Origin: Prochlorococcus marinus XMU1405
GTDB lineage: Bacteria; Cyanobacteriota; Cyanobacteriia; PCC-6307; Cyanobiaceae
Assembly (NCBI RefSeq): GCF_017696275.1
Contig: NZ_JAAORF010000003.1
Location: 496,001 to 560,000, forward strand
Length of the DNA: 64,000 nucleotides
Direction: 5' to 3'
Shown here: piece after piece, positions 1 to 64,000 of the stretch
How positions within the stretch are numbered: position 1 is the stretch's first letter
How the letters are laid out: each line of letters opens with the position of its first letter
The notes under the pieces: model-generated
Databases searched by the model: none
What the model saw: only the letters and a program-made list of their open reading frames with translations
Told to the model about the DNA's origin: nothing
Program-made: the position numbers and the translations under genes

Positions 1-792
1 GCCAAAATTACATTTACCAGTCAATTCTTCTGTTGAACGCTGATTTAAGAGTTGTTCTGCTATTTTTTTACTAATAACTTCTTCTTTTTCTTCTTCTGGA
101 CTTATATTTTGTATTCCTGAAAGATAATTAATGTCTATTTGCTCTTTAGATTTACTTAAATGATTATGCCAATATTCAACATATGGTTTTATTTTTAATA
201 ATGCCCTTCTTCTGCGCCTAAAAATTCTTGTACTGATTATTGACATTTGAATATCAAAGCTTTCTACAACATCTGAGGATTGGGTTTTAAAAAAACTTTC
301 CGAACGCCAAAAATGACTTCTTTGCTTTAAAAGCCTGTTAAATCTACTTATCAAGTCTATATATACTGGTTCAAGCTGGGATACGACTTTATCAATCCAT
401 ATTCTTCGATAACTTGGTTCACTCCTTACAATATCTATATCATTAGAACAGAAACAAACACTCCGAATATAATTTTTTATTTCACTCTGTTTTTTCAAGA
501 TTGATTCATTAACGTAAACTCTTTTAGGACCTTTTCGGAATAAATTTAACTTTAAATCGTCTTTAAAATTTATCTGTCCTATTACTACAGCCATATCACT
601 GTCGTTCTCTATTAAATCTTTATCGCTCAATGCTCTATTAGATTTTAATTGACTTAAAAATTCAACCGATTCAAGTAAATTTGACTTGCCAATACCGTTA
701 CAGCCAAGAACAATTGCTCTTTGCTCTTTTAAATCAATTTCAAAACTTTTATGGTTCCGAAAATTTTGAATTTTTAATTTATTTAAAAAAAT
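1..792 (-). CDS. recF: RecF recombination/replication-repair ATPase, partial (C-terminus off the window)
   Basis: The minus-strand frame is open from about 792 to the window edge, some 264 codons of a family usually near 360. It shows the RecF N-terminus LKIQNFRNH followed by a Walker A loop GCNGIGKSNLL. RecF binds single-strand gaps and helps load RecA. The start is the odd part. No in-frame ATG, GTG or TTG lies between the upstream stop and the Walker A loop; the nearest candidates are ATT (792-790) and ATA (801-799). An ATG at 805-803 lies one frame away and would enter the recF frame if the run of seven A on the plus strand (785-791) were six. I placed the start at ATT provisionally. Family identity is firm; the 5' end is not. 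Confidence 0.87.
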   Translation of the reverse strand, partial: MFLNKLKIQNFRNHKSFEIDLKEQRAIVLGCNGIGKSNLLESVEFLSQLKSNRALSDKDLIENDSDMAVVIGQINFKDDLKLNLFRKGPKRVYVNESILKKQSEIKNYIRSVCFCSNDIDIVRSEPSYRRIWIDKVVSQLEPVYIDLISRFNRLLKQRSHFWRSESFFKTQSSDVVESFDIQMSIISTRIFRRRRRALLKIKPYVEYWHNHLSKSKEQIDINYLSGIQNISPEEEKEEVISKKIAEQLLNQRSTEELTGKCNFG

Positions 793-869
793 GTTTTTTA
801 TGCATTCATTAATTAAATTAGCTAAGTTTAAAATATTTAGAATTTCTTATAAGAAATTGAAAAAATAAA

Positions 870-943
870 GGGCATGTAGCTCAGTTGGATAGAGCATCAG
901 ATTCCGGTTCTGAAAGTCGGGGGTTCAAATCCCTCCATGCTCG
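870..943 (+). tRNA. tRNA-Arg (anticodon CCG)
   Basis: A full cloverleaf can be drawn by eye: acceptor GGGCATG pairs with CATGCTC (one G-U), D arm GCTC/GAGC, anticodon stem TCAGA/TCTGA enclosing TTCCGGT (anticodon CCG), and a T arm with TTCAAAT. Length is 74 nt with discriminator G. CCA is not encoded. It sits between minus-strand recF and a minus-strand GNAT-like gene, so it needs its own promoter. Confidence 0.96.
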
Positions 944-953
944 TAAAATAATT

Positions 954-1400
954 TTAAAGTTTGTATCCCATTACTCTTATTCCATTTGGATCTAATATGA
1001 ATCCATTTTCCTCTAAACTTGAAAATGAAGAGACTGGAGCCTGTACAGAAATACTGCAACCTGGCATTTCTCTATTTATTTTCTCAAGAGTTAATTGAAG
1101 CAATATTGAATAATAAAGTTGCTGATTATTCCCTGGCAATGCACATAAATTCCATAAGTTAGCATTCAAGCCCCTGTCGGAAGTAACCCTTACAAAGGCA
1201 TATAATTTATTTTTTAATTCACTCTGTATGGTAAAAAAGAAATTACTTTTCTGAATAGCCTCAGAAAGAGGTTTTATTGGAAATGTCTCACAACCACAAT
1301 TCGCTAATAGTTTGTTAACTTCTTTAGCTAATGGGATTTTCGAAGAGTTAACAAAATAACCTTCTGGAAGAACAAGTTTTTTTTTAGAAAAATATTGCAA
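954..1400 (-). CDS. GNAT-like N-acetyltransferase domain protein
   Basis: This 148-residue protein resembles single-domain GNAT acetyltransferases in length and pattern. It has a basic N-terminus, a central strand KLYAFVRVTSD, then NLWNLCALPGNNQQLYYSILLQ, where a GNAT acetyl-CoA loop would lie, and a C-terminal GF-I-DPNGIRVMGYKL strand typical of the fold's last strands. The classical Q/RxxGxG/A loop is not clear, so activity cannot be claimed. The gene starts 3 nt downstream of the ppc stop and is probably co-transcribed with ppc. Substrate unknown. The family call rests on fold-like pattern only. Confidence 0.6.
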   Translation of the reverse strand: MQYFSKKKLVLPEGYFVNSSKIPLAKEVNKLLANCGCETFPIKPLSEAIQKSNFFFTIQSELKNKLYAFVRVTSDRGLNANLWNLCALPGNNQQLYYSILLQLTLEKINREMPGCSISVQAPVSSFSSLEENGFILDPNGIRVMGYKL

Positions 1401-1403
1401 TTA

Positions 1404-4373
1404 TCAACCTGTATTTCTCATGCCAGCTGCTATCCCATTAATAGTTAAAAGTGCCCCCCTTAATAATTCACTTCTACTGTAGGCTCTTCTAGATTCATCT
1501 TTATCAATAATAAATTCGCTAATTGGGGGTTGTCTTGTTTGGTCTCTAAGTCTTCTTAAAAGTGAAACCTGTAAAAATCCCAAAGGGATGATTGTCTTGT
1601 TTCTCAAGCTTACGGATGATTTTAAGTCTCTATCAGATTCGAGAAGGTTATTTTTACCAGTAATTTCAAGTATTAAAGATTTTGTAAGATTGTATTCTTT
1701 AGAAATTACTTCAAAAATAATATCAAAAGATTCTTTATTTTCTTTACTGCCAAGAGTATCAACATAATACTTAGCAACTTCCAAATCCACCTTAGACAAT
1801 GTCATTTCTACCTTAGATATAAGCATCCTAAAAAATGGCCATCTTTGATGCAAAACTCTTAATAATTCAATTTGTTGTGGGTCTGAATTTAATTCTGATG
1901 ATAATGCAGTGCCAACTCCAAACCAACTTGGCAGAAGAAATCTACTTTGCGTCCAACCAAATACCCATGGAATAGCTCTTAAACTTGACAAATCTTTTGC
2001 ACCTTTTTTTCTTCTCGCAGGCCTACTAGATATCTGTAATTTACTGATTTCTTCGATTGGCGTAACCTCTTGAAAGAAATTTAACAAATCAGGATTCTCA
2101 TGCACTAATTTTCTGTAATGAGACCTCGATGTTTCTGCGAGCCTAGACATTAATTGATTCCATTCTGGAGTAGCGTCAAGTCTATTATTTACCAAACTAT
2201 TTTGTATAACAGCTGTAGTAACAGTCTCAAGATTGTATAAAGCCAGTTCAGGAAGACTATATTTAGAAGCTAAAACTTCACCTTGTTCTGTTATTTTAAT
2301 GCGTCCTTTTAAAGTACCGCTAGGTTGAGCCAATATTGCTTGATAAGCTGGCCCTCCGCCTCGCCCTACAGAACCACCTCTTCCATGAAAAAGTCTAAGT
2401 AATAGATTATTTCTACTTGCAAGATTTTGAAGCGCAATTTGAGCTCTATGAATTTCCCAATTACTAGAAACAAACCCTGAATCTTTATTGCTGTCAGAAT
2501 AGCCAAGCATTAATTCTTGAAGAGGTTTAAACGATTCTCCAACTTTTGGCAATAATGATCTATAAAAATCTAATTTGAACAACTTTTCCATTACTTCTGG
2601 TGCTCTTTTAAGATCTTCAACAGTTTCGAAAAGAGGTACAACTAATAATTTTGACTTTTGTGAATTTTGATCCAGAAGTCCCATTTCTTTTGCCAATAAG
2701 AGAACTTCAAGCAAATCAGATGCACTATGACTCATTGAAATTACATAAGAATGACAAATACGACTTCCAAATTCATGCTGCAATCTCTTAACCATTTTAA
2801 AAACTGAAAAAGTTTCTTCTGTGGTTTTTGTCCAGTTCACACCAGCAGGAATTAAAGGCCTTTTTGTATTTAACTCTTCTACAAGCCATTTAATTTTCTC
2901 TTCCTCAGACATTTGGTCATATGACACAGATAAATCCAAATAATTTGTAAGCTCTTGAATTGCATCACTATGCCTTGTACTTTCTTGACGAATATCTAAA
3001 CTTGCTAAAGAAAATCCAAAAATATGAACCTGAGTAAGTAGATTGTTTACAGACTCGCAAGTTAAATCAGTACTTATCAGGCTATTTTTTATTAATTCGA
3101 GATCATAAGTAAATTCATTCACAGACTTATAACATAAGTTTTCAACTTTATCGTGATTTTTGTTATCAATTTCTCCCTCTAAGTCAAATTTCCACCCATT
3201 ATCAGCTAATAAATTATTTCTTTCTTGTGTTAATCTTAATTTTTCTAAAATATAACTTAATTTCAACCTGTAAGGTTCTGATCTATACCTTGTAGCCCTT
3301 GCTTCATAGATTTCAGGGAACTTAACCCTGTCCGTTTCGAGTGACTCTAATAGAGAAGAACTGACTTGACTCCATTGCATCGAGACACTTAATTGATCTC
3401 TAAGATTAGATGTCGCAATAATATATCTTTCCAACATCAACTGCCTTTGATAACAAGCAGTTCTCCATGTTATCTCGGGAGTAACCGATGGATTACCGTC
3501 CCTATCGGAGCCTACCCAAGAACCGAAGTTACAAAAAGATTCAGAGGGCAATTGGACATCTGGATAATTTTCGGTTAGTGCTTCGGTGATCCTGCCCCTT
3601 AATTGAGGCATCGCATTAAATAAAACTTGCTGAAAATAATGCAAGGCATAATCTACTTCGTCTAAAACTGATGGTTTAAATTGATGCAATTCATCTGTTC
3701 TCCACCAAAGTCTTACTTCCTCTTTTAATTGGGTTTTTAGAGAGTTTTTTTCTTCTTTTGTTAGAAATTGCTCAATCTGTATTTTTTTTAACAAATTTGC
3801 TACTCTCGTTTGCTTATGTCGAATCGTATGTCTTACTATCTCAGTCGGATGCGCAGTAAAAACTAAACGAATATCCATTTCCTGCAACAACTCTTCTAAT
3901 TTCCCTGGTGGTACATTTAATTTCCTCAGCCTATAAAATAATTCTCTGAAAGTAACTGGAGCATTTTGCCTAGCCAATGCTGGAGCAAAAGGATCAAGAT
4001 TGTCGGGCGATTTTTGAACATCCTTATTGGTAAAGCTCTGAATATATCTATCTTCCTCAACTCTTTGTTCCAAAATATTAACTAGTTGAAAATACAATGA
4101 AAACGCCCTTGCTGCTGCAATGGATTCTGCTAAATCCATAGAATTAACAATATCAACTATTTCATTTTTAAAAGTTTTTGAACTATCACCATCAATTTGT
4201 TTTGAATAACTTAATTCTTTAAGCTGTATCAATCTCTCTGCCTGATCATCTGGACATTCCTCTCTGAGTACAGATTCCCATAGATCTTCTATTAAAAGAC
4301 GATTTTTATCAAGTGGATCATTGTTATTTATCAGATCCAAGTTATTATTTTTTATCTGTCGAAAAGATTCCAT
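1404..4373 (-). CDS. ppc: Phosphoenolpyruvate carboxylase
   Basis: PEP carboxylase adds bicarbonate to PEP to make oxaloacetate in the cytosol, the anaplerotic entry to the incomplete cyanobacterial TCA pathway. The 989-residue length fits cyanobacterial enzymes. Diagnostic motifs are all present: [13 protein letters not shown] with the catalytic His near residue 175, [23 protein letters not shown], the glycine-rich [17 protein letters not shown] loop, and the invariant C-terminal RNTG. The start ATG gives a plausible N-terminal regulatory extension. A 53-nt gap separates it from gshA upstream. Downstream, the GNAT-like gene follows by 3 nt. No truncation seen. Confidence 0.98.
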
Positions 4374-4426
4374 ATAAACATTATGTCACAAGTGAAAATG
4401 TTAAGATCAAATGTTTATTTAAATAA

Positions 4427-5545
4427 TTAAACATTCTCGCCTTCACTCCTAATCATATCTTCGATAGAAATTTTCATTATTTGTTCAATAGAAAGACCTT
4501 TTTCATATTGATTTATCCATTTCATAGATTGATTACCTTCTTCGAGGACTTTATAGATAGGCTTCAAAAGATGTTTCATACCAAAATTTTCTGCTGTGGA
4601 TGACAAATCTGATAATAAGTTTTGAATCCAATCTCTACAAACAATTTTTTTGCCATCCTTCCAGTGAATTAATTCTGAATTCAAACTATCTTTAGCAGCA
4701 TTAGTTTCATTTTGATCACATATTTCTGATAATTTATCAATAGAAAAAAAACTGGCATTCAATGGATCTAAAGTATTTATATTTTCAAAAAGATTTAAAA
4801 TCCTTAGTTCTATCATGGCAGTTATCCCTAAAAGCAAGTTAATATCATAAACAAAATCACAAATTCTTAATTCCAAACGATCAAGAATTAAAGGTCTTTG
4901 GGGACCATTTGGTCTGATTGAAGACCAAAAATGACGGATATTCTGCATATTTTTATTAGCTATATTTTCCTCTATCCAATTGATATAAGAATTATGATTT
5001 ATAAAAAAAGGCACCTTACTTGGTGTTTTTGGAAACTGCATCCATCTCTGAGAATGATTCTCCGTAATTCTATTATTTAAAAAAGGAGAACTAGCACTTA
5101 GGGATAGATATAATGGAGCCTCAGATCTTATCAGCCTAACAGCCGCAAATAGCTTATCTAAATCATCTATTCCTATGTTTATATGTACACTTGAAGTTGC
5201 GATAGAGGTTCCATAATTTTCTTGTATGAATTGGTGATAAACATTATCAATATCAGATCTTTGAAATTGAATATCGTGTTTAAAACAAAGAGTGGATGAA
5301 GGAATGATTGTTAACTTTTTTTTGTTGAGCCATCGTCTTAACTTTTTTCTTGGAGTTATTAATTTCTCATATAAAAAATCGTAGTCTTTTTCAGGTGTTG
5401 TTATGTATTCAACGTTTCTATTATCTGGCTCTTTTACAAAATCAGGAAATTTTTTCTCAATTTCAGCAGAAACACCAATATGAGAATTTAAAGAACCTGT
5501 GAAAAGTTCCACCTCAAAACCCTTATAAAGATTATTTTGGCTCAT
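4427..5545 (-). CDS. gshA: Glutamate-cysteine ligase, cyanobacterial type
   Basis: The 372-residue protein matches the cyanobacterial GshA family that makes gamma-glutamylcysteine, the first step of glutathione synthesis. Supporting stretches are KGFEVELFTG at the N-terminus, the substrate-binding-like SSVHINIGIDD, and RPLILDRLELRICDF in the second half. This family differs from the E. coli enzyme, so I rely on remembered family pattern. The ATG follows the trpE stop codon directly with no spacer, so translation is probably coupled to trpE. Glutathione matters here for redox buffering under light stress (inference from physiology). Confidence 0.87.
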   Translation of the reverse strand: MSQNNLYKGFEVELFTGSLNSHIGVSAEIEKKFPDFVKEPDNRNVEYITTPEKDYDFLYEKLITPRKKLRRWLNKKKLTIIPSSTLCFKHDIQFQRSDIDNVYHQFIQENYGTSIATSSVHINIGIDDLDKLFAAVRLIRSEAPLYLSLSASSPFLNNRITENHSQRWMQFPKTPSKVPFFINHNSYINWIEENIANKNMQNIRHFWSSIRPNGPQRPLILDRLELRICDFVYDINLLLGITAMIELRILNLFENINTLDPLNASFFSIDKLSEICDQNETNAAKDSLNSELIHWKDGKKIVCRDWIQNLLSDLSSTAENFGMKHLLKPIYKVLEEGNQSMKWINQYEKGLSIEQIMKISIEDMIRSEGENV

Positions 5546-7066
5546 TTATTTATCCAAACAGGCTAATGCTTTTAGTATCCCCTTTGCTTTATTTATCGTC
5601 TCTCGATATTCATTTTCAGGAAAAGAATCAGCAACTATTCCAGCTCCTGCTTGCACTGAAACATCATATTTCCCATCTCTTGAGGGTTTAACTATCATAG
5701 TTCTTATCGTAATTGCTGTATTTAGTGCACCATTGATATCAATAGATCCGTAGACACCAGCATAAGGTCCTCTAGGATCTTTTTCAAAGTGCTTAATCAA
5801 TTGCATAGCTCTTATTTTTGGCGCACCAGTTACTGTCCCAGCGGGAAAAGATGCTTTTAGCAAATCCCAAACATCAGCATTATGTTGTAAGACCCCCTCA
5901 ACTTCACTAACTATATGCATAACATGTGAATATCTCTCAATAACCATTAAATCCTTTACCTTCACAGTACCAATTTCACAAACTCTCCCAAGATCATTTC
6001 TCCCAAGATCAATTAGCATTACATGCTCAGCTATCTCTTTTGGATCTTTTAATAAATCCTTTTCTAATTCCAAGTCTTGTTGATTATCAATACCTCTAGG
6101 TCTTGTGCCAGCAATTGGTCTTAAGCTAGCAACAATCTGACCATTTTTATTTTTTTCTGCCTTAACCATTACTTCAGGACTTGAACCAATCAGATACCAT
6201 GAACCAAAATCAAAAAATGACATATATGGAGATGGATTAACCATCCTCAAACTTCTATATAAATCAAAGGGATCATTATTAACTTGAGTTTTGAATCTTT
6301 GACTTATAACTATTTGGAAGATATCTCCCTTTCTTATATATTCTTTTGCAGAGAGAACTGCATCCTCAAAATCTTTTTTCTTCCAATTACTTTCTAGATC
6401 TAGATTCAAATCCTCATTTTCATGCCAATCTAAAAACTCATTTTCTTTTAGAGGAACTCTCATTAAATTTCTAGTTTTCTGAATTTTAAAAATTGAGTTT
6501 AGATACAACTCTTCAACAGAGGACTCTTTTGAAGAAGTTGTATCTGCATAAACTACTGCAGTAATACATCTTTTTATTTGATCAAAAACAACTAACTGAT
6601 CAAAAAACATCCAAGAACCATAAGGGATATTGTTTTCTGGTATTTCATTTATTGGAACGCTTGGTTCTATTCGATTTATTAATTCATAACCCCAGGAGCC
6701 ATATAACTGTCCAATTGATGGTAAGTCATCAAGCATGGTTGATTTATATTCCTTTGTCCAACTTCTTAAAATATCAAAAGGATCACCATTATATGTTTCA
6801 GTTTTGCCATTATTCCAAGTTTTAACTATTTCTTGTCCATTACAAACAGCTTCCCAAAGAGGTTTAGTAGCAACAATACTCCACCTACCTAAACTTTCCC
6901 CACCTTCAACAGATTCAAGAAAAACACCATGGGAATCTTTTGAGGTTAATTTTAACCAAGTCGACAACGGAGTCTCTAAATCTGCTGGCCAAGTTTGAGT
7001 GATAGGTATGAAATTTTTACCTTCTTTGTAAGCCTTTAAAAAACTATCTTTCTGTGAGCTGATCAT
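5546..7066 (-). CDS. trpE: Anthranilate synthase component I
   Basis: TrpE converts chorismate to anthranilate using ammonia from TrpG, the committed step to tryptophan. The 506-residue protein has the N-terminal feedback-site motif FLESVEGGE and, in the C-terminal chorismate-binding domain, IFQIVISQRF, SPEVMV, RPIAGTRPRG, DLGRNDLGRV and GTVTGAPKIRAM. The GAGIVADS motif near the end completes the catalytic fold. No trpG lies nearby. It heads a unit with gshA and lies 59 nt downstream of psaD on the same strand; trpE next to psaD is an arrangement I remember from other picocyanobacteria. Confidence 0.97.
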   Translation of the reverse strand: MISSQKDSFLKAYKEGKNFIPITQTWPADLETPLSTWLKLTSKDSHGVFLESVEGGESLGRWSIVATKPLWEAVCNGQEIVKTWNNGKTETYNGDPFDILRSWTKEYKSTMLDDLPSIGQLYGSWGYELINRIEPSVPINEIPENNIPYGSWMFFDQLVVFDQIKRCITAVVYADTTSSKESSVEELYLNSIFKIQKTRNLMRVPLKENEFLDWHENEDLNLDLESNWKKKDFEDAVLSAKEYIRKGDIFQIVISQRFKTQVNNDPFDLYRSLRMVNPSPYMSFFDFGSWYLIGSSPEVMVKAEKNKNGQIVASLRPIAGTRPRGIDNQQDLELEKDLLKDPKEIAEHVMLIDLGRNDLGRVCEIGTVKVKDLMVIERYSHVMHIVSEVEGVLQHNADVWDLLKASFPAGTVTGAPKIRAMQLIKHFEKDPRGPYAGVYGSIDINGALNTAITIRTMIVKPSRDGKYDVSVQAGAGIVADSFPENEYRETINKAKGILKALACLDK

Positions 7067-7125
7067 ATTATTAATGTCAACCCAAATTATAATTATTTTC
7101 TTTTTTTATATCAACTTTAAGGACG

Positions 7126-7548
7126 TTAATCAAAAGTATTCTTAGTTGTAAATTTCAAACCAGCTGGATTGGGATTTTCTCCTATTCTTCTAGGATTATG
7201 ACCTACTTTCTCTCTACCTTCATTTACTTTTTCAGAGAAAACACCATCTTTTGGGTGTAAAAATTCAATATCACCACCTGGGAATATTCGATAGATTTTA
7301 AAATCTTCAATTCTTGGCTTGAAGCCTCTTAATTGTGTACCTAGTGCAAGGCATTGTTCTTTTCTTGCAAAGTACATTAAATTATCACCTTCGTGCATAA
7401 TAGCCGCTCCACCGGTGGGCAATTCAAATGCTTGTTCCTTTGAACTTTTCCATACAATCGCATATTTTTCTTCGGTTTCTGCTGAGTTTAATAAACCCCC
7501 AGTACTTCCTATATGCTTTGGAAATTGACCAACTAAAGTTTCAGTCAT
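7126..7548 (-). CDS. psaD: Photosystem I subunit II (PsaD), ferredoxin-docking subunit
   Basis: PsaD is a stromal-side peripheral subunit of photosystem I that docks ferredoxin and stabilises PsaC. The 140-residue protein carries the family pattern [20 protein letters not shown], the [13 protein letters not shown] segment and the C-terminal [31 protein letters not shown] stretch (about residues 98-127). Length equals the usual cyanobacterial subunit. The 111-nt upstream gap to the histidine kinase gene presumably holds its promoter, but no clear -35/-10 pair or RpaB box could be assigned by eye. Confidence 0.98.
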
Positions 7549-7659
7549 CCTTGATTTTAAGTTATTTATAATAAGAAATTAGCATTCATATTTTGCAAAA
7601 TTCTAAATTTATATGAAATTTTCTACATTAATTAATATATGGAAAACTTGTTTATCATT

Positions 7660-9024
7660 TTATTTTGAATCTGAAATCGGAAAAAATACTGTCAAACCTG
7701 TATCACGCCTCTTTGTGACATGCCCTCCTAAACTAGCTAATAACTTTTGAGTAGCATTTTGACTAAGTTGTAAACTACCTGTTTGAGGGTTCCAATTTAA
7801 CACAGGGCCAATATCAGAACCATTATCTTTTTTTAGAATTTCTTTTTGGTTACTTTCTAATTTTTGTATTTTCAATTGAAGTTTAAGTTTTTGACCAGCT
7901 GGTCTTAATTCTAAAATTAATGTACTACCTTCTTTTAATCCCCTAGTATTTTTATCAATTAATCCACTTAACATTAATTCCAATTTTTCAGAATCACTCA
8001 AAATTTGCGGCAGTTGATTGGGGATATCAATCTTTAAAGAAATCCCGCGCCGATTTAATTGTTTATTCCATAAAGGAGCAAGCTTTTTAAAAATTTCGGC
8101 TAAATTAATTTTTGCCAAATTATTTAATGAAGGAACTTCATTACTCACTAATTCTGCTGCATTAAAGATTAAACCAAACCTATCAATTTGTTCATTACAT
8201 TCATTATCTATTTGAATTAAACGATTTTTCATTGATGGGTCCATCTTATATTTTTTTAAAGTAGAACTTATGAGGGTTCTTATTGTTGCCAAAGGCGTTC
8301 TTACCTCATGAGATATTGCACGTAATAATTTTGCTTCTGTTATTTGCACATTTTTTTCATCGTTTTTTACAGAATTCTGTATATTATGGTACGGTACAAT
8401 ACTTGCTAATTTGGCCGATAATCTTGGCCAAAATAATCGTTCAAATTGATCATTAATATTAAGGTTACCTAAATTATTGATTGCATTACGAAATCTCACT
8501 CCTTCCTCATAATTTTCTTGATTTAATTTTGCATGCATTAATTCAATTGAAAGTTTAAGGCTTTCTTCATCACACTTCATTAATAGAATTTTCTTATCTT
8601 TTTCTCCAACAATTGATAATATGCATTGAAAATTTGGAGTGATTATCATCAAAAAAGGTTCATAACCATCTTCTTGACTAAGATTTAAGACTTTATAATT
8701 GCTAACTAAATCAAAATCTTTTTTTATCTTGTCTGAATTATTTACGGGTAAAAAACCTGCATTCTCATTTTGAAAGTATGGGAACCCCTCTGGAGACCAA
8801 AGCCATCCATGAAGTTGATTTAAAGATTTCTTATCATTAAAAGCTGGCAAAGGAGAGGCGACCCAAATCCCCCCCCGTTTATAATTCTGATGTAAAAAAT
8901 CTTTTTGAATAACCTCTAAAGATGCCCACCACATTCTTATGGATGTATCATCATCCACATATATAGTTTGGACTCCTTTAATCAAAAGGTCTTGAATTTT
9001 TTTTATAGTTATTTTTGTTTTCAT
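7660..9024 (-). CDS. Two-component sensor histidine kinase with degenerate ATPase domain
   Basis: The 454-residue protein has no obvious membrane segment. Residues 1-200 form an unassigned, tryptophan-rich sensor-like region (GGIWVASPLPAF, LHGWLWSPEG). A HisKA dimerisation domain follows, with an intact H-box RAISHEVRTPLATIR; the phospho-acceptor should be His239. The C-terminal ATP-binding region is recognisable mainly by position and by its last strand TGLTVFFPI. The N-box segment ELMLSGLIDKNTRG lacks the usual Asn residues, and no clean DxGxG box is visible. It overlaps the rodA stop by one base (TAATG), so it is the last gene of mrp-rodA-kinase. No cognate response regulator is adjacent. 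Confidence 0.8.
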   Translation of the reverse strand: MKTKITIKKIQDLLIKGVQTIYVDDDTSIRMWWASLEVIQKDFLHQNYKRGGIWVASPLPAFNDKKSLNQLHGWLWSPEGFPYFQNENAGFLPVNNSDKIKKDFDLVSNYKVLNLSQEDGYEPFLMIITPNFQCILSIVGEKDKKILLMKCDEESLKLSIELMHAKLNQENYEEGVRFRNAINNLGNLNINDQFERLFWPRLSAKLASIVPYHNIQNSVKNDEKNVQITEAKLLRAISHEVRTPLATIRTLISSTLKKYKMDPSMKNRLIQIDNECNEQIDRFGLIFNAAELVSNEVPSLNNLAKINLAEIFKKLAPLWNKQLNRRGISLKIDIPNQLPQILSDSEKLELMLSGLIDKNTRGLKEGSTLILELRPAGQKLKLQLKIQKLESNQKEILKKDNGSDIGPVLNWNPQTGSLQLSQNATQKLLASLGGHVTKRRDTGLTVFFPISDSK

Positions 9025-10295
9025 TAACTTCTTAGAGATCTAGAACGTTTCAAAATAGATAGAACAAATCCAACAGATATAAAATTAGTTACCAATGACG
9101 TTCGACCATAGCTCATAAAAGGAAGAGGAATTCCAGTAACTGGTCCTAAACCAATAGTCATAAATAAGTTAATAATTATTTGGAATAAAAAAGTTGATGC
9201 TATTCCAATAACAATCAGAGATTCAAAGTTAGTCCTAGCAATTGTTGCAGTATTAATAAGTTTTTTAATCAAAAAAAAGAACAAAAATAACACTATTATG
9301 CACCCCACAAAACCCAATTCTTCGCCTAGAGCACTGAAAATAAAATCAGTATGTTGTTCTGGTATAAATTGCAAATTAGTCAGCTTACCTTGTAGCAAAC
9401 CAGTCCCAAATAATCCTCCAGAACCAATTGCAATTTGACTCTGTATCAAATGATATCCACCACCTAATGGATCTCTATTTGGATCTAAAAATAAAAGTAA
9501 TCTATCTTTTTGATATTCTTTTAAGCCATATTGCCAAAAAATTGGTGTCAATTTAGCCACTAATAAATGGAACGAAATAGAGATAGCAGAAAAAATAATT
9601 TTCTTTTTTGAAGATCTATAAGCAAGATATCCTATAAATGGAATCCAGAAAATAAGAAGAGTTGGTAAGGTTAAATATAATGTAGAGGTGACAAGACAAA
9701 ACACTAATATTAAAATCCACTCTATGGGCATTTGCGACCAATAAAGCATCACACCTGTCAAAACAAGTAAAACTAAAGAGGTACCTAAGTCTGGCTGAAA
9801 GAAAATTAATAACCAAGGAATAACTACTACTAATAAGGGCAAAAATAAATCTCTTATTGTTAAAATTAATTTTTTTTCGAGTATTAAAGCAAGAGTTAAT
9901 ACAGTACTTAGCTTAGCTACTTCTGAAGGCTGAAAAGAAAAGATGCCCAAGTTTAACCATCTTTGAGCTCCAGAAACCGATATCCCAAAAAAATAAATTA
10001 GTAATAAGGATATTAAAGTACATAAATAAAATGGAACCATATAATTTCTAAGTCTCTCTAACGGTATATAAGAAATAAAAAATGCTAAAAAATAACCCAA
10101 TAAACCAGTCAGTATATGTTCTGAATAATTAGAAACTAAAAAATCACCCTGAATACTTTTTATTAAAAAACCAGAAATAATAACTAAAAATAGAGGAATT
10201 ATAAGTAATGGAGAAAATAAAAAACCTTTATTAAAGTTGTCTTTTTTTGGTAAAAATCCTCTCTTATTTAATAAATAAATTCTCCTAAACATCAA
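9024..10295 (-). CDS. rodA: RodA-type SEDS peptidoglycan glycosyltransferase
   Basis: A polytopic inner-membrane protein of 423 residues in the FtsW/RodA/SpoVE family, which polymerises lipid II for the lateral wall with a partner PBP2. Family motifs include GAQRWLNLGIFSFQPSEVAKLS in the first half, FQPDLGTSLV, LIQSQIAIGSGGLFGTG and the final FMSYGRTSL. About ten hydrophobic segments can be counted. RodA is preferred over FtsW because of the FIPEQHTDFIFSALGEE form and the association with elongation genes elsewhere in the window (mreBCD). The start is ATGATG; either Met is possible. It directly abuts the mrp stop and overlaps the kinase start. Confidence 0.93.
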   Translation of the reverse strand: MMFRRIYLLNKRGFLPKKDNFNKGFLFSPLLIIPLFLVIISGFLIKSIQGDFLVSNYSEHILTGLLGYFLAFFISYIPLERLRNYMVPFYLCTLISLLLIYFFGISVSGAQRWLNLGIFSFQPSEVAKLSTVLTLALILEKKLILTIRDLFLPLLVVVIPWLLIFFQPDLGTSLVLLVLTGVMLYWSQMPIEWILILVFCLVTSTLYLTLPTLLIFWIPFIGYLAYRSSKKKIIFSAISISFHLLVAKLTPIFWQYGLKEYQKDRLLLFLDPNRDPLGGGYHLIQSQIAIGSGGLFGTGLLQGKLTNLQFIPEQHTDFIFSALGEELGFVGCIIVLFLFFFLIKKLINTATIARTNFESLIVIGIASTFLFQIIINLFMTIGLGPVTGIPLPFMSYGRTSLVTNFISVGFVLSILKRSRSLRS

Positions 10296-11366
10296 TTATC
10301 TAAAAACAAATTGATTCTTAATTAACTGAGCTAAATTACTAAACGCAATAGAACTCTCTTTATTAGGCTGGCTTATTGAGATTGGTACACCTCTATTACT
10401 TTCATCAACGAGAGGAATTTCAATAGGAATTTGAGCTAATAATGGTAAATCATTTTCTTGAGCTAATGTTTGTCCGCCACCTTTACCAAAAATTTCATAT
10501 TTTTTATTTGGCATATCTGGCGGAATAAATACTGACATATTTTCTACAATTCCAAGTAAACGCACTCCGAGTTGTTTAAACATTGCTAATCCCCTCCTTG
10601 CATCTTGCAAAGATACTTGTTGAGGAGTAGTGACAACAATAGCTCCAGAAATAGGAACAGATTGAGAAAGGGATATTTGAGCATCTCCTGTTCCTGGAGG
10701 CAAGTCAATAACCAAAAAATCAAGATTATTCCACTCAACTTGGTACAAAAATTGTCGGATAATACTATTAAGCATTGGTCCTCTCCATATAACTGGCTGA
10801 CCTTCTTCTATGAGGAAACCCATTGATACCAATGAAATTCCATATTTATTTATTGGTATTAACCTTTGATCACTGCCACTACCTTCTGTAACCTTTGGAT
10901 TCTGTTCGGCAACCCCCATCATTGAGGGAGTATTAGGTCCATATATATCCGCATCCAGCAAACCAGTTTTTAAGCCTAATTTAGCTAGAGAACAAGCGAG
11001 ATTAACTGCAATGGTACTTTTTCCAACTCCACCTTTACCACTACTAACAGCTATGACGTGTCGAATTCCATCAATCTTCTGCAACTCAGGAGCATTACTT
11101 TGAGTTTTAGATTCTGTTTTAGAAGGATTATTATCTATCTCTATTTGAACATCATCAATATCTTCAAAATCCAGTAGTACTTTTTTTACCTCTTGTACAA
11201 TTCTATCTCTCTGAGAATTTGCAAATGATGGTAAGGATAGTGTTACGATTACTCTCGGTATAGTTACTCTTACGTTTTTAATCCAAGCTAATTCAATTAC
11301 ATTTTTCTGTGATCCAGCATCTAGAACTTTTTGTAAAGCAAAATTCGCATCTTCTATTGTGGTCAT
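10296..11366 (-). CDS. mrp: Mrp/ApbC-family P-loop ATPase, Fe-S cluster carrier
   Basis: The 356-residue protein joins an N-terminal MIP18/DUF59-like domain (about residues 1-90) to a deviant Walker A ATPase with SSGKGGVGKSTIAVNLA near residue 110. Further ATPase motifs are LLDADIYGPNTPSMMG and DLPPGTGDAQIS. Family members carry and hand over iron-sulfur clusters in the cytosol. The Mrp-typical CxxC near the C-terminus is not evident here, so cluster carriage by this copy is less certain than the ATPase fold. First gene of the mrp-rodA-kinase unit; divergent from hemF, with a 157-nt shared upstream region. Confidence 0.93.
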   Translation of the reverse strand: MTTIEDANFALQKVLDAGSQKNVIELAWIKNVRVTIPRVIVTLSLPSFANSQRDRIVQEVKKVLLDFEDIDDVQIEIDNNPSKTESKTQSNAPELQKIDGIRHVIAVSSGKGGVGKSTIAVNLACSLAKLGLKTGLLDADIYGPNTPSMMGVAEQNPKVTEGSGSDQRLIPINKYGISLVSMGFLIEEGQPVIWRGPMLNSIIRQFLYQVEWNNLDFLVIDLPPGTGDAQISLSQSVPISGAIVVTTPQQVSLQDARRGLAMFKQLGVRLLGIVENMSVFIPPDMPNKKYEIFGKGGGQTLAQENDLPLLAQIPIEIPLVDESNRGVPISISQPNKESSIAFSNLAQLIKNQFVFR

Positions 11367-11523
11367 TAAATTTTTAAATATTTTGACGAGGTAGTCGACT
11401 GTTTAAAAGATTAAGAACTATGTCGAACTATCAAATAATAGGCAATAAGGACCCCCTAAGAGAAATTATAAAGGGAAACTTATAATTAACCAAAAAATTT
11501 TTTCTTCAAGATTTACTAAATAC

Positions 11524-12552
11524 ATGTTCAGAGAACCTCCTAAAAACTCGAGAGAAAAAACTAAAAATCTCTTATTAACACTACAAGACAAAATTTGTTC
11601 AGGGCTTGAGAATATAGATGGCAAAGGGAAATTTACAGAAGAATCCTGGCTAAGAGACGAAGGTGGTGGTGGAAGATCAAGAGTATTGAAAAATGGTTCT
11701 ATTTTTGAGCAAGCAGGAGTAAATTTCTCGGAAGTACATGGAAAAGAATTACCGCAATCTATTATCTCTCAAAGGCCCGAAGCAAAAGGTCATGAATGGT
11801 TTGCTACGGGAACTTCTATGGTGTTGCATCCTAAAAATCCCTATATTCCTACAGTTCATCTTAATTATCGATATTTCGAAGCCGGACCTGTTTGGTGGTT
11901 TGGAGGAGGTGCAGACTTAACTCCTTTTTATCCTTATCTTTCTGATGTAAGGAATTTTCATAACGAGCATAAAAAAGCTTGTGAGAAAGTTGATAAAAAT
12001 TTGCATAAAGTTTTCAAACCATGGTGTGACGAATATTTCTTCTTGAAGCATAGAAATGAATCTAGAGGCATAGGAGGCATTTTTTATGATTATCAAGATG
12101 GTTCAGGCAATATTTATAGAGGGAATAATCAAAATGGAGAGGCATCAAAAGCTTCTCAAAGTATTAGCAAATCTAATTTAAATTGGGATAATTTATTTTC
12201 TTTAGCGGAAAACTGTGGGCAGGCATTCCTCCCTTCATATTTGCCAATTATTGAGAAAAGAGCTTCTCAAACATATTCATCGAAAGAGAGAGAATTCCAG
12301 CTATATCGAAGGGGTAGATATGTCGAATTCAATTTAGTTTGGGATAGAGGGACAATTTTTGGACTACAAACAAACGGCAGAACTGAATCTATATTAATGT
12401 CCTTACCACCTTTAGCTAGATGGGAATATGGATATAAAGCTAAAAAGGGTTCTCGAGAGGAATTTCTTACATCAATTTTTACAAAACCCCAAGATTGGTT
12501 TAATGATAAAGAATTAGAGAAATTCTGTTTAGAGAATAATATCTTTGATTAA
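11524..12552 (+). CDS. hemF: Oxygen-dependent coproporphyrinogen III oxidase
   Basis: HemF decarboxylates coproporphyrinogen III to protoporphyrinogen IX with O2, on the way to heme and chlorophyll. The 342-residue protein is near the usual cyanobacterial length and shows [32 protein letters not shown], the [15 protein letters not shown] active-site segment, and [12 protein letters not shown]. The C-terminus holds [20 protein letters not shown]. The ATG at 11524 lies after an AT-rich leader shared with divergent mrp. No anaerobic hemN is seen in the window. Confidence 0.97.
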
Positions 12553-12578
12553 ATTATCAAATAACTTTTTCAAGTATC

Positions 12579-13136
12579 TTAGATAGGTGTTTTAAATAAA
12601 GAACCGTCACTTTTCAATTGAAGTTTTTCTCCAAGTTCATTTTCTAAAGAGATTAATTCATCCCTATGCGCTCTTAACCTCATAAGAGTTGAATCATTTT
12701 CATTTTCGTTGATCAACCTTAATTCAAATTTCTCCTCTCTTGCTGATTTCTGAAAATAAACAATACCAGCCAAAGGGCCACCAACTAATCCTAAAAGAAT
12801 AGGCCACCAACTTAATTCAGGATAAATTTGAATTATCACTAATCCCAAAGCACAAGAACCAAAACCGCCAAGAAAACCTAAAAAAATTGCTAAAAACTTA
12901 CTTGAAACAACTTGCCCCTTAAAAATTAAAATTCTTTGTTCAAAATCTCCTCCCGTTTGCTTCCATCCCCTCAAATTAAGCCATTGACATAAATCATTTA
13001 AAACCTTAACTGGCTGTAAAGAAGATGAAATCTCAACGATGGTTGTTCTATCTTTACTAGAAGCCCTAAGAAAGAAGAATAATCCTATGGCCAAAAGAAT
13101 TGTCAGTAATAATGTTGAATTTAAGGAATAGGACAT
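12579..13136 (-). CDS. CCB-type cofactor assembly protein of cytochrome b6f (complex C subunit B family)
   Basis: A 185-residue membrane protein with an N-terminal hydrophobic helix (residues 6-24) and a second hairpin of two hydrophobic segments (about 82-127, FLGFLGGFGSCALGLVI and WWPILLGLVGGPLAGIV). The soluble parts and the C-terminal coiled stretch LRAHRDELISLENELGEKLQ recall the CCB2/CCB4-like family that helps attach heme c_n to cytochrome b6 in cyanobacteria and chloroplasts. The assignment is from remembered family pattern, not a search. It converges with hemF across a 26-nt gap. Confidence 0.7.
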   Translation of the reverse strand: MSYSLNSTLLLTILLAIGLFFFLRASSKDRTTIVEISSSLQPVKVLNDLCQWLNLRGWKQTGGDFEQRILIFKGQVVSSKFLAIFLGFLGGFGSCALGLVIIQIYPELSWWPILLGLVGGPLAGIVYFQKSAREEKFELRLINENENDSTLMRLRAHRDELISLENELGEKLQLKSDGSLFKTPI

Positions 13137-13302
13137 TAAATAAATTTTCTCTAATAACTAGAGAATAAAAATTAAAATTACATCATATTATAATTTTCTT
13201 AGATTTATTCTGTAAAATAACCTTATTAGATAAAAATTCTTAATTAAATAAAATCTTAAGTAATATTCTAAGATCTTAAATTATTTTAAATACTTATTAA
13301 AA

Positions 13303-13938
13303 ATGACTATTGAAAATAAAAACATTGATTTTCTTTATAGCGATTTAACAGAAGATCTATACAATCTTTATAAAAAATCATCTTACCTAGCTATTGACAC
13401 TGAAGCAATGGGGTTAATTCATGGAAGAGATAGACTTTGTTTAGTACAAATATGTAATGAATTTAATAGAACATCATGTATAAAAATCGAACTTAATACC
13501 TCTTCTTCACCTCATCTAAAAGCACTTCTTGAAGATGAAAAAATTACCAAAATTTTTCACTATGCAAGATTTGATGTAGCAGCTCTAAAATGCAATCTTG
13601 AAATTAATACAAAAAATATTTTTTGTACAAAAATTGCCAGTAAGTTAGCCAGAACATATACAAATAAACACGGTTTAAAAGATTTGATATATGAATTATT
13701 AGGTATAGAACTCGACAAAAGCTCGCAAAGTAGTGATTGGGGTAGAAACGAAGATTTAACAAATGACCAATTAGATTATGCAGCAAATGATGTTAGATAT
13801 TTAATTGAAGCAATGCATAAATTAAAAGTTATCTTAGAAAGAGAGAATAGATATGAATTAGCTCAAAAATGTTTCGAAACAGTTTCTGTTCATGCTGATT
13901 TAGACATACTAAAATTCTCAAATATATTTGAACATTGA
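13303..13938 (+). CDS. RNase D-like 3'-5' exonuclease (DEDDy family)
   Basis: The 211-residue protein is a bare DnaQ-like exonuclease domain with all DEDD acidic positions: AIDTEAMG (Asp, Glu), HYARFDVAAL (Asp) and the DEDDy-type final motif YAANDVRYL (Tyr, Asp). KHGLKDLIYELLG and SDWGRNEDLTNDQLDYA are typical of RNase D. It lacks the HRDC domains of E. coli RNase D, as is common for short cyanobacterial versions. A role in tRNA or other RNA 3' trimming is inferred from the family. It ends 3 nt before the convergent small gene at 13942. Confidence 0.88.
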   Translation: MTIENKNIDFLYSDLTEDLYNLYKKSSYLAIDTEAMGLIHGRDRLCLVQICNEFNRTSCIKIELNTSSSPHLKALLEDEKITKIFHYARFDVAALKCNLEINTKNIFCTKIASKLARTYTNKHGLKDLIYELLGIELDKSSQSSDWGRNEDLTNDQLDYAANDVRYLIEAMHKLKVILERENRYELAQKCFETVSVHADLDILKFSNIFEH

Positions 13939-13941
13939 GAA

Positions 13942-14208
13942 TCAATCTTCAGTTAAAAAATTATCTTCACCATCAAGAGTTTCCATAAGCTTATCAAGTA
14001 TTCTTGAAGAACTTAATTTATCTCCATCATTTTTTTCACAAATTTTTAAGACGTTTTGCGCAACTTTTATTTTTTCTTGAATAGTTTTCGAGCCTTCTTT
14101 TGCAATTTGAATTTCTACTTTCTTTTTAGCAGAAGATAAGCTTATACTCATAAGTTTTGCAATCTCTGCACAAATTTTTAGATATTGCCGATCATTTATT
14201 GGATACAT
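13942..14208 (-). CDS. Small conserved hypothetical protein
   Basis: I do not recognise a named function. The 88-residue protein is soluble, lysine-rich and probably all-helical, with two helix-like stretches (LKICAEIAKLMSISLSSAKKKVEIQIAKEG and EKIKVAQNVLKICEK split by a short turn around residues 40-45) and an acidic tail DGEDNFLTED. Coding is supported by normal start, position in a gap of the right size and codon use like its neighbours. It converges with the exonuclease gene and is followed 36 nt later from upstream by the LpxB-like gene's stop. Confidence 0.65.
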   Translation of the reverse strand: MYPINDRQYLKICAEIAKLMSISLSSAKKKVEIQIAKEGSKTIQEKIKVAQNVLKICEKNDGDKLSSSRILDKLMETLDGEDNFLTED

Positions 14209-14243
14209 AAAAGAATTAATAATTAATAAGCTAGTGCCATTTA

Positions 14244-15473
14244 CTAAGATAACAAATGAAGGTTTATGGCATCTACGATTTTCTTACTTGCTCCGGATTC
14301 CCCCATTCTTTTTTTTCCAATTTTTGCTTGTTCTAACCTATCAACTTTTCCTTTTAAAAGTAAACTTAAACGTTTCAAAAGAATTTTTCTGTTCTTGCAA
14401 ACTAAAACACTACCTCCCAATAATCTTGATTGCCTTTTTGCAAATGATTTTGTAAATTGTGGTCCAGGTCCCGGTAGAGAAAGAGATGGAATTCCAAGGC
14501 CAGCAATTTGCTCTGTAGCAGTTCCTGCATTAGACAAACCAACTTCTGCCATATTGGCCCATGAATTGAATTTACCTTTTCCAATCACTACATATTGATC
14601 TTTCTTTTTCCATACTGAATCTTCATCAATAAGAAATTTAACTTTACTCTGTTTTATAAAACCATATTTATTTAAATAATTTTGAATTTGAATCACATTC
14701 GCATTAATACTCAAAGGCAAAAGTATTAATAAATCCTTTGATAAATCAAAATCTTGCAAACAATTTAGAAAATTATCAAGATTTTTAAGAGCTTCAGGGT
14801 ATCTACTTCCAACTAATAAAATAATCCTTTTAAAAGAAATAATATTTGATATCTTATCGTTTGTTACATTGACAAAATCCATCATTGGATTGCCCAAGTA
14901 TTTTGCATCAATATTTTTTTTATACAAATTATTAGCTGTAATTTTATCTCTCATAATTAAATTTTTACATCTTGGAGATTTCATTAAAAACATTTCCCAT
15001 GGATCCCATTCAGAACCTTTCAACTGATGATAAAAATCACTTAAATCCCAACCTGGCCCACTACTCCAAGTATGATCACTTTTTGGGGTTCCAATAAAAC
15101 TAAAGTCGCATTCTGAACTCCAAGCGTAGAGTAATGGCAAGAAATCGCCTACTGCGATAATTTTGCAGTTATGTTTTGACTTCTGTTTTACAAGTAGAAA
15201 ATTTCTTAAATTATCGATTAAAAATCCTGCTAAAAAATCAAGCACAAATCCCTTCAGACTTTGATTACTAAAACCTCCACTAGGCAGCTCTTTTAAATAT
15301 CCTATTTTATGAAAATTCTTTGATTTTATGGAATTAAATACATCTCCATTTCCTACTAACGGCAAAACTTCAATATTTTTATTTTTTATTTTTTTTAGTA
15401 ATCTTTTTATTATCTCCGATGCGATTACGTCTTCTCCATGACCATTGCATATAAATAATAGAGAATGAGACAC
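14244..15473 (-). CDS. LpxB-like glycosyltransferase (lipid-A-disaccharide synthase-related)
   Basis: The protein, about 409 residues from the proposed start, fits a cyanobacterial GT-B family related to LpxB. It begins LLFICNGHGEDVIASEII, contains SRYPEALKN and, in the nucleotide-sugar half, LSNAGTATEQIAGLGIPSLSLPGPGPQFT, which looks like the UDP-sugar-binding loop. The open frame extends upstream to 15656, but that part is antisense to the tRNA-Cys at 15516-15586. I therefore prefer the GTG at 15473-15471, which gives a start just before the conserved core. Substrate is unknown; a role in an envelope glycolipid is a guess from the family name. Confidence 0.75.
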   Translation of the reverse strand: MSHSLLFICNGHGEDVIASEIIKRLLKKIKNKNIEVLPLVGNGDVFNSIKSKNFHKIGYLKELPSGGFSNQSLKGFVLDFLAGFLIDNLRNFLLVKQKSKHNCKIIAVGDFLPLLYAWSSECDFSFIGTPKSDHTWSSGPGWDLSDFYHQLKGSEWDPWEMFLMKSPRCKNLIMRDKITANNLYKKNIDAKYLGNPMMDFVNVTNDKISNIISFKRIILLVGSRYPEALKNLDNFLNCLQDFDLSKDLLILLPLSINANVIQIQNYLNKYGFIKQSKVKFLIDEDSVWKKKDQYVVIGKGKFNSWANMAEVGLSNAGTATEQIAGLGIPSLSLPGPGPQFTKSFAKRQSRLLGGSVLVCKNRKILLKRLSLLLKGKVDRLEQAKIGKKRMGESGASKKIVDAINLHLLS

Positions 15474-15515
15474 CTTACTGTTAAGATCATAAAAAGACTC
15501 AATCGAATCTTTTTC

Positions 15516-15586
15516 GGCGGCATGGCCAAGTGGTAAGGCAGAGGATTGCAAATCCTTTATCCCCAGTTCGAATCTGGGTGCCGCCT
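15516..15586 (+). tRNA. tRNA-Cys (anticodon GCA)
   Basis: The 71-nt cloverleaf is clear: acceptor GGCGGCA pairs with TGCCGCC, anticodon stem AGGAT/ATCCT encloses TGCA within loop TTGCAAA with anticodon GCA, and the T arm is CCCAG TTCGAAT CTGGG. It lies antisense to the over-long upstream end of the LpxB-like frame. Its 3' end (15567-15587) is repeated exactly at 16894-16914 and imperfectly at 17078-17104, which marks it as a past integration target. Confidence 0.96.
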
Positions 15587-15674
15587 TCTTTATTTTGTCT
15601 ACACAATTCCCTATAAACCCTTCCAATACCTTAAGTTTTGAATATTTGTTATTCATCTAATACTTTAAAAAGTG

Positions 15675-15696
15675 GGATGGTAAGTGGATGGTGAGT
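15675..15696 (+). repeat. Pair of 11-bp direct repeats, candidate integrase arm-type sites
   Basis: GGATGGTAAGT is followed without spacer by GGATGGTGAGT. The pair lies 89 nt downstream of the tRNA-Cys 3' end. The same 11-mer recurs, with small changes, at 16813-16834 and 17002-17023 near the two tRNA-Cys 3' fragments, and inverted at 16744-16754. Regular 11-bp spacing next to a core site suggests binding sites for the arm-binding domain of a tyrosine recombinase; that role is inferred. Confidence 0.7.
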
Positions 15697-15899
15697 GGAG
15701 TTGTTTTTCCTTAAACAAATTATGCCTTCTTTACATTATCGCAGTTATCTTATTGACACTCAAAATTTATTATTGAATAAGATGGATTTCCGATACAAAA
15801 TATAACTAAAACTCAAAAACTATTATAGGTTTATTGAAATATCAAGGTTTGTCGCCTTTTGAAAAATATTCAGAAATTTCATTATGATGATTTTATTAA

Positions 15900-16655
15900 T
15901 TAAAGATGGTAATTTTTTGCATTAATCTGTTGGTTAATATAATTTAAAATAAGAATTTCTGTTTCACTAGATTTGCAATCATTTATATGAGTTAAATGAC
16001 CATTTTTACAATTATATCCGACTATATTTACATTTTTTGGATAAATTTCTGTTAAAAATTTTAATTCCTCTGGGCGATTATGACTATCATCTTCGTATGC
16101 AAAAACCAAAGCATCTATAACCTTTGCTTTTGTAATTTTTTTTATATGCGCAGGTCTTACTACTTTTCTCCACTTCGGATATTTTCTTATTTCATATCTT
16201 GGTCCTGCAAATGCAGGGGCGAAAACAATCGCACTGTTAAATAATTTTTCATTTTCTCTAAACATATGTAAAGCAGTCCATCCTCCAGCAGAAAACCCAC
16301 TTATAAAAATATTATTAGGATGTACTCCTATTTCATTTATTTCAGTAAGAAGTTTTTTTAACTGTCTCACTCTTTTATATATGTATGATCCTCGCCGGTA
16401 ATCGTTATCTATAGATTTAGAGCACATAAAAATAAAATGTGCATCAATTTCTTTTTCTAAATATTTTAAAGTTTTTGGTATTTTGTTAAAGTCAGCAGAA
16501 CATTTTTCCGATCTACGTACATTTGATTGCCCATGCCCCCAAATAATTACTACAGGATTTTTTCCCAAATCTAAATCTTCTCGTATGGACAAAAGATCAT
16601 TAGCATTAACTTTTATTGGTGATAACAATAGAAAAAATGCAATCAACCTTTTCAT
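15900..16655 (-). CDS. Secreted alpha/beta hydrolase-like protein
   Basis: From the ATG at 16655 the protein has 251 residues and opens with a good signal peptide (MKRLIAFFLLLSPIKVNAN, cut after about residue 19). An upstream in-frame ATG at 16685 would add ten residues before the signal and is less likely. The nucleophile elbow is GFSAGG, preceded by a strand NNIFISGF. A likely acid is in FAYEDDSHN and a likely His in NGHLTHIND. The fold resembles esterase/depolymerase-like hydrolases; substrate unknown. It is the only gene between the tRNA-Cys and its duplicated 3' end, so it is probably cargo acquired by integration. Two of its four cysteines (CKNGHLTHINDC) could pair outside the cytosol. 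Confidence 0.75.
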   Translation of the reverse strand: MKRLIAFFLLLSPIKVNANDLLSIREDLDLGKNPVVIIWGHGQSNVRRSEKCSADFNKIPKTLKYLEKEIDAHFIFMCSKSIDNDYRRGSYIYKRVRQLKKLLTEINEIGVHPNNIFISGFSAGGWTALHMFRENEKLFNSAIVFAPAFAGPRYEIRKYPKWRKVVRPAHIKKITKAKVIDALVFAYEDDSHNRPEELKFLTEIYPKNVNIVGYNCKNGHLTHINDCKSSETEILILNYINQQINAKNYHL

Positions 16656-16743
16656 AAAAAAATATTTTTCTAGGAAAACTTGCATAATTTACTAAATCCA
16701 ACTCATTAATTAATTATAAAGTTCTTCCTTTTTTGATTACTAA

Positions 16744-16754
16744 ACTCACCATCC
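16744..16754 (-). repeat. Inverted copy of the 11-bp repeat
   Basis: The plus strand reads ACTCACCATCC, the exact reverse complement of GGATGGTGAGT at 15686-15696. It lies 89 nt upstream of the hydrolase start codon and 59 nt before the second direct-repeat pair. An exact 11-nt match by chance in this short region is unlikely, but the role is not known. Confidence 0.55.
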
Positions 16755-16812
16755 TTCAGATTCAAAATGTCACTATTTGTTCTTACGTAGTTAATATTTT
16801 TATATTTTTCTT

Positions 16813-16842
16813 GGATGGTAAGCGGATGGTAACATACCATCC
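16813..16842 (+). repeat. Second 11-bp direct-repeat pair with an overlapping inverted arm
   Basis: GGATGGTAAGC (16813-16823) is followed directly by GGATGGTAACA (16824-16834), then TACCATCC (16835-16842), which is the reverse complement of GGATGGTA and forms a short hairpin with it. The group sits 51 nt before the exact copy of the tRNA-Cys 3' end. The order here is repeat then core, the mirror of the order at tRNA-Cys itself, as expected if the two flank one inserted element. Confidence 0.68.
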
Positions 16843-16893
16843 TTACACCTCAAGATCCCTAATATTACAGAGTTTTTGGGATTATTAACCCAC

Positions 16894-16914
16894 TTCGAAT
16901 CTGGGTGCCGCCTT
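16894..16914 (+). repeat. Exact 21-nt copy of the tRNA-Cys 3' end (candidate attR)
   Basis: The segment repeats the T loop, T-stem 3' strand, acceptor 3' strand and next base of tRNA-Cys (15567-15587) without mismatch; TTCGAATCTGGGTGCCGCCT is shared. The bases before it lack the rest of the tRNA, so it is a fragment and not a second gene. Such 3'-end duplications are the usual scar of integration into a tRNA gene. Confidence 0.75.
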
Positions 16915-17001
16915 TTTCAAATTAGTAAATAATTTCGCTGAAAAGCGTTCCAAGAACAAAAGTTTTTTGTAGCGATTTTCGTATTTCAAATCTTTCAGAC
17001 T

Positions 17002-17023
17002 GGGCGGTAAGTGGGCGGTAAGT
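17002..17023 (+). repeat. Third 11-bp direct-repeat pair
   Basis: GGGCGGTAAGT occurs twice in tandem with no spacer. It differs from the first pair mainly by AT to GC at positions 3-4 in both units, as if a different but related recombinase had its own version. It lies 60 nt before the imperfect tRNA-Cys fragment at 17078-17104. The stretch 16915-17311 otherwise holds no gene that I can support. Confidence 0.65.
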
Positions 17024-17077
17024 TGTTAATTTTTATCGCTTAAACTCTTGTTATATTCTCGTTTTCTAGCATTAATA

Positions 17078-17104
17078 CCCCAATTCGAATCAGGATGCTG
17101 CCTT
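17078..17104 (+). repeat. Imperfect copy of the tRNA-Cys 3' end (older candidate att scar)
   Basis: Twenty-three of 27 positions match tRNA-Cys 15561-15587, including TTCGAATC; four substitutions disrupt the T stem and acceptor pairing. It cannot be a functional tRNA. Distance and order relative to the 17002-17023 repeats are like those of the 16813-16914 site, which suggests an earlier, separate integration in the same direction. Confidence 0.6.
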
Positions 17105-17311
17105 ATTTAATTTTTAAGCATTTAATTATGAAATTTTTCTAAGAACTTCAATTTCAAATAAAGGGTATAAACTTTCAATTACTTATTGATATAAAGAACA
17201 ATAATCTTTTCTTTATTTTTTTAAATAATACCTGATATCCATTAATAAATAAAATTTAGTTAATTTATTAATTATTTTCATCAAATTATTGATATTAGAA
17301 TTTGAATTATT

Positions 17312-17479
17312 CTAGTAATCATTATCTGCTACACACATTCCTAAACATCTAACACCATTTGATGCAGTCCTTTTGCAATGATTACATAAAATGGGATCTT
17401 TCTCTGAAGTAAGGTTAATTTTTGAATTATTTTGGCCTTTAATACTTATTAACTCTTGTGTTGAATCAAATAGAGTCAT
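17312..17479 (-). CDS. Small four-cysteine protein, 55 residues
   Basis: The frame starts with ATG at 17479-17477, overlapping the last 14 nt of the upstream gene at 17466-18110 in another frame. The 55-residue product ends with CNHCKRTASNGVRCLGMC followed by VADNDY. The CxxC ... CxxxC spacing looks like a small zinc ribbon or metal-binding knuckle. A longer upstream reading of the same frame is possible but would run inside the neighbouring gene and shows poor composition. The overlap suggests translational coupling. I recall similar small cysteine proteins in picocyanobacteria, but no function is known to me. Confidence 0.65.
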   Translation of the reverse strand: MTLFDSTQELISIKGQNNSKINLTSEKDPILCNHCKRTASNGVRCLGMCVADNDY

Positions 17480-18110
17480 TCTTGGAATCATCACTTGAAT
17501 CGATACTAACAACAAGTGAAGCATTAGTGTTGGAAGAAGGTATATCCATAATTTTGACAGTTTCTTTAGGCTCTTCAATAACTTGATTTTCTTCAGTACT
17601 TTCATCAACTGCACAAGCTTCAAGAGCCTCTCGAAGTAGTGAATCAAAAGTTGCTCCAGGCAATCTATGTCTTGCAACCTCCAGAAAAGTTCTAGGTAAC
17701 GATTCAGATGCAGCATCTCGTAAAGCAGGATTATTCTTTCTATGTTCTTGTTCTTCTTCTATTGATTTAATAAACCTCAGTGTGACATCTCGTTTGGTAG
17801 AAGCTTTTATCAGCGTATCGGTTTCCGGATTACTAACATTAGGTTCATTTTCAAGATCACTAAGTCTTTTTTCCAAACTATTTAAAACTTCATTAGCTTC
17901 TTTACTAATATGCGCTAATTGACCATCGGACAAATTAGGTAAATCAGCGACAAAAACTTTCCCATGATCTCTTAGTGTCAAGAAAGTTGGCCTTGGGCCT
18001 TGAGCCTGTCTACCAATTGATTCGGAATTATTACCTATTGGTCTTTTTGGAGGTGTAGGACCAGCTGAACTACGTCTACGTGTAATTCTTTGATTATTTG
18101 CAAAGGGCAT
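17466..18110 (-). CDS. Conserved hypothetical protein, largely cyanobacterial
   Basis: Not recognised as a named family. The 214-residue protein has a basic, proline-rich N-terminus (RRRSSAGPTPPKRP), then a core of about residues 40-170 with TFLTLRDHGKVFVADLPNLSDGQLAHI and a charged helical coil EANEVLNSLEKRLSDLENE, and an acidic serine-rich tail (SIDSSDDSKNDSI). The N-terminal arginine cluster could bind nucleic acid; this is only a composition-based thought. No membrane segment. Its end overlaps the small four-cysteine gene, so both are probably one transcript. Coding is well supported by length and codon use. Confidence 0.75.
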   Translation of the reverse strand: MPFANNQRITRRRSSAGPTPPKRPIGNNSESIGRQAQGPRPTFLTLRDHGKVFVADLPNLSDGQLAHISKEANEVLNSLEKRLSDLENEPNVSNPETDTLIKASTKRDVTLRFIKSIEEEQEHRKNNPALRDAASESLPRTFLEVARHRLPGATFDSLLREALEACAVDESTEENQVIEEPKETVKIMDIPSSNTNASLVVSIDSSDDSKNDSI

Positions 18111-18242
18111 TGAATAAAGGTTAAATCTTAATACTTAAACTTCCGATATAATTCGGCGGTAATTTTATTATATTACACCTAACTTTTTCATTTGGGTATA
18201 AAAAATAATTTTTTAAAACTCCTTTAAAAAAGGTAAAAAAAT

Positions 18243-19286
18243 TTAAGTTAAAATTTCTGGCAAAAATTTACTAATTGTTGAATCAGTTTTTCTAACTATC
18301 TTTCCAATTTCCCAACTATCTATATCATGATCTTTACAGATACTTAATATCGCTTCCTTAAATTGTTTATCAATAATTAAACAAAATCCCACTCCAAGAT
18401 TGAAAGTATTCCAAAAATCTTTTTCGGGAATAGATCCTTTCTCTTGAAGGAATTTAAATAAAGTAGGTATTTGCCATGAACTGGTATCGATATAAGGAAT
18501 AAAATCAGAAGGAATACATCTTGGTAAATTTTCTGGAATTCCTCCTCCAGTGATATGAGACATTGCTTTAATTTCTATATCTTCAGATAACATTTGGTTA
18601 ATCACATTATTGTAAATTTTTGTAGGTTTCAATAACTCATCATAAAAATTTAAGTGAGAAACTTTTTCAAATTCTTTATCTATTTGATTATTGTTTTGAA
18701 TAATTTTTCTTACTAAACTAAAGCCGTTACTATGAACTCCATTACTTTTTAAAGCAATTATTAAGTCATTTTCAGAGACTTTTTTACCATTAATAAGCTT
18801 ATCCTCATCAACTATTCCAACACAAAATCCTGCAAGATCATACTTATTTTTTGAATAAAATCCAGGCATTTCAGCAGTTTCTCCTCCGAGTAATGAACAG
18901 TTATTTTCTCCGCATCCATGTGAAATTCCCTGAACAACCCTCAATAATTGTTTCTTATCAAGCTTACCGGTAGCAATATAATCCAGAAAAAATAAAGGTT
19001 TTGCACCACTAGTAATGATATCGTTCATGCACATAGCAACTAAATCAATACCAACCTCAAAATGAAAGTTTTTACTTTGTGCTAATTCTAATTTTGTTCC
19101 AACACCATCAGTCCCTGAAACAAGAACCGGTTTTTTAAAACTATCGATAGGAATTCTAAACAAACCTCCGAACCCGCCAATACCCTCAATCACATTAGAT
19201 GTATGAGTTCCTTCAACTGCCTGTTTAATTTCGGAAACAAATTCTCGCCCAGCTTCTATATCAACACCTGATGTTTTGTAATCCAT
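18243..19286 (-). CDS. purM: Phosphoribosylformylglycinamidine cyclo-ligase
   Basis: PurM closes the imidazole ring to form aminoimidazole ribotide in purine synthesis, using ATP. The 347-residue length is standard. The protein opens DYKTSGVDIEAGREFV and has VSGTDGVGTKLELAQ, DLVAMCMNDIITSGAKPLFFLDYIATG, the GGETAEMPGFY motif and HITGGGIPENLPR. It is divergent from panC-cmk across a 98-nt gap that must hold both promoters. Nothing unusual seen. Confidence 0.98.
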   Translation of the reverse strand: MDYKTSGVDIEAGREFVSEIKQAVEGTHTSNVIEGIGGFGGLFRIPIDSFKKPVLVSGTDGVGTKLELAQSKNFHFEVGIDLVAMCMNDIITSGAKPLFFLDYIATGKLDKKQLLRVVQGISHGCGENNCSLLGGETAEMPGFYSKNKYDLAGFCVGIVDEDKLINGKKVSENDLIIALKSNGVHSNGFSLVRKIIQNNNQIDKEFEKVSHLNFYDELLKPTKIYNNVINQMLSEDIEIKAMSHITGGGIPENLPRCIPSDFIPYIDTSSWQIPTLFKFLQEKGSIPEKDFWNTFNLGVGFCLIIDKQFKEAILSICKDHDIDSWEIGKIVRKTDSTISKFLPEILT

Positions 19287-19384
19287 GAAATAAAAATGAT
19301 AGACTTTCCCTATATAGATATTCCTCCTAAGATTGTTTTTGTCCAGTAATTATTTATCAAATAGATTTATTTTTTAAAAACAAA

Positions 19385-20917
19385 GTGAAGAAAGTAATCA
19401 TTAGGAAAACTGAAGAAATAAAAAATTGGAGGAGAAATATAAATAGTGAAATTAACTTCATTCCAACAATGGGTAATCTTCATGATGGTCATATTAAACT
19501 TATATCAACAGCAAAAAATGACAATTCTAATGTTAATTTAGTAAGTATTTTTATTAATCCACTTCAATTTGATAACAAGTTAGATTTAGAGAATTACCCT
19601 AAAACAGTTGATAATGATATAAAAATCTCCTTTTCAAATGGCGCAGATGCTATCTTCATCCCAAGTAATGAAGATATATATCCACCGAATAATAAAAATA
19701 TTAAATTCCTAAAAGCTCCAAAAGAATTATCTTCTGCATTATGTGGATTAAATCGAATTGGACATTTTGATGGCGTTTGTACAGTAGTTTATAGATTACT
19801 TAATCTCATCAAGCCAAAAAATCTTTACTTAGGAGAAAAAGATTGGCAACAACTTTTAATTTTAAAAAATCTTGTTCTTAGAATGAAATTAAATGTTACT
19901 ATTAAATCCATTCCTACACAAAGAGATTTTGATGGAATTCCTTTAAGTTCACGTAATGTACATTTATCAAAAAAAGAAAGAAAATTGATTAAGTTTTTTT
20001 CAAGTGAGTTATTAGAAGCAAAAAAAAATTTTCAACAAGATAAAAAGATCCATTTAAACCAAATAATTAAGAAGCTATCAGCAAAAAAAATTTCAATTGA
20101 ATATTTAGAACATTTACACCCTTATACACTCCAAAAAGCAAGACTTGAGGATAATATTTCGTTATTGGCTGGTGCGATAAGATGTGGAGAGACAAGATTA
20201 ATTGATCACGTTTTTCTAATGAAAAGAAGGCCGATTATTGCAATTGATGGTCCTGCAGGTTCAGGTAAAAGTACTGTAACAAAGTTAATAGCGAAGAAAC
20301 TTAAACTTTTATATTTAGATACTGGCGCAATGTATAGGGCATTGAGTTGGCTTATGATAAAAGAAAGTATTAACTATAAAAAAGAAAAAAATTTACAGAA
20401 TATTCTTAAAGGTATATCTATAGTTTTCAAGTCGAATACAAATTCACATCAGGATGTTTATGTTAATAACTACTGTGTTACTGAAGAAATTAGATCGCAA
20501 AAGATAAGTTCCATCGTTTCTAAAATTTCCTCAATAAAAGAAGTAAGAGAATTCTTAGTAGAAGAACAAAGAAAAATTGGAGAATCAGGCGGACTTGTAG
20601 CTGAGGGAAGAGATATAGGAACTACTGTTTTTCCTCATGCAGAACTTAAAATATTTTTAACTGCTAGCATCGATGAAAGAGCAAAAAGAAGAAAATCTGA
20701 TAAAAATAGTAAAGACTCACAAGAAATAGACCTTCATACATTAAAAGAACTTATAAAGAAAAGAGATTTTGAAGATTCCAATAGGGAAATTTCGCCTCTA
20801 ATTAAGGCGAATGATGCAATAGAAATTATTACCGACGGATATACAATTTATGAGGTAGTGGATAAAATTATTGACCTTTACAATGACAAGATTCCTAAAG
20901 AGACTGAGATCAAATAA
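19385..20917 (+). CDS. panC/cmk: Bifunctional pantoate-beta-alanine ligase / cytidylate kinase
   Basis: Two enzymes are fused in 510 residues. Residues 1 to about 278 are PanC, which joins pantoate and beta-alanine for coenzyme A; the motif PTMGNLHDGHIKLI and LGEKDWQQL are visible. From about 280 the cytidylate kinase begins (IAIDGPAGSGKSTVTKLIA, YLDTGAMYRAL, GRDIGTTVFPHA), phosphorylating CMP/dCMP. The fusion is known in cyanobacteria. The start is GTG at 19385; no in-frame ATG fits ahead of the conserved PanC N-terminus. The convergent phosphatase stop is 2 nt away. Confidence 0.96.
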   Translation: MKKVIIRKTEEIKNWRRNINSEINFIPTMGNLHDGHIKLISTAKNDNSNVNLVSIFINPLQFDNKLDLENYPKTVDNDIKISFSNGADAIFIPSNEDIYPPNNKNIKFLKAPKELSSALCGLNRIGHFDGVCTVVYRLLNLIKPKNLYLGEKDWQQLLILKNLVLRMKLNVTIKSIPTQRDFDGIPLSSRNVHLSKKERKLIKFFSSELLEAKKNFQQDKKIHLNQIIKKLSAKKISIEYLEHLHPYTLQKARLEDNISLLAGAIRCGETRLIDHVFLMKRRPIIAIDGPAGSGKSTVTKLIAKKLKLLYLDTGAMYRALSWLMIKESINYKKEKNLQNILKGISIVFKSNTNSHQDVYVNNYCVTEEIRSQKISSIVSKISSIKEVREFLVEEQRKIGESGGLVAEGRDIGTTVFPHAELKIFLTASIDERAKRRKSDKNSKDSQEIDLHTLKELIKKRDFEDSNREISPLIKANDAIEIITDGYTIYEVVDKIIDLYNDKIPKETEIK

Positions 20918-20919
20918 AT

Positions 20920-21393
20920 TTAAGAAATACTTTCCAAAAAACCTTTTACAGAGTCTTCTAGAATATCAAGGACATAATCAAAGCCCTCATCACCTCCAAA
21001 ATATGGATCAGGAACTTCTTGCTCATTAAAAACTGATCTAAAATCTTGTATTTTTTTTATTGCTGCAAAACCAGTTGAAGCTGTTCTATTTTTAAGATCT
21101 TGAATATTTTTAAAATTTGAATCGTCCATCGCAAGAATATAGTTAAATTCGTCAAAATCTTTGCTAGTAATTTGACGAGCCTTGCTTAAGATATTTATAT
21201 CTCTTCTTTCTGCCGCAATTCTCATCCTAGAGTCAGCTTTTTTCCCAATATGCCAACTCCCAGTTCCAGCAGAATCAACAATAAAGGCATCGGTTAATCC
21301 CTTCTTTTCAAGTAGTCGTATAAAGATAGCTTCTGCTGCAGGAGACCTGCAAATATTTCCCAAACATACAAAAAGAACAGAAATTTTATTCAT
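20920..21393 (-). CDS. Low-molecular-weight protein tyrosine phosphatase
   Basis: The 157-residue protein has the full LMW-PTP signature: VLFVCLGNICRSPAAEAIF at the N-terminus with the CX5R loop (Cys10, Arg16), and the general-acid segment VPDPYFGG near residue 127. It should dephosphorylate tyrosine residues in the cytosol. No Wzc-type kinase or exopolysaccharide cluster is present nearby, so the target is unknown. It is followed after 32 nt, on the upstream side, by pebB, but there is no functional link visible. Confidence 0.94.
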   Translation of the reverse strand: MNKISVLFVCLGNICRSPAAEAIFIRLLEKKGLTDAFIVDSAGTGSWHIGKKADSRMRIAAERRDINILSKARQITSKDFDEFNYILAMDDSNFKNIQDLKNRTASTGFAAIKKIQDFRSVFNEQEVPDPYFGGDEGFDYVLDILEDSVKGFLESIS

Positions 21394-21425
21394 ATGATTT
21401 CAAATTCCAGTTGATTATAAGACTT

Positions 21426-22187
21426 TTAAGTAGTAAATAAAACTTCTTCAATTAAAGATTCAGTAAATTCTTTACCAAACAAACTCGACAACATTGGCCT
21501 TGCTGGATCGTTATCTCTTCTATAATCCAAATAATTATTTTGACCGTTTATTAATTCTTTTTGCAGTTCAATATTGACTTCTTTGCTTTCGAAAAGAATT
21601 TCCAAATACAAATCAAGATATTCCTTAAATGAGTTATAAAGCTGATTAGTAATTAAAAAATCACTTCTTTCTTCTTTTGGTAATTTTGACCATATTACTC
21701 CTGGAGAAAAAAATCTAGCTACATCCGCAGACATTTTTTCAGCTAATGGGAGTGATGAATGACAATGATTTTTGAGTTTTATAAGTTTTTCTAATAACTC
21801 ATTATTGTATTGATTTTGTATTTTTAATGAAGGCTGAAAATCTAACACTATTAAATAACTATTAGGTAGAGAAACAAAATCTACTCCAAAAAATGGGACG
21901 TTATAAATAGTATTAGGAATAATTAAAAAATTTAAAACAGAATAATTTGGACTATTTATACAAACTGCCCTTGCGAATTGAATTCTTTTTTTATGCGTTA
22001 CACCCCAAGTAGATAGATTCACATTTTTTTTTGATTTTTTTGAACCATAAGTTGAATCTTTATAAGAATATTCCGAGGGTATTTTTTTTTCTAAACAGTT
22101 ATATTTACTTAAATTATTTGTTAAATATTTTAAGAAATTATGCCATCTCCAATCTGGCCTATAAAAAATAGTATCTTCTATTAACAT
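21426..22187 (-). CDS. pebB: Phycoerythrobilin:ferredoxin oxidoreductase
   Basis: PebB reduces 15,16-dihydrobiliverdin to phycoerythrobilin with electrons from ferredoxin. The 253-residue protein is of the ferredoxin-dependent bilin reductase family ([34 protein letters not shown], and the terminal [15 protein letters not shown]). The [10 protein letters not shown] signature near the C-terminus is typical of this family. The PebB rather than PebA call rests on gene order ho1-pebA-pebB and length. Its ATG abuts the pebA stop without a spacer, so translation is probably coupled and intermediates may be channelled (known for PebA/PebB). Confidence 0.93.
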
Positions 22188-22904
22188 TCAATGAATAATC
22201 TCATTATTTAATGTAAATAGAAATTTATTGATAAATTTTTTTGTCCATTTTTCTCCAAAAAAAGATTTAAACAATTTATCTGCAGGGTCTTTTTCAAAAC
22301 TGTACTTATCATATTTAATTTGATTAATCTTTATTTCTTCTGCATTTAAAAATTGATTAACATGATTCGATTTATAAATGTTCAAATAATTATTTACAAA
22401 TGAATGGAATATATTATTTAAATCTCTATCAAGATTTAATTTATTTCCTCTACATATAATCACCCATGGGGAAAAATACTTTTTTGAATCATATATATTC
22501 TTCATTTTATTATTATCAAATGCAGAATATTTTTCCTTAATAATACCTAAACTTGAACAATATTTTTCAAGATATTTGCTTTCTTGAATTAAAGGTTGAT
22601 AATCAAGTATTGCTAATAACTTTTGAGAAGTTCCAAACCATAAAATATCAGCTCCTAAAATAGGACATTCACTTTCAAAATTAGGATATGCGACAGTATT
22701 AAACACTTGCAGTTTTTTGCCACCATCTAATCTTGTTATTCGCCACTTTCTATATTCGGGAGATGAAAAAAGCCAATTTTTAATAATATATTTTGAGTCT
22801 TCGTTATGATGTTCTTTGAATTCACTAGATATTTGTACTTCATGTCCATTTAATTGATCAATATTGGTTTTAAGGAAATCAACTAATGAATCAAACATAA
22901 ACAT
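22188..22904 (-). CDS. pebA: 15,16-dihydrobiliverdin:ferredoxin oxidoreductase
   Basis: PebA carries out the first two-electron reduction of biliverdin IX-alpha. The 238-residue protein shows family pattern in [43 protein letters not shown] and the terminal [18 protein letters not shown]. It overlaps ho1 by one base (TAATG) and abuts pebB, so the three genes are one operon from heme to phycoerythrobilin. A high-light Prochlorococcus has no phycobilisome and only a reduced phycoerythrin, so the bilin use is interesting. Gene identity is firm; physiological use is not. Confidence 0.93.
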
Positions 22905-23614
22905 TAGGTCTCGGTACTTCCTTTCCTAACTTTTTTTGTAATGTAATTGAATACAATCTTGCCTAAAACAGCAATCAAGTTACCTTCAAGCTCCTTAAAC
23001 ATTTTCATATTGTAAGTAAACGCTTGATTAGCTTCATCAATAATTTGATCAGCCGTCTTTTGATTTATTGGAAGTTGATTCAAAGTAAGGGAATATTCTT
23101 CCTTAAATTTCTTTTCATCAGCAATTAATTCAAACTCATAAAAATTTAAACCATCATTTCCCTGCAAATTTAATGCTTTTTTAGCGATCCTTTTCAAGAT
23201 TTGCCCCCCAGATAAATCTCCTATATAGCGCGTATAGTGATGACCAACTAAGAGCTCTGGTGAATTTTTTGCGACCTCTCGGATTCTTTCAACATATTCT
23301 TTTGCTGAGTGCGAAATATTAATTTCATTCTTCCAGTTTTCACCAAAATAAAATTTAAGATCATTTACAAGAGTTTCTTTCCTGAATAATGATTTAAAAC
23401 CTATAGGTTTTATGACGGGATGTTCCTCATTGACCAGTCTTTCAATTTCCTCTTCCATGGCTTCATAAACAAAATATAAATCACTAATTAATTTTCTATA
23501 AGATTTTTTTTCAACAACTCCTTTTAAAAAACAAGCCACAAAGCCAGTATTTTCTGCCATAGTGTGGGATTTTTTTGTCCCTTCTCTTAATTGTCCTGCA
23601 AGAGCAACTGCCAT
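22904..23614 (-). CDS. ho1: Heme oxygenase
   Basis: Heme oxygenase opens heme to biliverdin IX-alpha, releasing iron and CO, with ferredoxin as reductant. The 236-residue protein begins [28 protein letters not shown], with the proximal heme His in KKSHTMAE, and has the distal-helix signature [24 protein letters not shown] around residues 124-147. Length is the same as other cyanobacterial HO1. It is first in the ho1-pebA-pebB operon and overlaps pebA by one base. Confidence 0.97.
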
Positions 23615-23671
23615 ATATTTTGAATTATTTTTGTTTCTGTGTTTAATCTACAAGAAAAATACATAAAACAG

Positions 23672-24100
23672 CTAATTTTTGTTACCAGCAGATGTTGTAG
23701 AGAATAGCTTATAAAGTTCTTTACAAACCAAAAACAGATTATCTTTTTGTTCCTTTTGCGGTAGATGAGTGCCAGTCATTTCCCAATCACCGACGGTAGC
23801 CACTCTCCATCTCTCGGAGGGAACAATCATACCTCGCATTATTATTCCCAACAATTTCGGGACTCTGTCATTACTATCATTTTCAATTCTTAACTGTAAG
23901 AGTATTGCTCTACATTCAATAAGAGGACTCCAACCAGGAAAATGAAACGCAAAATCAATAGTATCTTGCATAGATTCATTTGAATTGTCCCAGGGAGTAA
24001 AGTTTACGCTTGCATCTGGAAAATATTTCCGAAATAAAGCTGCAGTAGAAGCAATTTTATTAGCTATCTCAACATTACTTGCATTTGAACTCGCATTCAT
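23672..24100 (-). CDS. Conserved cyanobacterial hypothetical protein
   Basis: No named function recognised. The 142-residue soluble protein has a compact core: RKYFPDASVNFTPWDNS, then TIDFAFHFPGWSPLIECRAILLQLRIE, LLGIIMRGMIVPSERWRVATVGDWEMTGTHLPQ. The density of aromatic and small residues is that of a folded domain and I recall cyanobacterial proteins like it under a DUF number that I cannot fix with confidence. It lies 57 nt upstream of ho1 on the same strand and may belong to the same transcript. Confidence 0.7.
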   Translation of the reverse strand: MNASSNASNVEIANKIASTAALFRKYFPDASVNFTPWDNSNESMQDTIDFAFHFPGWSPLIECRAILLQLRIENDSNDRVPKLLGIIMRGMIVPSERWRVATVGDWEMTGTHLPQKEQKDNLFLVCKELYKLFSTTSAGNKN

Positions 24101-24311
24101 AAAAAGCTGAGTATTTTTTTGAAAATGACATAATTTGCTTTAACTTGCTTATTAACTACTTTTTCTTTTAATAAAGATGTTGAAATGCTGATCAATAAAG
24201 TATTCTCTATTCACATTTGACTAATAAATTTCTAGGTTTTAAAGAAAATAACTCATCGCAAATTAAAATACTTATGAGCTTCAAAGAGTTATCTTTTATT
24301 AATTCAATGCT

Positions 24312-25736
24312 ATGCCAAAATTTGAAAAATTAACTTTACCTAGTGAAGGCGAGATAATAACTTTTAATCAAGGTAAACCTAATGTTCCTAATAATCCAAT
24401 TGTCCCTTTTATTAGGGGTGATGGTACTGGAGTTGATATTTGGCCTGCTACTCAAATCGTTCTTGATTCAGCGATTAAAAAAAGCTATGGAGATGAAAGA
24501 AAAATTAATTGGTTTAAAGTCTATGCAGGAGATGAAGCTTGTGAACTTTATGGAACATATAACTATCTCCCTCAAGATACTATTGAGGCAATCAGACACT
24601 TTGGCGTAGCTATCAAAGGTCCTTTAACGACTCCCATCGGCGGAGGTATTAGATCTCTTAATGTTGCATTAAGACAAATCTTTGATTTATATAGTTGTGT
24701 TAGACCATGCAGATATTATTCAGGGACTCCAAGCCCTCACAAAAATCCCCAAAATCTGGACGTTATTGTTTATAGAGAAAATACTGAAGATATCTACATG
24801 GGAATTGAATGGGAAGCCGAGGATAATAATTGTCTTGAATTAATTAATCACTTAAATAATGTTGTAATACCAAATAGTAAAAATTTAAAAAATAGATCCA
24901 TACCAAACGGATCAGGAATTGGAATAAAACCAGTAAGTAAATCTGGAAGCCAAAGGCATATTAGAAAGGCCATTGAACATGCTAAAAGATTATCAGGAGA
25001 TAAAAGGCATGTGACTCTTGTACATAAAGGGAATATTATGAAATATACCGAAGGTGCATTTAGAGATTGGGGTTATGAATTAGCAGTCAATGAATTTAGA
25101 GGAGATTGCATTACAGAAAGAGAAAGCTGGATTTTAGATAATATTCATAAAAATCCAGAAATTACAATTGAAAATAATGCCCGAAAAATCGAACCAGGTT
25201 TTGACAAGCTTACAAATAACAAAAAAGCATTCATTTGCGAAGAAATTAAAGAAGTAATTGCATCAATTTCAAATTCGCATGGAGACGGAAAATGGAGAGA
25301 ACTTATTCTTGTTGATGATCGGATAGCTGATAGTATATTTCAACAAATTCAAACTAGACCTCAAGAATATTCAATTCTTGCAACCTTAAACCTCAACGGA
25401 GACTATGTTTCTGATGCAGCTGCAGCAATTGTTGGAGGCCTAGGTATGGCTCCTGGTGCAAATATTGGGGATAATGCAGCAATTTTCGAAGCTACGCACG
25501 GTACTGCGCCAAAACATGCAGGCTTAAATAAGATTAATCCAGGCTCAGTAATTCTTAGTGGTGTAATGATGCTTGAATATTTTGGTTGGGATGAAGCAGC
25601 TAACCTAATTACAGATGGTTTAAGCAAGGCAATAGAGCAAAAAAAAGTCACCTATGATCTAGCACGCTTAATGGAACCTAAAGTAGAACCTTTGTCTTGC
25701 AGTAGTTTTGCTGAAGAAATTATCTCAAATTTCTAA
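24312..25736 (+). CDS. icd: NADP-dependent isocitrate dehydrogenase
   Basis: Icd oxidatively decarboxylates isocitrate to 2-oxoglutarate, the carbon skeleton for ammonia assimilation and a nitrogen-status signal in cyanobacteria. The 474-residue protein has FIRGDGTGVDIWPA, GPLTTPIGGGIRSLNVALRQ, RENTEDIYMGIEW, HKGNIMKYTEGAF, LNGDYVSDAAAAIVGGLGMAPGANIG and ATHGTAPKHAG. It is longer than the E. coli enzyme (416), with an added segment around residues 250-310 that is usual in cyanobacteria. The 211-nt upstream gap is the likely site of NtcA-type control, but I could not identify a GTA-N8-TAC box there with confidence. Confidence 0.96.
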   Translation: MPKFEKLTLPSEGEIITFNQGKPNVPNNPIVPFIRGDGTGVDIWPATQIVLDSAIKKSYGDERKINWFKVYAGDEACELYGTYNYLPQDTIEAIRHFGVAIKGPLTTPIGGGIRSLNVALRQIFDLYSCVRPCRYYSGTPSPHKNPQNLDVIVYRENTEDIYMGIEWEAEDNNCLELINHLNNVVIPNSKNLKNRSIPNGSGIGIKPVSKSGSQRHIRKAIEHAKRLSGDKRHVTLVHKGNIMKYTEGAFRDWGYELAVNEFRGDCITERESWILDNIHKNPEITIENNARKIEPGFDKLTNNKKAFICEEIKEVIASISNSHGDGKWRELILVDDRIADSIFQQIQTRPQEYSILATLNLNGDYVSDAAAAIVGGLGMAPGANIGDNAAIFEATHGTAPKHAGLNKINPGSVILSGVMMLEYFGWDEAANLITDGLSKAIEQKKVTYDLARLMEPKVEPLSCSSFAEEIISNF

Positions 25737-25747
25737 TTTTAGAAATT
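25728..25747. terminator. Short inverted repeat across two convergent stop codons
   Basis: AATTTCTAA (25728-25736) and TTAGAAATT (25739-25747) form a 9-bp stem with a TT loop. The icd stop codon is in the left arm and the stop of the convergent kinase gene is in the right arm. A T-rich run follows on the plus side. The stem is all weak pairs except one C-G, so bidirectional termination is only plausible. Confidence 0.4.
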
Positions 25748-27088
25748 AGTTTTATTTTCAAAAACCTTCCAAATATTCACCAGTGAATCTTTAGTGCCAA
25801 TGTTTCCAGGATGTGTAACAACAGGAAGTTTTTCGCCATTTTTTAGGTTGCAAGTCACCACTGAAATGCCCGTTAAAATCTGTCCTTCAAGATAAACATA
25901 ATCTGCATTAAGTCCATTACTAAGAATCAAATTTGTTGTTATTCCACCTTTTGAAATCAAATATCCTATTTCATACTTCAAATCTGCGACTAATTCAGCA
26001 ATAAAACAAGCGAGTAAATTATAAAAATTAAATAGTTCAGAAGAATCTAAAGACATAAATTGTCTTGAAGTAAACAAAACAGGAGTTTTTCCTTTCTCAA
26101 AAGAAAATCTAATTTCTTTTAAAAATTTATTTTTAAATAAATTCCTTCGCTTCTGATTATTATCTGATGAATAAATTTTAAAGAATTCAAAAACATCTAA
26201 TTCAACTGGATTGCAATTAGTTATCTCTAACAAATTATTCAATTGTATTGTTGAAAGTTCTACATAAGATCCAACAATTATCAGTCCTGGAAGAAAACTC
26301 TTTTCTTTATTTCTTATTCTTAAATTAGAGAAAAATATTTCACTCTGAGAGAAACTTTTTTTATCAGAAATTGAACTTACAAAACTTGCTGCAGTTCGAA
26401 AAAGGAATTTTTTTTGTTTAATTAATTTTTTAATTACTAAAGAAAATTTTTTTAGTTGAGAATAATTTTCTACATCTACAATTACATGTTTATTATTCTT
26501 CAAGTTGTTTATTTTTTTAAAAACAATATTATTTTCTTCATCATTTAGCATTTCAATATCTGACAAAAAAAGATTTTGAATATCTTCAAAATTTATTTGG
26601 GATTTACTCTGCTGAAATAAAAGATTCTTGACATTACTTGTCTCATATCCAAAAATTTTATCTTTTGCAAAAATTGTTTGACTTATAGGAGTTTTATCAA
26701 CAAAATGAGATCCATTAATTGTTAATCTTTTACCCTCTATGAAAGCTGGAATATGAAAAGTAGCATCAAAAGGACCTAAGCAACTATTTAGAGCAATTGG
26801 CTCTAAATAGTTATGTCCTCGAAGAGTAGAGTCTCCTCTACTTATAAAAATAATTTCTTCTTCATAGGCTTGAGAACTAATTACAGTCTTAAGATTTTTG
26901 CAAATTTCTTTTATTGTTAATTTCGCATCATTTTCCGATAGTGACCTTGTATTAGCCAAAATAAAAAATAAATTAGATTTAGATTCAAAACCTTTGACTA
27001 AAGTTGAGCAGTCCCACTTAAGCAGTAATAAGCAATCGTGAACAGTTTGAGAGCCTGTGGGATCATCATCTATTACGACAAATTTCAT
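25739..27088 (-). CDS. Four-carbon acid sugar kinase family protein (OtnK/DUF1537-like)
   Basis: The 449-residue protein starts VIDDDPTGSQTVHDCLLLL, the hallmark of the four-carbon acid sugar kinase family, and continues SRGDSTLRGHNYLEP and GPFDATFHIPAFIEGKRL. In the nucleotide half, GYLISKGGITTNLIL and GEKLPVVTHPGNIGTKDSLVNIW are conserved. Relatives phosphorylate tetronate-like sugar acids in catabolism, but the usual partner aldolase and dehydrogenase are absent here, so the substrate is open. It is two genes downstream of a mutarotase-like gene on the same strand (13-nt gap), suggesting sugar-related work. Confidence 0.87.
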   Translation of the reverse strand: MKFVVIDDDPTGSQTVHDCLLLLKWDCSTLVKGFESKSNLFFILANTRSLSENDAKLTIKEICKNLKTVISSQAYEEEIIFISRGDSTLRGHNYLEPIALNSCLGPFDATFHIPAFIEGKRLTINGSHFVDKTPISQTIFAKDKIFGYETSNVKNLLFQQSKSQINFEDIQNLFLSDIEMLNDEENNIVFKKINNLKNNKHVIVDVENYSQLKKFSLVIKKLIKQKKFLFRTAASFVSSISDKKSFSQSEIFFSNLRIRNKEKSFLPGLIIVGSYVELSTIQLNNLLEITNCNPVELDVFEFFKIYSSDNNQKRRNLFKNKFLKEIRFSFEKGKTPVLFTSRQFMSLDSSELFNFYNLLACFIAELVADLKYEIGYLISKGGITTNLILSNGLNADYVYLEGQILTGISVVTCNLKNGEKLPVVTHPGNIGTKDSLVNIWKVFENKTNF

Positions 27089-27101
27089 AAGTATTGCAAA
27101 A

Positions 27102-27956
27102 TTACTTAAAAGATTTTATTTGTATTGAGGCATTAAACCTTTTACTATCATTTGAAGGAATCATAATGTTTCTAAATCCGTCAACAAAAGAATTTCGTGG
27201 ACTAGTCCAAGGTTCGAGACATATCATTCTTCTTGGGGGATCACTCCAAATAACGCCTAAATCAAAAGGATATGGATGATTTAAAGTTACCTCTCTTTTA
27301 AAAATTTTATCTCGAAAAGAGCTTTTACCGGAAGTATACATAAGTAGATCAACTCCTGAATTAATTTTGTTTAATTCATCCAAAGTATTACTTATAGTAT
27401 TTCTTTCTTGATCCTGACAATTAAGTGGATTATCAACAAACTCTAAATTTTTGAAATCTGAAACGTTAAAATAAGGATGCAAACCGAAATTTATAGGCAT
27501 AGCAAAGTCTGTTTTATTATGGATTGTAATTTCAAATTCTAAAGAGTTAATTTTTAAAGTAACTTCTATTTTTAGTTCGAAATCGAAAGGATAATATTTT
27601 TTGGTTTTTTTTGATGCATTTAATAATAAGCATAAAAATTTTTCATTTTCATTGAAGGAGTATTGCCATTGCGAATCCCTAGCGAAACCATGTTGTGGTA
27701 ATTGCAAATAACCATTTCCAAATACTGAACTAGAGGTATTAAGATTTCCACAAATTGGAAACAAGATTGGAATGCCTCCCCTAATACTTTTTGTCTTGTC
27801 CATAAATCTTTTTTCATCGAAATAAAGTATTTCATTACCATCCGAAACCCAATTTGTAATAACGCCTCCTCTGTTAGGACAAAATTTAATGTAATTATAT
27901 TTATCTAATTGAAAGACAAAAATTCCTTGGTCCTTATTAGATGATTCAAGTTTCAC
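27102..27956 (-). CDS. Aldose 1-epimerase / glucose-6-phosphate 1-epimerase-like protein
   Basis: The 284-residue protein is of the galactose mutarotase superfamily. Supporting pieces are SIRGGIPILFPICGNL near residue 60, QHGFARDSQW near 95, the catalytic-type His in NFGLHPYFNVSD near 160, and CLEPWTSPRNSF near 255, which carries the likely catalytic Glu. The RGG-IPILFP and LEPWTSPRNS pattern fits the D-hexose-6-phosphate epimerase subgroup as I remember it. No signal peptide. It sits between the sugar-acid kinase and a hydrolase gene, all minus strand with gaps of 13 and 9 nt. Confidence 0.85.
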   Translation of the reverse strand: MKLESSNKDQGIFVFQLDKYNYIKFCPNRGGVITNWVSDGNEILYFDEKRFMDKTKSIRGGIPILFPICGNLNTSSSVFGNGYLQLPQHGFARDSQWQYSFNENEKFLCLLLNASKKTKKYYPFDFELKIEVTLKINSLEFEITIHNKTDFAMPINFGLHPYFNVSDFKNLEFVDNPLNCQDQERNTISNTLDELNKINSGVDLLMYTSGKSSFRDKIFKREVTLNHPYPFDLGVIWSDPPRRMICLEPWTSPRNSFVDGFRNIMIPSNDSKRFNASIQIKSFK

Positions 27957-27965
27957 GATTATTAC

Positions 27966-28865
27966 TTAAAGAGAATCAACCCAATCCAAAATATGCTGAT
28001 TAACTAATTCAGGTATTTCATCATGAGGGCAATGTCCTGCATCAAGAATAATTTCTTTTGTATTCTTTGGTGTAAATTTTTTATATAGATTTCTTTTTTT
28101 TGGAGTGTTCATCCATGGATCTTTCCCTCCCCAAAGAAGTAGCAATGGTGCATTTAGTTTTGAGAATAGCTTATCCAACGGCAATCCCTGAGGCCCTGAT
28201 GGGTTAAATACACTTCTAAAAACATTAAAAGCCCCAAAATCTAGAGAAGGCTTCCTTATTGACTCAACTAAAAAATCATCAACATTTTTTTTATCAACAT
28301 AAACTTGATTTAAAGTTTTTTTAATATTTTTTGGATTTCTCATATTCTCAAAAATCAAACGTTGAAGAACAATATTTTTCAAAAATATGCCGGCAACTGT
28401 TTCGATTGAAGTTTGCAACATATTCTTTTTGATAGTTTTTTCTTCACTAAAATATCCAGCAGCATTAAGTAAGATCACTCCTGCGTTTAACTCATTTAAT
28501 TCTGCACCAGCTGCTAATGCAGCATAACCACCTAATGAATTTCCAACAACAATTGTAGGTTTTTTTATTTTCTCTTTTACATAAGCGACAACCTGATCTT
28601 TCCATAAAGATCCTGAGTATTCAACGTCTTGAGGCTTAGGACTTTTTCCAAAACCAAGTAAATCCATAGCATGAACTTCGTATTTCGTACTCAAAACAGG
28701 GATATTAAATCTCCAATGATCCGTAGAAGCACCGAAACCATGAATTAATAAAATTGCGTATTCTTTTGCTGTTTGTTCAGGCTTAGCAGAGACAATATGT
28801 ATTGGGTAATTTAAAAAATTCCAGTCATAATTTACATCACCATCTATCAGAGCTGATTTTTCCAT
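27966..28865 (-). CDS. Alpha/beta hydrolase fold protein
   Basis: A 299-residue soluble hydrolase. The oxyanion strand is LLIHGFGASTDHWRFN, then MDLLGFGKSPKP, the nucleophile elbow VVGNSLGGYAALA (Ser near residue 108), the acid in LLWGGKDPWMN, and the His in AGHCPHDEIPE near residue 286. Catalytic triad complete. The pattern is close to chloroplast and cyanobacterial pheophytinase-like hydrolases, and very like the protein at 56423-57337, so the two are paralogues. Substrate unknown. It ends a plausible unit napA-hydrolase-epimerase-kinase. Confidence 0.9.
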   Translation of the reverse strand: MEKSALIDGDVNYDWNFLNYPIHIVSAKPEQTAKEYAILLIHGFGASTDHWRFNIPVLSTKYEVHAMDLLGFGKSPKPQDVEYSGSLWKDQVVAYVKEKIKKPTIVVGNSLGGYAALAAGAELNELNAGVILLNAAGYFSEEKTIKKNMLQTSIETVAGIFLKNIVLQRLIFENMRNPKNIKKTLNQVYVDKKNVDDFLVESIRKPSLDFGAFNVFRSVFNPSGPQGLPLDKLFSKLNAPLLLLWGGKDPWMNTPKKRNLYKKFTPKNTKEIILDAGHCPHDEIPELVNQHILDWVDSL

Positions 28866-28908
28866 TTATTGAAAATCTTTTGTTTTTTAATTCTAATAAA
28901 CTTATTTC

Positions 28909-30276
28909 CTAAAGAAGACCCACAGGATCGGCTGCAACATCATCTGAAATTTTATTGCCATCATTTGGTGGCTTATCTTTTAGGACAATTCTCAAAAGAA
29001 CAGGTGCAAGAAATGTAGTTCCAATAACCATTAATAAAATAGCTGCTTCAAGAGAAGGAGTTAACAACTTAGCACTTGTTCCTAATCCAAGGAAAATCAA
29101 ACCAACCTCTCCTCTAGGCATCATACCCAAACCTACTACTAATCTATTTGTAGGTTTATCACTTGAAAATACCCATCCTGCTGCAATTTTTCCAATAATT
29201 GCGACAACTAACAAAAATCCTGCAACTACAAGAGCTGAACGACTAGTTGGATCAAGTGGATTGATAACTGATAAATCCATTCCCGCTCCAACTAGTACAA
29301 AGAAAATGGTTGCGAATAAGGATACTAAAGGTAAAACGGATTGTTGAATTGCATGATTATTTTTAGAACTACTTAGAATTAATCCAGCTGCAAAAGCACC
29401 TAAAGCTGCTTCCAATCCAATGGCTGTTGCTACGAAACAACACAATACAAGTATTACAAAAGAAGCTACCACTACGGCTCCAGGAGCCTTTAATCTATCT
29501 AATAACCAATCAAAACCTGGAGCAGCTGTTCTACTTAGTGCAATAGCAGCAATAACGAATACTACAGCTGCTGCAACTAATTTAACGATGGGAGCAATTT
29601 CTAAAGTGCCTCCGGCAGCAAGGGCGACTACAACTGCCAGAATAACAATTCCTAAGATATCGTCTAACACTGCTGCACCAATAACAATCTGTCCTTCTCT
29701 AGTTTTTAAGTAACCCAACTCACCAAAAACACTTGCAGTAATTCCTATACTTGTTGCCGTCATAGATGCTCCTGCAAAAACTGCTGGAATTAGATCTACT
29801 TGGAAAATAAACATTAATCCAAGAGTTCCAAAGGCAAACGGTAAAATTACACCAGCCATAGCAACAGTGAAAGCCTGAGCTCCGACAGCTACTAATTCCT
29901 CTAATTCACTTTCTAGTCCTGTTAAAAATAAAAGAGCATATAATCCCAGAGTTGCTACTGCTTGCAGGGATGGAAAACTTTCGAAATAAACATCAGGTAC
30001 AGCTTCTGGGGGGATTGACGCTAAAGAACTAATAACATTTACAAGTCCTTCATTTAATTCTGTTCCAGCTGAAGGCGGTATCAACAAATGGAATCCTGAA
30101 GCCCCTATTACAACCCCTGCAAGGAGCTCACCTACTATCGTTGGCAAACTTAGTCTTACTAATACTTCTGCTAATGCTCTTGCAGCTAAAAATATTAATA
30201 GAAACCTTATAACTCCTATCAACGTTTCAGCAACTTCTAAATCATGTGCACTTAATTCAGCAAGTAAAGAGTACAT
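28909..30276 (-). CDS. CPA2-family Na+/H+ antiporter (NapA/NhaS-like)
   Basis: This 455-residue membrane protein has about twelve hydrophobic segments and ends in a short charged tail. The paired-aspartate motif AAVLDDILGIVILAVV marks the ion-binding site, and GASMTATSIGITASVFGELG is the conserved unwound-helix region of CPA2 exchangers. LSLPTIVGELLAGVVIGASG is typical of the first half. Function is likely sodium or pH balance across the cytoplasmic or thylakoid membrane. Codon use is slightly less AT-rich than its neighbours, which may only reflect high expression. No TrkA-N regulatory domain. Confidence 0.92.
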   Translation of the reverse strand: MYSLLAELSAHDLEVAETLIGVIRFLLIFLAARALAEVLVRLSLPTIVGELLAGVVIGASGFHLLIPPSAGTELNEGLVNVISSLASIPPEAVPDVYFESFPSLQAVATLGLYALLFLTGLESELEELVAVGAQAFTVAMAGVILPFAFGTLGLMFIFQVDLIPAVFAGASMTATSIGITASVFGELGYLKTREGQIVIGAAVLDDILGIVILAVVVALAAGGTLEIAPIVKLVAAAVVFVIAAIALSRTAAPGFDWLLDRLKAPGAVVVASFVILVLCCFVATAIGLEAALGAFAAGLILSSSKNNHAIQQSVLPLVSLFATIFFVLVGAGMDLSVINPLDPTSRSALVVAGFLLVVAIIGKIAAGWVFSSDKPTNRLVVGLGMMPRGEVGLIFLGLGTSAKLLTPSLEAAILLMVIGTTFLAPVLLRIVLKDKPPNDGNKISDDVAADPVGLL

Positions 30277-30426
30277 TTAAATGTAAAAAATAAACTACCT
30301 AATTGGAAGATAGTTTATTGAGGGCCCACTTTAAGAAATATGTAAGAAAAAAGCAAAAATACTCAACAAGTGTGGATCTGAAGTTACAACAAAGAAATTT
30401 TTAAAAAAATGGCTATTGTCTAATAT

Positions 30427-32973
30427 ATGGCTAATCCAATGAACACCAACAAACCCTTCGATCTACGTTTGCCTACCCCAGGCTGTTACTTAGATCCTGA
30501 GAAAGCTGGAATGGATTCTGATGCTGTTTTCCAAGGAATGACAGCCCATCTTTTTTATACTCTAGGAAAGTTAGCTACTTCCGCAAGTCCGCACGACCTG
30601 TACATGGCTTTAAGTTATGCAGTAAAAGATAGGCTAATGACAAGATATTTAGCCAGCCAAGAAGTTATAAGAAAAAAGCCTCAAAAAACAGTCGCATACT
30701 TATCAGCAGAATTTTTAATAGGTCCTCAATTAAGTAACAATCTTCTCAATCTTGGAATAACTCATGAGGCAGAAGATGCTTTAAAAAGATTTGGGATTGA
30801 ATCATTGTCAACAATTCTTGAAGTTGAAGAGGAGCCTGGATTAGGTAATGGTGGACTTGGCAGACTTGCAGCTTGTTATATGGAATCATTAGCATCTCTT
30901 CAAGTTCCAGCAGTTGGTTATGGTATTCGATATGAATTTGGTATATTTAATCAGTTAATTAGAGACGGCTGGCAAGTTGAAGTAACTGATAAATGGTTAA
31001 AAGGTGGATGGCCATGGGAACTTCCACAACCGGACGAATCATGTTTCGTTGGTTTTGGAGGTAGAACTGAGAGTTATAGGGATGATAAAGGAAATTACAG
31101 ATCAAGATGGATCCCTTCAGAACATGCTATTGGAGTACCTCATGATGTTCCAGTTTTAGGATATAGAGTCAATACATGTGACAGATTGAGATTATGGAGA
31201 GCTGATGCAACAGAAAGTTTTGACTTTTATGCATTCAATATTGGTGATTATTATGGTGCAGTTGAAGAAAAAGTTGCATCTGAAACTCTCTCAAAAGTTC
31301 TATATCCAAATGATGGAACTGACGAAGGTAGAAGATTAAGACTTAAACAACAACACTTTTTTGTAAGTTGTTCTCTACAGGATATGTTGAGAAGCCTTGA
31401 AAAAAGATCAATACCAATAACAGAATTCCCCAAACACTGGACAGTTCAATTAAATGATACGCATCCTGCTATTGCAGTTGCGGAATTAATGAGACTTCTT
31501 ATTGACCAATATCAAATAGGTTGGGATAAAGCTTGGAACATAACAACCTCTTCAGTTGCTTATACCAATCACACATTACTTCCAGAAGCTTTAGAGAAAT
31601 GGGATTTAGGTTTATTTAATGATCTTCTTCCCCGCCATCTTGAAATTATTTATGAAATCAATTGGAGATTTCTTCAACAATTAAGGCTCCGTTATCCTGG
31701 AGATGACAAGATTCTTCAAAAATTATCAATAATTGATGAAGAAGGCTCGAAATCAGTTCGGATGGCTCATTTAGCTACAATTGGAGCCCATCATATTAAT
31801 GGAGTTGCAGCTCTTCACTCGGATCTAATCAAAAGACAACTTCTTCCTGAATTCGCAGCTCTATGGCCTGAAAAATTTACAAATGTTACTAATGGAGTTA
31901 CTCCAAGGAGATGGGTTGCCCTATCTAATCCATCATTATCTAATCTTCTAGAAGAAGAAGTTGGTCCAAATTGGATAACAAATATGGAACTTCTCAAGAA
32001 GTTAGAAGAAAAAAAAGACGACGACAATTTTTTACAAAAATTTGAGGAAACTAAACTAAATGGTAAAAGAAAATTATCTAGTTTTATCCATTCAAAAACT
32101 GGCATACTTGTAGATCCATCAAGTTTATTTGATGTTCAGGTAAAAAGAATTCATCAATATAAAAGACAACATTTAAATGCCTTACAAATTATTGCTCAAT
32201 ATTTAAGAATCAAAAATGGTACTAACAAGTACGAAGTTCCAAGAACAATAATATTCGGAGGTAAAGCTGCACCAGGTTACTTTATGGCAAAGCTCATGAT
32301 TAGATTTATTAATGGTATTGCTGATGTAGTAAATTCTGATCCAGATATGGATGGTTTATTAAGAGTTGTTTTTCTACCAGACTATAACGTTAAACTTGGT
32401 GAAATAGTATATCCAGCAACGGATCTCTCAGAACAAATTTCAACTGCTGGGAAAGAAGCTTCTGGAACTGGAAATATGAAGTTTGCCATGAATGGAGCAT
32501 TAACGATTGGAACCTTAGATGGGGCTAATGTGGAATTAAGAGATCTTGTGAAAAAAGAGAATTTCTTTCTTTTTGGTAAGACTGAAAGCGAAATTATGGA
32601 TTTAAAAAATAATAATTACTCTCCCAAAACTTTTATTGAACAATCTCCTGAGCTTAAAGAGGTTATACGCCTAATTGAAATTGGGCACTTTAGCAATGGA
32701 GATAAAGAATTATTTAAACCTTTATTAAATAGTTTGACTGGACATGACCCATTTTTTGTTATGGCTGACTTTGAAGACTACTTAAATAAACAGGATGTGG
32801 TCAGTAAATGCTGGAATAATAAAAAATCCTGGAATAAAATGGCATTATTAAATACAGCCAGATCAGGTTATTTTTCCTCAGATAGATCTATCAGAGAGTA
32901 TTGTAAATCTATTTGGAAAGTTTCTCCAATGCCAGTTGAAATTACTTGCGACGTCGAAGAATTAACTAATTAA
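30427..32973 (+). CDS. glgP: Glycogen phosphorylase
   Basis: GlgP releases glucose-1-phosphate from glycogen, mobilising carbon at night. The 848-residue length is standard. Motifs include YLSAEFLIGPQLSNN, EEEPGLGNGGLGRLAACY, LNDTHPAIAVAELMR, TNVTNGVTPRRW, QVKRIHQYKRQHLN and the PLP-lysine region EASGTGNMKFAMNGALTIGTLDGAN (split here; Lys in GNMKF). It diverges from the antiporter gene across 150 nt. Its 3' end overlaps the convergent gene at 32966 by 8 nt. Confidence 0.98.
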   Translation: MANPMNTNKPFDLRLPTPGCYLDPEKAGMDSDAVFQGMTAHLFYTLGKLATSASPHDLYMALSYAVKDRLMTRYLASQEVIRKKPQKTVAYLSAEFLIGPQLSNNLLNLGITHEAEDALKRFGIESLSTILEVEEEPGLGNGGLGRLAACYMESLASLQVPAVGYGIRYEFGIFNQLIRDGWQVEVTDKWLKGGWPWELPQPDESCFVGFGGRTESYRDDKGNYRSRWIPSEHAIGVPHDVPVLGYRVNTCDRLRLWRADATESFDFYAFNIGDYYGAVEEKVASETLSKVLYPNDGTDEGRRLRLKQQHFFVSCSLQDMLRSLEKRSIPITEFPKHWTVQLNDTHPAIAVAELMRLLIDQYQIGWDKAWNITTSSVAYTNHTLLPEALEKWDLGLFNDLLPRHLEIIYEINWRFLQQLRLRYPGDDKILQKLSIIDEEGSKSVRMAHLATIGAHHINGVAALHSDLIKRQLLPEFAALWPEKFTNVTNGVTPRRWVALSNPSLSNLLEEEVGPNWITNMELLKKLEEKKDDDNFLQKFEETKLNGKRKLSSFIHSKTGILVDPSSLFDVQVKRIHQYKRQHLNALQIIAQYLRIKNGTNKYEVPRTIIFGGKAAPGYFMAKLMIRFINGIADVVNSDPDMDGLLRVVFLPDYNVKLGEIVYPATDLSEQISTAGKEASGTGNMKFAMNGALTIGTLDGANVELRDLVKKENFFLFGKTESEIMDLKNNNYSPKTFIEQSPELKEVIRLIEIGHFSNGDKELFKPLLNSLTGHDPFFVMADFEDYLNKQDVVSKCWNNKKSWNKMALLNTARSGYFSSDRSIREYCKSIWKVSPMPVEITCDVEELTN

Positions 32974-33421
32974 AATTTTTCTTATCTGGTGAATCTGGAG
33001 TTTGATGAAATAATCTATTCAAAATTAATCGATCCATATTTAATGGGTCTGGAGCTAATTCGTTTGCAACCTCTTTAAATTTTGATTCAAAATTTTTTGA
33101 AATTTTTGTATCAAATATCCTTTCCATTAATGCTTCAATAGAATATAAATAAGCATTAACACTTTCAAGCTCCTCTAAAGCTTCAGAAATTTCTATATCA
33201 GAAATATGCTTTACATCAGGAGTGATATTTTCATTAGATTCTCTTTCAGATAATTCTCTCTGCAACTCATCAGTAACCTTAGTACAAAGAGTTCTGAACG
33301 ATTGAATAGATGCCCAATTTAATTCTTGTTGCTGCTTAAAAGTAGGGAATTCTCTGATGAGACGATCATGCTCTTTGTAAAATCTCTGACAATCAGAGCA
33401 TTGACATGGTTCTTCAGCCAA
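32966..33421 (-). CDS. Conserved hypothetical protein with N-terminal Cys cluster
   Basis: Unrecognised. The 151-residue protein begins MAEEPCQCSDCQRFYKEHDRL, so three cysteines lie within six residues (C-x-C-xx-C), and goes on with long charged helices (about residues 20-75 and 78-125). It could be a small metal- or cluster-binding helical protein, but there is no second cysteine group. It shares direction with the next gene upstream (33453-33785; 31-nt gap), so the two probably form an operon. Its stop overlaps the glgP 3' end convergently by 8 nt. Confidence 0.7.
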   Translation of the reverse strand: MAEEPCQCSDCQRFYKEHDRLIREFPTFKQQQELNWASIQSFRTLCTKVTDELQRELSERESNENITPDVKHISDIEISEALEELESVNAYLYSIEALMERIFDTKISKNFESKFKEVANELAPDPLNMDRLILNRLFHQTPDSPDKKNFN

Positions 33422-33452
33422 AAGAAAATAAAACTCTTTTTATATCATCTCA

Positions 33453-33785
33453 CTATTTGGGCAAAATTGTAGGACCATCCAATAATTCGTCATTTTCATC
33501 AAGTGAATCTGGACTGTCTGGCAAAGGTATCTCAATACTTGTAACCAAATTTATGACATCTCTCAGCCTCATAGAATCTGCGAACCATCCCATTGCTTGC
33601 TCAGCATCTCCTCTTTTTTCAGCGTCATTTGCTTGATCTTCATGAGCTTCCGCTAATAAAGCAAGCCAGCAAAGGCATCTTGCTTGAACTATTGACAGAT
33701 CCAAATCATTAGGTTGGGATTTAGAAATGCGTTCATGCTCTTGTTGAATTAAGAGTTTTAAACGCATATCATGCAACTTAGCCAT
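33453..33785 (-). CDS. Conserved hypothetical protein, helical
   Basis: Unrecognised. The 110-residue protein is helical over residues 1-75 with a repeat-like arrangement (ARCLCWLALLAEAHEDQANDAEKRGDAEQAMGWFADSMRLRD) that looks like a TPR-type helix pair, then an acidic proline-containing tail SPDSLDENDELLDG. A protein-protein interaction role is only an inference from this pattern. It is upstream partner of the Cys-cluster protein and the first gene before the tRNA-Arg(CCT). Confidence 0.68.
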   Translation of the reverse strand: MAKLHDMRLKLLIQQEHERISKSQPNDLDLSIVQARCLCWLALLAEAHEDQANDAEKRGDAEQAMGWFADSMRLRDVINLVTSIEIPLPDSPDSLDENDELLDGPTILPK

Positions 33786-33863
33786 AAAAGATTTATTACT
33801 AACTATACGCTAGCTAGAGAGTAGCATATTTGCACACATACTACATATAGTTTTTTACTTTTA

Positions 33864-33937
<74 letters not shown>

Positions 33938-33975
33938 AATAGATGATTTTTGGCGTATTAAGCATTATGCTAAAT

Positions 33976-34352
33976 GAAAGCAGGAGAGGCAATCGCAAGA
34001 AAGTTTTATTTTGTTTCCAAAATAAAACTTTCTTGAGGAAAGTCCGGGCTCCCACATGGTCAGGCTTGCTGGGTAATTCCCAGTGCGGGTAACCGTGAGG
34101 ATAGTGCCACAGAAACATACCGCCTAATACTTTTTGTATGGCAAGGGTGCAAGGGTGCGGTAAGAGCGCACCAGCAACATTGAGAAGTGTTGGCTAGGTA
34201 AACCCCGGCTGGGAGCAAGGCTTAGTGGATTTATGACCATTAAAAAATCTACTTTTAAGTGCCGCTTGAGACTGTGAAGTAATTCTAGTCCTAGATAGAT
34301 GATTGCCCATCTTAATTAAGATGAACAGAACCCGGCTTATGACCTGCTTTTT
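33976..34352 (+). ncRNA. rnpB: RNase P RNA
   Basis: The catalytic RNA of RNase P. Universal segments are present: GAGGAAAGTCCGGGCTCC near 34035-34053, GGGTAACCGTGAGG-like P-loop segment near 34088, the AGAGCGCACCAGC segment near 34163, and the 3' AGAACCCGGCTTATG near 34327. The 5' AAAGCAGG pairs with 3' CCTGCTTT to form P1, which fixes the ends to within a few bases. An unusually long perfect AT-rich helix at 33998-34033 is in the P3 position. Type A architecture as in other cyanobacteria. Confidence 0.95.
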
Positions 34353-34376
34353 AATTATTGTGATTACTTTTATCAG

Positions 34377-35126
34377 ATGACAAATATAATTAATGCAAAG
34401 AGATTAAATCAAATAACTACTTTTTTAGAGTCTTTAAATGTTAAATCAAAAAGATTTTCTCATCTAATTAAAACACAAAATATTTCAGTGATTCAAGATT
34501 TTAATCAAGCATTTATCCATTCCTCAGCAGACAAAATAATAAATTACGAAAAACTAGAATTTTTCGGAGATGCAGTACTCAGATTAGCTGCTTCGAATTT
34601 TATTGAAAAAAAATATCCTCAATTGAGTGTCGGAGAAAGATCAGAGCTAAGAGCACAAATTGTTAGTGATGAATGGTTAACTAAATTAGGAGAAAAAATT
34701 GATATAGAGAAATTAATAATTAAAGGACCAAAAGCTCTTAATGACGAAAATTCAAAATGTACAATTATTAGTGAAGCTACAGAAGCTTTAATTGGTGCCG
34801 TTTACAAGTGCTTTAATTCAATTCAGGAAATAAATCTTTGGTTAGATGATATTTGGGAGGAAGATTCAGAAATATTTTTAAAAGCTCCATATAAATTCAA
34901 ATCTAAGACAGTATTGCAAGAGTGGTGTCAAAGTAAAGGTTTTAATTTACCAGTTTATAAAATAATCGAAGTTTCAAAGAAAAATGGAGACTCCAAAAGG
35001 TTTTCTTGCGATATATTTATCGAAGGATTTAAAGAATCATCTGCATATGGCAAGTCGCATAAACAAGCAGAAACAAATGCAGCTAGAGTTTTGATAGAAA
35101 AATTTATTTCTATAGGTAAAATCTAA
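34377..35126 (+). CDS. rnc: Ribonuclease III
   Basis: RNase III cuts double-stranded RNA in rRNA precursors and other transcripts. The 249-residue protein has the signature EKLEFFGDAVLRLAAS near residue 60, ERSELRAQIVSDEWL, and EATEALIGAVYKCF carrying further catalytic acids, then a C-terminal dsRNA-binding domain (about 178-246, KTVLQEWCQSKG, KQAETNAARVLIEKF). The ATG is about 25 nt past the rnpB 3' end, so readthrough from rnpB is possible. It is followed on the opposite strand by ndhS. Confidence 0.96.
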   Translation: MTNIINAKRLNQITTFLESLNVKSKRFSHLIKTQNISVIQDFNQAFIHSSADKIINYEKLEFFGDAVLRLAASNFIEKKYPQLSVGERSELRAQIVSDEWLTKLGEKIDIEKLIIKGPKALNDENSKCTIISEATEALIGAVYKCFNSIQEINLWLDDIWEEDSEIFLKAPYKFKSKTVLQEWCQSKGFNLPVYKIIEVSKKNGDSKRFSCDIFIEGFKESSAYGKSHKQAETNAARVLIEKFISIGKI

Positions 35127-35129
35127 TTT

Positions 35130-35315
35130 TTATACTATTTCTAAATTAGTTAGCTGAAAAGTTATGAGTTTATCCCAGTTACCTCCTTCAAAGAGAACAG
35201 CTGCTTTTTTTTTTGTAACTCTTTGCACAAACCCTTTATATCCTCTGTATATAGAGTTAATGTCTTTCACAACAACAAAAGAACCGGGGAGTATTGGTTT
35301 AGTAGACAATTCCAT
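35130..35315 (-). CDS. ndhS: NDH-1 subunit S (SH3-like ferredoxin-binding subunit)
   Basis: A 61-residue protein with an SH3/KOW-like pattern: PGSFVVVKDINSIYRGYKGFVQRVTKKKAAVLFEGGNWDKLITFQLTNLEIV (given in parts: residues 10-27 and 28-60). The GNWDKL motif and length match NdhS, which helps ferredoxin donate electrons to the NDH-1 complex in cyclic flow around photosystem I. The call is from memory of that small family. It lies between rnc (convergent, 3-nt gap) and rimM (divergent, 31-nt gap). Confidence 0.8.
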   Translation of the reverse strand: MELSTKPILPGSFVVVKDINSIYRGYKGFVQRVTKKKAAVLFEGGNWDKLITFQLTNLEIV

Positions 35316-35346
35316 AAAATACTCTTTCTAATACAATATATAATAA

Positions 35347-35880
35347 ATGGAAAATGAATGGTTGATTGTTGGATTTATAACATCATGTCATGGAATTAAT
35401 GGACAGGTAAAGGTTAAATCCTTAAGCGATTTTGAAGAAAGATTTTCAAAACCAGGAATAAGATGGTTGCAAAAAGAAAATGAACCTCCTGTAAAAATAG
35501 GACTTATATCTGGTTTCAAACAGCCTGGTAAAGAAACTTTTATTGTTAAGCTCCAAGGAGTAAATACTAGAAATCATGCAGAGGAACTTAAGAAATTTAA
35601 AATTCTTGTAAAAACTAATAAACTACCTAGACTAAAAAAAGAAGAATTCCATTTATTGGAACTTATAGATCTGGAGGTCAAAATTTTAGAAAATGATGAA
35701 TTAAAAATAATTGGGAAAGTTATTAATTTAGAAAATGAAAAAAATAATTTACTCGTTATTGAATTATTGAAAAATCAAAAACAAGTTCTAATACCATTCG
35801 TAAAGGAGATAGTACCTTTAGTTGATATAAAAAATAATTTTCTAATCATCAATCCTCCAAATGGACTTTTAGAGCTTTAA
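35347..35880 (+). CDS. rimM: Ribosome maturation factor RimM
   Basis: RimM binds the 30S head and is needed for 16S rRNA maturation. The 177-residue protein opens [29 protein letters not shown] (residues 4-32), the RimM N-terminal domain pattern, and has a PRC-barrel C-terminal domain with [14 protein letters not shown] and [30 protein letters not shown] at the end. Standard length. The ATG is 31 nt from the ndhS start on the other strand, so the shared promoter region is very short. Confidence 0.95.
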
Positions 35881-35906
35881 ATTTAAAAAAATTTTTAAGA
35901 AACTAA

Positions 35907-37802
35907 TCATTCCACAGTTACACTTTTAGCTAAGTTTCTTGGTTGATCCACGTCAAGTCCTCTATGAGCTGCAATATGGTAACTCAATAATTGCAAAGGT
36001 ATTATGTTAAGTAAAGGTGAAATCCATTCATTAGAGGCAGGAACTTTCATTAAATAATCAAAAATTTCAGTTCCATTACATTCAGGAGCAATTCCAATTA
36101 AATAAGAATCTCTAGCTTTTGCTTCTTGGGCATTACTAATAACTTTATCAAAGACTTCACCGGGTGAGGCAATAGAAATTACAGGCACTTTTTTATCTAA
36201 CAAAGCGATTGGACCATGTTTCATTTCACCAGCTGGATATCCAGCTGCATGTATGTAACTAATTTCTTTGAGTTTTAAAGCGCCTTCAAGAGCAATAGGA
36301 TAATTTATACCTCTTCCTAAAAAGATAACATCTTTAATATTGAAAAAATCATGGGCTAGCTTTTCTGAAGATTCATTATGTTGCTCTAAAAGATCCTCTA
36401 TTAATGGAGGCAATTTTATAAGTTCAGTTATTAATTTATTGATTTCATCTGAGCTTTGACTAGCTTTAATTTCTGCAAATTTTATCGCTAATCCATAAAA
36501 AGAAAGTAATTGAGCAAAAAAAGTTTTTGTTGCTGCAACTCCCACTTCTATCCCTGCAGAAATATCAATTATATTTTGAACCTGCCTTCCTATGGAGCTC
36601 TCTTTTCTATTTGTTATTGCAATAAGGTTAGGCTTAAAATTTTTATCTTCAATCGAAGACCTTCTTTTAATTTCCATATCGATAGCTGCAATTGTATCAG
36701 CAGTTTCTCCAGACTGAGTGACTCCAATAGTTAATGTGTTTGGGAGTAGTGGAGGTGGTGAATATCGAAATTCACTTGCATAAAAGACGTTTGTGGGGAT
36801 ACCTGAAAATTGTTCTAACAAATAGCTACCCACCATTGCAGCATGTTTGCTTGTACCACAAGCAATAATTTCAATTCTTTCAATTGATTCAAAAAACTTT
36901 GTATCAAAAGGATAATTAATTTGATATTGGCCATCTTCTAATTTTTGAATTAAGTAATTTTCCAACCAGTTTTTTGCAGTCTGTGGCTGATCATATATCT
37001 CTTTCAACATGTAATGTTTAAATTTCTTCTTATCCATTATTTGTTCTGAGACTTTTAGAGAAACTGGATTTCGATATTGTCTCTCATTGTTTGTGTCATA
37101 TATTTCTATTCCAAGGGGAGTCAACAAAGCTATTTCTTCATCCTCCATAGGTAAAATAATATTTGTAAAATTTGCAATAGCTGGAGTATCACTTGCACAA
37201 ATAAATTCTCCTTCTCCCAAACCAATAATCAAAGGTGCTTGTCTTCTTGCAACTACCAGAGATGTTGGAGCATCAGACCATAAAACGGCTAGGGCATAAG
37301 ACCCTTCTAAGTCAGATATTACATTTCTCACAGCAACTAATAATGTTGAGCCATTATTCTCAAGGTTAAGTTTACTTAAAGTATTTAATTCTCTTTTAAT
37401 TAGATGAGGAATTACCTCTGTATCCGTATCAGAATTGAAAATAATACCCTCTTTTTCTAATTTATTTTTTAAGTCTTGGAAATTTTCAATAATCCCATTT
37501 TGAACAACCGCTATTGTTCCTGAACTATCGATATGAGGATGGGCATTTTTAACCTCAGGTTTTCCATGAGTTGCCCATCTAGTATGACCTATACCCACAG
37601 TTCCTGGAATATTATCATCGTTAAGATTATTTATTAAGTTCTTAAGTTTTCCCTCTGCTTTGTTACAAGTAATAGAATTAGTTTCAGAATTGATTATTGC
37701 AATACCTGCTGAATCATATCCTCTATATTCGAGTTTTTCTAAGCCATTAATTAATAATGGTAAAGCTTTTTTATAACCAGTTACAGCAACTATTCCACAC
37801 AT
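35907..37802 (-). CDS. glmS: Glutamine-fructose-6-phosphate aminotransferase
   Basis: GlmS makes glucosamine-6-phosphate from fructose-6-phosphate and glutamine, the first step to UDP-GlcNAc for peptidoglycan. I choose the ATG at 37802 and not the one 18 nt upstream because the mature enzyme must begin with the nucleophile Cys: MCGIVAVTGY. The protein then has 631 residues. It has the glutaminase motifs EYRGYDSAGIAI, GHTRWATHG, and in the two SIS domains GTSKHAAMVGSYLLE, TQSGETADTIAA and the C-terminal DQPRNLAKSVTVE. No glmS ribozyme is expected or seen. Confidence 0.97.
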   Translation of the reverse strand: MCGIVAVTGYKKALPLLINGLEKLEYRGYDSAGIAIINSETNSITCNKAEGKLKNLINNLNDDNIPGTVGIGHTRWATHGKPEVKNAHPHIDSSGTIAVVQNGIIENFQDLKNKLEKEGIIFNSDTDTEVIPHLIKRELNTLSKLNLENNGSTLLVAVRNVISDLEGSYALAVLWSDAPTSLVVARRQAPLIIGLGEGEFICASDTPAIANFTNIILPMEDEEIALLTPLGIEIYDTNNERQYRNPVSLKVSEQIMDKKKFKHYMLKEIYDQPQTAKNWLENYLIQKLEDGQYQINYPFDTKFFESIERIEIIACGTSKHAAMVGSYLLEQFSGIPTNVFYASEFRYSPPPLLPNTLTIGVTQSGETADTIAAIDMEIKRRSSIEDKNFKPNLIAITNRKESSIGRQVQNIIDISAGIEVGVAATKTFFAQLLSFYGLAIKFAEIKASQSSDEINKLITELIKLPPLIEDLLEQHNESSEKLAHDFFNIKDVIFLGRGINYPIALEGALKLKEISYIHAAGYPAGEMKHGPIALLDKKVPVISIASPGEVFDKVISNAQEAKARDSYLIGIAPECNGTEIFDYLMKVPASNEWISPLLNIIPLQLLSYHIAAHRGLDVDQPRNLAKSVTVE

Positions 37803-37883
37803 ACGATGATTTTTTTTCAATTATATTTGAAAAAAAATAAGTATTTTTAAAACATGGACTCTCTTAAAACTGCACTATATCAG

Positions 37884-38171
<288 letters not shown>

Positions 38172-38262
38172 TTACAAAGAAATTAAAAAAATTAAGATAT
38201 GCTTCACTCTTGTTAACTCTAGGGCATAAAATCATATAGATAATTAGTAATTTCCATAAACT

Positions 38263-38502
38263 ATGTCACAAGAAATCCTAGAAAAAGTTTGTTCTATTGT
38301 TTCAGAACAATTAAGTGTTGAAGCAGGAGAAGTCAAATCAGATTCAAATTTCCAAAATGATTTGGGTGCTGATTCTCTTGATACCGTTGAATTAGTCATG
38401 GCTCTTGAAGAAGCATTTGATATTGAAATACCTGATGAAGCAGCTGAAGGAATCGCAACTGTTGGCGATGCAGTAAAATTCATCGAAGAAAAAAAAGGTT
38501 AG
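38263..38502 (+). CDS. acpP: Acyl carrier protein
   Basis: AcpP carries acyl intermediates on a phosphopantetheine arm. The 79-residue acidic protein has the attachment motif [16 protein letters not shown] with Ser at about residue 39. An opposite-strand open frame over the same region is a shadow. It is followed by fabF after 6 nt, the usual acpP-fabF pair of fatty acid synthesis, and probably by tkt in the same transcript. Confidence 0.98.
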
Positions 38503-38508
38503 TAAAGG

Positions 38509-39753
38509 ATGCCAAATTTCCATCGAGTAGTTATTACAGGTATTGGAGCCGTAACTCCAATTGGTAATAACATTGATGAATATTTAGTCAGTCTTCAAAA
38601 AGGTACTAATGGGGTTTCAGATATTACTCTCTTTAATCCCGAACACCATCCTTGCAAATTTGCAGCAGAAGTTAAAAATCTTCAATCTGAAAATTTTATT
38701 GAAGCTAAAGAATCCAAAAGATGGGATCGTTTTTCCCAGTTTGGAGTTATTGCTGCAAAGCAAGCCTTTAGTGATTCTGGACTTGAAATTACTGAATCTA
38801 ATTCATCAAGAATTGGAGTAATTATTGGCTCAGGTGTTGGAGGCTTACTAACTATGGAAAGTCAAGCTCAAATGCTCAGTAATAAAGGACCTAGAAGAGT
38901 AAGTCCATTTACAGTCCCAATGATGATTCCAAACATGGCAACTGGATTAGCTGCTATTGCTTTGGGTGCAAAAGGACCAAGTTCCTCTGTTTCAACCGCC
39001 TGTGCTGCCGGTTCAAATGCAATTGGTGATTCTTTTAGATTACTTCAACTTGGAAAGGCAGATGCAATGATCTGTGGAGGAGCTGAAGCAAGTATTACTC
39101 CTCTCGGCGTAGCTGGTTTTGCTAGTGCCAAAGCTCTTTCTTTTAGAAATGAAAGTCCCCAAACTGCTAGCAGACCTTTTGATGCAGAAAGAGATGGCTT
39201 TGTTATAGGAGAGGGATCTGGAATTCTTGTTTTAGAAACTTTAGAAAATGCACAAAAAAGAAATGCAAGAATTTATGCAGAAATAATTGGATATGGCACA
39301 ACATGTGATGCTCATCACATTACTGCTCCATCTCCAGGCGGCGTTGGAGGAGCTGAAGCTATAAAACTAGCAATTGAAGACGCCTCTCTCAGCCTTGAAA
39401 AAGTTGATTACATAAATGCTCATGGAACGAGTACATCAGCCAATGACAAAAATGAAACTTCTGCAATTAAATCAATATTTAAAGACAGATCTTACCTTAT
39501 TCCTGTAAGCTCTACTAAGTCGATGACTGGTCATCTCTTAGGAGGTTCAGGAGGTATAGAAGCTGTAGCTTGTATACTTTCTTTGACACATAATTTTATC
39601 CCTCCTACAATTAACTACGTCAATCCAGATCCTGATTGCGATCTTGATTATGTACCAAATAATGCAAGAGAAGCTCAATTAGGAGTCGCTCTTTCTAATT
39701 CCTTCGGCTTTGGTGGTCATAATGTTTGCCTTGCTTTCAGCAAAATGAATTGA
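38509..39753 (+). CDS. fabF: Beta-ketoacyl-ACP synthase II
   Basis: FabF condenses malonyl-ACP with acyl-ACP in chain elongation. The 414-residue protein begins [14 protein letters not shown] and has the catalytic Cys in [15 protein letters not shown], the two catalytic His in [14 protein letters not shown] and [15 protein letters not shown], and the final [14 protein letters not shown]. Length and motifs are typical. It is 6 nt downstream of acpP and 43 nt upstream of tkt. Confidence 0.98.
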
Positions 39754-39796
39754 TGACAACCAATTCTGTATTTCCAACTTACCTAATTTAAAAACA

Positions 39797-41803
39797 ATGG
39801 TCGCTGCATCTGTTTCATTAGAATCACTTTGTGTAAATAGTATAAGAATGCTTGCTGTAGATGCAGTAAATAAATCTAATAGTGGCCATCCTGGTTTACC
39901 AATGGGATGTGCTCCTATGGGTTATGCACTATGGCAAAACATACTCAATCACAATCCAAACAATCCAAAATGGTTTAACAGAGATCGTTTTGTATTGTCA
40001 GCTGGTCATGGCTGTATGTTGTTATATTCTTTGCTTCATCTGACAGGATATAAATCAGTTTCAATAGAAGATATTAAAGAATTTAGACAATGGGGATCCA
40101 AAACTCCAGGTCATCCAGAAACATTTGAAACTGAAGGAGTTGAAGTTACAGCAGGGCCTCTAGGAGCAGGAATTTCTAATGCAGTTGGTTTAGCAATAGC
40201 TGAAACTCACTTAGCAGCTAAATTTAATAAGCCTGATTGCAATATCGTGGATCATTATACATACGTCATTATGGGTGACGGTTGCAATCAAGAAGGTATC
40301 GCATCAGAGGCTTGTTCATTAGCTGGCCATCTTAAGCTTGGAAAATTAATTGCTCTTTATGACGATAATCAAATTACAATTGATGGGAGAACTGATGTTT
40401 CCTTCACCGAAGACGTTTTAAAAAGATATGAAGCTTATGGATGGCATGTTCAACATGTTGAAGATGGAAATCATGATATTAAAGGAATCACTGAAGCTAT
40501 TGAAAAAGCAAAATTGATTACTGACAAGCCCTCAATAATCAAAATTTCTACGACCATCGGGTATGGTTCTCCTAATAAATCAGATACAGCTGGAATACAT
40601 GGGGCAGCAGTTGGAGAAGAGGAAGCAATATTAACAAGAGAGTTTTTGAATTGGGAATATCCTCCCTTTGAAATACCAGATGAAGTGTACAAGCATTTTA
40701 GACAATCAATAAACAAAGGCGAAAACTTAGAGAGAGATTGGAATTCTAGATTTGAAGAATATCAAAAAAAATATCCCTCTGAAGGATCAGAGTTAAGCAG
40801 AATGTTAAAGGGCCAATTACCTGAGAGTTGGGACTCAGATCTACCCTCTTATACGCCTGATGATAAAGGTTTAGCCACCAGAAAGCATTCGCAAATATGT
40901 TTAGGTGCTCTTGGCCCTAACTTGCCTGAATTAATTGGTGGATCAGCAGATTTAACTCATTCTAACTACACAGATATCAAAGGAGAAACTGGATCATTCC
41001 AGTCTCATAGCCCTGAAAAAAGATATTTACATTTTGGCGTACGAGAACATGCCATGGCAGCAGTACTTAATGGTATCGCATACCACAATAGCGGTCTTAT
41101 TCCTTATGGGGGAACCTTCCTTGTTTTCGCCGATTATATGAGAGGTTCCATGAGGCTCTCAGCACTTAGCGAATTAGGAGTTATCTATGTACTAACTCAT
41201 GATTCAATTGGTGTAGGAGAAGATGGTCCAACTCATCAACCTATTGAAACTATCCCTTCTCTTCGTGCCATGCCTAATATGCTAGTTTTTAGACCAGGAG
41301 ATGGGAATGAGACCAGTGGAGCTTATAAGCTTGCTATCGAAAATCGAAAAAGACCTTCTGCCCTTTGTTTAAGTAGACAAGGTATGCCTAATCAAGAAAA
41401 TACCTCGATAGAAAAAGTGGCATTAGGAGGATATATAGTTTCTGATTGCGAAGGAACACCCGATTTAATATTTATTGGGACTGGAAGTGAACTAAATCTT
41501 TGCATTGAAGCAAGTAAAGAGATCTCAAACTTAGGTAAAAAAACTAGAGTTGTCTCTATGCCTTGCGTAGAACTTTTCGAAGAACAAGAAGAATCTTACA
41601 AAGAAAGTGTTTTACCTAGTAATGTAACCAAGAGAGTTGTAGTAGAAGCTGCACATTCATTTGGTTGGCACAAATATACAGGTTTTGAAGGGATTTGTAT
41701 TACTATGGATAGATTTGGTGCATCAGCACCAGGTGGAGAATGTATGAAAAATTTTGGATTTACAGTTGAAAACGTTGTTAATAAGACGAAAGAAATTCTA
41801 TAA
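39797..41803 (+). CDS. tkt: Transketolase
   Basis: Transketolase moves two-carbon units in the Calvin cycle and pentose phosphate pathway, so it is central to carbon fixation here. The 668-residue protein shows [34 protein letters not shown], the thiamine-diphosphate motif [14 protein letters not shown] through DDNQITIDG, and the pyrimidine-domain motif [16 protein letters not shown] with catalytic Glu. Location after acpP-fabF suggests co-transcription. The convergent thiC stop is 12 nt away. The adjacent thiC makes the thiamine precursor this enzyme's cofactor needs (observation only). Confidence 0.98.
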
Positions 41804-41815
41804 GTATATTGATAA

Positions 41816-43186
41816 CTAAACTGAAGTATTACATTCCTTAAGCTTATCTTGAAGTTGATCAAGAGATTCATCAGAAATTTTTGAATTCATTGGGCAATGT
41901 TTCGGTCCACACATAGAGCAAAACTCGGCCTTTTTAAATATTTCTTCTGGTAATGTCTCATCATGGTATTGCTTTGCTCTTTCTGGATCTAATGAAAGTT
42001 CGAATTGTTTATTCCAATCAAAATTATATCTTGCATGACTAAGTTCATCATCTCTATCACGAGCTCCAGCTCGATGTCTCGCAATGTCAGCAGCATGAGC
42101 AGCTATTTTATAAGCGATTAATCCTTCTCTTACATCTTCTGCATTTGGGAGGCCAAGATGTTCTTTGGGGGTTACATAACACAACATAGATGTCCCGTAC
42201 CAACCTGCCATCGCTGCTCCAATAGCACTTGATATATGATCGTAACCAGGAGATATATCCGTTACTAATGGGCCAAGCACATAGAAGGGTGCTTCTGAAC
42301 ACTCCTCCATTTGCTTTCTCACATTAAATTCAATTTGGTCCATAGGTACATGACCAGGACCCTCAACCATTACTTGAACATTATGCTCCCATGCTCTTCG
42401 AGTAAGCTCGCCTAGGGTCTTCAATTCAGCTAGCTGAGCATCATCAGAAGCATCATGTAAACAACCAGGTCTAAGTGAATCTCCTAAAGAAAAAGTACAA
42501 TCATATTTTTTAAAGATCTCACAAATATCATCAAACCTTGTATACAGTGGATTTTGCTTAAAATGATGTAACATCCATTGAGCTAAGATGCCTCCCCCTC
42601 TACTTACAATCCCAGTAATTCTTCCTTTAACTTTTGGTAGATGTTCTATTAATAATCCTGCATGAATAGTTTGATAATCGACACCCTGCTTGCAATGTTT
42701 GTCAATAATATGAAGAAAATCATCTTCAGTTAATCTATCTATTGAACCATGTACACTTTCTAAAGCTTGGTATACAGGGACTGTACCTATCGGAACAGGA
42801 GATTCATTAATAATAGCTTTCCTCACTTCATCTAAATTTACTCCTCCAGTAGAAAGATCCATAACAGTATCAGCACCGTATTTAACAGCTAGCTTGAGCT
42901 TCTCGACTTCTTCGTTAATATCACTTGCATTAGGGGAAGCACCAATATTTGCATTAACTTTGCATCTAGAGGCAATACCTATTGACATTGGTTCAAGATT
43001 CAAATGATTAATATTAGCTGGAATGATTAATCTTCCTCTTGCCACTTCCTCCATTATTAAAGAAGCCGGAAGATTTTCTTTTTTTGCGACAAAATCCATT
43101 TCTTCAGTGATATGTCCGTTCCTGGCAAAATTCATCTGTGTAACATTTTCCCCTCCAATGCGAGGCTTGATCCATGAACTTCTCAT
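41816..43186 (-). CDS. thiC: Phosphomethylpyrimidine synthase
   Basis: ThiC, a radical SAM-type enzyme, turns aminoimidazole ribotide into HMP phosphate for thiamine. The 456-residue protein has [49 protein letters not shown] (about 310-345) and the atypical C-terminal cluster motif [11 protein letters not shown] near residue 430. It is the shorter form without the long N-terminal domain of the proteobacterial enzyme. Its leader contains a TPP riboswitch (43235-43316), so expression should fall when thiamine diphosphate is plentiful. The product of purM in this window lies just before the shared intermediate. Confidence 0.98.
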
Positions 43187-43234
43187 AAATTTATAAAATT
43201 TTTAAAAGTGTTCTAACTAAAGTTCGATCAAATT

Positions 43235-43316
43235 TCCACTTCCCTGTATCAGGATTAATGATTCAGGTTCAAAGGGTATGATCTCAGCTAAGTTAAATTT
43301 CTTAGCACCCCTAGTA
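43235..43316 (-). promoter_or_regulatory. TPP riboswitch (THI element) ahead of thiC
   Basis: On the minus strand the leader reads ACTAGGGGTGC, then GCTGAGATCATACCC, then TTTGAACCTGA and a final ATACAGGGAAG. These are the conserved blocks of the TPP riboswitch in the right order: the CUGAGA and ACCC-GAACCUGA core, and the 3' arm. About 50 nt separate it from the thiC ATG. Ends are approximate. It should sense thiamine diphosphate. Confidence 0.93.
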
Positions 43317-43382
43317 TTTATTTATTCATAGCTCTTTTCTAAAAAATAGTCATCACATATTACGTAAAAATAAATAAAAATT

Positions 43383-43598
43383 TTATTTAACTTTTTGATA
43401 AGTCTTTATTTTTTTTAAAATATTCTTCCTATCTAACTTTCTTCTTATACCTTTCTCAAAAATTATTGAGATCCCCATTAAACCAATAGGCAAATAAAAA
43501 ATTTTCTTTGAATTTTCCCTGAATATTAGGCCAATAACGGATATAAGGATCATTACAGGAGCAACAAAAGATAGTATCAATCCTTTACTAATTTTCAT
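43383..43598 (-). CDS. Small membrane protein
   Basis: The 71-residue protein has two hydrophobic helices (about residues 6-26 and 34-49) and a strongly basic C-terminus (RRKLDRKNILKKIKTYQK). I recall small cyanobacterial proteins with this layout in a DUF family (possibly DUF3188), but without a search this stays tentative. It lies 5 nt downstream of the M20 amidohydrolase gene on the same strand and upstream of the thiC riboswitch leader, so it is probably the last gene of the ruvB-TPR-amidohydrolase unit. Confidence 0.68.
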   Translation of the reverse strand: MKISKGLILSFVAPVMILISVIGLIFRENSKKIFYLPIGLMGISIIFEKGIRRKLDRKNILKKIKTYQKVK

Positions 43599-43603
43599 TT
43601 ATC

Positions 43604-44779
43604 TTATGTATTAATTATTTCATTATTTAATTTTACTATGGACTCTGTTATTACTTTAATTCCAATAGCAATAGCTCTTTCATCTGGATCAAATTTGGAA
43701 CTGTGCAGAGGGGCACATCCATTTGAACTAGAAACGCCTAGTCTAAACATAGCTCCAGGAACCTCATTCAAAAACTCAGCGAAATCTTCAGCGCCTAAAG
43801 ATGGTTTTTGTAATTCGATAACGTTTTTTTGACCCAAAACCTTAATTCCCGCATCTCTGAGGACTCTATTAATTTCAGAATTATTATTTACTGGTGGAGT
43901 AATTTCTCTAAAAATTATTTTTGCATCAGCTCCACAACTATTAGCTAAAGAACATATATTTTCATTGAGCCAATTACCAATATTCTTAAATAATTTAAGA
44001 TTTGTGCATCTAACTGTTCCAATTAAATTAACTTTTTCTGCAAGAACATTGAAAGCATTTCCACCATTAATTTTGCCAAAAGTTATTACAACAGGATCTA
44101 AAGGATCTAACTTCCTTGTTATTAATTCTTGAATTCCAGAGATAACTTTAGAGGCCACCCAAATAGCATCAACCCCTTCATGAGGTCGAGCACCATGGCC
44201 TGATTTTCCTTTAATCTCTACTTTAAGTTCGCCAGCTGCCGCGGTTAAGCTTCCCTCTTTAATCCCAATGGTACCTACAGATAAATCAGGATAGACATGG
44301 ACTCCCAAAATATAATTTAAACCATTAGTTGCACCATCATTTATCATCCATCTGGCTCCACTAGCAATTTCTTCAGCAGGCTGAAAAATGATCCTAATTC
44401 CACAATTAAGTTTTAAATCCTTCAAAATTTTTGCTACCCCCAAACCAATAGATATATGTAAATCATGACCACAAGCATGCATAACACCATCCACTTTTGA
44501 AGAAAAACTTAATTTAGTTTCCTCGAATATCGGTAAAGCATCCATATCTACTCTTAAGCCTATAATGCCCTTCTCTGGGGGGCCAAAATCTGCTATAACA
44601 CCAGTTCTACCTATAGATTCAGTAACATTCCAACCAATATTTTTTAAATAACCACTTATCAAAATCGCGGTTTGATTTTCAAGTCCACTTAATTCCGGGT
44701 GTGCATGTATGTGTCTTCTTAAATTAATTAATTCACTATTAAACGAATCAATTTTTTTAAAAAACTGATCTCTATTCAT
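43604..44779 (-). CDS. M20-family metal-dependent amidohydrolase
   Basis: The 391-residue protein belongs to the M20D peptidase/amidohydrolase family (hippurate and IAA-amino acid hydrolases). It has RRHIHAHPELSG at the N-terminus, the metal ligands in RVDMDALPI, HACGHDLHISIGLG and FQPAEEIASGARWMI, GVHVYPDLSVG and a final ligand His in APLHSSKFDPDE. Residue pattern for both zinc or manganese sites is complete. It hydrolyses N-acyl amino acids in relatives; the true substrate is unknown. It overlaps the stop of the upstream TPR gene by 8 nt. Confidence 0.93.
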   Translation of the reverse strand: MNRDQFFKKIDSFNSELINLRRHIHAHPELSGLENQTAILISGYLKNIGWNVTESIGRTGVIADFGPPEKGIIGLRVDMDALPIFEETKLSFSSKVDGVMHACGHDLHISIGLGVAKILKDLKLNCGIRIIFQPAEEIASGARWMINDGATNGLNYILGVHVYPDLSVGTIGIKEGSLTAAAGELKVEIKGKSGHGARPHEGVDAIWVASKVISGIQELITRKLDPLDPVVITFGKINGGNAFNVLAEKVNLIGTVRCTNLKLFKNIGNWLNENICSLANSCGADAKIIFREITPPVNNNSEINRVLRDAGIKVLGQKNVIELQKPSLGAEDFAEFLNEVPGAMFRLGVSSSNGCAPLHSSKFDPDERAIAIGIKVITESIVKLNNEIINT

Positions 44780-45584
44780 CTACTTTCTTTAAATTGATAA
44801 AATTCATTAAATCTTTAGTTGGCTTTGGAGGCCATCTTCTTACTTTTATTAACCATTCTTCATCACTATACCTAGGATCTATTTCAGATACTGCTATCCA
44901 ATAACTCTCTGCTTGACCATACTCGCCCTTTGACCAATTCAAAGCTGTTAAAGCTGCCCTAGAATCTGCAAAAGTTGGATAACGTCTAATTAATTTTTTT
45001 AATTCTTTTTCAGATTCATCAATATTTCCCAACTGGTAATTTGCTAGAGCCAAACTCGATCTTGCCATAGCAAATCCAGGATTATACAAAGCAGCTTTTG
45101 AAAATAAATCTCTAGCTAGTTCCCATTGAGAAGTAGAGCCTTCAACATTAGCCAAATTATATAGTGCAGAGAAATTTTTACTATCTTGCGAAATAACAAA
45201 CAAATAATCTTTCTTAGCTTGCGACCATAGACCTAATGCTTCCTCTGCTATACCTCTATTAATGTAAGGATCTATTTCACTAGGATTTAAACTTATTGCC
45301 TTATTCTGGTCATCTATTGATCCCTCTAAATCTCCTATAACAAGTCTTACATTTCCTCTATTACTCAAACCTGCCGCATCATCAGGATAAGATTCTAGAT
45401 ATTGATTCCATTCTTGCAACGCGAGATTAAATTTTCCGCCTGAACTTAAATCTAATGCATTCTTAAACAAATCCTTCCTCAAAGATATTGAATAGCATGG
45501 AGCAATATAAAAAATATTGACAAAAACTAAAAACAATACAAAACAAACTTTCAATTTTCTAAAAGTTATCATTTTTTGAATCAA
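44772..45584 (-). CDS. TPR-repeat protein with signal peptide
   Basis: The 270-residue protein starts with a hydrophobic stretch (residues 13-30, ending PCYS) that may be a signal peptide or lipoprotein signal, and then has about four to five TPR units (for example [70 protein letters not shown]). It is likely a scaffold at the periplasmic or lumenal side of a membrane. Two ATGs (45584 and 45572) are possible. Both lie inside the end of ruvB, so translation is coupled. Homologues near photosystem or envelope complexes are known, but no partner can be named here. Confidence 0.87.
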
Positions 45585-46617
45585 TGTAATTTTTCCCTAA
45601 AGCAGTAAGCAATCTTCCTCTAGGAGTTCTCGTAAGGAAACCAATTTGAATTAAATATGGTTCAACTACAAATTCTAACATTGAGGAATCATCACCCAAT
45701 CCGGCTGCAATTGTATCGAGACCAGTTGGAATACTATTGTTTTGATTTAAAAAAGATAAATATTTTCTATCGAGAGAATCCAATCCTTTTTCATCTATTT
45801 GATAAGAATTTAAAACTTTTTTTATTAAATTCACTGAGATAAAATTCGTTTTTTTTACAACTTGAGCATAATCTCTAACTCTTCTTAAAAATCTCAAAGC
45901 AATTCTTGGAGTCCCTCGAGATATTTTTGCTAAATTAATAGATGCTGCATCATCTATATTCAGGTTTATTAATCGGGAGTAATTAACAATTATTTTTTTT
46001 AATTCATCATATGTATAAAATTCAAGTTTCTGAGATAATCCAAATCTATCTCTTAACGGGGCACTAATTGAGGCTAATTTAGTTGTCGCACCAATCAGAG
46101 TAAACTTGGGAAGATTAATAGTTCTGCAACGTGCTCCTCTATTAGCTCCCATAGTTAAATCTAGTCTAAAATCCTCCATTGCAGAATATAACAACTCTTC
46201 AGTTAACCTATTCAAGCGATGTATCTCATCGATAAATAAAACTTCACCCTCTTTTAAACCAAGAAGTAGCCCTACTATGTCTCTAGGTCTTTCAAATGCT
46301 GGAGCAGTAGCTATCTTGCATTTTGTATTCATTTCATGAGCTATCAACAATGCTAGGGTAGTCTTACCTAAACCAGGCGGTCCATACAAGAGAATATGCT
46401 CCAAAGGTTCTTTTCTATAGATTGAAGCATCTATAGCTATTCTTAAAGAAGACTTAAGATGATCTTGACCAATAAATTCTTTTAAATTAACAGGTCGAGC
46501 TAAATTTATATTATTTTTTATTTTTTCTTCTGGAATAATTTTTGAATCAACAAGCCTGAGCTCTGTTTTACCAGGAGCAAAGTCATTATCGCCTACATTA
46601 GAGGAAATTATTGCCAT
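45559..46617 (-). CDS. ruvB: Holliday junction branch-migration ATPase RuvB
   Basis: RuvB is the hexameric motor that drives branch migration with RuvA. The 352-residue protein has [18 protein letters not shown], Walker [17 protein letters not shown] near residue 70, Walker [30 protein letters not shown] and the C-terminal winged-helix segment [12 protein letters not shown]. Standard length for cyanobacteria. It is divergent from smpB across 50 nt and overlaps the TPR gene by up to 26 nt. Confidence 0.97.
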
Positions 46618-46667
46618 AATGAAAGGTTAATTGGAATTGTTCTGAGTAGAAAGATTTTTTTACTAAA

Positions 46668-47162
46668 ATGGCAAAAAATTCAAAAAAAAATCAAATCAAT
46701 AACAAAAAAGAAACTATTTTTAAACGTTTAGCGGAAAATAGATATGCAAAATTTCAGTATGAAATAGCAGAGACAATTGAAGCTGGAATTGAACTTTTAG
46801 GGACTGAAGTAAAGTCAATTAGAGACGGGAAAGCAAATCTTAGAGATGGATACTGCTCATTCAGAGATGGTGAGATTTTATTATTAAATGTTCACATTTC
46901 ACCACATAAAAATGTGGGATCTTATTTTAACCATGATCCATTAAGAAATAGAAAGTTACTACTAAATAAAAAAGAAATAATAAAACTAAAATCTAACACT
47001 GAAAAAAAAGGAATGACTATTGTTCCATTATCTCTTTATTTAAAAGGCTCATGGATAAAAGTAAATATTGGAGTAGGTAAAGGGAAAAAATTGCACGACA
47101 AAAGACAAACTGAAAAACAAAAAAGTATAAATAGGGAAATCAACTCTGCATTAAAAAGATAA
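46668..47162 (+). CDS. smpB: SsrA-binding protein SmpB
   Basis: SmpB binds tmRNA and directs it to stalled ribosomes. The 164-residue protein has [40 protein letters not shown] and ending [21 protein letters not shown] (both shown in the family's characteristic order, about residues 22-61 and 133-153). No ssrA gene is visible in the window. Two adjacent genes diverge from it (ruvB) and converge (47189), so it is monocistronic. Confidence 0.96.
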
Positions 47163-47188
47163 ATTAGTATATTTCAAACTTCTTTTAA

Positions 47189-47437
47189 CTATGAATCCAA
47201 ACTTACTGAATTTGGAGGAGGAGAAGGATCTGGATCTGCGATTAACATATGTTGTAGGACAGTTTCTGGACGCTCACTATCTCTCCAGCGAATTTTATAC
47301 GCAGGCATTTTTGTACCTCTACTTGTAGTTTGCTCTACTGGTTCAATAACCCATCCTCTCCTAGATCGGCCTTGAGGATTTCTTTTTACTATTGCATCCG
47401 CGTGTTTGAAACGGAAACCAACACGTTCACCACTCAT
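47189..47437 (-). CDS. Small conserved hypothetical protein
   Basis: Unrecognised by name. The 82-residue soluble protein is basic, with GERVGFRFKHADAIVK, RGWVIEPVEQTTSRGTKMPAYKIRWRDSERPE and a proline-rich acidic tail (DPDPSPPPN). The pattern looks like a small beta-barrel, SH3-like domain, and I recall cyanobacterial relatives. It is 30 nt downstream of lysS on the same strand and may be transcribed with it. Codon use supports coding. Confidence 0.7.
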   Translation of the reverse strand: MSGERVGFRFKHADAIVKRNPQGRSRRGWVIEPVEQTTSRGTKMPAYKIRWRDSERPETVLQHMLIADPDPSPPPNSVSLDS

Positions 47438-47467
47438 TTAAAAAAATTTCGTATTGGATCAATTAAT

Positions 47468-49006
47468 CTATTTTACTTCATTCAAGGGTAATTTTTGATT
47501 TTTATTCGAAGTTATTTCTGGTTTTAACAATGGGAAAGGAATTACATCTCTTATTGATGAACTATTAGTAATTAACATTATGAGCCTATCAATGCCTATA
47601 CCTAATCCGCCAGTAGGAGGCATACCAATCTCCAGAGCATTCAAAAAATCTTCATCTATACAGTGAGCTTCAAAATCTCCTTCATCTCTGAGAGATTGTT
47701 GTAATTGCAATCTTTCTCTTTGATCTACTGGATCTATTAACTCACTGAAAGCATTTGCTAGCTCTCTGCCAACAATGAATAATTCGAATCTCTGAACCAT
47801 CCCTTTATTATCAAGATGAGGCCTGGCTAACGGAGAAATTTCAATAGGATAATCTATAACAAAAGTAGGCTCTATAAGTTGTGGCTCAACTTTTTGCTCG
47901 AAGACTTCATTTAAAAGTCTTCCAATAGAATTGACTTTATTAGAAAATTCAACATTTATATTTTTAACAGCTTGTTTTGCTGCTTGAAAGTCTCCACTGA
48001 AAGAATCAAAATCAATACTTGTATATTTCTTGACTATATCTTTCATCGATATTCTGGACCAAGGTTTGGAAAAATCAATTTCCTGATTTTGATAATTTAT
48101 GATTAATGAGCCACATGCATCAGATACTATGTCTTTAATCAATTCTTCTGTTAAATCCATCATATCGACATAATTAGAAAACGCTTGATAAATTTCAACT
48201 GAAGTAAATTCAGGATTATGCTTCGTACTTATCCCCTCATTACGGAAGATTCTTCCCAATTCATAAACTTTCTCAAATCCTCCAACAACCATTCTTTTTA
48301 GATGCAATTCTGTAGCTATTCTTAGATAAAGTGGTATATCGAGTGTATTGTGATGAGTAATAAAAGGTCTTGCTTCAGCACCACCAGCTTCAGATTGAAG
48401 GATTGGGGTCTCTATCTCTAAAAAATTTCTATTATCTAGCCATTTTCTTATAAAACTTATACATTTCGCTCTTGTTTTAAAGACATTTTTAGATTGGGGA
48501 TTTACTATTAAATCTAAATAACGTTGTCTATATCTTTTTTCAATATCAGTCAAACCATGCCATTTGTCTGGCAAAGGCTTTAGTGATTTGGATAACATTT
48601 CCCATTTTTCTACTTTTATTGAAAGCTCACCTTTATTAGTTTTTTTAATAGTTCCAGAAACTCCGATCCAATCACCAATATCTACTATTTCCTTGATATC
48701 TTCAAAAGTAAGCAATTTTTCTTTTTCTAAATTTAAATTAATAATCCTTTGATCTAAATAGAGCTGAATCTGACCTTCTTGATCACTTATTGTAAAAAAA
48801 GCTATTTTACCCATAACTCTTTTTGCTAAAACTCTACCGGCAATAGTGACACGGAAATCTTCTTCTTCACCATTTTCTAGAAAACCAAACTTTTGAACAA
48901 GAAATTGTGAAGTATGAGAAATTCTAAAATTTTCTGCGTAAGAAGCAAATCCTTTCTGAATTAATAAATTAGCTTTTTGTAAGCGCGCTTCTCTGATTTC
49001 AGACAA
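47468..49006 (-). CDS. lysS: Lysyl-tRNA synthetase (class II)
   Basis: The 512-residue enzyme charges tRNA-Lys. An N-terminal OB-fold anticodon-binding domain (about 50-160, [32 protein letters not shown] in part) precedes the class II core with [39 protein letters not shown], motif 2 [24 protein letters not shown] and motif 3 [14 protein letters not shown]. Complete and unremarkable. It is 51 nt downstream of rpaB. Confidence 0.98.
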
Positions 49007-49056
49007 AATTTATTTTTATATGTTTGTTTTATTTAATTAAATTATCAGACTAAGGT

Positions 49057-49803
49057 TCAACTTGCCAAAGAAGTTGCTGTTTCACCTACTCTCTGAGATG
49101 CATAACCTATACCTCGAACAGTTAATATTAATTCTGGATTTCTTGGATCCGGCTCCAATTTACCTCTTAGTCTAGCAACATATACATCTACAACTCTCAA
49201 ATCTGCAGCTCTCCTAGGAGGGTAACCCCATAACTGCTCTAAAATTTCCGCTCGAGGAACAACTTTACCAGGCTCGTCAAATAATAATTCTAGAAGACTA
49301 AATTCAGTATAAGTTAAACTGATTCTTTCTCCTGCACGGGAGACTTGTCTTCTATTAGTATCTACAACTAAAGTTCCAAATTTCATAACCCCTTTGCCTG
49401 ATGGAACCTCTTTAGTTTCTGTAACTGATACTGTAGGTCCCATTCTTCTCAAAATAGTAGCTATTCTTGCTTCTAACTCCTTTGGGCTAAATGGTTTAGA
49501 CAAGTAATCATCAGCCCCTAAATCTAAACCAGCAACTCTCTCTGAGATTGCCTCTAGTGCGGTTAAAAAAATAATTGGTACTACTGATTCAGCCCTAATT
49601 CTTCGGCACACTGCAAATCCATCCATTTTTGGGAGCATCACATCAAGAACTATCAAGTCTGGTGAATCTCTGTGGAAAGATTCAAGAGCTTCTTCACCAT
49701 TAGTTGCTGAATAAACTTGATATCCTGCTAGTTGAAGTCTTGTAACTAATACCTTCAATACTGCTGGTTCATCATCTACAACTAAAATTCTTGCTTTTGA
49801 CAT
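49057..49803 (-). CDS. rpaB: Response regulator RpaB (OmpR family)
   Basis: RpaB is the conserved cyanobacterial regulator that controls high-light and photosystem genes through HLR1 sites, usually phosphorylated by NblS. The 248-residue protein has the receiver domain with acidic pocket DDEPAV, phospho-acceptor in DLIVLDVMLPKMDG (Asp near 56), KPFSPKELEARI and a C-terminal winged helix (about 135-240) with AADLRVVDVYVARLRGKLE and TVRGIGYAS. Relation to RpaB rather than RpaA is from the LPKMDGFAVCRRIRAESVVPIIFLTALEAISERV pattern. Downstream of mreD in the same direction after 177 nt. Confidence 0.92.
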   Translation of the reverse strand: MSKARILVVDDEPAVLKVLVTRLQLAGYQVYSATNGEEALESFHRDSPDLIVLDVMLPKMDGFAVCRRIRAESVVPIIFLTALEAISERVAGLDLGADDYLSKPFSPKELEARIATILRRMGPTVSVTETKEVPSGKGVMKFGTLVVDTNRRQVSRAGERISLTYTEFSLLELLFDEPGKVVPRAEILEQLWGYPPRRAADLRVVDVYVARLRGKLEPDPRNPELILTVRGIGYASQRVGETATSLAS

Positions 49804-49980
49804 AGTTAAAAAAAATTTCCAGATATTTCAAAGCAAATATTATTGCATTGAAATTTATTCTAACAATTAAAAATATAACATTAAGAACCCTCAAAGAGAT
49901 ATTTCTGGTATTCACAAAAATTTTAAATAAATTGAAGATATAACTTCTTAAAAGCACTTTTAACTTCTTAACGGCATTTA

Positions 49981-50499
49981 TCAATAGAATTTTCTTCTTG
50001 AAAATTTAAACATTCTTAAAAGTTGGGAGCAAATAAAGGGAGCAAACAAACCTGTCAAAAAGACTTCAGCCAAGATATTTTTAACACCGGGAATAAACAT
50101 TAAAGAATTACTATCTGAAAAATTTCTTAACAAAATTTGTGAGAGATTAAGAGTCCCACAAAAAAAACTTCCAAAAATACAAATTAAACCATACCTAAAA
50201 TGTCCCACCAACATATCACTATGTAATTTAATTCTCCCAAACAAAAATCCACAAAAAATTAAGCCTGGTATTTGAGAAAAATTATTATCTAAAGTTAAAG
50301 AATCTAAAATTAGACCTATAAATAAACCAAATACTAATCCATTAATAGATCCATTAAGCATTGACCAAGGCAATAACCAAAATAACGGCCAATATGGCTG
50401 AACGCCTAAAAATCCAAGCCAATTAGGGTGCCACAAAAAAATAATTGGGATAAAAATAAAGCTTATTATCGATAAATTTTTTGTAAAAAATTTCTTCAT
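49981..50499 (-). CDS. mreD: Rod shape-determining protein MreD
   Basis: MreD is an inner-membrane component of the elongasome. I choose the ATG at 50499, which overlaps the mreC stop codon as TAATG, over the longer start at 50529 inside mreC. The 172-residue protein then has about five membrane helices (for example IISFIFIPIIFLW, WLLPWSMLNGSINGLVFGLFIGLILDSL split by loops). Pattern PWSMLNGSINGLVFGL is typical of cyanobacterial MreD. Identity also rests on its place after mreB and mreC. Confidence 0.87.
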   Translation of the reverse strand: MKKFFTKNLSIISFIFIPIIFLWHPNWLGFLGVQPYWPLFWLLPWSMLNGSINGLVFGLFIGLILDSLTLDNNFSQIPGLIFCGFLFGRIKLHSDMLVGHFRYGLICIFGSFFCGTLNLSQILLRNFSDSNSLMFIPGVKNILAEVFLTGLFAPFICSQLLRMFKFSRRKFY

Positions 50500-51248
50500 T
50501 AAATTTTTACTTTTAAAATTTGCACCCAATCAATTAAATGAGGATTTGCCAAAAGTGAAATCTTTGCCGTTTTTCTTGATCGAGATATGTCATCTATAGA
50601 TTGGACAATCCCAATAGGAATATTTGGAGGTAATAAAGAACTAGCAGGAGAAGATGATACAAAATCTCCTATTTGAATATCAGCATCTTTCGAATACAGT
50701 ATAAGGCTAGGATGATCATCTCCTGAACCAACTAGTAGCCCATTAATTTGACTTCTATCTATCCATACACCTAATTTACTTTCTGGAGAAGTTAATAATG
50801 TTACCGAAGAAGTAAAAAAAGACGTATTATTTACTCTTCCTAATAATCCACCTGGGCCAGTAACAGTACTACCAATTTCCACTCCATCTTTTGAACCTTT
50901 GTTTAAAATTATTTGTCTCCACCAACCTCCTGTTTTTCTGGAAATCACTGCTGCTGAAATATTGTCTTTATTGGATGATTGTTGAAGAGATAAAATTTCC
51001 CGCAATCTTATATTATCCTTTTTAAAAAGATTCAATTTTATTGTAGATTCTTGATCAATGCTCTTTAGAATTATTTCTTTTTGAAATTGACCAGGCCAAA
51101 AAGGCTTGGAAATAAAGTAAAAAAAATCTTTATATAAAGATCCTTTGGAAATCCTTACGAAAGCTAAAAATAAAAAAATTCCAAAGAATATCCAAATTTT
51201 CTTTTTATGCCACCAACGACTAGAAGAAATTCGTCGGATATCTAACAT
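50499..51248 (-). CDS. mreC: Rod shape-determining protein MreC
   Basis: MreC is a periplasmic protein anchored by one N-terminal helix (about residues 17-34, WIFFGIFLFLAFVR) that binds PBP2 in the elongasome. Of 249 residues, the middle is a coil (KLNLFKKDNIRLREILSLQ) and the rest a beta-rich domain with VISRKTGGWWRQIILNKGSKDGVEIGS, GPGGLLGRVNNTSFFTSSV and PIGIVQSIDDI. These fit the MreC family. It starts 5 nt after the mreB stop and overlaps mreD. Confidence 0.93.
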   Translation of the reverse strand: MLDIRRISSSRWWHKKKIWIFFGIFLFLAFVRISKGSLYKDFFYFISKPFWPGQFQKEIILKSIDQESTIKLNLFKKDNIRLREILSLQQSSNKDNISAAVISRKTGGWWRQIILNKGSKDGVEIGSTVTGPGGLLGRVNNTSFFTSSVTLLTSPESKLGVWIDRSQINGLLVGSGDDHPSLILYSKDADIQIGDFVSSSPASSLLPPNIPIGIVQSIDDISRSRKTAKISLLANPHLIDWVQILKVKI

Positions 51249-51253
51249 AATTA

Positions 51254-52306
51254 TTAATCTCTTATCGCGTTCCTTATAAAGTCTGGAGTATCAACAACTC
51301 TTTTAAGTTTTTTAAAATCATCTAAAACCTCCCCACATCCATTAACTACACAAAGCAATGGATTTTCTGCTACATGAGTAAAAATTCCCGTTTCATCGCT
51401 CAATAAATCATTAATGCCTCTAACTAAAGCTCCACCTCCAGCAAGCATAATCCCCCTATCAACAATATCTGCAGCAAGTTCAGGAGGAGTTCGCTCTAAA
51501 GTTCTTTTTACAGCTTCAATTATTTTGCTTAGAGTTTCAGCCATAGCTTCTCTAATTTCTCCTGAGGTCAACGTTACTGACCTAGGTAGACCAGATAAAA
51601 GATGTAAACCCCTCACCTCTAAAGTAGTTTTATCAAATTCATCATCAGGAAATGCAGAACCAATCTTTATCTTAATATCTTCTGCAGTTCTCTCTCCAAC
51701 AACTAAATTATGAACTTTTTTAAGATATAAGGCAATTGATTCATTTATTTCATCACCAGCTATTCGAACAGATTCACTTAAAACAGTTCCACCCAAGCTT
51801 AATACTGCTACCTCGGTAGTACCACCACCAATATCAACAATCATAGTTCCAATTGGCTCAGTTACTGGTAATGATGCACCTATTGCTGCTGCCACAGGTT
51901 CATCTATTAAGTGGACTTCTCTAGCTCCTGCTAATCCAGCTTCTCTTACTGCTCTTCGCTCGACACTGGTCACTCCACTTGGAATACCAATAACTATTCT
52001 TGGAGCAACTATCCCCTTTCCTTCATTACATTTTTGAATAAATGTTTTTATCATTTGCTCCGCAGCATCAAAATCTGCAATAACACCATCTCTAAGCGGT
52101 CTTACGGCTCTAATATTGCCAGGTGTTCTTCCAAGCATTAACTTTGCTTCTTTACCAACAGCCAATGGAATCCCTTCCTCTAAATCCATAGCTACTACAG
52201 AAGGTTCTTGTAAAACAACACCTTTACCTGATACGTGTATTAGGGTGTTGGCCGTCCCTAAATCTATGCCAATGTCTCTAGAAAATTTAAATCTGTTAAA
52301 AATCAC
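51254..52306 (-). CDS. mreB: Bacterial actin homologue MreB
   Basis: MreB forms membrane-associated filaments that guide wall elongation. The 350-residue protein has the actin-fold motifs [15 protein letters not shown] (phosphate 1), [19 protein letters not shown] (phosphate 2), [10 protein letters not shown]-type connect [16 protein letters not shown] and [20 protein letters not shown] (adenosine). Residue order and length match. It leads the mreB-mreC-mreD unit and diverges from ssb across 133 nt. Confidence 0.98.
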
Positions 52307-52439
52307 AATAGGAATTCTTTTTTATAAATAATATATCTATTTTTTGTTAAGCTTTCACAATTCTCTCGTTTAGTTATGAATAGCACGCAAAACTTTGAGC
52401 AGAACCTAAAAATATGAGTAGTATAAAAATAAAAAAATT

Positions 52440-52811
52440 ATGGAAATTAATACTATTAATCTGGTTGGCAGAGCCGGTAGAGAACCCGATGTCAGATATT
52501 TTGAATCTGGAAGTATCGTAGCTAATTTCACTCTTGCAGTGAACAGAAGAAGTAGAGATGAGGAGCCTGACTGGTTTAATTTAGAAATATGGGGCAAGCA
52601 AGCACAAATAGCGGCAGATTACGTTAAAAAAGGATCTTTAATTGGAATTACAGGAAGCTTTAAAATTGATAGTTGGAAAGATAAAAATACTGGAGAGGAT
52701 AGATATAAACCAGTTGTTAGAGTTGATAGATTAAACTTATTAAGCTCCCGAAAAGAGTCAGATAATAACCAATATTCTAATAGTAGTAACTCTAGTGAAA
52801 TCCCATTTTAA
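52440..52811 (+). CDS. ssb: Single-stranded DNA-binding protein
   Basis: The 123-residue SSB has the OB fold pattern INTINLVGRAGREPDVRYFESG and LAVNRRSRDEEPDWFNLEIWGKQAQIAADYVKKG. The C-terminal tail is short and ends SSEIPF, keeping the usual acidic-IPF interaction tip. This is shorter than E. coli SSB (178), as in other small cyanobacterial genomes. The convergent dedA stop overlaps the last codon region by 4 nt. Confidence 0.93.
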   Translation: MEINTINLVGRAGREPDVRYFESGSIVANFTLAVNRRSRDEEPDWFNLEIWGKQAQIAADYVKKGSLIGITGSFKIDSWKDKNTGEDRYKPVVRVDRLNLLSSRKESDNNQYSNSSNSSEIPF

Positions 52812-53467
52812 GCTCTATTTTTTTTTAAAAATCTAATAAGTATTCTTATAAAAAAAGAAAAGAAAATTAAAATTAAAATAGGCTTTACAACATATTTGAT
52901 TTGATCTAAGTAAGTTTCAATGATTAAATAATTTTCACCAAATAAAAAACCTGCATAAGTAAGAAGTGCTACCCATAACAAGCTCCCAAATGTAGTCCAA
53001 ATCAAAAATTTTCTTAATGGCATAAGTTCTACGCCTGCGGGAACTGAAATTAAAGTTCTTATACCTGGTACTAATCGGCCCCAAAAAACTAAAGAAACAC
53101 CGTATTTATCAAACCACCTTTTACTTTTACTTAAATCATTAGAAGAAATACCAAGATATTTTCCTTTTTTATCTAGAAAATTTGAAAGTCTTTTTTCATT
53201 TACTAATCTTCCTAAGTAATACCAAGGCAATGATCCTAAAATTGTTCCAAGTAATCCCCAAAAAACTAAAATATAGAAATTTAATTTTTGTTGATAAACG
53301 AAAAATCCTCCTAATGGCATGATTATTTCCGAAGGAATTGGAGGTATTATATTTTCTAAAAACATAGCCAAACAAATAGTAAGGTATGCAATTGTGGAAT
53401 TCTTTTCAACAGCCAAACTAATATAGTCCGGAATTGAATTAAGAAAATTCACAAAAATTAAAGTCAA
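52808..53467 (-). CDS. DedA-family membrane protein
   Basis: The 219-residue protein has four to five membrane helices and the DedA-family signature around LENIIPPIPSEIIMPLGGFFVY, then FWGRLVPGIRTLISVPAGVELMPLRKFL in the second half. Members are thought to be lipid scramblases or transporters (undecaprenyl phosphate or phospholipids), often needed for envelope stability. The precise role of this copy is unknown. It lies 2 nt downstream of ahcY on the same strand and may be in that transcript. Confidence 0.93.
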   Translation of the reverse strand: MTLIFVNFLNSIPDYISLAVEKNSTIAYLTICLAMFLENIIPPIPSEIIMPLGGFFVYQQKLNFYILVFWGLLGTILGSLPWYYLGRLVNEKRLSNFLDKKGKYLGISSNDLSKSKRWFDKYGVSLVFWGRLVPGIRTLISVPAGVELMPLRKFLIWTTFGSLLWVALLTYAGFLFGENYLIIETYLDQIKYVVKPILILIFFSFFIRILIRFLKKNRA

Positions 53468-53469
53468 CC

Positions 53470-54888
53470 TTAGTATCTATAAAGCTCTGGTTTATAAGGT
53501 CCTTCAACAGAGACATTAATATAATCAGCTTGTTCCTTAGTTAATTTTGTTAATTTTGCACCAATTTTATCAAGATGTAATCTAGCTACCATCTCATCCA
53601 AATGTTTTGGTAAAACATAAACCTCTTTTGCATATTTTTCAGACTTATTGAAAAGTTCAATTTGAGCTAATACTTGATTAGTAAAAGAGTTACTCATAAC
53701 AAAACTTGGATGTCCAGTTGCACAACCTAAGTTAACTAATCTTCCCTCGGCTAAAAGAATTATTTTATTGCCACTCGGTAAAGTTATGTGATCAACCTGC
53801 GGCTTAATATTTTCCCATGGATAATCTTTCAATGAAGCCACATCAATTTCATTATCGAAATGCCCAATATTGCAGACTATGGCCTCATCTTTCATCTTGA
53901 CAAGATTTTCATTTGTTATTACCTGATAATTCCCAGTTGCTGTAACAAATATATCTATATCTTCCACAACATCGTCTAATGTAACAACGCTAAAACCTTC
54001 CATTGCCGCTTGAAGAGCACAAATTGGATCAACTTCAGCAACTTTTACAATTGCACCAAGTCCTCTTAGAGACTGTGCTGAACCTTTACCTACATCTCCA
54101 AAACCCATTACTAAAGCAACTTTCCCAGCAATCATCACATCAGTAGCACGCTTTATGCTGTCAACTAGAGATTCTCGGCAGCCATATAAATTATCAAATT
54201 TGCTCTTAGTTACTGAATCATTAACGTTGATAGCAGGGAAAGGTAAAGCATTTTGTTTTTGAAGTTGATAAAGTCTTGCAACTCCTGTTGTAGTTTCTTC
54301 AGTAACACCAACAATATTACCCTTAATTCTAGAATAGAAGTCACTATCGGTTTCCAACTTAGACTTAATAGAATTGAATAAAGCAATTTCTTCTTCATTA
54401 CTGGGATTATTTAAAACTGATAAATCTTTTTCTGCTTTACTTCCGAGTATCAATAAGCCAGTTGCATCTCCCCCATCATCAAGGATCATATTTGGAGAGT
54501 CTGAACCCCAATCGAGTATATAGTGGGTATATTGCCAATATTCATCAAGAGTCTCACCTTTTTTTGCGTAAACAGAAATTCCTTGATCTGCTATTGCTGC
54601 AGCCGCATGATCTTGAGTTGAAAAAATATTACATGAAGCCCATTTCACTTCTGCACCAAGAGCAACAAGAGTTTCTATTAATACTGCTGTCTGAATAGTC
54701 ATATGAAGACTTCCAGCTATTTTTGCACCTTTAAGTGGCTTTTCAGATTGATATTTATCTCTAAGTGCCATTAATCCAGGCATTTCAGTTTCTGCAATTT
54801 TAATTTCTTTACGACCAAAATCTGATAAGGCAATATCAGCAATTACGTAATTTGGTGTGGAGGTTTTAACTGAGTTTGCAATAACCAT
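53470..54888 (-). CDS. ahcY: S-adenosylhomocysteine hydrolase
   Basis: AhcY breaks S-adenosylhomocysteine to adenosine and homocysteine, which removes the inhibitor of methyltransferases. The 472-residue protein has [44 protein letters not shown] (about 57-100), [23 protein letters not shown], the NAD-binding loop [18 protein letters not shown] and [20 protein letters not shown] plus the terminal KPELYRY. The family-typical bacterial insertion is present near residues 150-190. Divergent from tsaE across 51 nt. Confidence 0.98.
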
Positions 54889-54939
54889 ATCTAGTAAATA
54901 CTTTTTCTATTAAACTATAAATGATTTTTATGCAATTTT

Positions 54940-55377
54940 GTGTTTGTTGAAAATTTAAAAGAAACTTTAAATTTAGGGAAAAAACTCTCACAAAAATTAA
55001 ATCCCCAATCAATAGTTTTATTAAAGGGTCCAATAGGGGCTGGGAAAACTTCATTTGTACAAGGAATTGCAAGAGGCTTATCAATATCTGAGGACATTAC
55101 AAGCCCTACATTTGCTTTATCGCATCACTATAACTCCGGAAAAATTCCACTAATACACCTAGATTTATACAGATTAAAAAATTTTTCTTCAGCAAAAGAA
55201 GTTTTTATTTCAGAAGAAGAAGAGGCAATACAAAGACAAGCAATTTTAGTTATTGAATGGCCAGAATTAATAGAACCAGTTATTGATAATTTCTGGAAAA
55301 TAGAAATTAGTTACGCAAAAAATTATGGAAGACATTACGAAATAAGAGATCCCAAAAATTTATTAACCTTCTCATAA
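54940..55377 (+). CDS. tsaE: tRNA threonylcarbamoyladenosine biosynthesis ATPase TsaE
   Basis: TsaE is the ATPase that helps TsaB/TsaD form t6A at position 37 of ANN-decoding tRNAs. The 145-residue protein has the Walker A GPIGAGKTSFVQGIARGL, DITSPTFALSHHY, LIHLDLYRLKN and a final VIEWPELIEP. The start is GTG at 54940; an ATG at 54931 is out of frame and runs into a stop. Its last 43 nt overlap the convergent PfkB kinase gene. MiaA in this window modifies the same anticodon loop position on other tRNAs. Confidence 0.93.
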   Translation: MFVENLKETLNLGKKLSQKLNPQSIVLLKGPIGAGKTSFVQGIARGLSISEDITSPTFALSHHYNSGKIPLIHLDLYRLKNFSSAKEVFISEEEEAIQRQAILVIEWPELIEPVIDNFWKIEISYAKNYGRHYEIRDPKNLLTFS

Positions 55378-56333
55378 TATGGCTGTTGCTCGATAGCGCC
55401 TTCACCAAGACAAGTTAATAATCCACAAACACTTGCGAACTTGATGCAATCTTCTATCTCTAGTTCATTGGAAGGATAGCCTGAAGAAATTAATTTTGAA
55501 ATTAAGCCAGCTAGAAAAGCATCGCCTGCGCCAGTTGTATCAACAATTTTTTGTGAAGTAGGAGTATCAGTACTTCCCTGCAATCCATTGACATACCATC
55601 TAACGGGATTTTTCCCATCAGTTATTATTACATCTGGTTTATTAGATAATTGTTGAGAAATTAGCAAGGGATTTTCATTTTCAAAAAACAAAGTTGCTTC
55701 TTCCTTAGCAAGTTTTAAAACATTTGCATGATTTAAAAATTTCTTGATTAAATCAACTCTCGCGGCTTTACTAGTTTCTGATGAAAGACTTGAATGATCC
55801 CAAAACACCTCTCTCCAATTCAAATCAATAACTATTTTGACATCAAATTTTTTAGCCTGTTCAAGAAGGAAAAAAATAGTCTCTGCTGATATTGAAGATG
55901 ATAATAATATCGTTCCTGTAACCAAATATTTTGTTTCTAGAAAAGATTTCTCCAAATTTAGAATTTCTTGTTGGATTAATTTCTTGCTTAGAATTTCGTC
56001 TGCAAAGCATGAATGAGAACGTTTCTCAAAGCCTGAAAAAAAACGATCTCCAAATTGATCTCTATCGACATTAACCACGCGAGTAGATGAATCATTATCT
56101 ATTTGCAAGAAATCTAAATTAACGTCCAATTCATTAAATTGCATAATCAATTTTTTTCCATAATCATCACTTCCCAAACTTCCTATAAATATCGAATCTA
56201 TTTTTAATTTTCTTAATGCACAAGCAACATTAGCCGGCGCACCACCCAAAAAATCTGTAAATCCTTGATTTGACTTATTTCTGATTCTGTCAATTAAAGC
56301 CTCTCCAACACATATGACCTTTTTCTTTTTCAT
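55335..56333 (-). CDS. PfkB-family carbohydrate kinase (fructokinase-like)
   Basis: The 332-residue protein has the PfkB pattern: VCVGEALIDRI and DFLGGAPANVACALRKL in the first part and the catalytic DTTGAGDAFLAGLISKLISSG near residue 260 (Asp base in TGAGD). The N-terminal GGAPANVA form resembles fructokinases, so sugar phosphorylation, perhaps fructose, is likely but not fixed. Its 3' end overlaps convergent tsaE by 43 nt. It starts 89 nt from the divergent hydrolase gene. Confidence 0.92.
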   Translation of the reverse strand: MKKKKVICVGEALIDRIRNKSNQGFTDFLGGAPANVACALRKLKIDSIFIGSLGSDDYGKKLIMQFNELDVNLDFLQIDNDSSTRVVNVDRDQFGDRFFSGFEKRSHSCFADEILSKKLIQQEILNLEKSFLETKYLVTGTILLSSSISAETIFFLLEQAKKFDVKIVIDLNWREVFWDHSSLSSETSKAARVDLIKKFLNHANVLKLAKEEATLFFENENPLLISQQLSNKPDVIITDGKNPVRWYVNGLQGSTDTPTSQKIVDTTGAGDAFLAGLISKLISSGYPSNELEIEDCIKFASVCGLLTCLGEGAIEQQPYYEKVNKFLGSLIS

Positions 56334-56422
56334 AAAATGAACGCATTTTCTTACCTAAGAATAATTTATTAAAAACGAATAATTTTTTTTTGAATTAAAG
56401 TTTAATTAAAAGCGTATTCATA

Positions 56423-57337
56423 GTGTCTTTAAATAAATCCGAAACTTGGAAGTGGAAGAATTGGGAAATTTCTTGGTCTTTATCAAAAGAATCTGCTTCT
56501 GAAAAAAATATTAAAATATTATTAGTTCACGGATTTGGGGCATCAAAAAACCACTGGAGACATAATCAAGATTTTCTCGGTAAATTTTCTAACTGCTACG
56601 CAATAGACTTATTAGGATTTGGGCAAAGCAGTCAGCCTAGTGCTTTATTAAATTACGAACCTGATAGAGAAAACTCAATTAAATATTCATTTGACTTATG
56701 GGGTGATCAAATATCAACATTTTGTACAGAGGTAATAAAATCTCCTGTTTACTTGGTAGGGAATTCAATTGGTGGTGTTATTGCATTGAAAGCTGCTGAA
56801 ATCCTCAAAGATAATTGTAAAGGTGTCATTTTGATTGATTGTGCACAAAGAACTATGGATGATAAACGCTTGAAAAAAAATGATATTTTGATGAATTTAC
56901 TTAGGCCCTTATTAAAAACGTTGGTAAGACAAAGAATAATTAGTAATACTCTATTTAATAGAGCTGCCAATCCAAAAGTTATAAAGAAAATACTTGAACA
57001 AGCTTACCCTTCAGGAAAAAATATAGATGAAGAACTAATAGAAATTTTATATAAACCGTCTAAGAGGAAAAACTCTAAGGAGGCATTTCGTGGCTTTATT
57101 AACTTATTTGATGACTATCTTGCTACAGATCTATTTGATAAGATCGGTACCCCAATTCAATTAATTTGGGGAGAAAAAGATCCTTGGGAATCATTAAATG
57201 AAGCAATAGAATGGAAAAAAAAATTCAATAATATTAAGAGATTAGATATAGTTAAAGGTGCTGGACATTGTCCTCACGATGAAGAACCTGAAGAAACGAA
57301 TAAGTTAATATGTGACTTTCTTCAGGAAACAAAATAA
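56423..57337 (+). CDS. Alpha/beta hydrolase fold protein (paralogue of 27966-28865)
   Basis: The 304-residue protein has LLVHGFGASKNHWRHN, AIDLLGFGQSSQP, nucleophile elbow VGNSIGGVIALKAA, acid in LIWGEKDPWESL and His in GAGHCPHDEEPEETN, so the catalytic triad is complete. These same sequences occur with few changes in the protein at 27966-28865, showing an in-genome duplication. An insertion YEPDRENSIKYSFDLWGD is longer here. The start is GTG at 56423. Function is probably hydrolysis of a lipid, ester or chlorophyll-derived substrate, but none can be proved. The convergent sigma gene overlaps its 3' end by 16 nt. Confidence 0.9.
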   Translation: MSLNKSETWKWKNWEISWSLSKESASEKNIKILLVHGFGASKNHWRHNQDFLGKFSNCYAIDLLGFGQSSQPSALLNYEPDRENSIKYSFDLWGDQISTFCTEVIKSPVYLVGNSIGGVIALKAAEILKDNCKGVILIDCAQRTMDDKRLKKNDILMNLLRPLLKTLVRQRIISNTLFNRAANPKVIKKILEQAYPSGKNIDEELIEILYKPSKRKNSKEAFRGFINLFDDYLATDLFDKIGTPIQLIWGEKDPWESLNEAIEWKKKFNNIKRLDIVKGAGHCPHDEEPEETNKLICDFLQETK

Positions 57338-58323
57338 GCTTCAACGTTATCACTAAGTCTTCTCAAACCTCTTAATCCATCTCGCTCTAGATTTCTCACT
57401 CGATCCCTACTTATTCCTAATACCCTCCCGATACCTGTAAGAGACATTGGCTCATCACCATCCATACCGTATCTCATTCTTAATACTCTACATTGCAGAT
57501 CTGGTAATTGATGCAAAAGAGAATGGAGATCGCCCCTCATACAATCCATCTCTATTTGTTCATCAGGCAAATCCTCTCCGCCTGCAAGTAAATCTAATAA
57601 AACAGTATCTTCACCATCGCCAACTTTTGTTTCTAAACTCACTGGCTGTCCAGCTTTGCACATCAAATCTTTAACATCTTCTTCGGGAAGCTCTACGTAT
57701 TTTGCAAGTTCACTTACTGTTGGGGTTCTAGACATTTCTTGACTTAACTCTCTTTGACCTTTTTTTAATTTGTTCAACATTTCAGTTATGTGAATTGGTA
57801 GCCTTATTGCCCTACTTTTTTCAGCTATTGCTCTAGTAATACCTTGTCTAATCCACCAATATGCATAAGTTGAAAATTTATAGCCTCTAGCAGGGTCAAA
57901 CTTTTCAACTCCTCTAACTAATCCTATTGTTCCCTCTTGAATTAAATCTAATAATTCCATGTTTCTTTTAGTATATTTTTTTGCAACACTTACTACCAAC
58001 CTTAAATTAGCTGCAACCATTCTCTCTTTAGCCCTCTGTCCAGCTCTTTGTCTTTTTTTTATAATTGAAGTAGATAAACTTAATTTATTTGATAATTCCT
58101 CAATACTTGGCTTATCGCCTGTTAATTCAATAATTTCTAATTCTGCTCTCTCAACTTGCATATATTCTTGGACCTGCCTGCCAAGAGTAATTTCTTGCTC
58201 GTGGGATAAAAGCGGAACTCTACCTATGTCCCTTAAATAAGATCTTACAAGATCAACATCATTACTAGCTTTTAAACTTGATATTGACGCCAATTTATTT
58301 TCACTCAAAGTTTCAGAAGACAT
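57322..58323 (-). CDS. Group 2 RNA polymerase sigma factor (RpoD-like)
   Basis: The 333-residue protein has sigma region 1.2 (DLVRSYLRDIGRVPLL), regions 2.1-2.4 (MVAANLRLVVSVAKKY, LDLIQEGTIGLVRGVEKFDP, YKFSTYAYWWIRQGITRAI), region 3 (RLPIHITEMLNKLKKGQREL) and region 4 (GIGRVLGISRDRVRNLERDGLRGLRRLS). Region 1.1 is absent, so it is a group 2, non-essential-type sigma and not the principal RpoD. Picocyanobacteria carry several; which this is cannot be told from the sequence alone. The gene stands alone on its strand between a hydrolase and mgtE. Confidence 0.94.
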   Translation of the reverse strand: MSSETLSENKLASISSLKASNDVDLVRSYLRDIGRVPLLSHEQEITLGRQVQEYMQVERAELEIIELTGDKPSIEELSNKLSLSTSIIKKRQRAGQRAKERMVAANLRLVVSVAKKYTKRNMELLDLIQEGTIGLVRGVEKFDPARGYKFSTYAYWWIRQGITRAIAEKSRAIRLPIHITEMLNKLKKGQRELSQEMSRTPTVSELAKYVELPEEDVKDLMCKAGQPVSLETKVGDGEDTVLLDLLAGGEDLPDEQIEMDCMRGDLHSLLHQLPDLQCRVLRMRYGMDGDEPMSLTGIGRVLGISRDRVRNLERDGLRGLRRLSDNVEAYFVS

Positions 58324-58421
58324 GAAAGATTTTTATTGTTTTGTAAACAATACCATTAAGAAATGTAAAGTTAAACAAAAAAATCCACAAATTTACAAAA
58401 ATGAGAATAAATACCTAGTGT

Positions 58422-59828
58422 TTATATTAAAGAAAAGCTTAACAACCATTTTGCTGTACTTAGATAAATAAATACTCCTGCAATATCCGTGACAGTTGTT
58501 ATAAAAGGAGATGACATTAAAGCAGGGTCCAATCTCATTCTGTCAAACAACAAAGGAAGAATAGCTCCCGTTGTTGCAGCTAAGGTAGTTATGGATATTA
58601 AACTTATTCCTACCGCAGAGGCTATTAAAGGACCTTCGCCTTGCCACCATGCGAAAGGAAATACTACCAGCATCATCAAAACTCCTAAAAGCGCCCCAGT
58701 TATTGCTTCCTTAACTACTGCCTTAATAGCACCAAGAGATTTCAATTTTTGAGTACTTAAACCTCTAATAACAACTGTTGAGCTTTGAGCGCCAACATTC
58801 CCCCCAGTTCCTATGAGCAACGGAATAAATGCAGCCAACAAAACTATTTCTTTTAATATTTGATCATTCATCGCTATCACTCTCGTTGTCAAACCATTCG
58901 CCAAAACCAGAATTAACAACCACAGAATTCTTCTTCGAGTTATCGTAAATAAACTACTTTGAAAATAATCATCTTCATCTCCAGATTGAACTGCCCCAGC
59001 GGCATAAATATCTCTTGTTGCTTCTTGCTCTATAACATCAATTAAATCATCTACAGTAACTATCCCGACAAGTCTTTTTTCTTTATCAACTACTGGGAGA
59101 GCTAAAAAATCATATCTTTGTATTGCTCTAGCGACCTCTTCTTGATTTGTATTCGTGGAAATATTAACTACATCTTTTGTCATAACATCTCCAATTGGCT
59201 TAGAAGGATCAGCAGTTACGAGGTCTCTCAAAGAAAGAATACCCGTTAAATGTCTTTCTTTATCAGTTACGTATAAACTATAAATTGTTTCTGTAAATGG
59301 AGCTCTTTTTCTGACTAGAGAAAGAGCCTCAGATGCTGTTTGCATCTCTTTAAGATCTATGAATTCAGTTGTCATTAATCGGCCTGCAGTTTCAGGTTCA
59401 TATCCAAGTAATTCAGCTGTAACTTTCCTTTCACCAGGACTAAGAGCAGACAAAAATTTTCGTACAACTTTTGCAGGTAATTCGTCAAAGAGTTGAACTC
59501 TATCATCGGGAGACATTTTCTCAACGATTTCTAAAACTTCTCCTGAACGTAGTCTGTCTAATAATGTTTGTTGAACTATTGGATCTAAATATTCGTACAC
59601 CTCAATTGCCTCATTTTTCTTTAACAACCGAAATGCTAATGCCTGCAATATTAAAGGAAGGCTTCCAATAGCATCTGCAATATCAACAGGTTGTGAAGGT
59701 TCTAAAAGTAACTTTGCTTCATCATAATTTCCTGCAACAAGCAATTCTTCAAGTTGAATAATAATATTTTCTCTAATACTTAAGTCAGAAGATAAGGATG
59801 TAACCGCTTCAAGATTATTTTCATTCAT
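58422..59828 (-). CDS. mgtE: MgtE-type magnesium transporter
   Basis: The 468-residue protein has a cytosolic N-domain (about 1-140, FDELPAKVVRKFLSALSPGER), two CBS domains (about 150-270, MTTEFIDLKEMQTASEAL and RYDFLALPVVDKEKRLVGIVTVDDLIDVIEQEATRD) and five C-terminal helices with GTGGNVGAQSSTVVIRGLS, the pore motif. Regulated by Mg2+ binding between N and CBS parts in relatives. Chlorophyll synthesis makes Mg2+ uptake critical here (general point). No M-box riboswitch is visible upstream; the 43-nt gap to crcB is too short. Confidence 0.96.
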   Translation of the reverse strand: MNENNLEAVTSLSSDLSIRENIIIQLEELLVAGNYDEAKLLLEPSQPVDIADAIGSLPLILQALAFRLLKKNEAIEVYEYLDPIVQQTLLDRLRSGEVLEIVEKMSPDDRVQLFDELPAKVVRKFLSALSPGERKVTAELLGYEPETAGRLMTTEFIDLKEMQTASEALSLVRKRAPFTETIYSLYVTDKERHLTGILSLRDLVTADPSKPIGDVMTKDVVNISTNTNQEEVARAIQRYDFLALPVVDKEKRLVGIVTVDDLIDVIEQEATRDIYAAGAVQSGDEDDYFQSSLFTITRRRILWLLILVLANGLTTRVIAMNDQILKEIVLLAAFIPLLIGTGGNVGAQSSTVVIRGLSTQKLKSLGAIKAVVKEAITGALLGVLMMLVVFPFAWWQGEGPLIASAVGISLISITTLAATTGAILPLLFDRMRLDPALMSSPFITTVTDIAGVFIYLSTAKWLLSFSLI

Positions 59829-59871
59829 AAATATAATCCCTTGTCAAAGTAACAACACCATTATAAGAAAT

Positions 59872-60201
59872 TTAAGTAATTTTTCTACTTATCCAAAACC
59901 CAAAATACATTGTAAATAGATTTATGATAATAATTGAATTAAAAGAAATTATAAATTTTATCCAATCTCCTTGATTAAATATTTTGTACAAAAAATATAT
60001 AAATCCACTAAAAGATGTAAAGGACGAAAAGAAACCGTTTAACATAATTTTTTCTCTCGAGTAACTTAATCTTTTTGCAATGACAAAACCAAAAAAAAAT
60101 GATCCAAAGATTGAAACAACTAAACTATTATTTATAAATGCCCTTAAAAATGTACCAATATAACAGGCAAAAAGAATACCACTAAAACTTTTTATTTTCA
60201 T
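59872..60201 (-). CDS. crcB: Fluoride channel subunit CrcB/Fluc (second copy)
   Basis: A 109-residue protein with four hydrophobic helices. The family motifs are partly visible: YIGTFLRAFINN at the N-terminus and NGFFSSFTSFSGFIYFLYKIF in the middle, which correspond to the conserved R-x-x-N and GxxGxxTTFS regions. Fluc channels export fluoride as dual-topology dimers; two unequal adjacent copies usually mean a heterodimer. It overlaps the first crcB by 4 nt (ATGA) and is the last gene of the gyrB unit. Confidence 0.83.
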   Translation of the reverse strand: MKIKSFSGILFACYIGTFLRAFINNSLVVSIFGSFFFGFVIAKRLSYSREKIMLNGFFSSFTSFSGFIYFLYKIFNQGDWIKFIISFNSIIIINLFTMYFGFWISRKIT

Positions 60202-60566
60202 TTAATAATATGCATTAAATAATAACCCAAATAAAAACATACAAATGAGATTAATAATACTTCTAGATAGTGAAAAAATAAACGGATAAATTTTCTCTTT
60301 TGTAATAAAAGAAATAGTTGATATATAAAAGCAGAAAATGTACTAAAACATCCTAAAAAACTGGTATAAAATAAAAATAAAATTTTATTATTGATAAAAT
60401 TTAATGCTACTAGAATTCCCAATAAAAAGGATGAAATGAAATTAACTATTGAAGTATTTTGAATATTAAATCCTGTATTAATTTTTAAATTATTTTGTAT
60501 CAACATCCTTAGTATTAATCCAAAAGCACTCCCAAATAAAACAATAATTGTTGAGGAAATATCCAA
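60198..60566 (-). CDS. crcB: Fluoride channel subunit CrcB/Fluc (first copy)
   Basis: A 122-residue protein with four hydrophobic helices and CrcB patterns: FGSAFGLILRMLIQNN, VNFISSFLLGILVAL (N in the second helix) and FLGCFSTFSAFIYQLFLL (the GxxTTFSTF-like track of Phe and Thr). Together with the copy at 59872-60201 it likely forms a heterodimeric channel. It follows the SH3-like gene after 3 nt and overlaps the second copy as ATGA. No fluoride riboswitch is visible, so expression would follow gyrB. Confidence 0.85.
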   Translation of the reverse strand: MDISSTIIVLFGSAFGLILRMLIQNNLKINTGFNIQNTSIVNFISSFLLGILVALNFINNKILFLFYTSFLGCFSTFSAFIYQLFLLLQKRKFIRLFFHYLEVLLISFVCFYLGYYLMHIIK

Positions 60567-60569
60567 AAT

Positions 60570-62863
<2,294 letters not shown>

Positions 62864-62888
62864 TTAATATAAAAAAAAAACGATAAAC

Positions 62889-62924
62889 TTTTAAAATATT
62901 ATTTTTAAAATATTATTTTTAAAA
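62889..62924. repeat. Short AT-only tandem repeat in the gyrB-miaA gap
   Basis: The 14-bp unit TTTTAAAATATTAT occurs twice in tandem and is followed by a third partial unit TTTTAAAA. The array lies 26 nt upstream of the gyrB ATG, in the 165-nt gap between divergent gyrB and miaA. The units are also nearly palindromic. A role as an AT-rich promoter element is possible; nothing proves it. Confidence 0.5.
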
Positions 62925-63028
62925 GTTCTTTCATTAAACTTACCACCGCAATAAGAGAAAGGCTCGAAGTATATGAAAAATTTAACCACTTTATTATATA
63001 GCCAATAGATTTTTCTTCATAAATTAAT

Positions 63029-63928
63029 ATGTCTTCTAATCCACCTCACGTAATACTTTTAATAGGACCCACAGCCAGTGGTAAGACAGAATTAGCTATT
63101 GAAATTGCAAAATATTTTAAAACTCGTATACATAATATCGATTCAAGACAAATTTATAAATTTATGGATATTGGAACTGCCAAGCCTTCTAAGAATCAAC
63201 AAAAACAAATAAAGCATTTTTTAATAGATATTGAGGAGCCTATTAATCCAATTAACGCAAAACAATTTCAAGCAATTGCTCAAAAATCAATAAAAAGAGA
63301 AATAAAACTAAACAAAATACCCTTTCTTGTTGGAGGAAGTGGTCTATACATTAATTCCATAACAAAGGGTTTTTTTCTACCAGATGTACCTCCGCAAAAT
63401 TATTTGAGAAGACAATTAGAAGAACTTGGTCAGAAAAAATGTTGGGAGCTTTTACAAAAATGTGATCCAACTTTAACCAAAAAAATCAATTTTGCTGATC
63501 AAGTTAGAACAATAAGAGCTTTAGAAGTTTTTTACGTAACAGGTAAGCCTTTTTCAAATCAAAAAGTTCAAACTCCACCTGACTGGAGAATATTAGAGCT
63601 TGGATTAGATAGAGATAATTTAAAAGATAGAATTCTAGAAAGAACAAAAAATATGTTTCTTTCTGGAATTGTCGAGGAAACGAAAAACATTATTTCTCAA
63701 TATGGATCGGATTTACCAATATTAGAAACTATTGGTTACCGTGAAGCGAGAGATGTCTTAAATAACCATTCAAATATCGATAAGGCGATTGAATTAACAG
63801 CTACAAAAACGATCCAGTTTGCCAAAAGACAAAAAACATGGTTTCGTAATAAAAATAATCCCATTTGGCTTAATAACAAAAACCTGCTAAAAGATGCAAT
63901 AATTAAAATAGAGTCTTTTTTAGGCTGA
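63029..63928 (+). CDS. miaA: tRNA dimethylallyltransferase MiaA
   Basis: MiaA adds dimethylallyl to A37 of tRNAs that read codons beginning with U. The 299-residue protein has the P-loop [50 protein letters not shown], and [20 protein letters not shown], ending in [16 protein letters not shown]. All family signatures are seen. The infC start follows on the same strand after about 50 nt. Confidence 0.97.
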
Positions 63929-63978
63929 CTTTATAAAAATAGATTTTGTTCATCATCCAATCAATCTTTACAAACTGA

Positions 63979-64000
63979 ATGCCACCACGCCCACGCTTTG
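63979..64000 (+). CDS. infC: Translation initiation factor IF-3, first codons only
   Basis: The ATG at 63979 begins MPPRPRF before the window ends. This is the N-terminus of cyanobacterial IF-3 as I remember it, and infC follows miaA in this part of picocyanobacterial genomes. With only seven residues the call rests largely on that memory and on synteny. Confidence 0.6.

Follow-up and report, generated by a model that had tools for sequence, protein, structure and literature searches.

A tandem of two putative integrase-less units at the tRNA-Cys gene of Prochlorococcus marinus XMU1405

The tRNA-Cys locus and its cargo gene

The window analyzed here is a stretch of 64,000 nucleotides from the genome of Prochlorococcus marinus XMU1405 (contig NZ_JAAORF010000003.1, positions 496,001 to 560,000), and all coordinates refer to it. 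It contains a tRNA-Cys gene followed by two copies of the 3′ end of that tRNA, which, together with the tRNA gene, delimit two segments, termed unit 1 and unit 2. The features of the locus are:

14244–15656, minus strand: LpxB-like flanking ORF, left anchor of the site (Pfam LpxB match at 0.00044, under the cut-off)
15516–15586, plus strand: tRNA-Cys (GCA), the integration target (ARAGORN)
15567–15587, plus strand: core 1, the tRNA-Cys 3′ end, left boundary of unit 1 (attL-like)
15588–16914: unit 1, 1,327 bp, consisting of left arm, one cargo gene, right arm and core 2
15675–15695, plus strand: arm-like repeat GGATGGTAAGTGGATGGTGAG, left arm of unit 1, direct 10-mers GGATGGTAAG/GGATGGTGAG with period 11, 88 bp past the tRNA end
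15900–16685, minus strand: cargo gene of unit 1, 261 aa, alpha/beta-hydrolase-like (ORF list, Pfam)
16745–16754, minus strand: inverted arm copy CTCACCATCC in the right arm of unit 1
16813–16833, plus strand: arm-like repeat GGATGGTAAGCGGATGGTAAC, right arm of unit 1, direct 10-mers GGATGGTAAG/GGATGGTAAC with period 11, 77 bp before the distal core
16894–16914, plus strand: core 2, identical to the tRNA-Cys 3′ end at 21/21 positions; closes unit 1 and opens unit 2
16915–17104: unit 2, 190 bp, GGGCGGTAAG type, read as a gene-less solo-att scar
17002–17022, plus strand: arm repeat GGGCGGTAAGTGGGCGGTAAG, common to both arms of unit 2
17084–17104, plus strand: core 3, a decayed copy with 3/21 mismatches; original insertion boundary
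17105–17465, strand not applicable: original flank of the empty site (from the tail match to empty sites)
17466–18110, minus strand: conserved flanking ORF, right anchor of the site

The LpxB-like ORF, as listed, crosses the tRNA in antisense, and its real start is probably further in.

A preliminary description of this DNA had reported an exact copy of the tRNA-Cys 3′ end and a second, degraded one, with repeats flanking the tRNA ends and one gene between the first two of them. All of this is borne out. The 21-mer of the tRNA end had no match in 100 dinucleotide shuffles of the window (chance expectation 0.00), and an exact 19-mer of it occurs twice in the whole 1.67 Mb genome, compared to 0 occurrences of the reversed control. 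The mismatches of core 3 amount to four in 27 if counted from 17078. The pattern of the arm-like repeats has three matches in the genome, all of them in the window, against one match for the control.

The cargo protein matches Pfam Hydrolase_4 with an E-value of 1.4e-5 and 25 bits, below the cut-off of 27, and has a hydrophobic N-terminus and a GFSAGG elbow, both read by eye. It is probably a secreted alpha/beta-hydrolase-like protein; a single-sequence fold (pLDDT 41) was too poor to use, and this class is therefore based on weak, sub-threshold matches. The gene is present in one of the 266 genus genomes and in two of 400 genomes of the wider family, where the second is a weak partial match (27%), and no occurrence in viral contigs was confirmed. 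As the hydrolase is the sole long ORF of unit 1, a small serine recombinase is absent from this unit.

Occupancy of the site and anatomy of its ends

The site was taken to extend from tRNA-Cys up to the conserved ORF (17466–18110), and this interval was compared across relatives. The exact 19-mer is found in 204 of the 266 genus genomes, with two copies in 21 (in G233 and G252 the two copies lie on different contigs). An even sample of 101 genomes contained 76 with a match, that of the window among them, and loci were drawn from all of these, from all other two-copy genomes, and from most, but not all, of the remaining genomes. Both flanks were in view in 181 genus genomes. The interval is an integration site: it is empty in 96 of these 181 relatives (at most 446 bp, no second core) and longer in 85, although in five of the 85 the excess is below 50 bp and may reflect no more than length variation. 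Where the far end of an insert is recognizable, copies of the tRNA 3′ end delimit the insert. Strains with an absent or a longer insert, which the preliminary description had proposed as a check, thus both exist.

The stretch of 367 bp from core 3 to the 17466–18110 ORF is up to 96.7% identical to empty sites (G199), with a median of 89.5% and a worst case of 52%. Since the tail beyond core 3 matches empty sites, core 3 is the original boundary and 15588–17104 the insertion. The tRNA-end copies, the census of empty sites and the tail match thus indicate that two units integrated serially. The differing types of arm repeat in the two units and the more decayed state of core 3 compared to core 2 (3/21 versus 0/21 mismatches) point the same way. 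The earlier proposal of two successive integrations therefore stands; its term "nested" does not, as the units are arranged in tandem and the second contains no gene.

It had further been remarked that a single-gene unit of about 1.3 kb would be unusually small. The relatives contradict this: exactly one ORF of at least 70 aa is found in 25 of the 85 complete occupied sites and none in 35 (ORFs were found mechanically), so a single-gene unit is common at the tRNA-Cys site. No integrase is detectable in 82 of the 85, a count that includes up to five of the sites with less than 50 bp of extra length.

Where an end is well preserved, arm repeats lie at a fixed distance from the tRNA end or the distal core; they consist of a direct pair of 10-mers with a period of 11, often accompanied by an inverted copy. 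A left pair, located +85 to +99 bp from the tRNA end, is present in 49 of the 91 occupied sites, open contigs being counted, compared to one of 97 empty sites. Its period is 11 in 48 of the 49; no left-arm repeat was found at the threshold used in the other 42. On the right, a like pair begins 74–78 bp upstream of the distal core. Of 29 right arms, 26 have an inverted copy with at most two mismatches, located 55–71 bp further out (shuffled control, 2); of 28 left arms, 15 have one, located 56–70 bp further in except for one case at 113 bp (shuffled control, 0).

The repeats fall into types: GGATGGTAAG, GGGCGGT(A/T)AG, GGTCGGCAAG, GGTAGGTGAG, GGACAGCAAG, GGACGGT(A/C)AG and GGTAGGAAAG. With few exceptions, both ends of a unit bear the same type. 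Among 22 units, the mean distance between left and right arm is 0.44, compared to 2.75 when permuted (p 5e-5); two solo units, in which both arms are one repeat, were left out of this comparison. The match persists with one unit per left-arm type (n = 12; 0.58 versus 2.82 permuted, p 5e-5). The worst fit, G258, looks like a hybrid, and in G029 a left arm of another type is seemingly joined to a right arm of GGACAGCAAG type. A 20-mer of GGATGGTAAG type has seven matches in the 266 genomes, each near a tRNA-Cys core (in the window's genome, G000, and in G170, G196 and G233). Its reversed-letter control has nine matches in eight genomes; eight of these are arms of GGTAGGTGAG type, which the reversed pattern spells by accident, and the ninth (G233) was not located.

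Both units of the window have ends (core and arm repeats) in common with integrase-bearing elements, unit 1 with that of G196 and unit 2 with that of G157. The left flank of unit 1, a GGATGGTAAG-type unit, is closest to G170 (82.8%) and G196 (79.1%), and its right flank to G196 (75.9%; G170, 62.1%). No recognizable inverted arm copy is present on its left side. Because this copy is missing and the arm flanks are just 79–83% (left) and 62–76% (right) identical to other GGATGGTAAG-type units, unit 1 may be old and inactive. It may equally still be mobilizable, as cores 1 and 2 are intact and five of the six expected arm sites are recognizable.

The left flank of unit 2 is closest to G165 and G047 (80.9%), followed by G157 (77.8%), and its right flank to G047 (84.2%) and G157 (82.8%). 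As a single repeat serves as both left and right arm, unit 2 appears to be a left arm fused to a right arm at that repeat. An independent solo-att unit of GGTCGGCAAG type is found in G135, the two parts of which match the ends of a cargo-bearing unit of 1.7 kb in G025 at 98.3% and 96.1% identity. On the strength of one host gene (77%, left flank), this pair had been taken for a lateral transfer. That reading was dropped, as the host genes of the right flank are 85–95% alike, and the pair is retained solely as evidence on how solo units form. These two are the only solo-att units found. Of 28 short inserts without a long core-bounded unit, 23 have a recognizable left arm and two a right arm (scores read by the author); since a left arm without a visible right arm is the usual state of short inserts, solo-att scars are a minority.

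Full elements, cargo and movement

The preliminary description had also suggested looking for a recombinase between tRNA-Cys and a copy of its 3′ end. This arrangement is present in three relatives (G157, G196 and G247), with 7.1–9.5 kb between tRNA-Cys and the distal core and an ORF of 459–462 aa adjoining that core. Those ORFs that were tested gave no recombinase hit in Pfam, PHROGs or NCBIfam, and none in a PDB profile search. The full elements nevertheless encode a divergent protein that resembles tyrosine recombinases. An AlphaFold model (pLDDT 79, pTM 0.52) retrieved 12 chains at E ≤ 0.001 with Foldseek, all of which are tyrosine recombinases (Tn1549 Int, XerH, lambda Int and XerA), albeit with low TM-scores (0.25–0.47). 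Seven sequences of the protein, one of them partial, share invariant R283, K312, R391-H392, N417 and Y429, which we read as the active site of a tyrosine recombinase. All three elements also contain a small serine recombinase (PF00239).

A 2023 preprint (PMC10187409) describes, in the parts drawn on here, a picocyanobacterial family of tyrosine integrases beside tRNA-Phe or tRNA-Cys (cluster158946). They are distinct from the integrases of tycheposons and VEIMEs and are often near a small serine recombinase, and their mechanism of mobilization is stated to be not yet known. Judging from these properties, the elements of G157, G196 and G247 would belong to this family. In a GTDB scan, 21 integrase loci were found in Prochlorococcus, Synechococcus and Vulcanococcus. 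The tRNA-Cys core stands beside the integrase gene in ten; a tRNA-Phe gene with a copy of its 3′ end accompanies it in four, the tRNA-Phe gene by itself in one and the tRNA-Phe 3′-end copy in one, while five have no resolved target. The integrase was found in eight of the 266 genus genomes. Integrase and arm type are correlated (Mantel rho 0.45, n = 13 of the 21 loci, p 0.0006), as simple co-descent would likewise predict.

No recombinase gene was found in the window, in agreement with the preliminary description. As PF00589 misses the integrase of this site, its absence was re-tested with one family member as the query, and at E 0.001 no member of the family was found in the whole genome of XMU1405; the single PF00589 match in this genome is on contig C1, not at the tRNA-Cys site. 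The integrase was not confirmed in any viral contig and had no match in phage records. With the window DNA as the query, phage records gave five matches, each of them falling on its tRNA portion. Three viral contigs contain the tRNA-Cys core, with no arm repeats of the tRNA-Cys-unit kind listed for them.

The cargo is varied. From 95 loci, partial ones included, 142 ORFs fall into 96 clusters, 76 of which are singletons. The largest (13 members) consists of polysaccharide export proteins; the member tested has Poly_export and SLBB domains, and the arms are mostly of GGACAGCAAG type where readable. Divergence of these OPX cassettes does not correlate with that of their hosts (Spearman −0.10, 66 pairs, p 0.44).

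A screen for loci at least 85% identical over at least 150 bp yielded 73 pairs, and in 14 of these the identity exceeds the mean of neighboring host genes by at least 10 points. Three of the 14, which involve G046, are discounted, as the host stretch seems misaligned; seven rest on both host genes. An integrase-less stretch is 94.2% identical over 656 bp between G145 and G156, compared to 76–83% in four host genes, and another is 88% identical over 367 bp between G110 and G167, compared to 70–77% in host genes. G006 and G143 share a right end (98.7% over 156 bp) next to different cargo, compared to 75.6% in the sole host gene available. A single host gene can mislead, as in the pair G025/G135. 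These sequence comparisons support lateral movement of ends and cargo, with some exchange of cargo between ends. Movement of integrase-less units in trans is plausible.

Origin of the units and comparison with known systems

The relatives show tRNA-Cys to be a busy docking site at which units, most of them without an integrase of their own, come and go. We consider it likely that the region in XMU1405 is a tandem of two non-autonomous units of the picocyanobacterial tRNA-Cys integrase element. The N-terminal part of the recombinase would bind the arm repeats, as that of lambda Int does, and strand exchange within the T-loop/3′ acceptor core would rebuild the tRNA. Unit 2 would have come first. 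Its left and right arms, being direct repeats, would then have recombined with each other and left 190 bp, in the way that a solo LTR arises from an LTR element. Unit 1, with the same type of arm as the full element of G196, would have come later with its one hydrolase gene; a visiting integrase of G196 type may have mobilized it in trans, or it may have been trimmed once in place. More tentatively, and with somewhat less than even confidence, we propose a cassette system of Prochlorococcus at tRNA-Cys and also tRNA-Phe, in which single genes, framed by the tRNA core and matched arms with 11-bp spacing, may be moved in trans by integrase elements of the same arm type. The arm would act as an address tag, and recombination between arms would shuffle cargo and leave solo-att scars.

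A chance or local duplication of the tRNA end, in which site-specific recombination had no part, is suggested by nothing but the short length of the copies; given the shuffle expectation, the empty sites, the fixed arm spacing and the matched arm types, we regard it as exceedingly improbable. Remnants of tycheposons, sensu Hackl et al., would share with our units the genus, the tRNA target and the carriage of cargo genes (in part PMC10872708). This origin is improbable too, as the available passages set the tRNA-Cys/Phe integrases apart from those of tycheposons (PMC10187409) and give a size of 4–200 kb for the latter (PMC10872708), compared to 1,327 and 190 bp here. Neither an integrase within the element nor such a length is found in the window units, and neither unit contains a recombinase ORF.

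Decay is a more serious contender. Both units could have begun as larger elements with an integrase and been stripped of their interiors once integrated, and nothing would then move without its own integrase. Full elements with like ends do exist (G196, G247 and G157), unit 2 and the solo unit of G135 resemble deletions at arm repeats, 35 of the 85 occupied sites lack any ORF of at least 70 aa, and the stretches common to distant hosts sometimes span just one unit end (G006/G143 and G145/G156). On the other hand, an integrase is missing from nearly all complete occupied sites (82 of 85), and the integrase-less stretches of G145/G156 and G110/G167 are more alike than their hosts. We rate this explanation as quite possible, if short of an even chance. 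Slightly less probable, yet still a realistic option, is accretion as in CIMEs, where integrase-less units would move only when a neighboring integrase element lands and excises the tandem, a model described for ICEs and IMEs (PMC5704250, in part). Tandems such as that of the window do occur. In G131 an integrase element is followed by an apparently decayed unit of GGTAGGTGAG type (by eye), and G143, G167, G170 and G111 have an extra left arm beyond the first distal core. The same 82 sites speak against accretion, as no resident helper is seen alongside the units, and the matching of arm types points to integrases that each act on their own type.

If the units do move in trans, a large part of the single-gene variation of a very abundant phototroph could be passed on with no mobility gene accompanying each gene, and the helper of a given gene would be predictable from the arm type. 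Core, arm sites, spacing and type pairing together specify a substrate that is ready for in vitro tests. Three points appear to be new: the fixed anatomy of the attachment site, with 11-bp-spaced arm repeats in types matched between ends; the common occupation of the tRNA-Cys site by single-gene units that lack an integrase; and the reading of unit 2 as a solo-att scar, formed by arm fusion at a repeat. Neither the arm types nor integrase-less units at tRNA-Cys nor solo-att scars were found described in the literature searched; as this survey was partial, the novelty is provisional.

Attachment sites of the lambda type consist of a core and distant arm-type sites for one tyrosine integrase. 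The sites described here likewise combine a core with distant arms; unlike those of lambda, their arm sequences vary between elements as matched sets. The tRNA "additive" islands of Alteromonas, Actinomarinales and Methylopumilus (PMC4119200, PMC7771536, PMC10872708) are also tRNA-targeted gene cassettes with 3′-end repeats, but the relevant excerpts of these papers link the cassettes to neither a recombinase nor arm sites. The ssrA islands of Dehalococcoides (PMC3146451) likewise lie in tandem between copies of the 3′ end of an RNA gene, and 15 of them lack an integration module; according to the portion of that paper used, they differ in having a serine recombinase and a tmRNA target. CIMEs, as outlined in sections of PMC5704250, keep attL and attR, have lost the integration genes and form tandem arrays. 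The window units likewise appear to possess attL and attR without integration genes. They differ in that CIMEs derive from ICEs or IMEs, whereas the units at tRNA-Cys are mostly below 3 kb and have typed arm repeats, and their helper would be a cyanobacterial tRNA-Cys integrase. The tRNA-Cys/Phe integrase element of PMC10187409, from what its passages convey, agrees with the system described here in its genera, in both tRNAs, in a recombinase invisible to Pfam and PHROGs, in variable cargo and in the small serine recombinase seen in our three full elements. Those passages contain no attachment-site anatomy, integrase-less cassettes or solo scars; the window units, in contrast to that element, have neither the integrase nor the serine recombinase.

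tRNA-Phe as a probable second site of cassettes

Two exact copies of the tRNA-Phe 3' end are present in 22 of the 182 genomes with a match, from a search of 229 genomes of the genus. The copies lie 0.8–5.3 kb apart, as measured for 12 same-contig pairs among the positions listed, with examples at:

G075 (a genus genome), contig C4:165175–166039, tRNA-Phe 3'-end pair
L163 (a fetched locus), 3617 and 8938, tRNA-Phe 3'-end pair

The divergent tyrosine recombinase of the full elements (the integrase) was detected in only 4 of these 22 genomes. Integrase-less cassettes probably behave at the tRNA-Phe locus of genus genomes as they do at tRNA-Cys.

A further arrangement was observed in Prochlorococcus W8 (G122):

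L164:6100–7302, right arm, decayed core and integrase gene

A right arm (the repeats preceding the distal copy of the tRNA end, or core) of the GGTAGGTGAG type, which resembles the arms of tRNA-Cys units, precedes a decayed core of tRNA-Phe-like appearance, and an integrase gene about 1 kb away itself adjoins an exact tRNA-Phe 3' end. An arm type may have switched its target tRNA.

Cargo and decay at tRNA-Cys

A polysaccharide export gene is the cargo of a recurring integrase-less cassette at 13 tRNA-Cys loci (L120, L044, L048, L074 and 9 others), its Poly_export/SLBB domains having been checked in one member of the group. G070 and G162 have in common a multi-gene block at tRNA-Cys (L045 and L146; ∼82% over 4.2 kb); host genes of the two genomes are 76–90% alike.

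Among short inserts without a distal core, selected for the absence of a long core-bounded unit, the usual state is a left, tRNA-proximal arm that is kept and a right arm that is not seen (e.g. L106, L092 and L140), as if decay proceeded from the distal end.

Other genes of the window and genome

The window's genome (G000) has a single PF00589 match, within a 389-aa reading frame; of 31 genomes examined, 20 have a PF00589 match in a frame of similar length (370–399 aa). This match and two window genes are:

C1:471987–472409, PF00589 match
14244–15656, LpxB-like ORF as listed, reading through tRNA-Cys on the opposite strand
19385–20917, 510-aa ORF

The true start of the LpxB-like ORF is probably further downstream within the gene. 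The 510-aa ORF, judged by eye, looks like a fused pantothenate synthetase and cytidylate kinase, a fusion typical of cyanobacteria.
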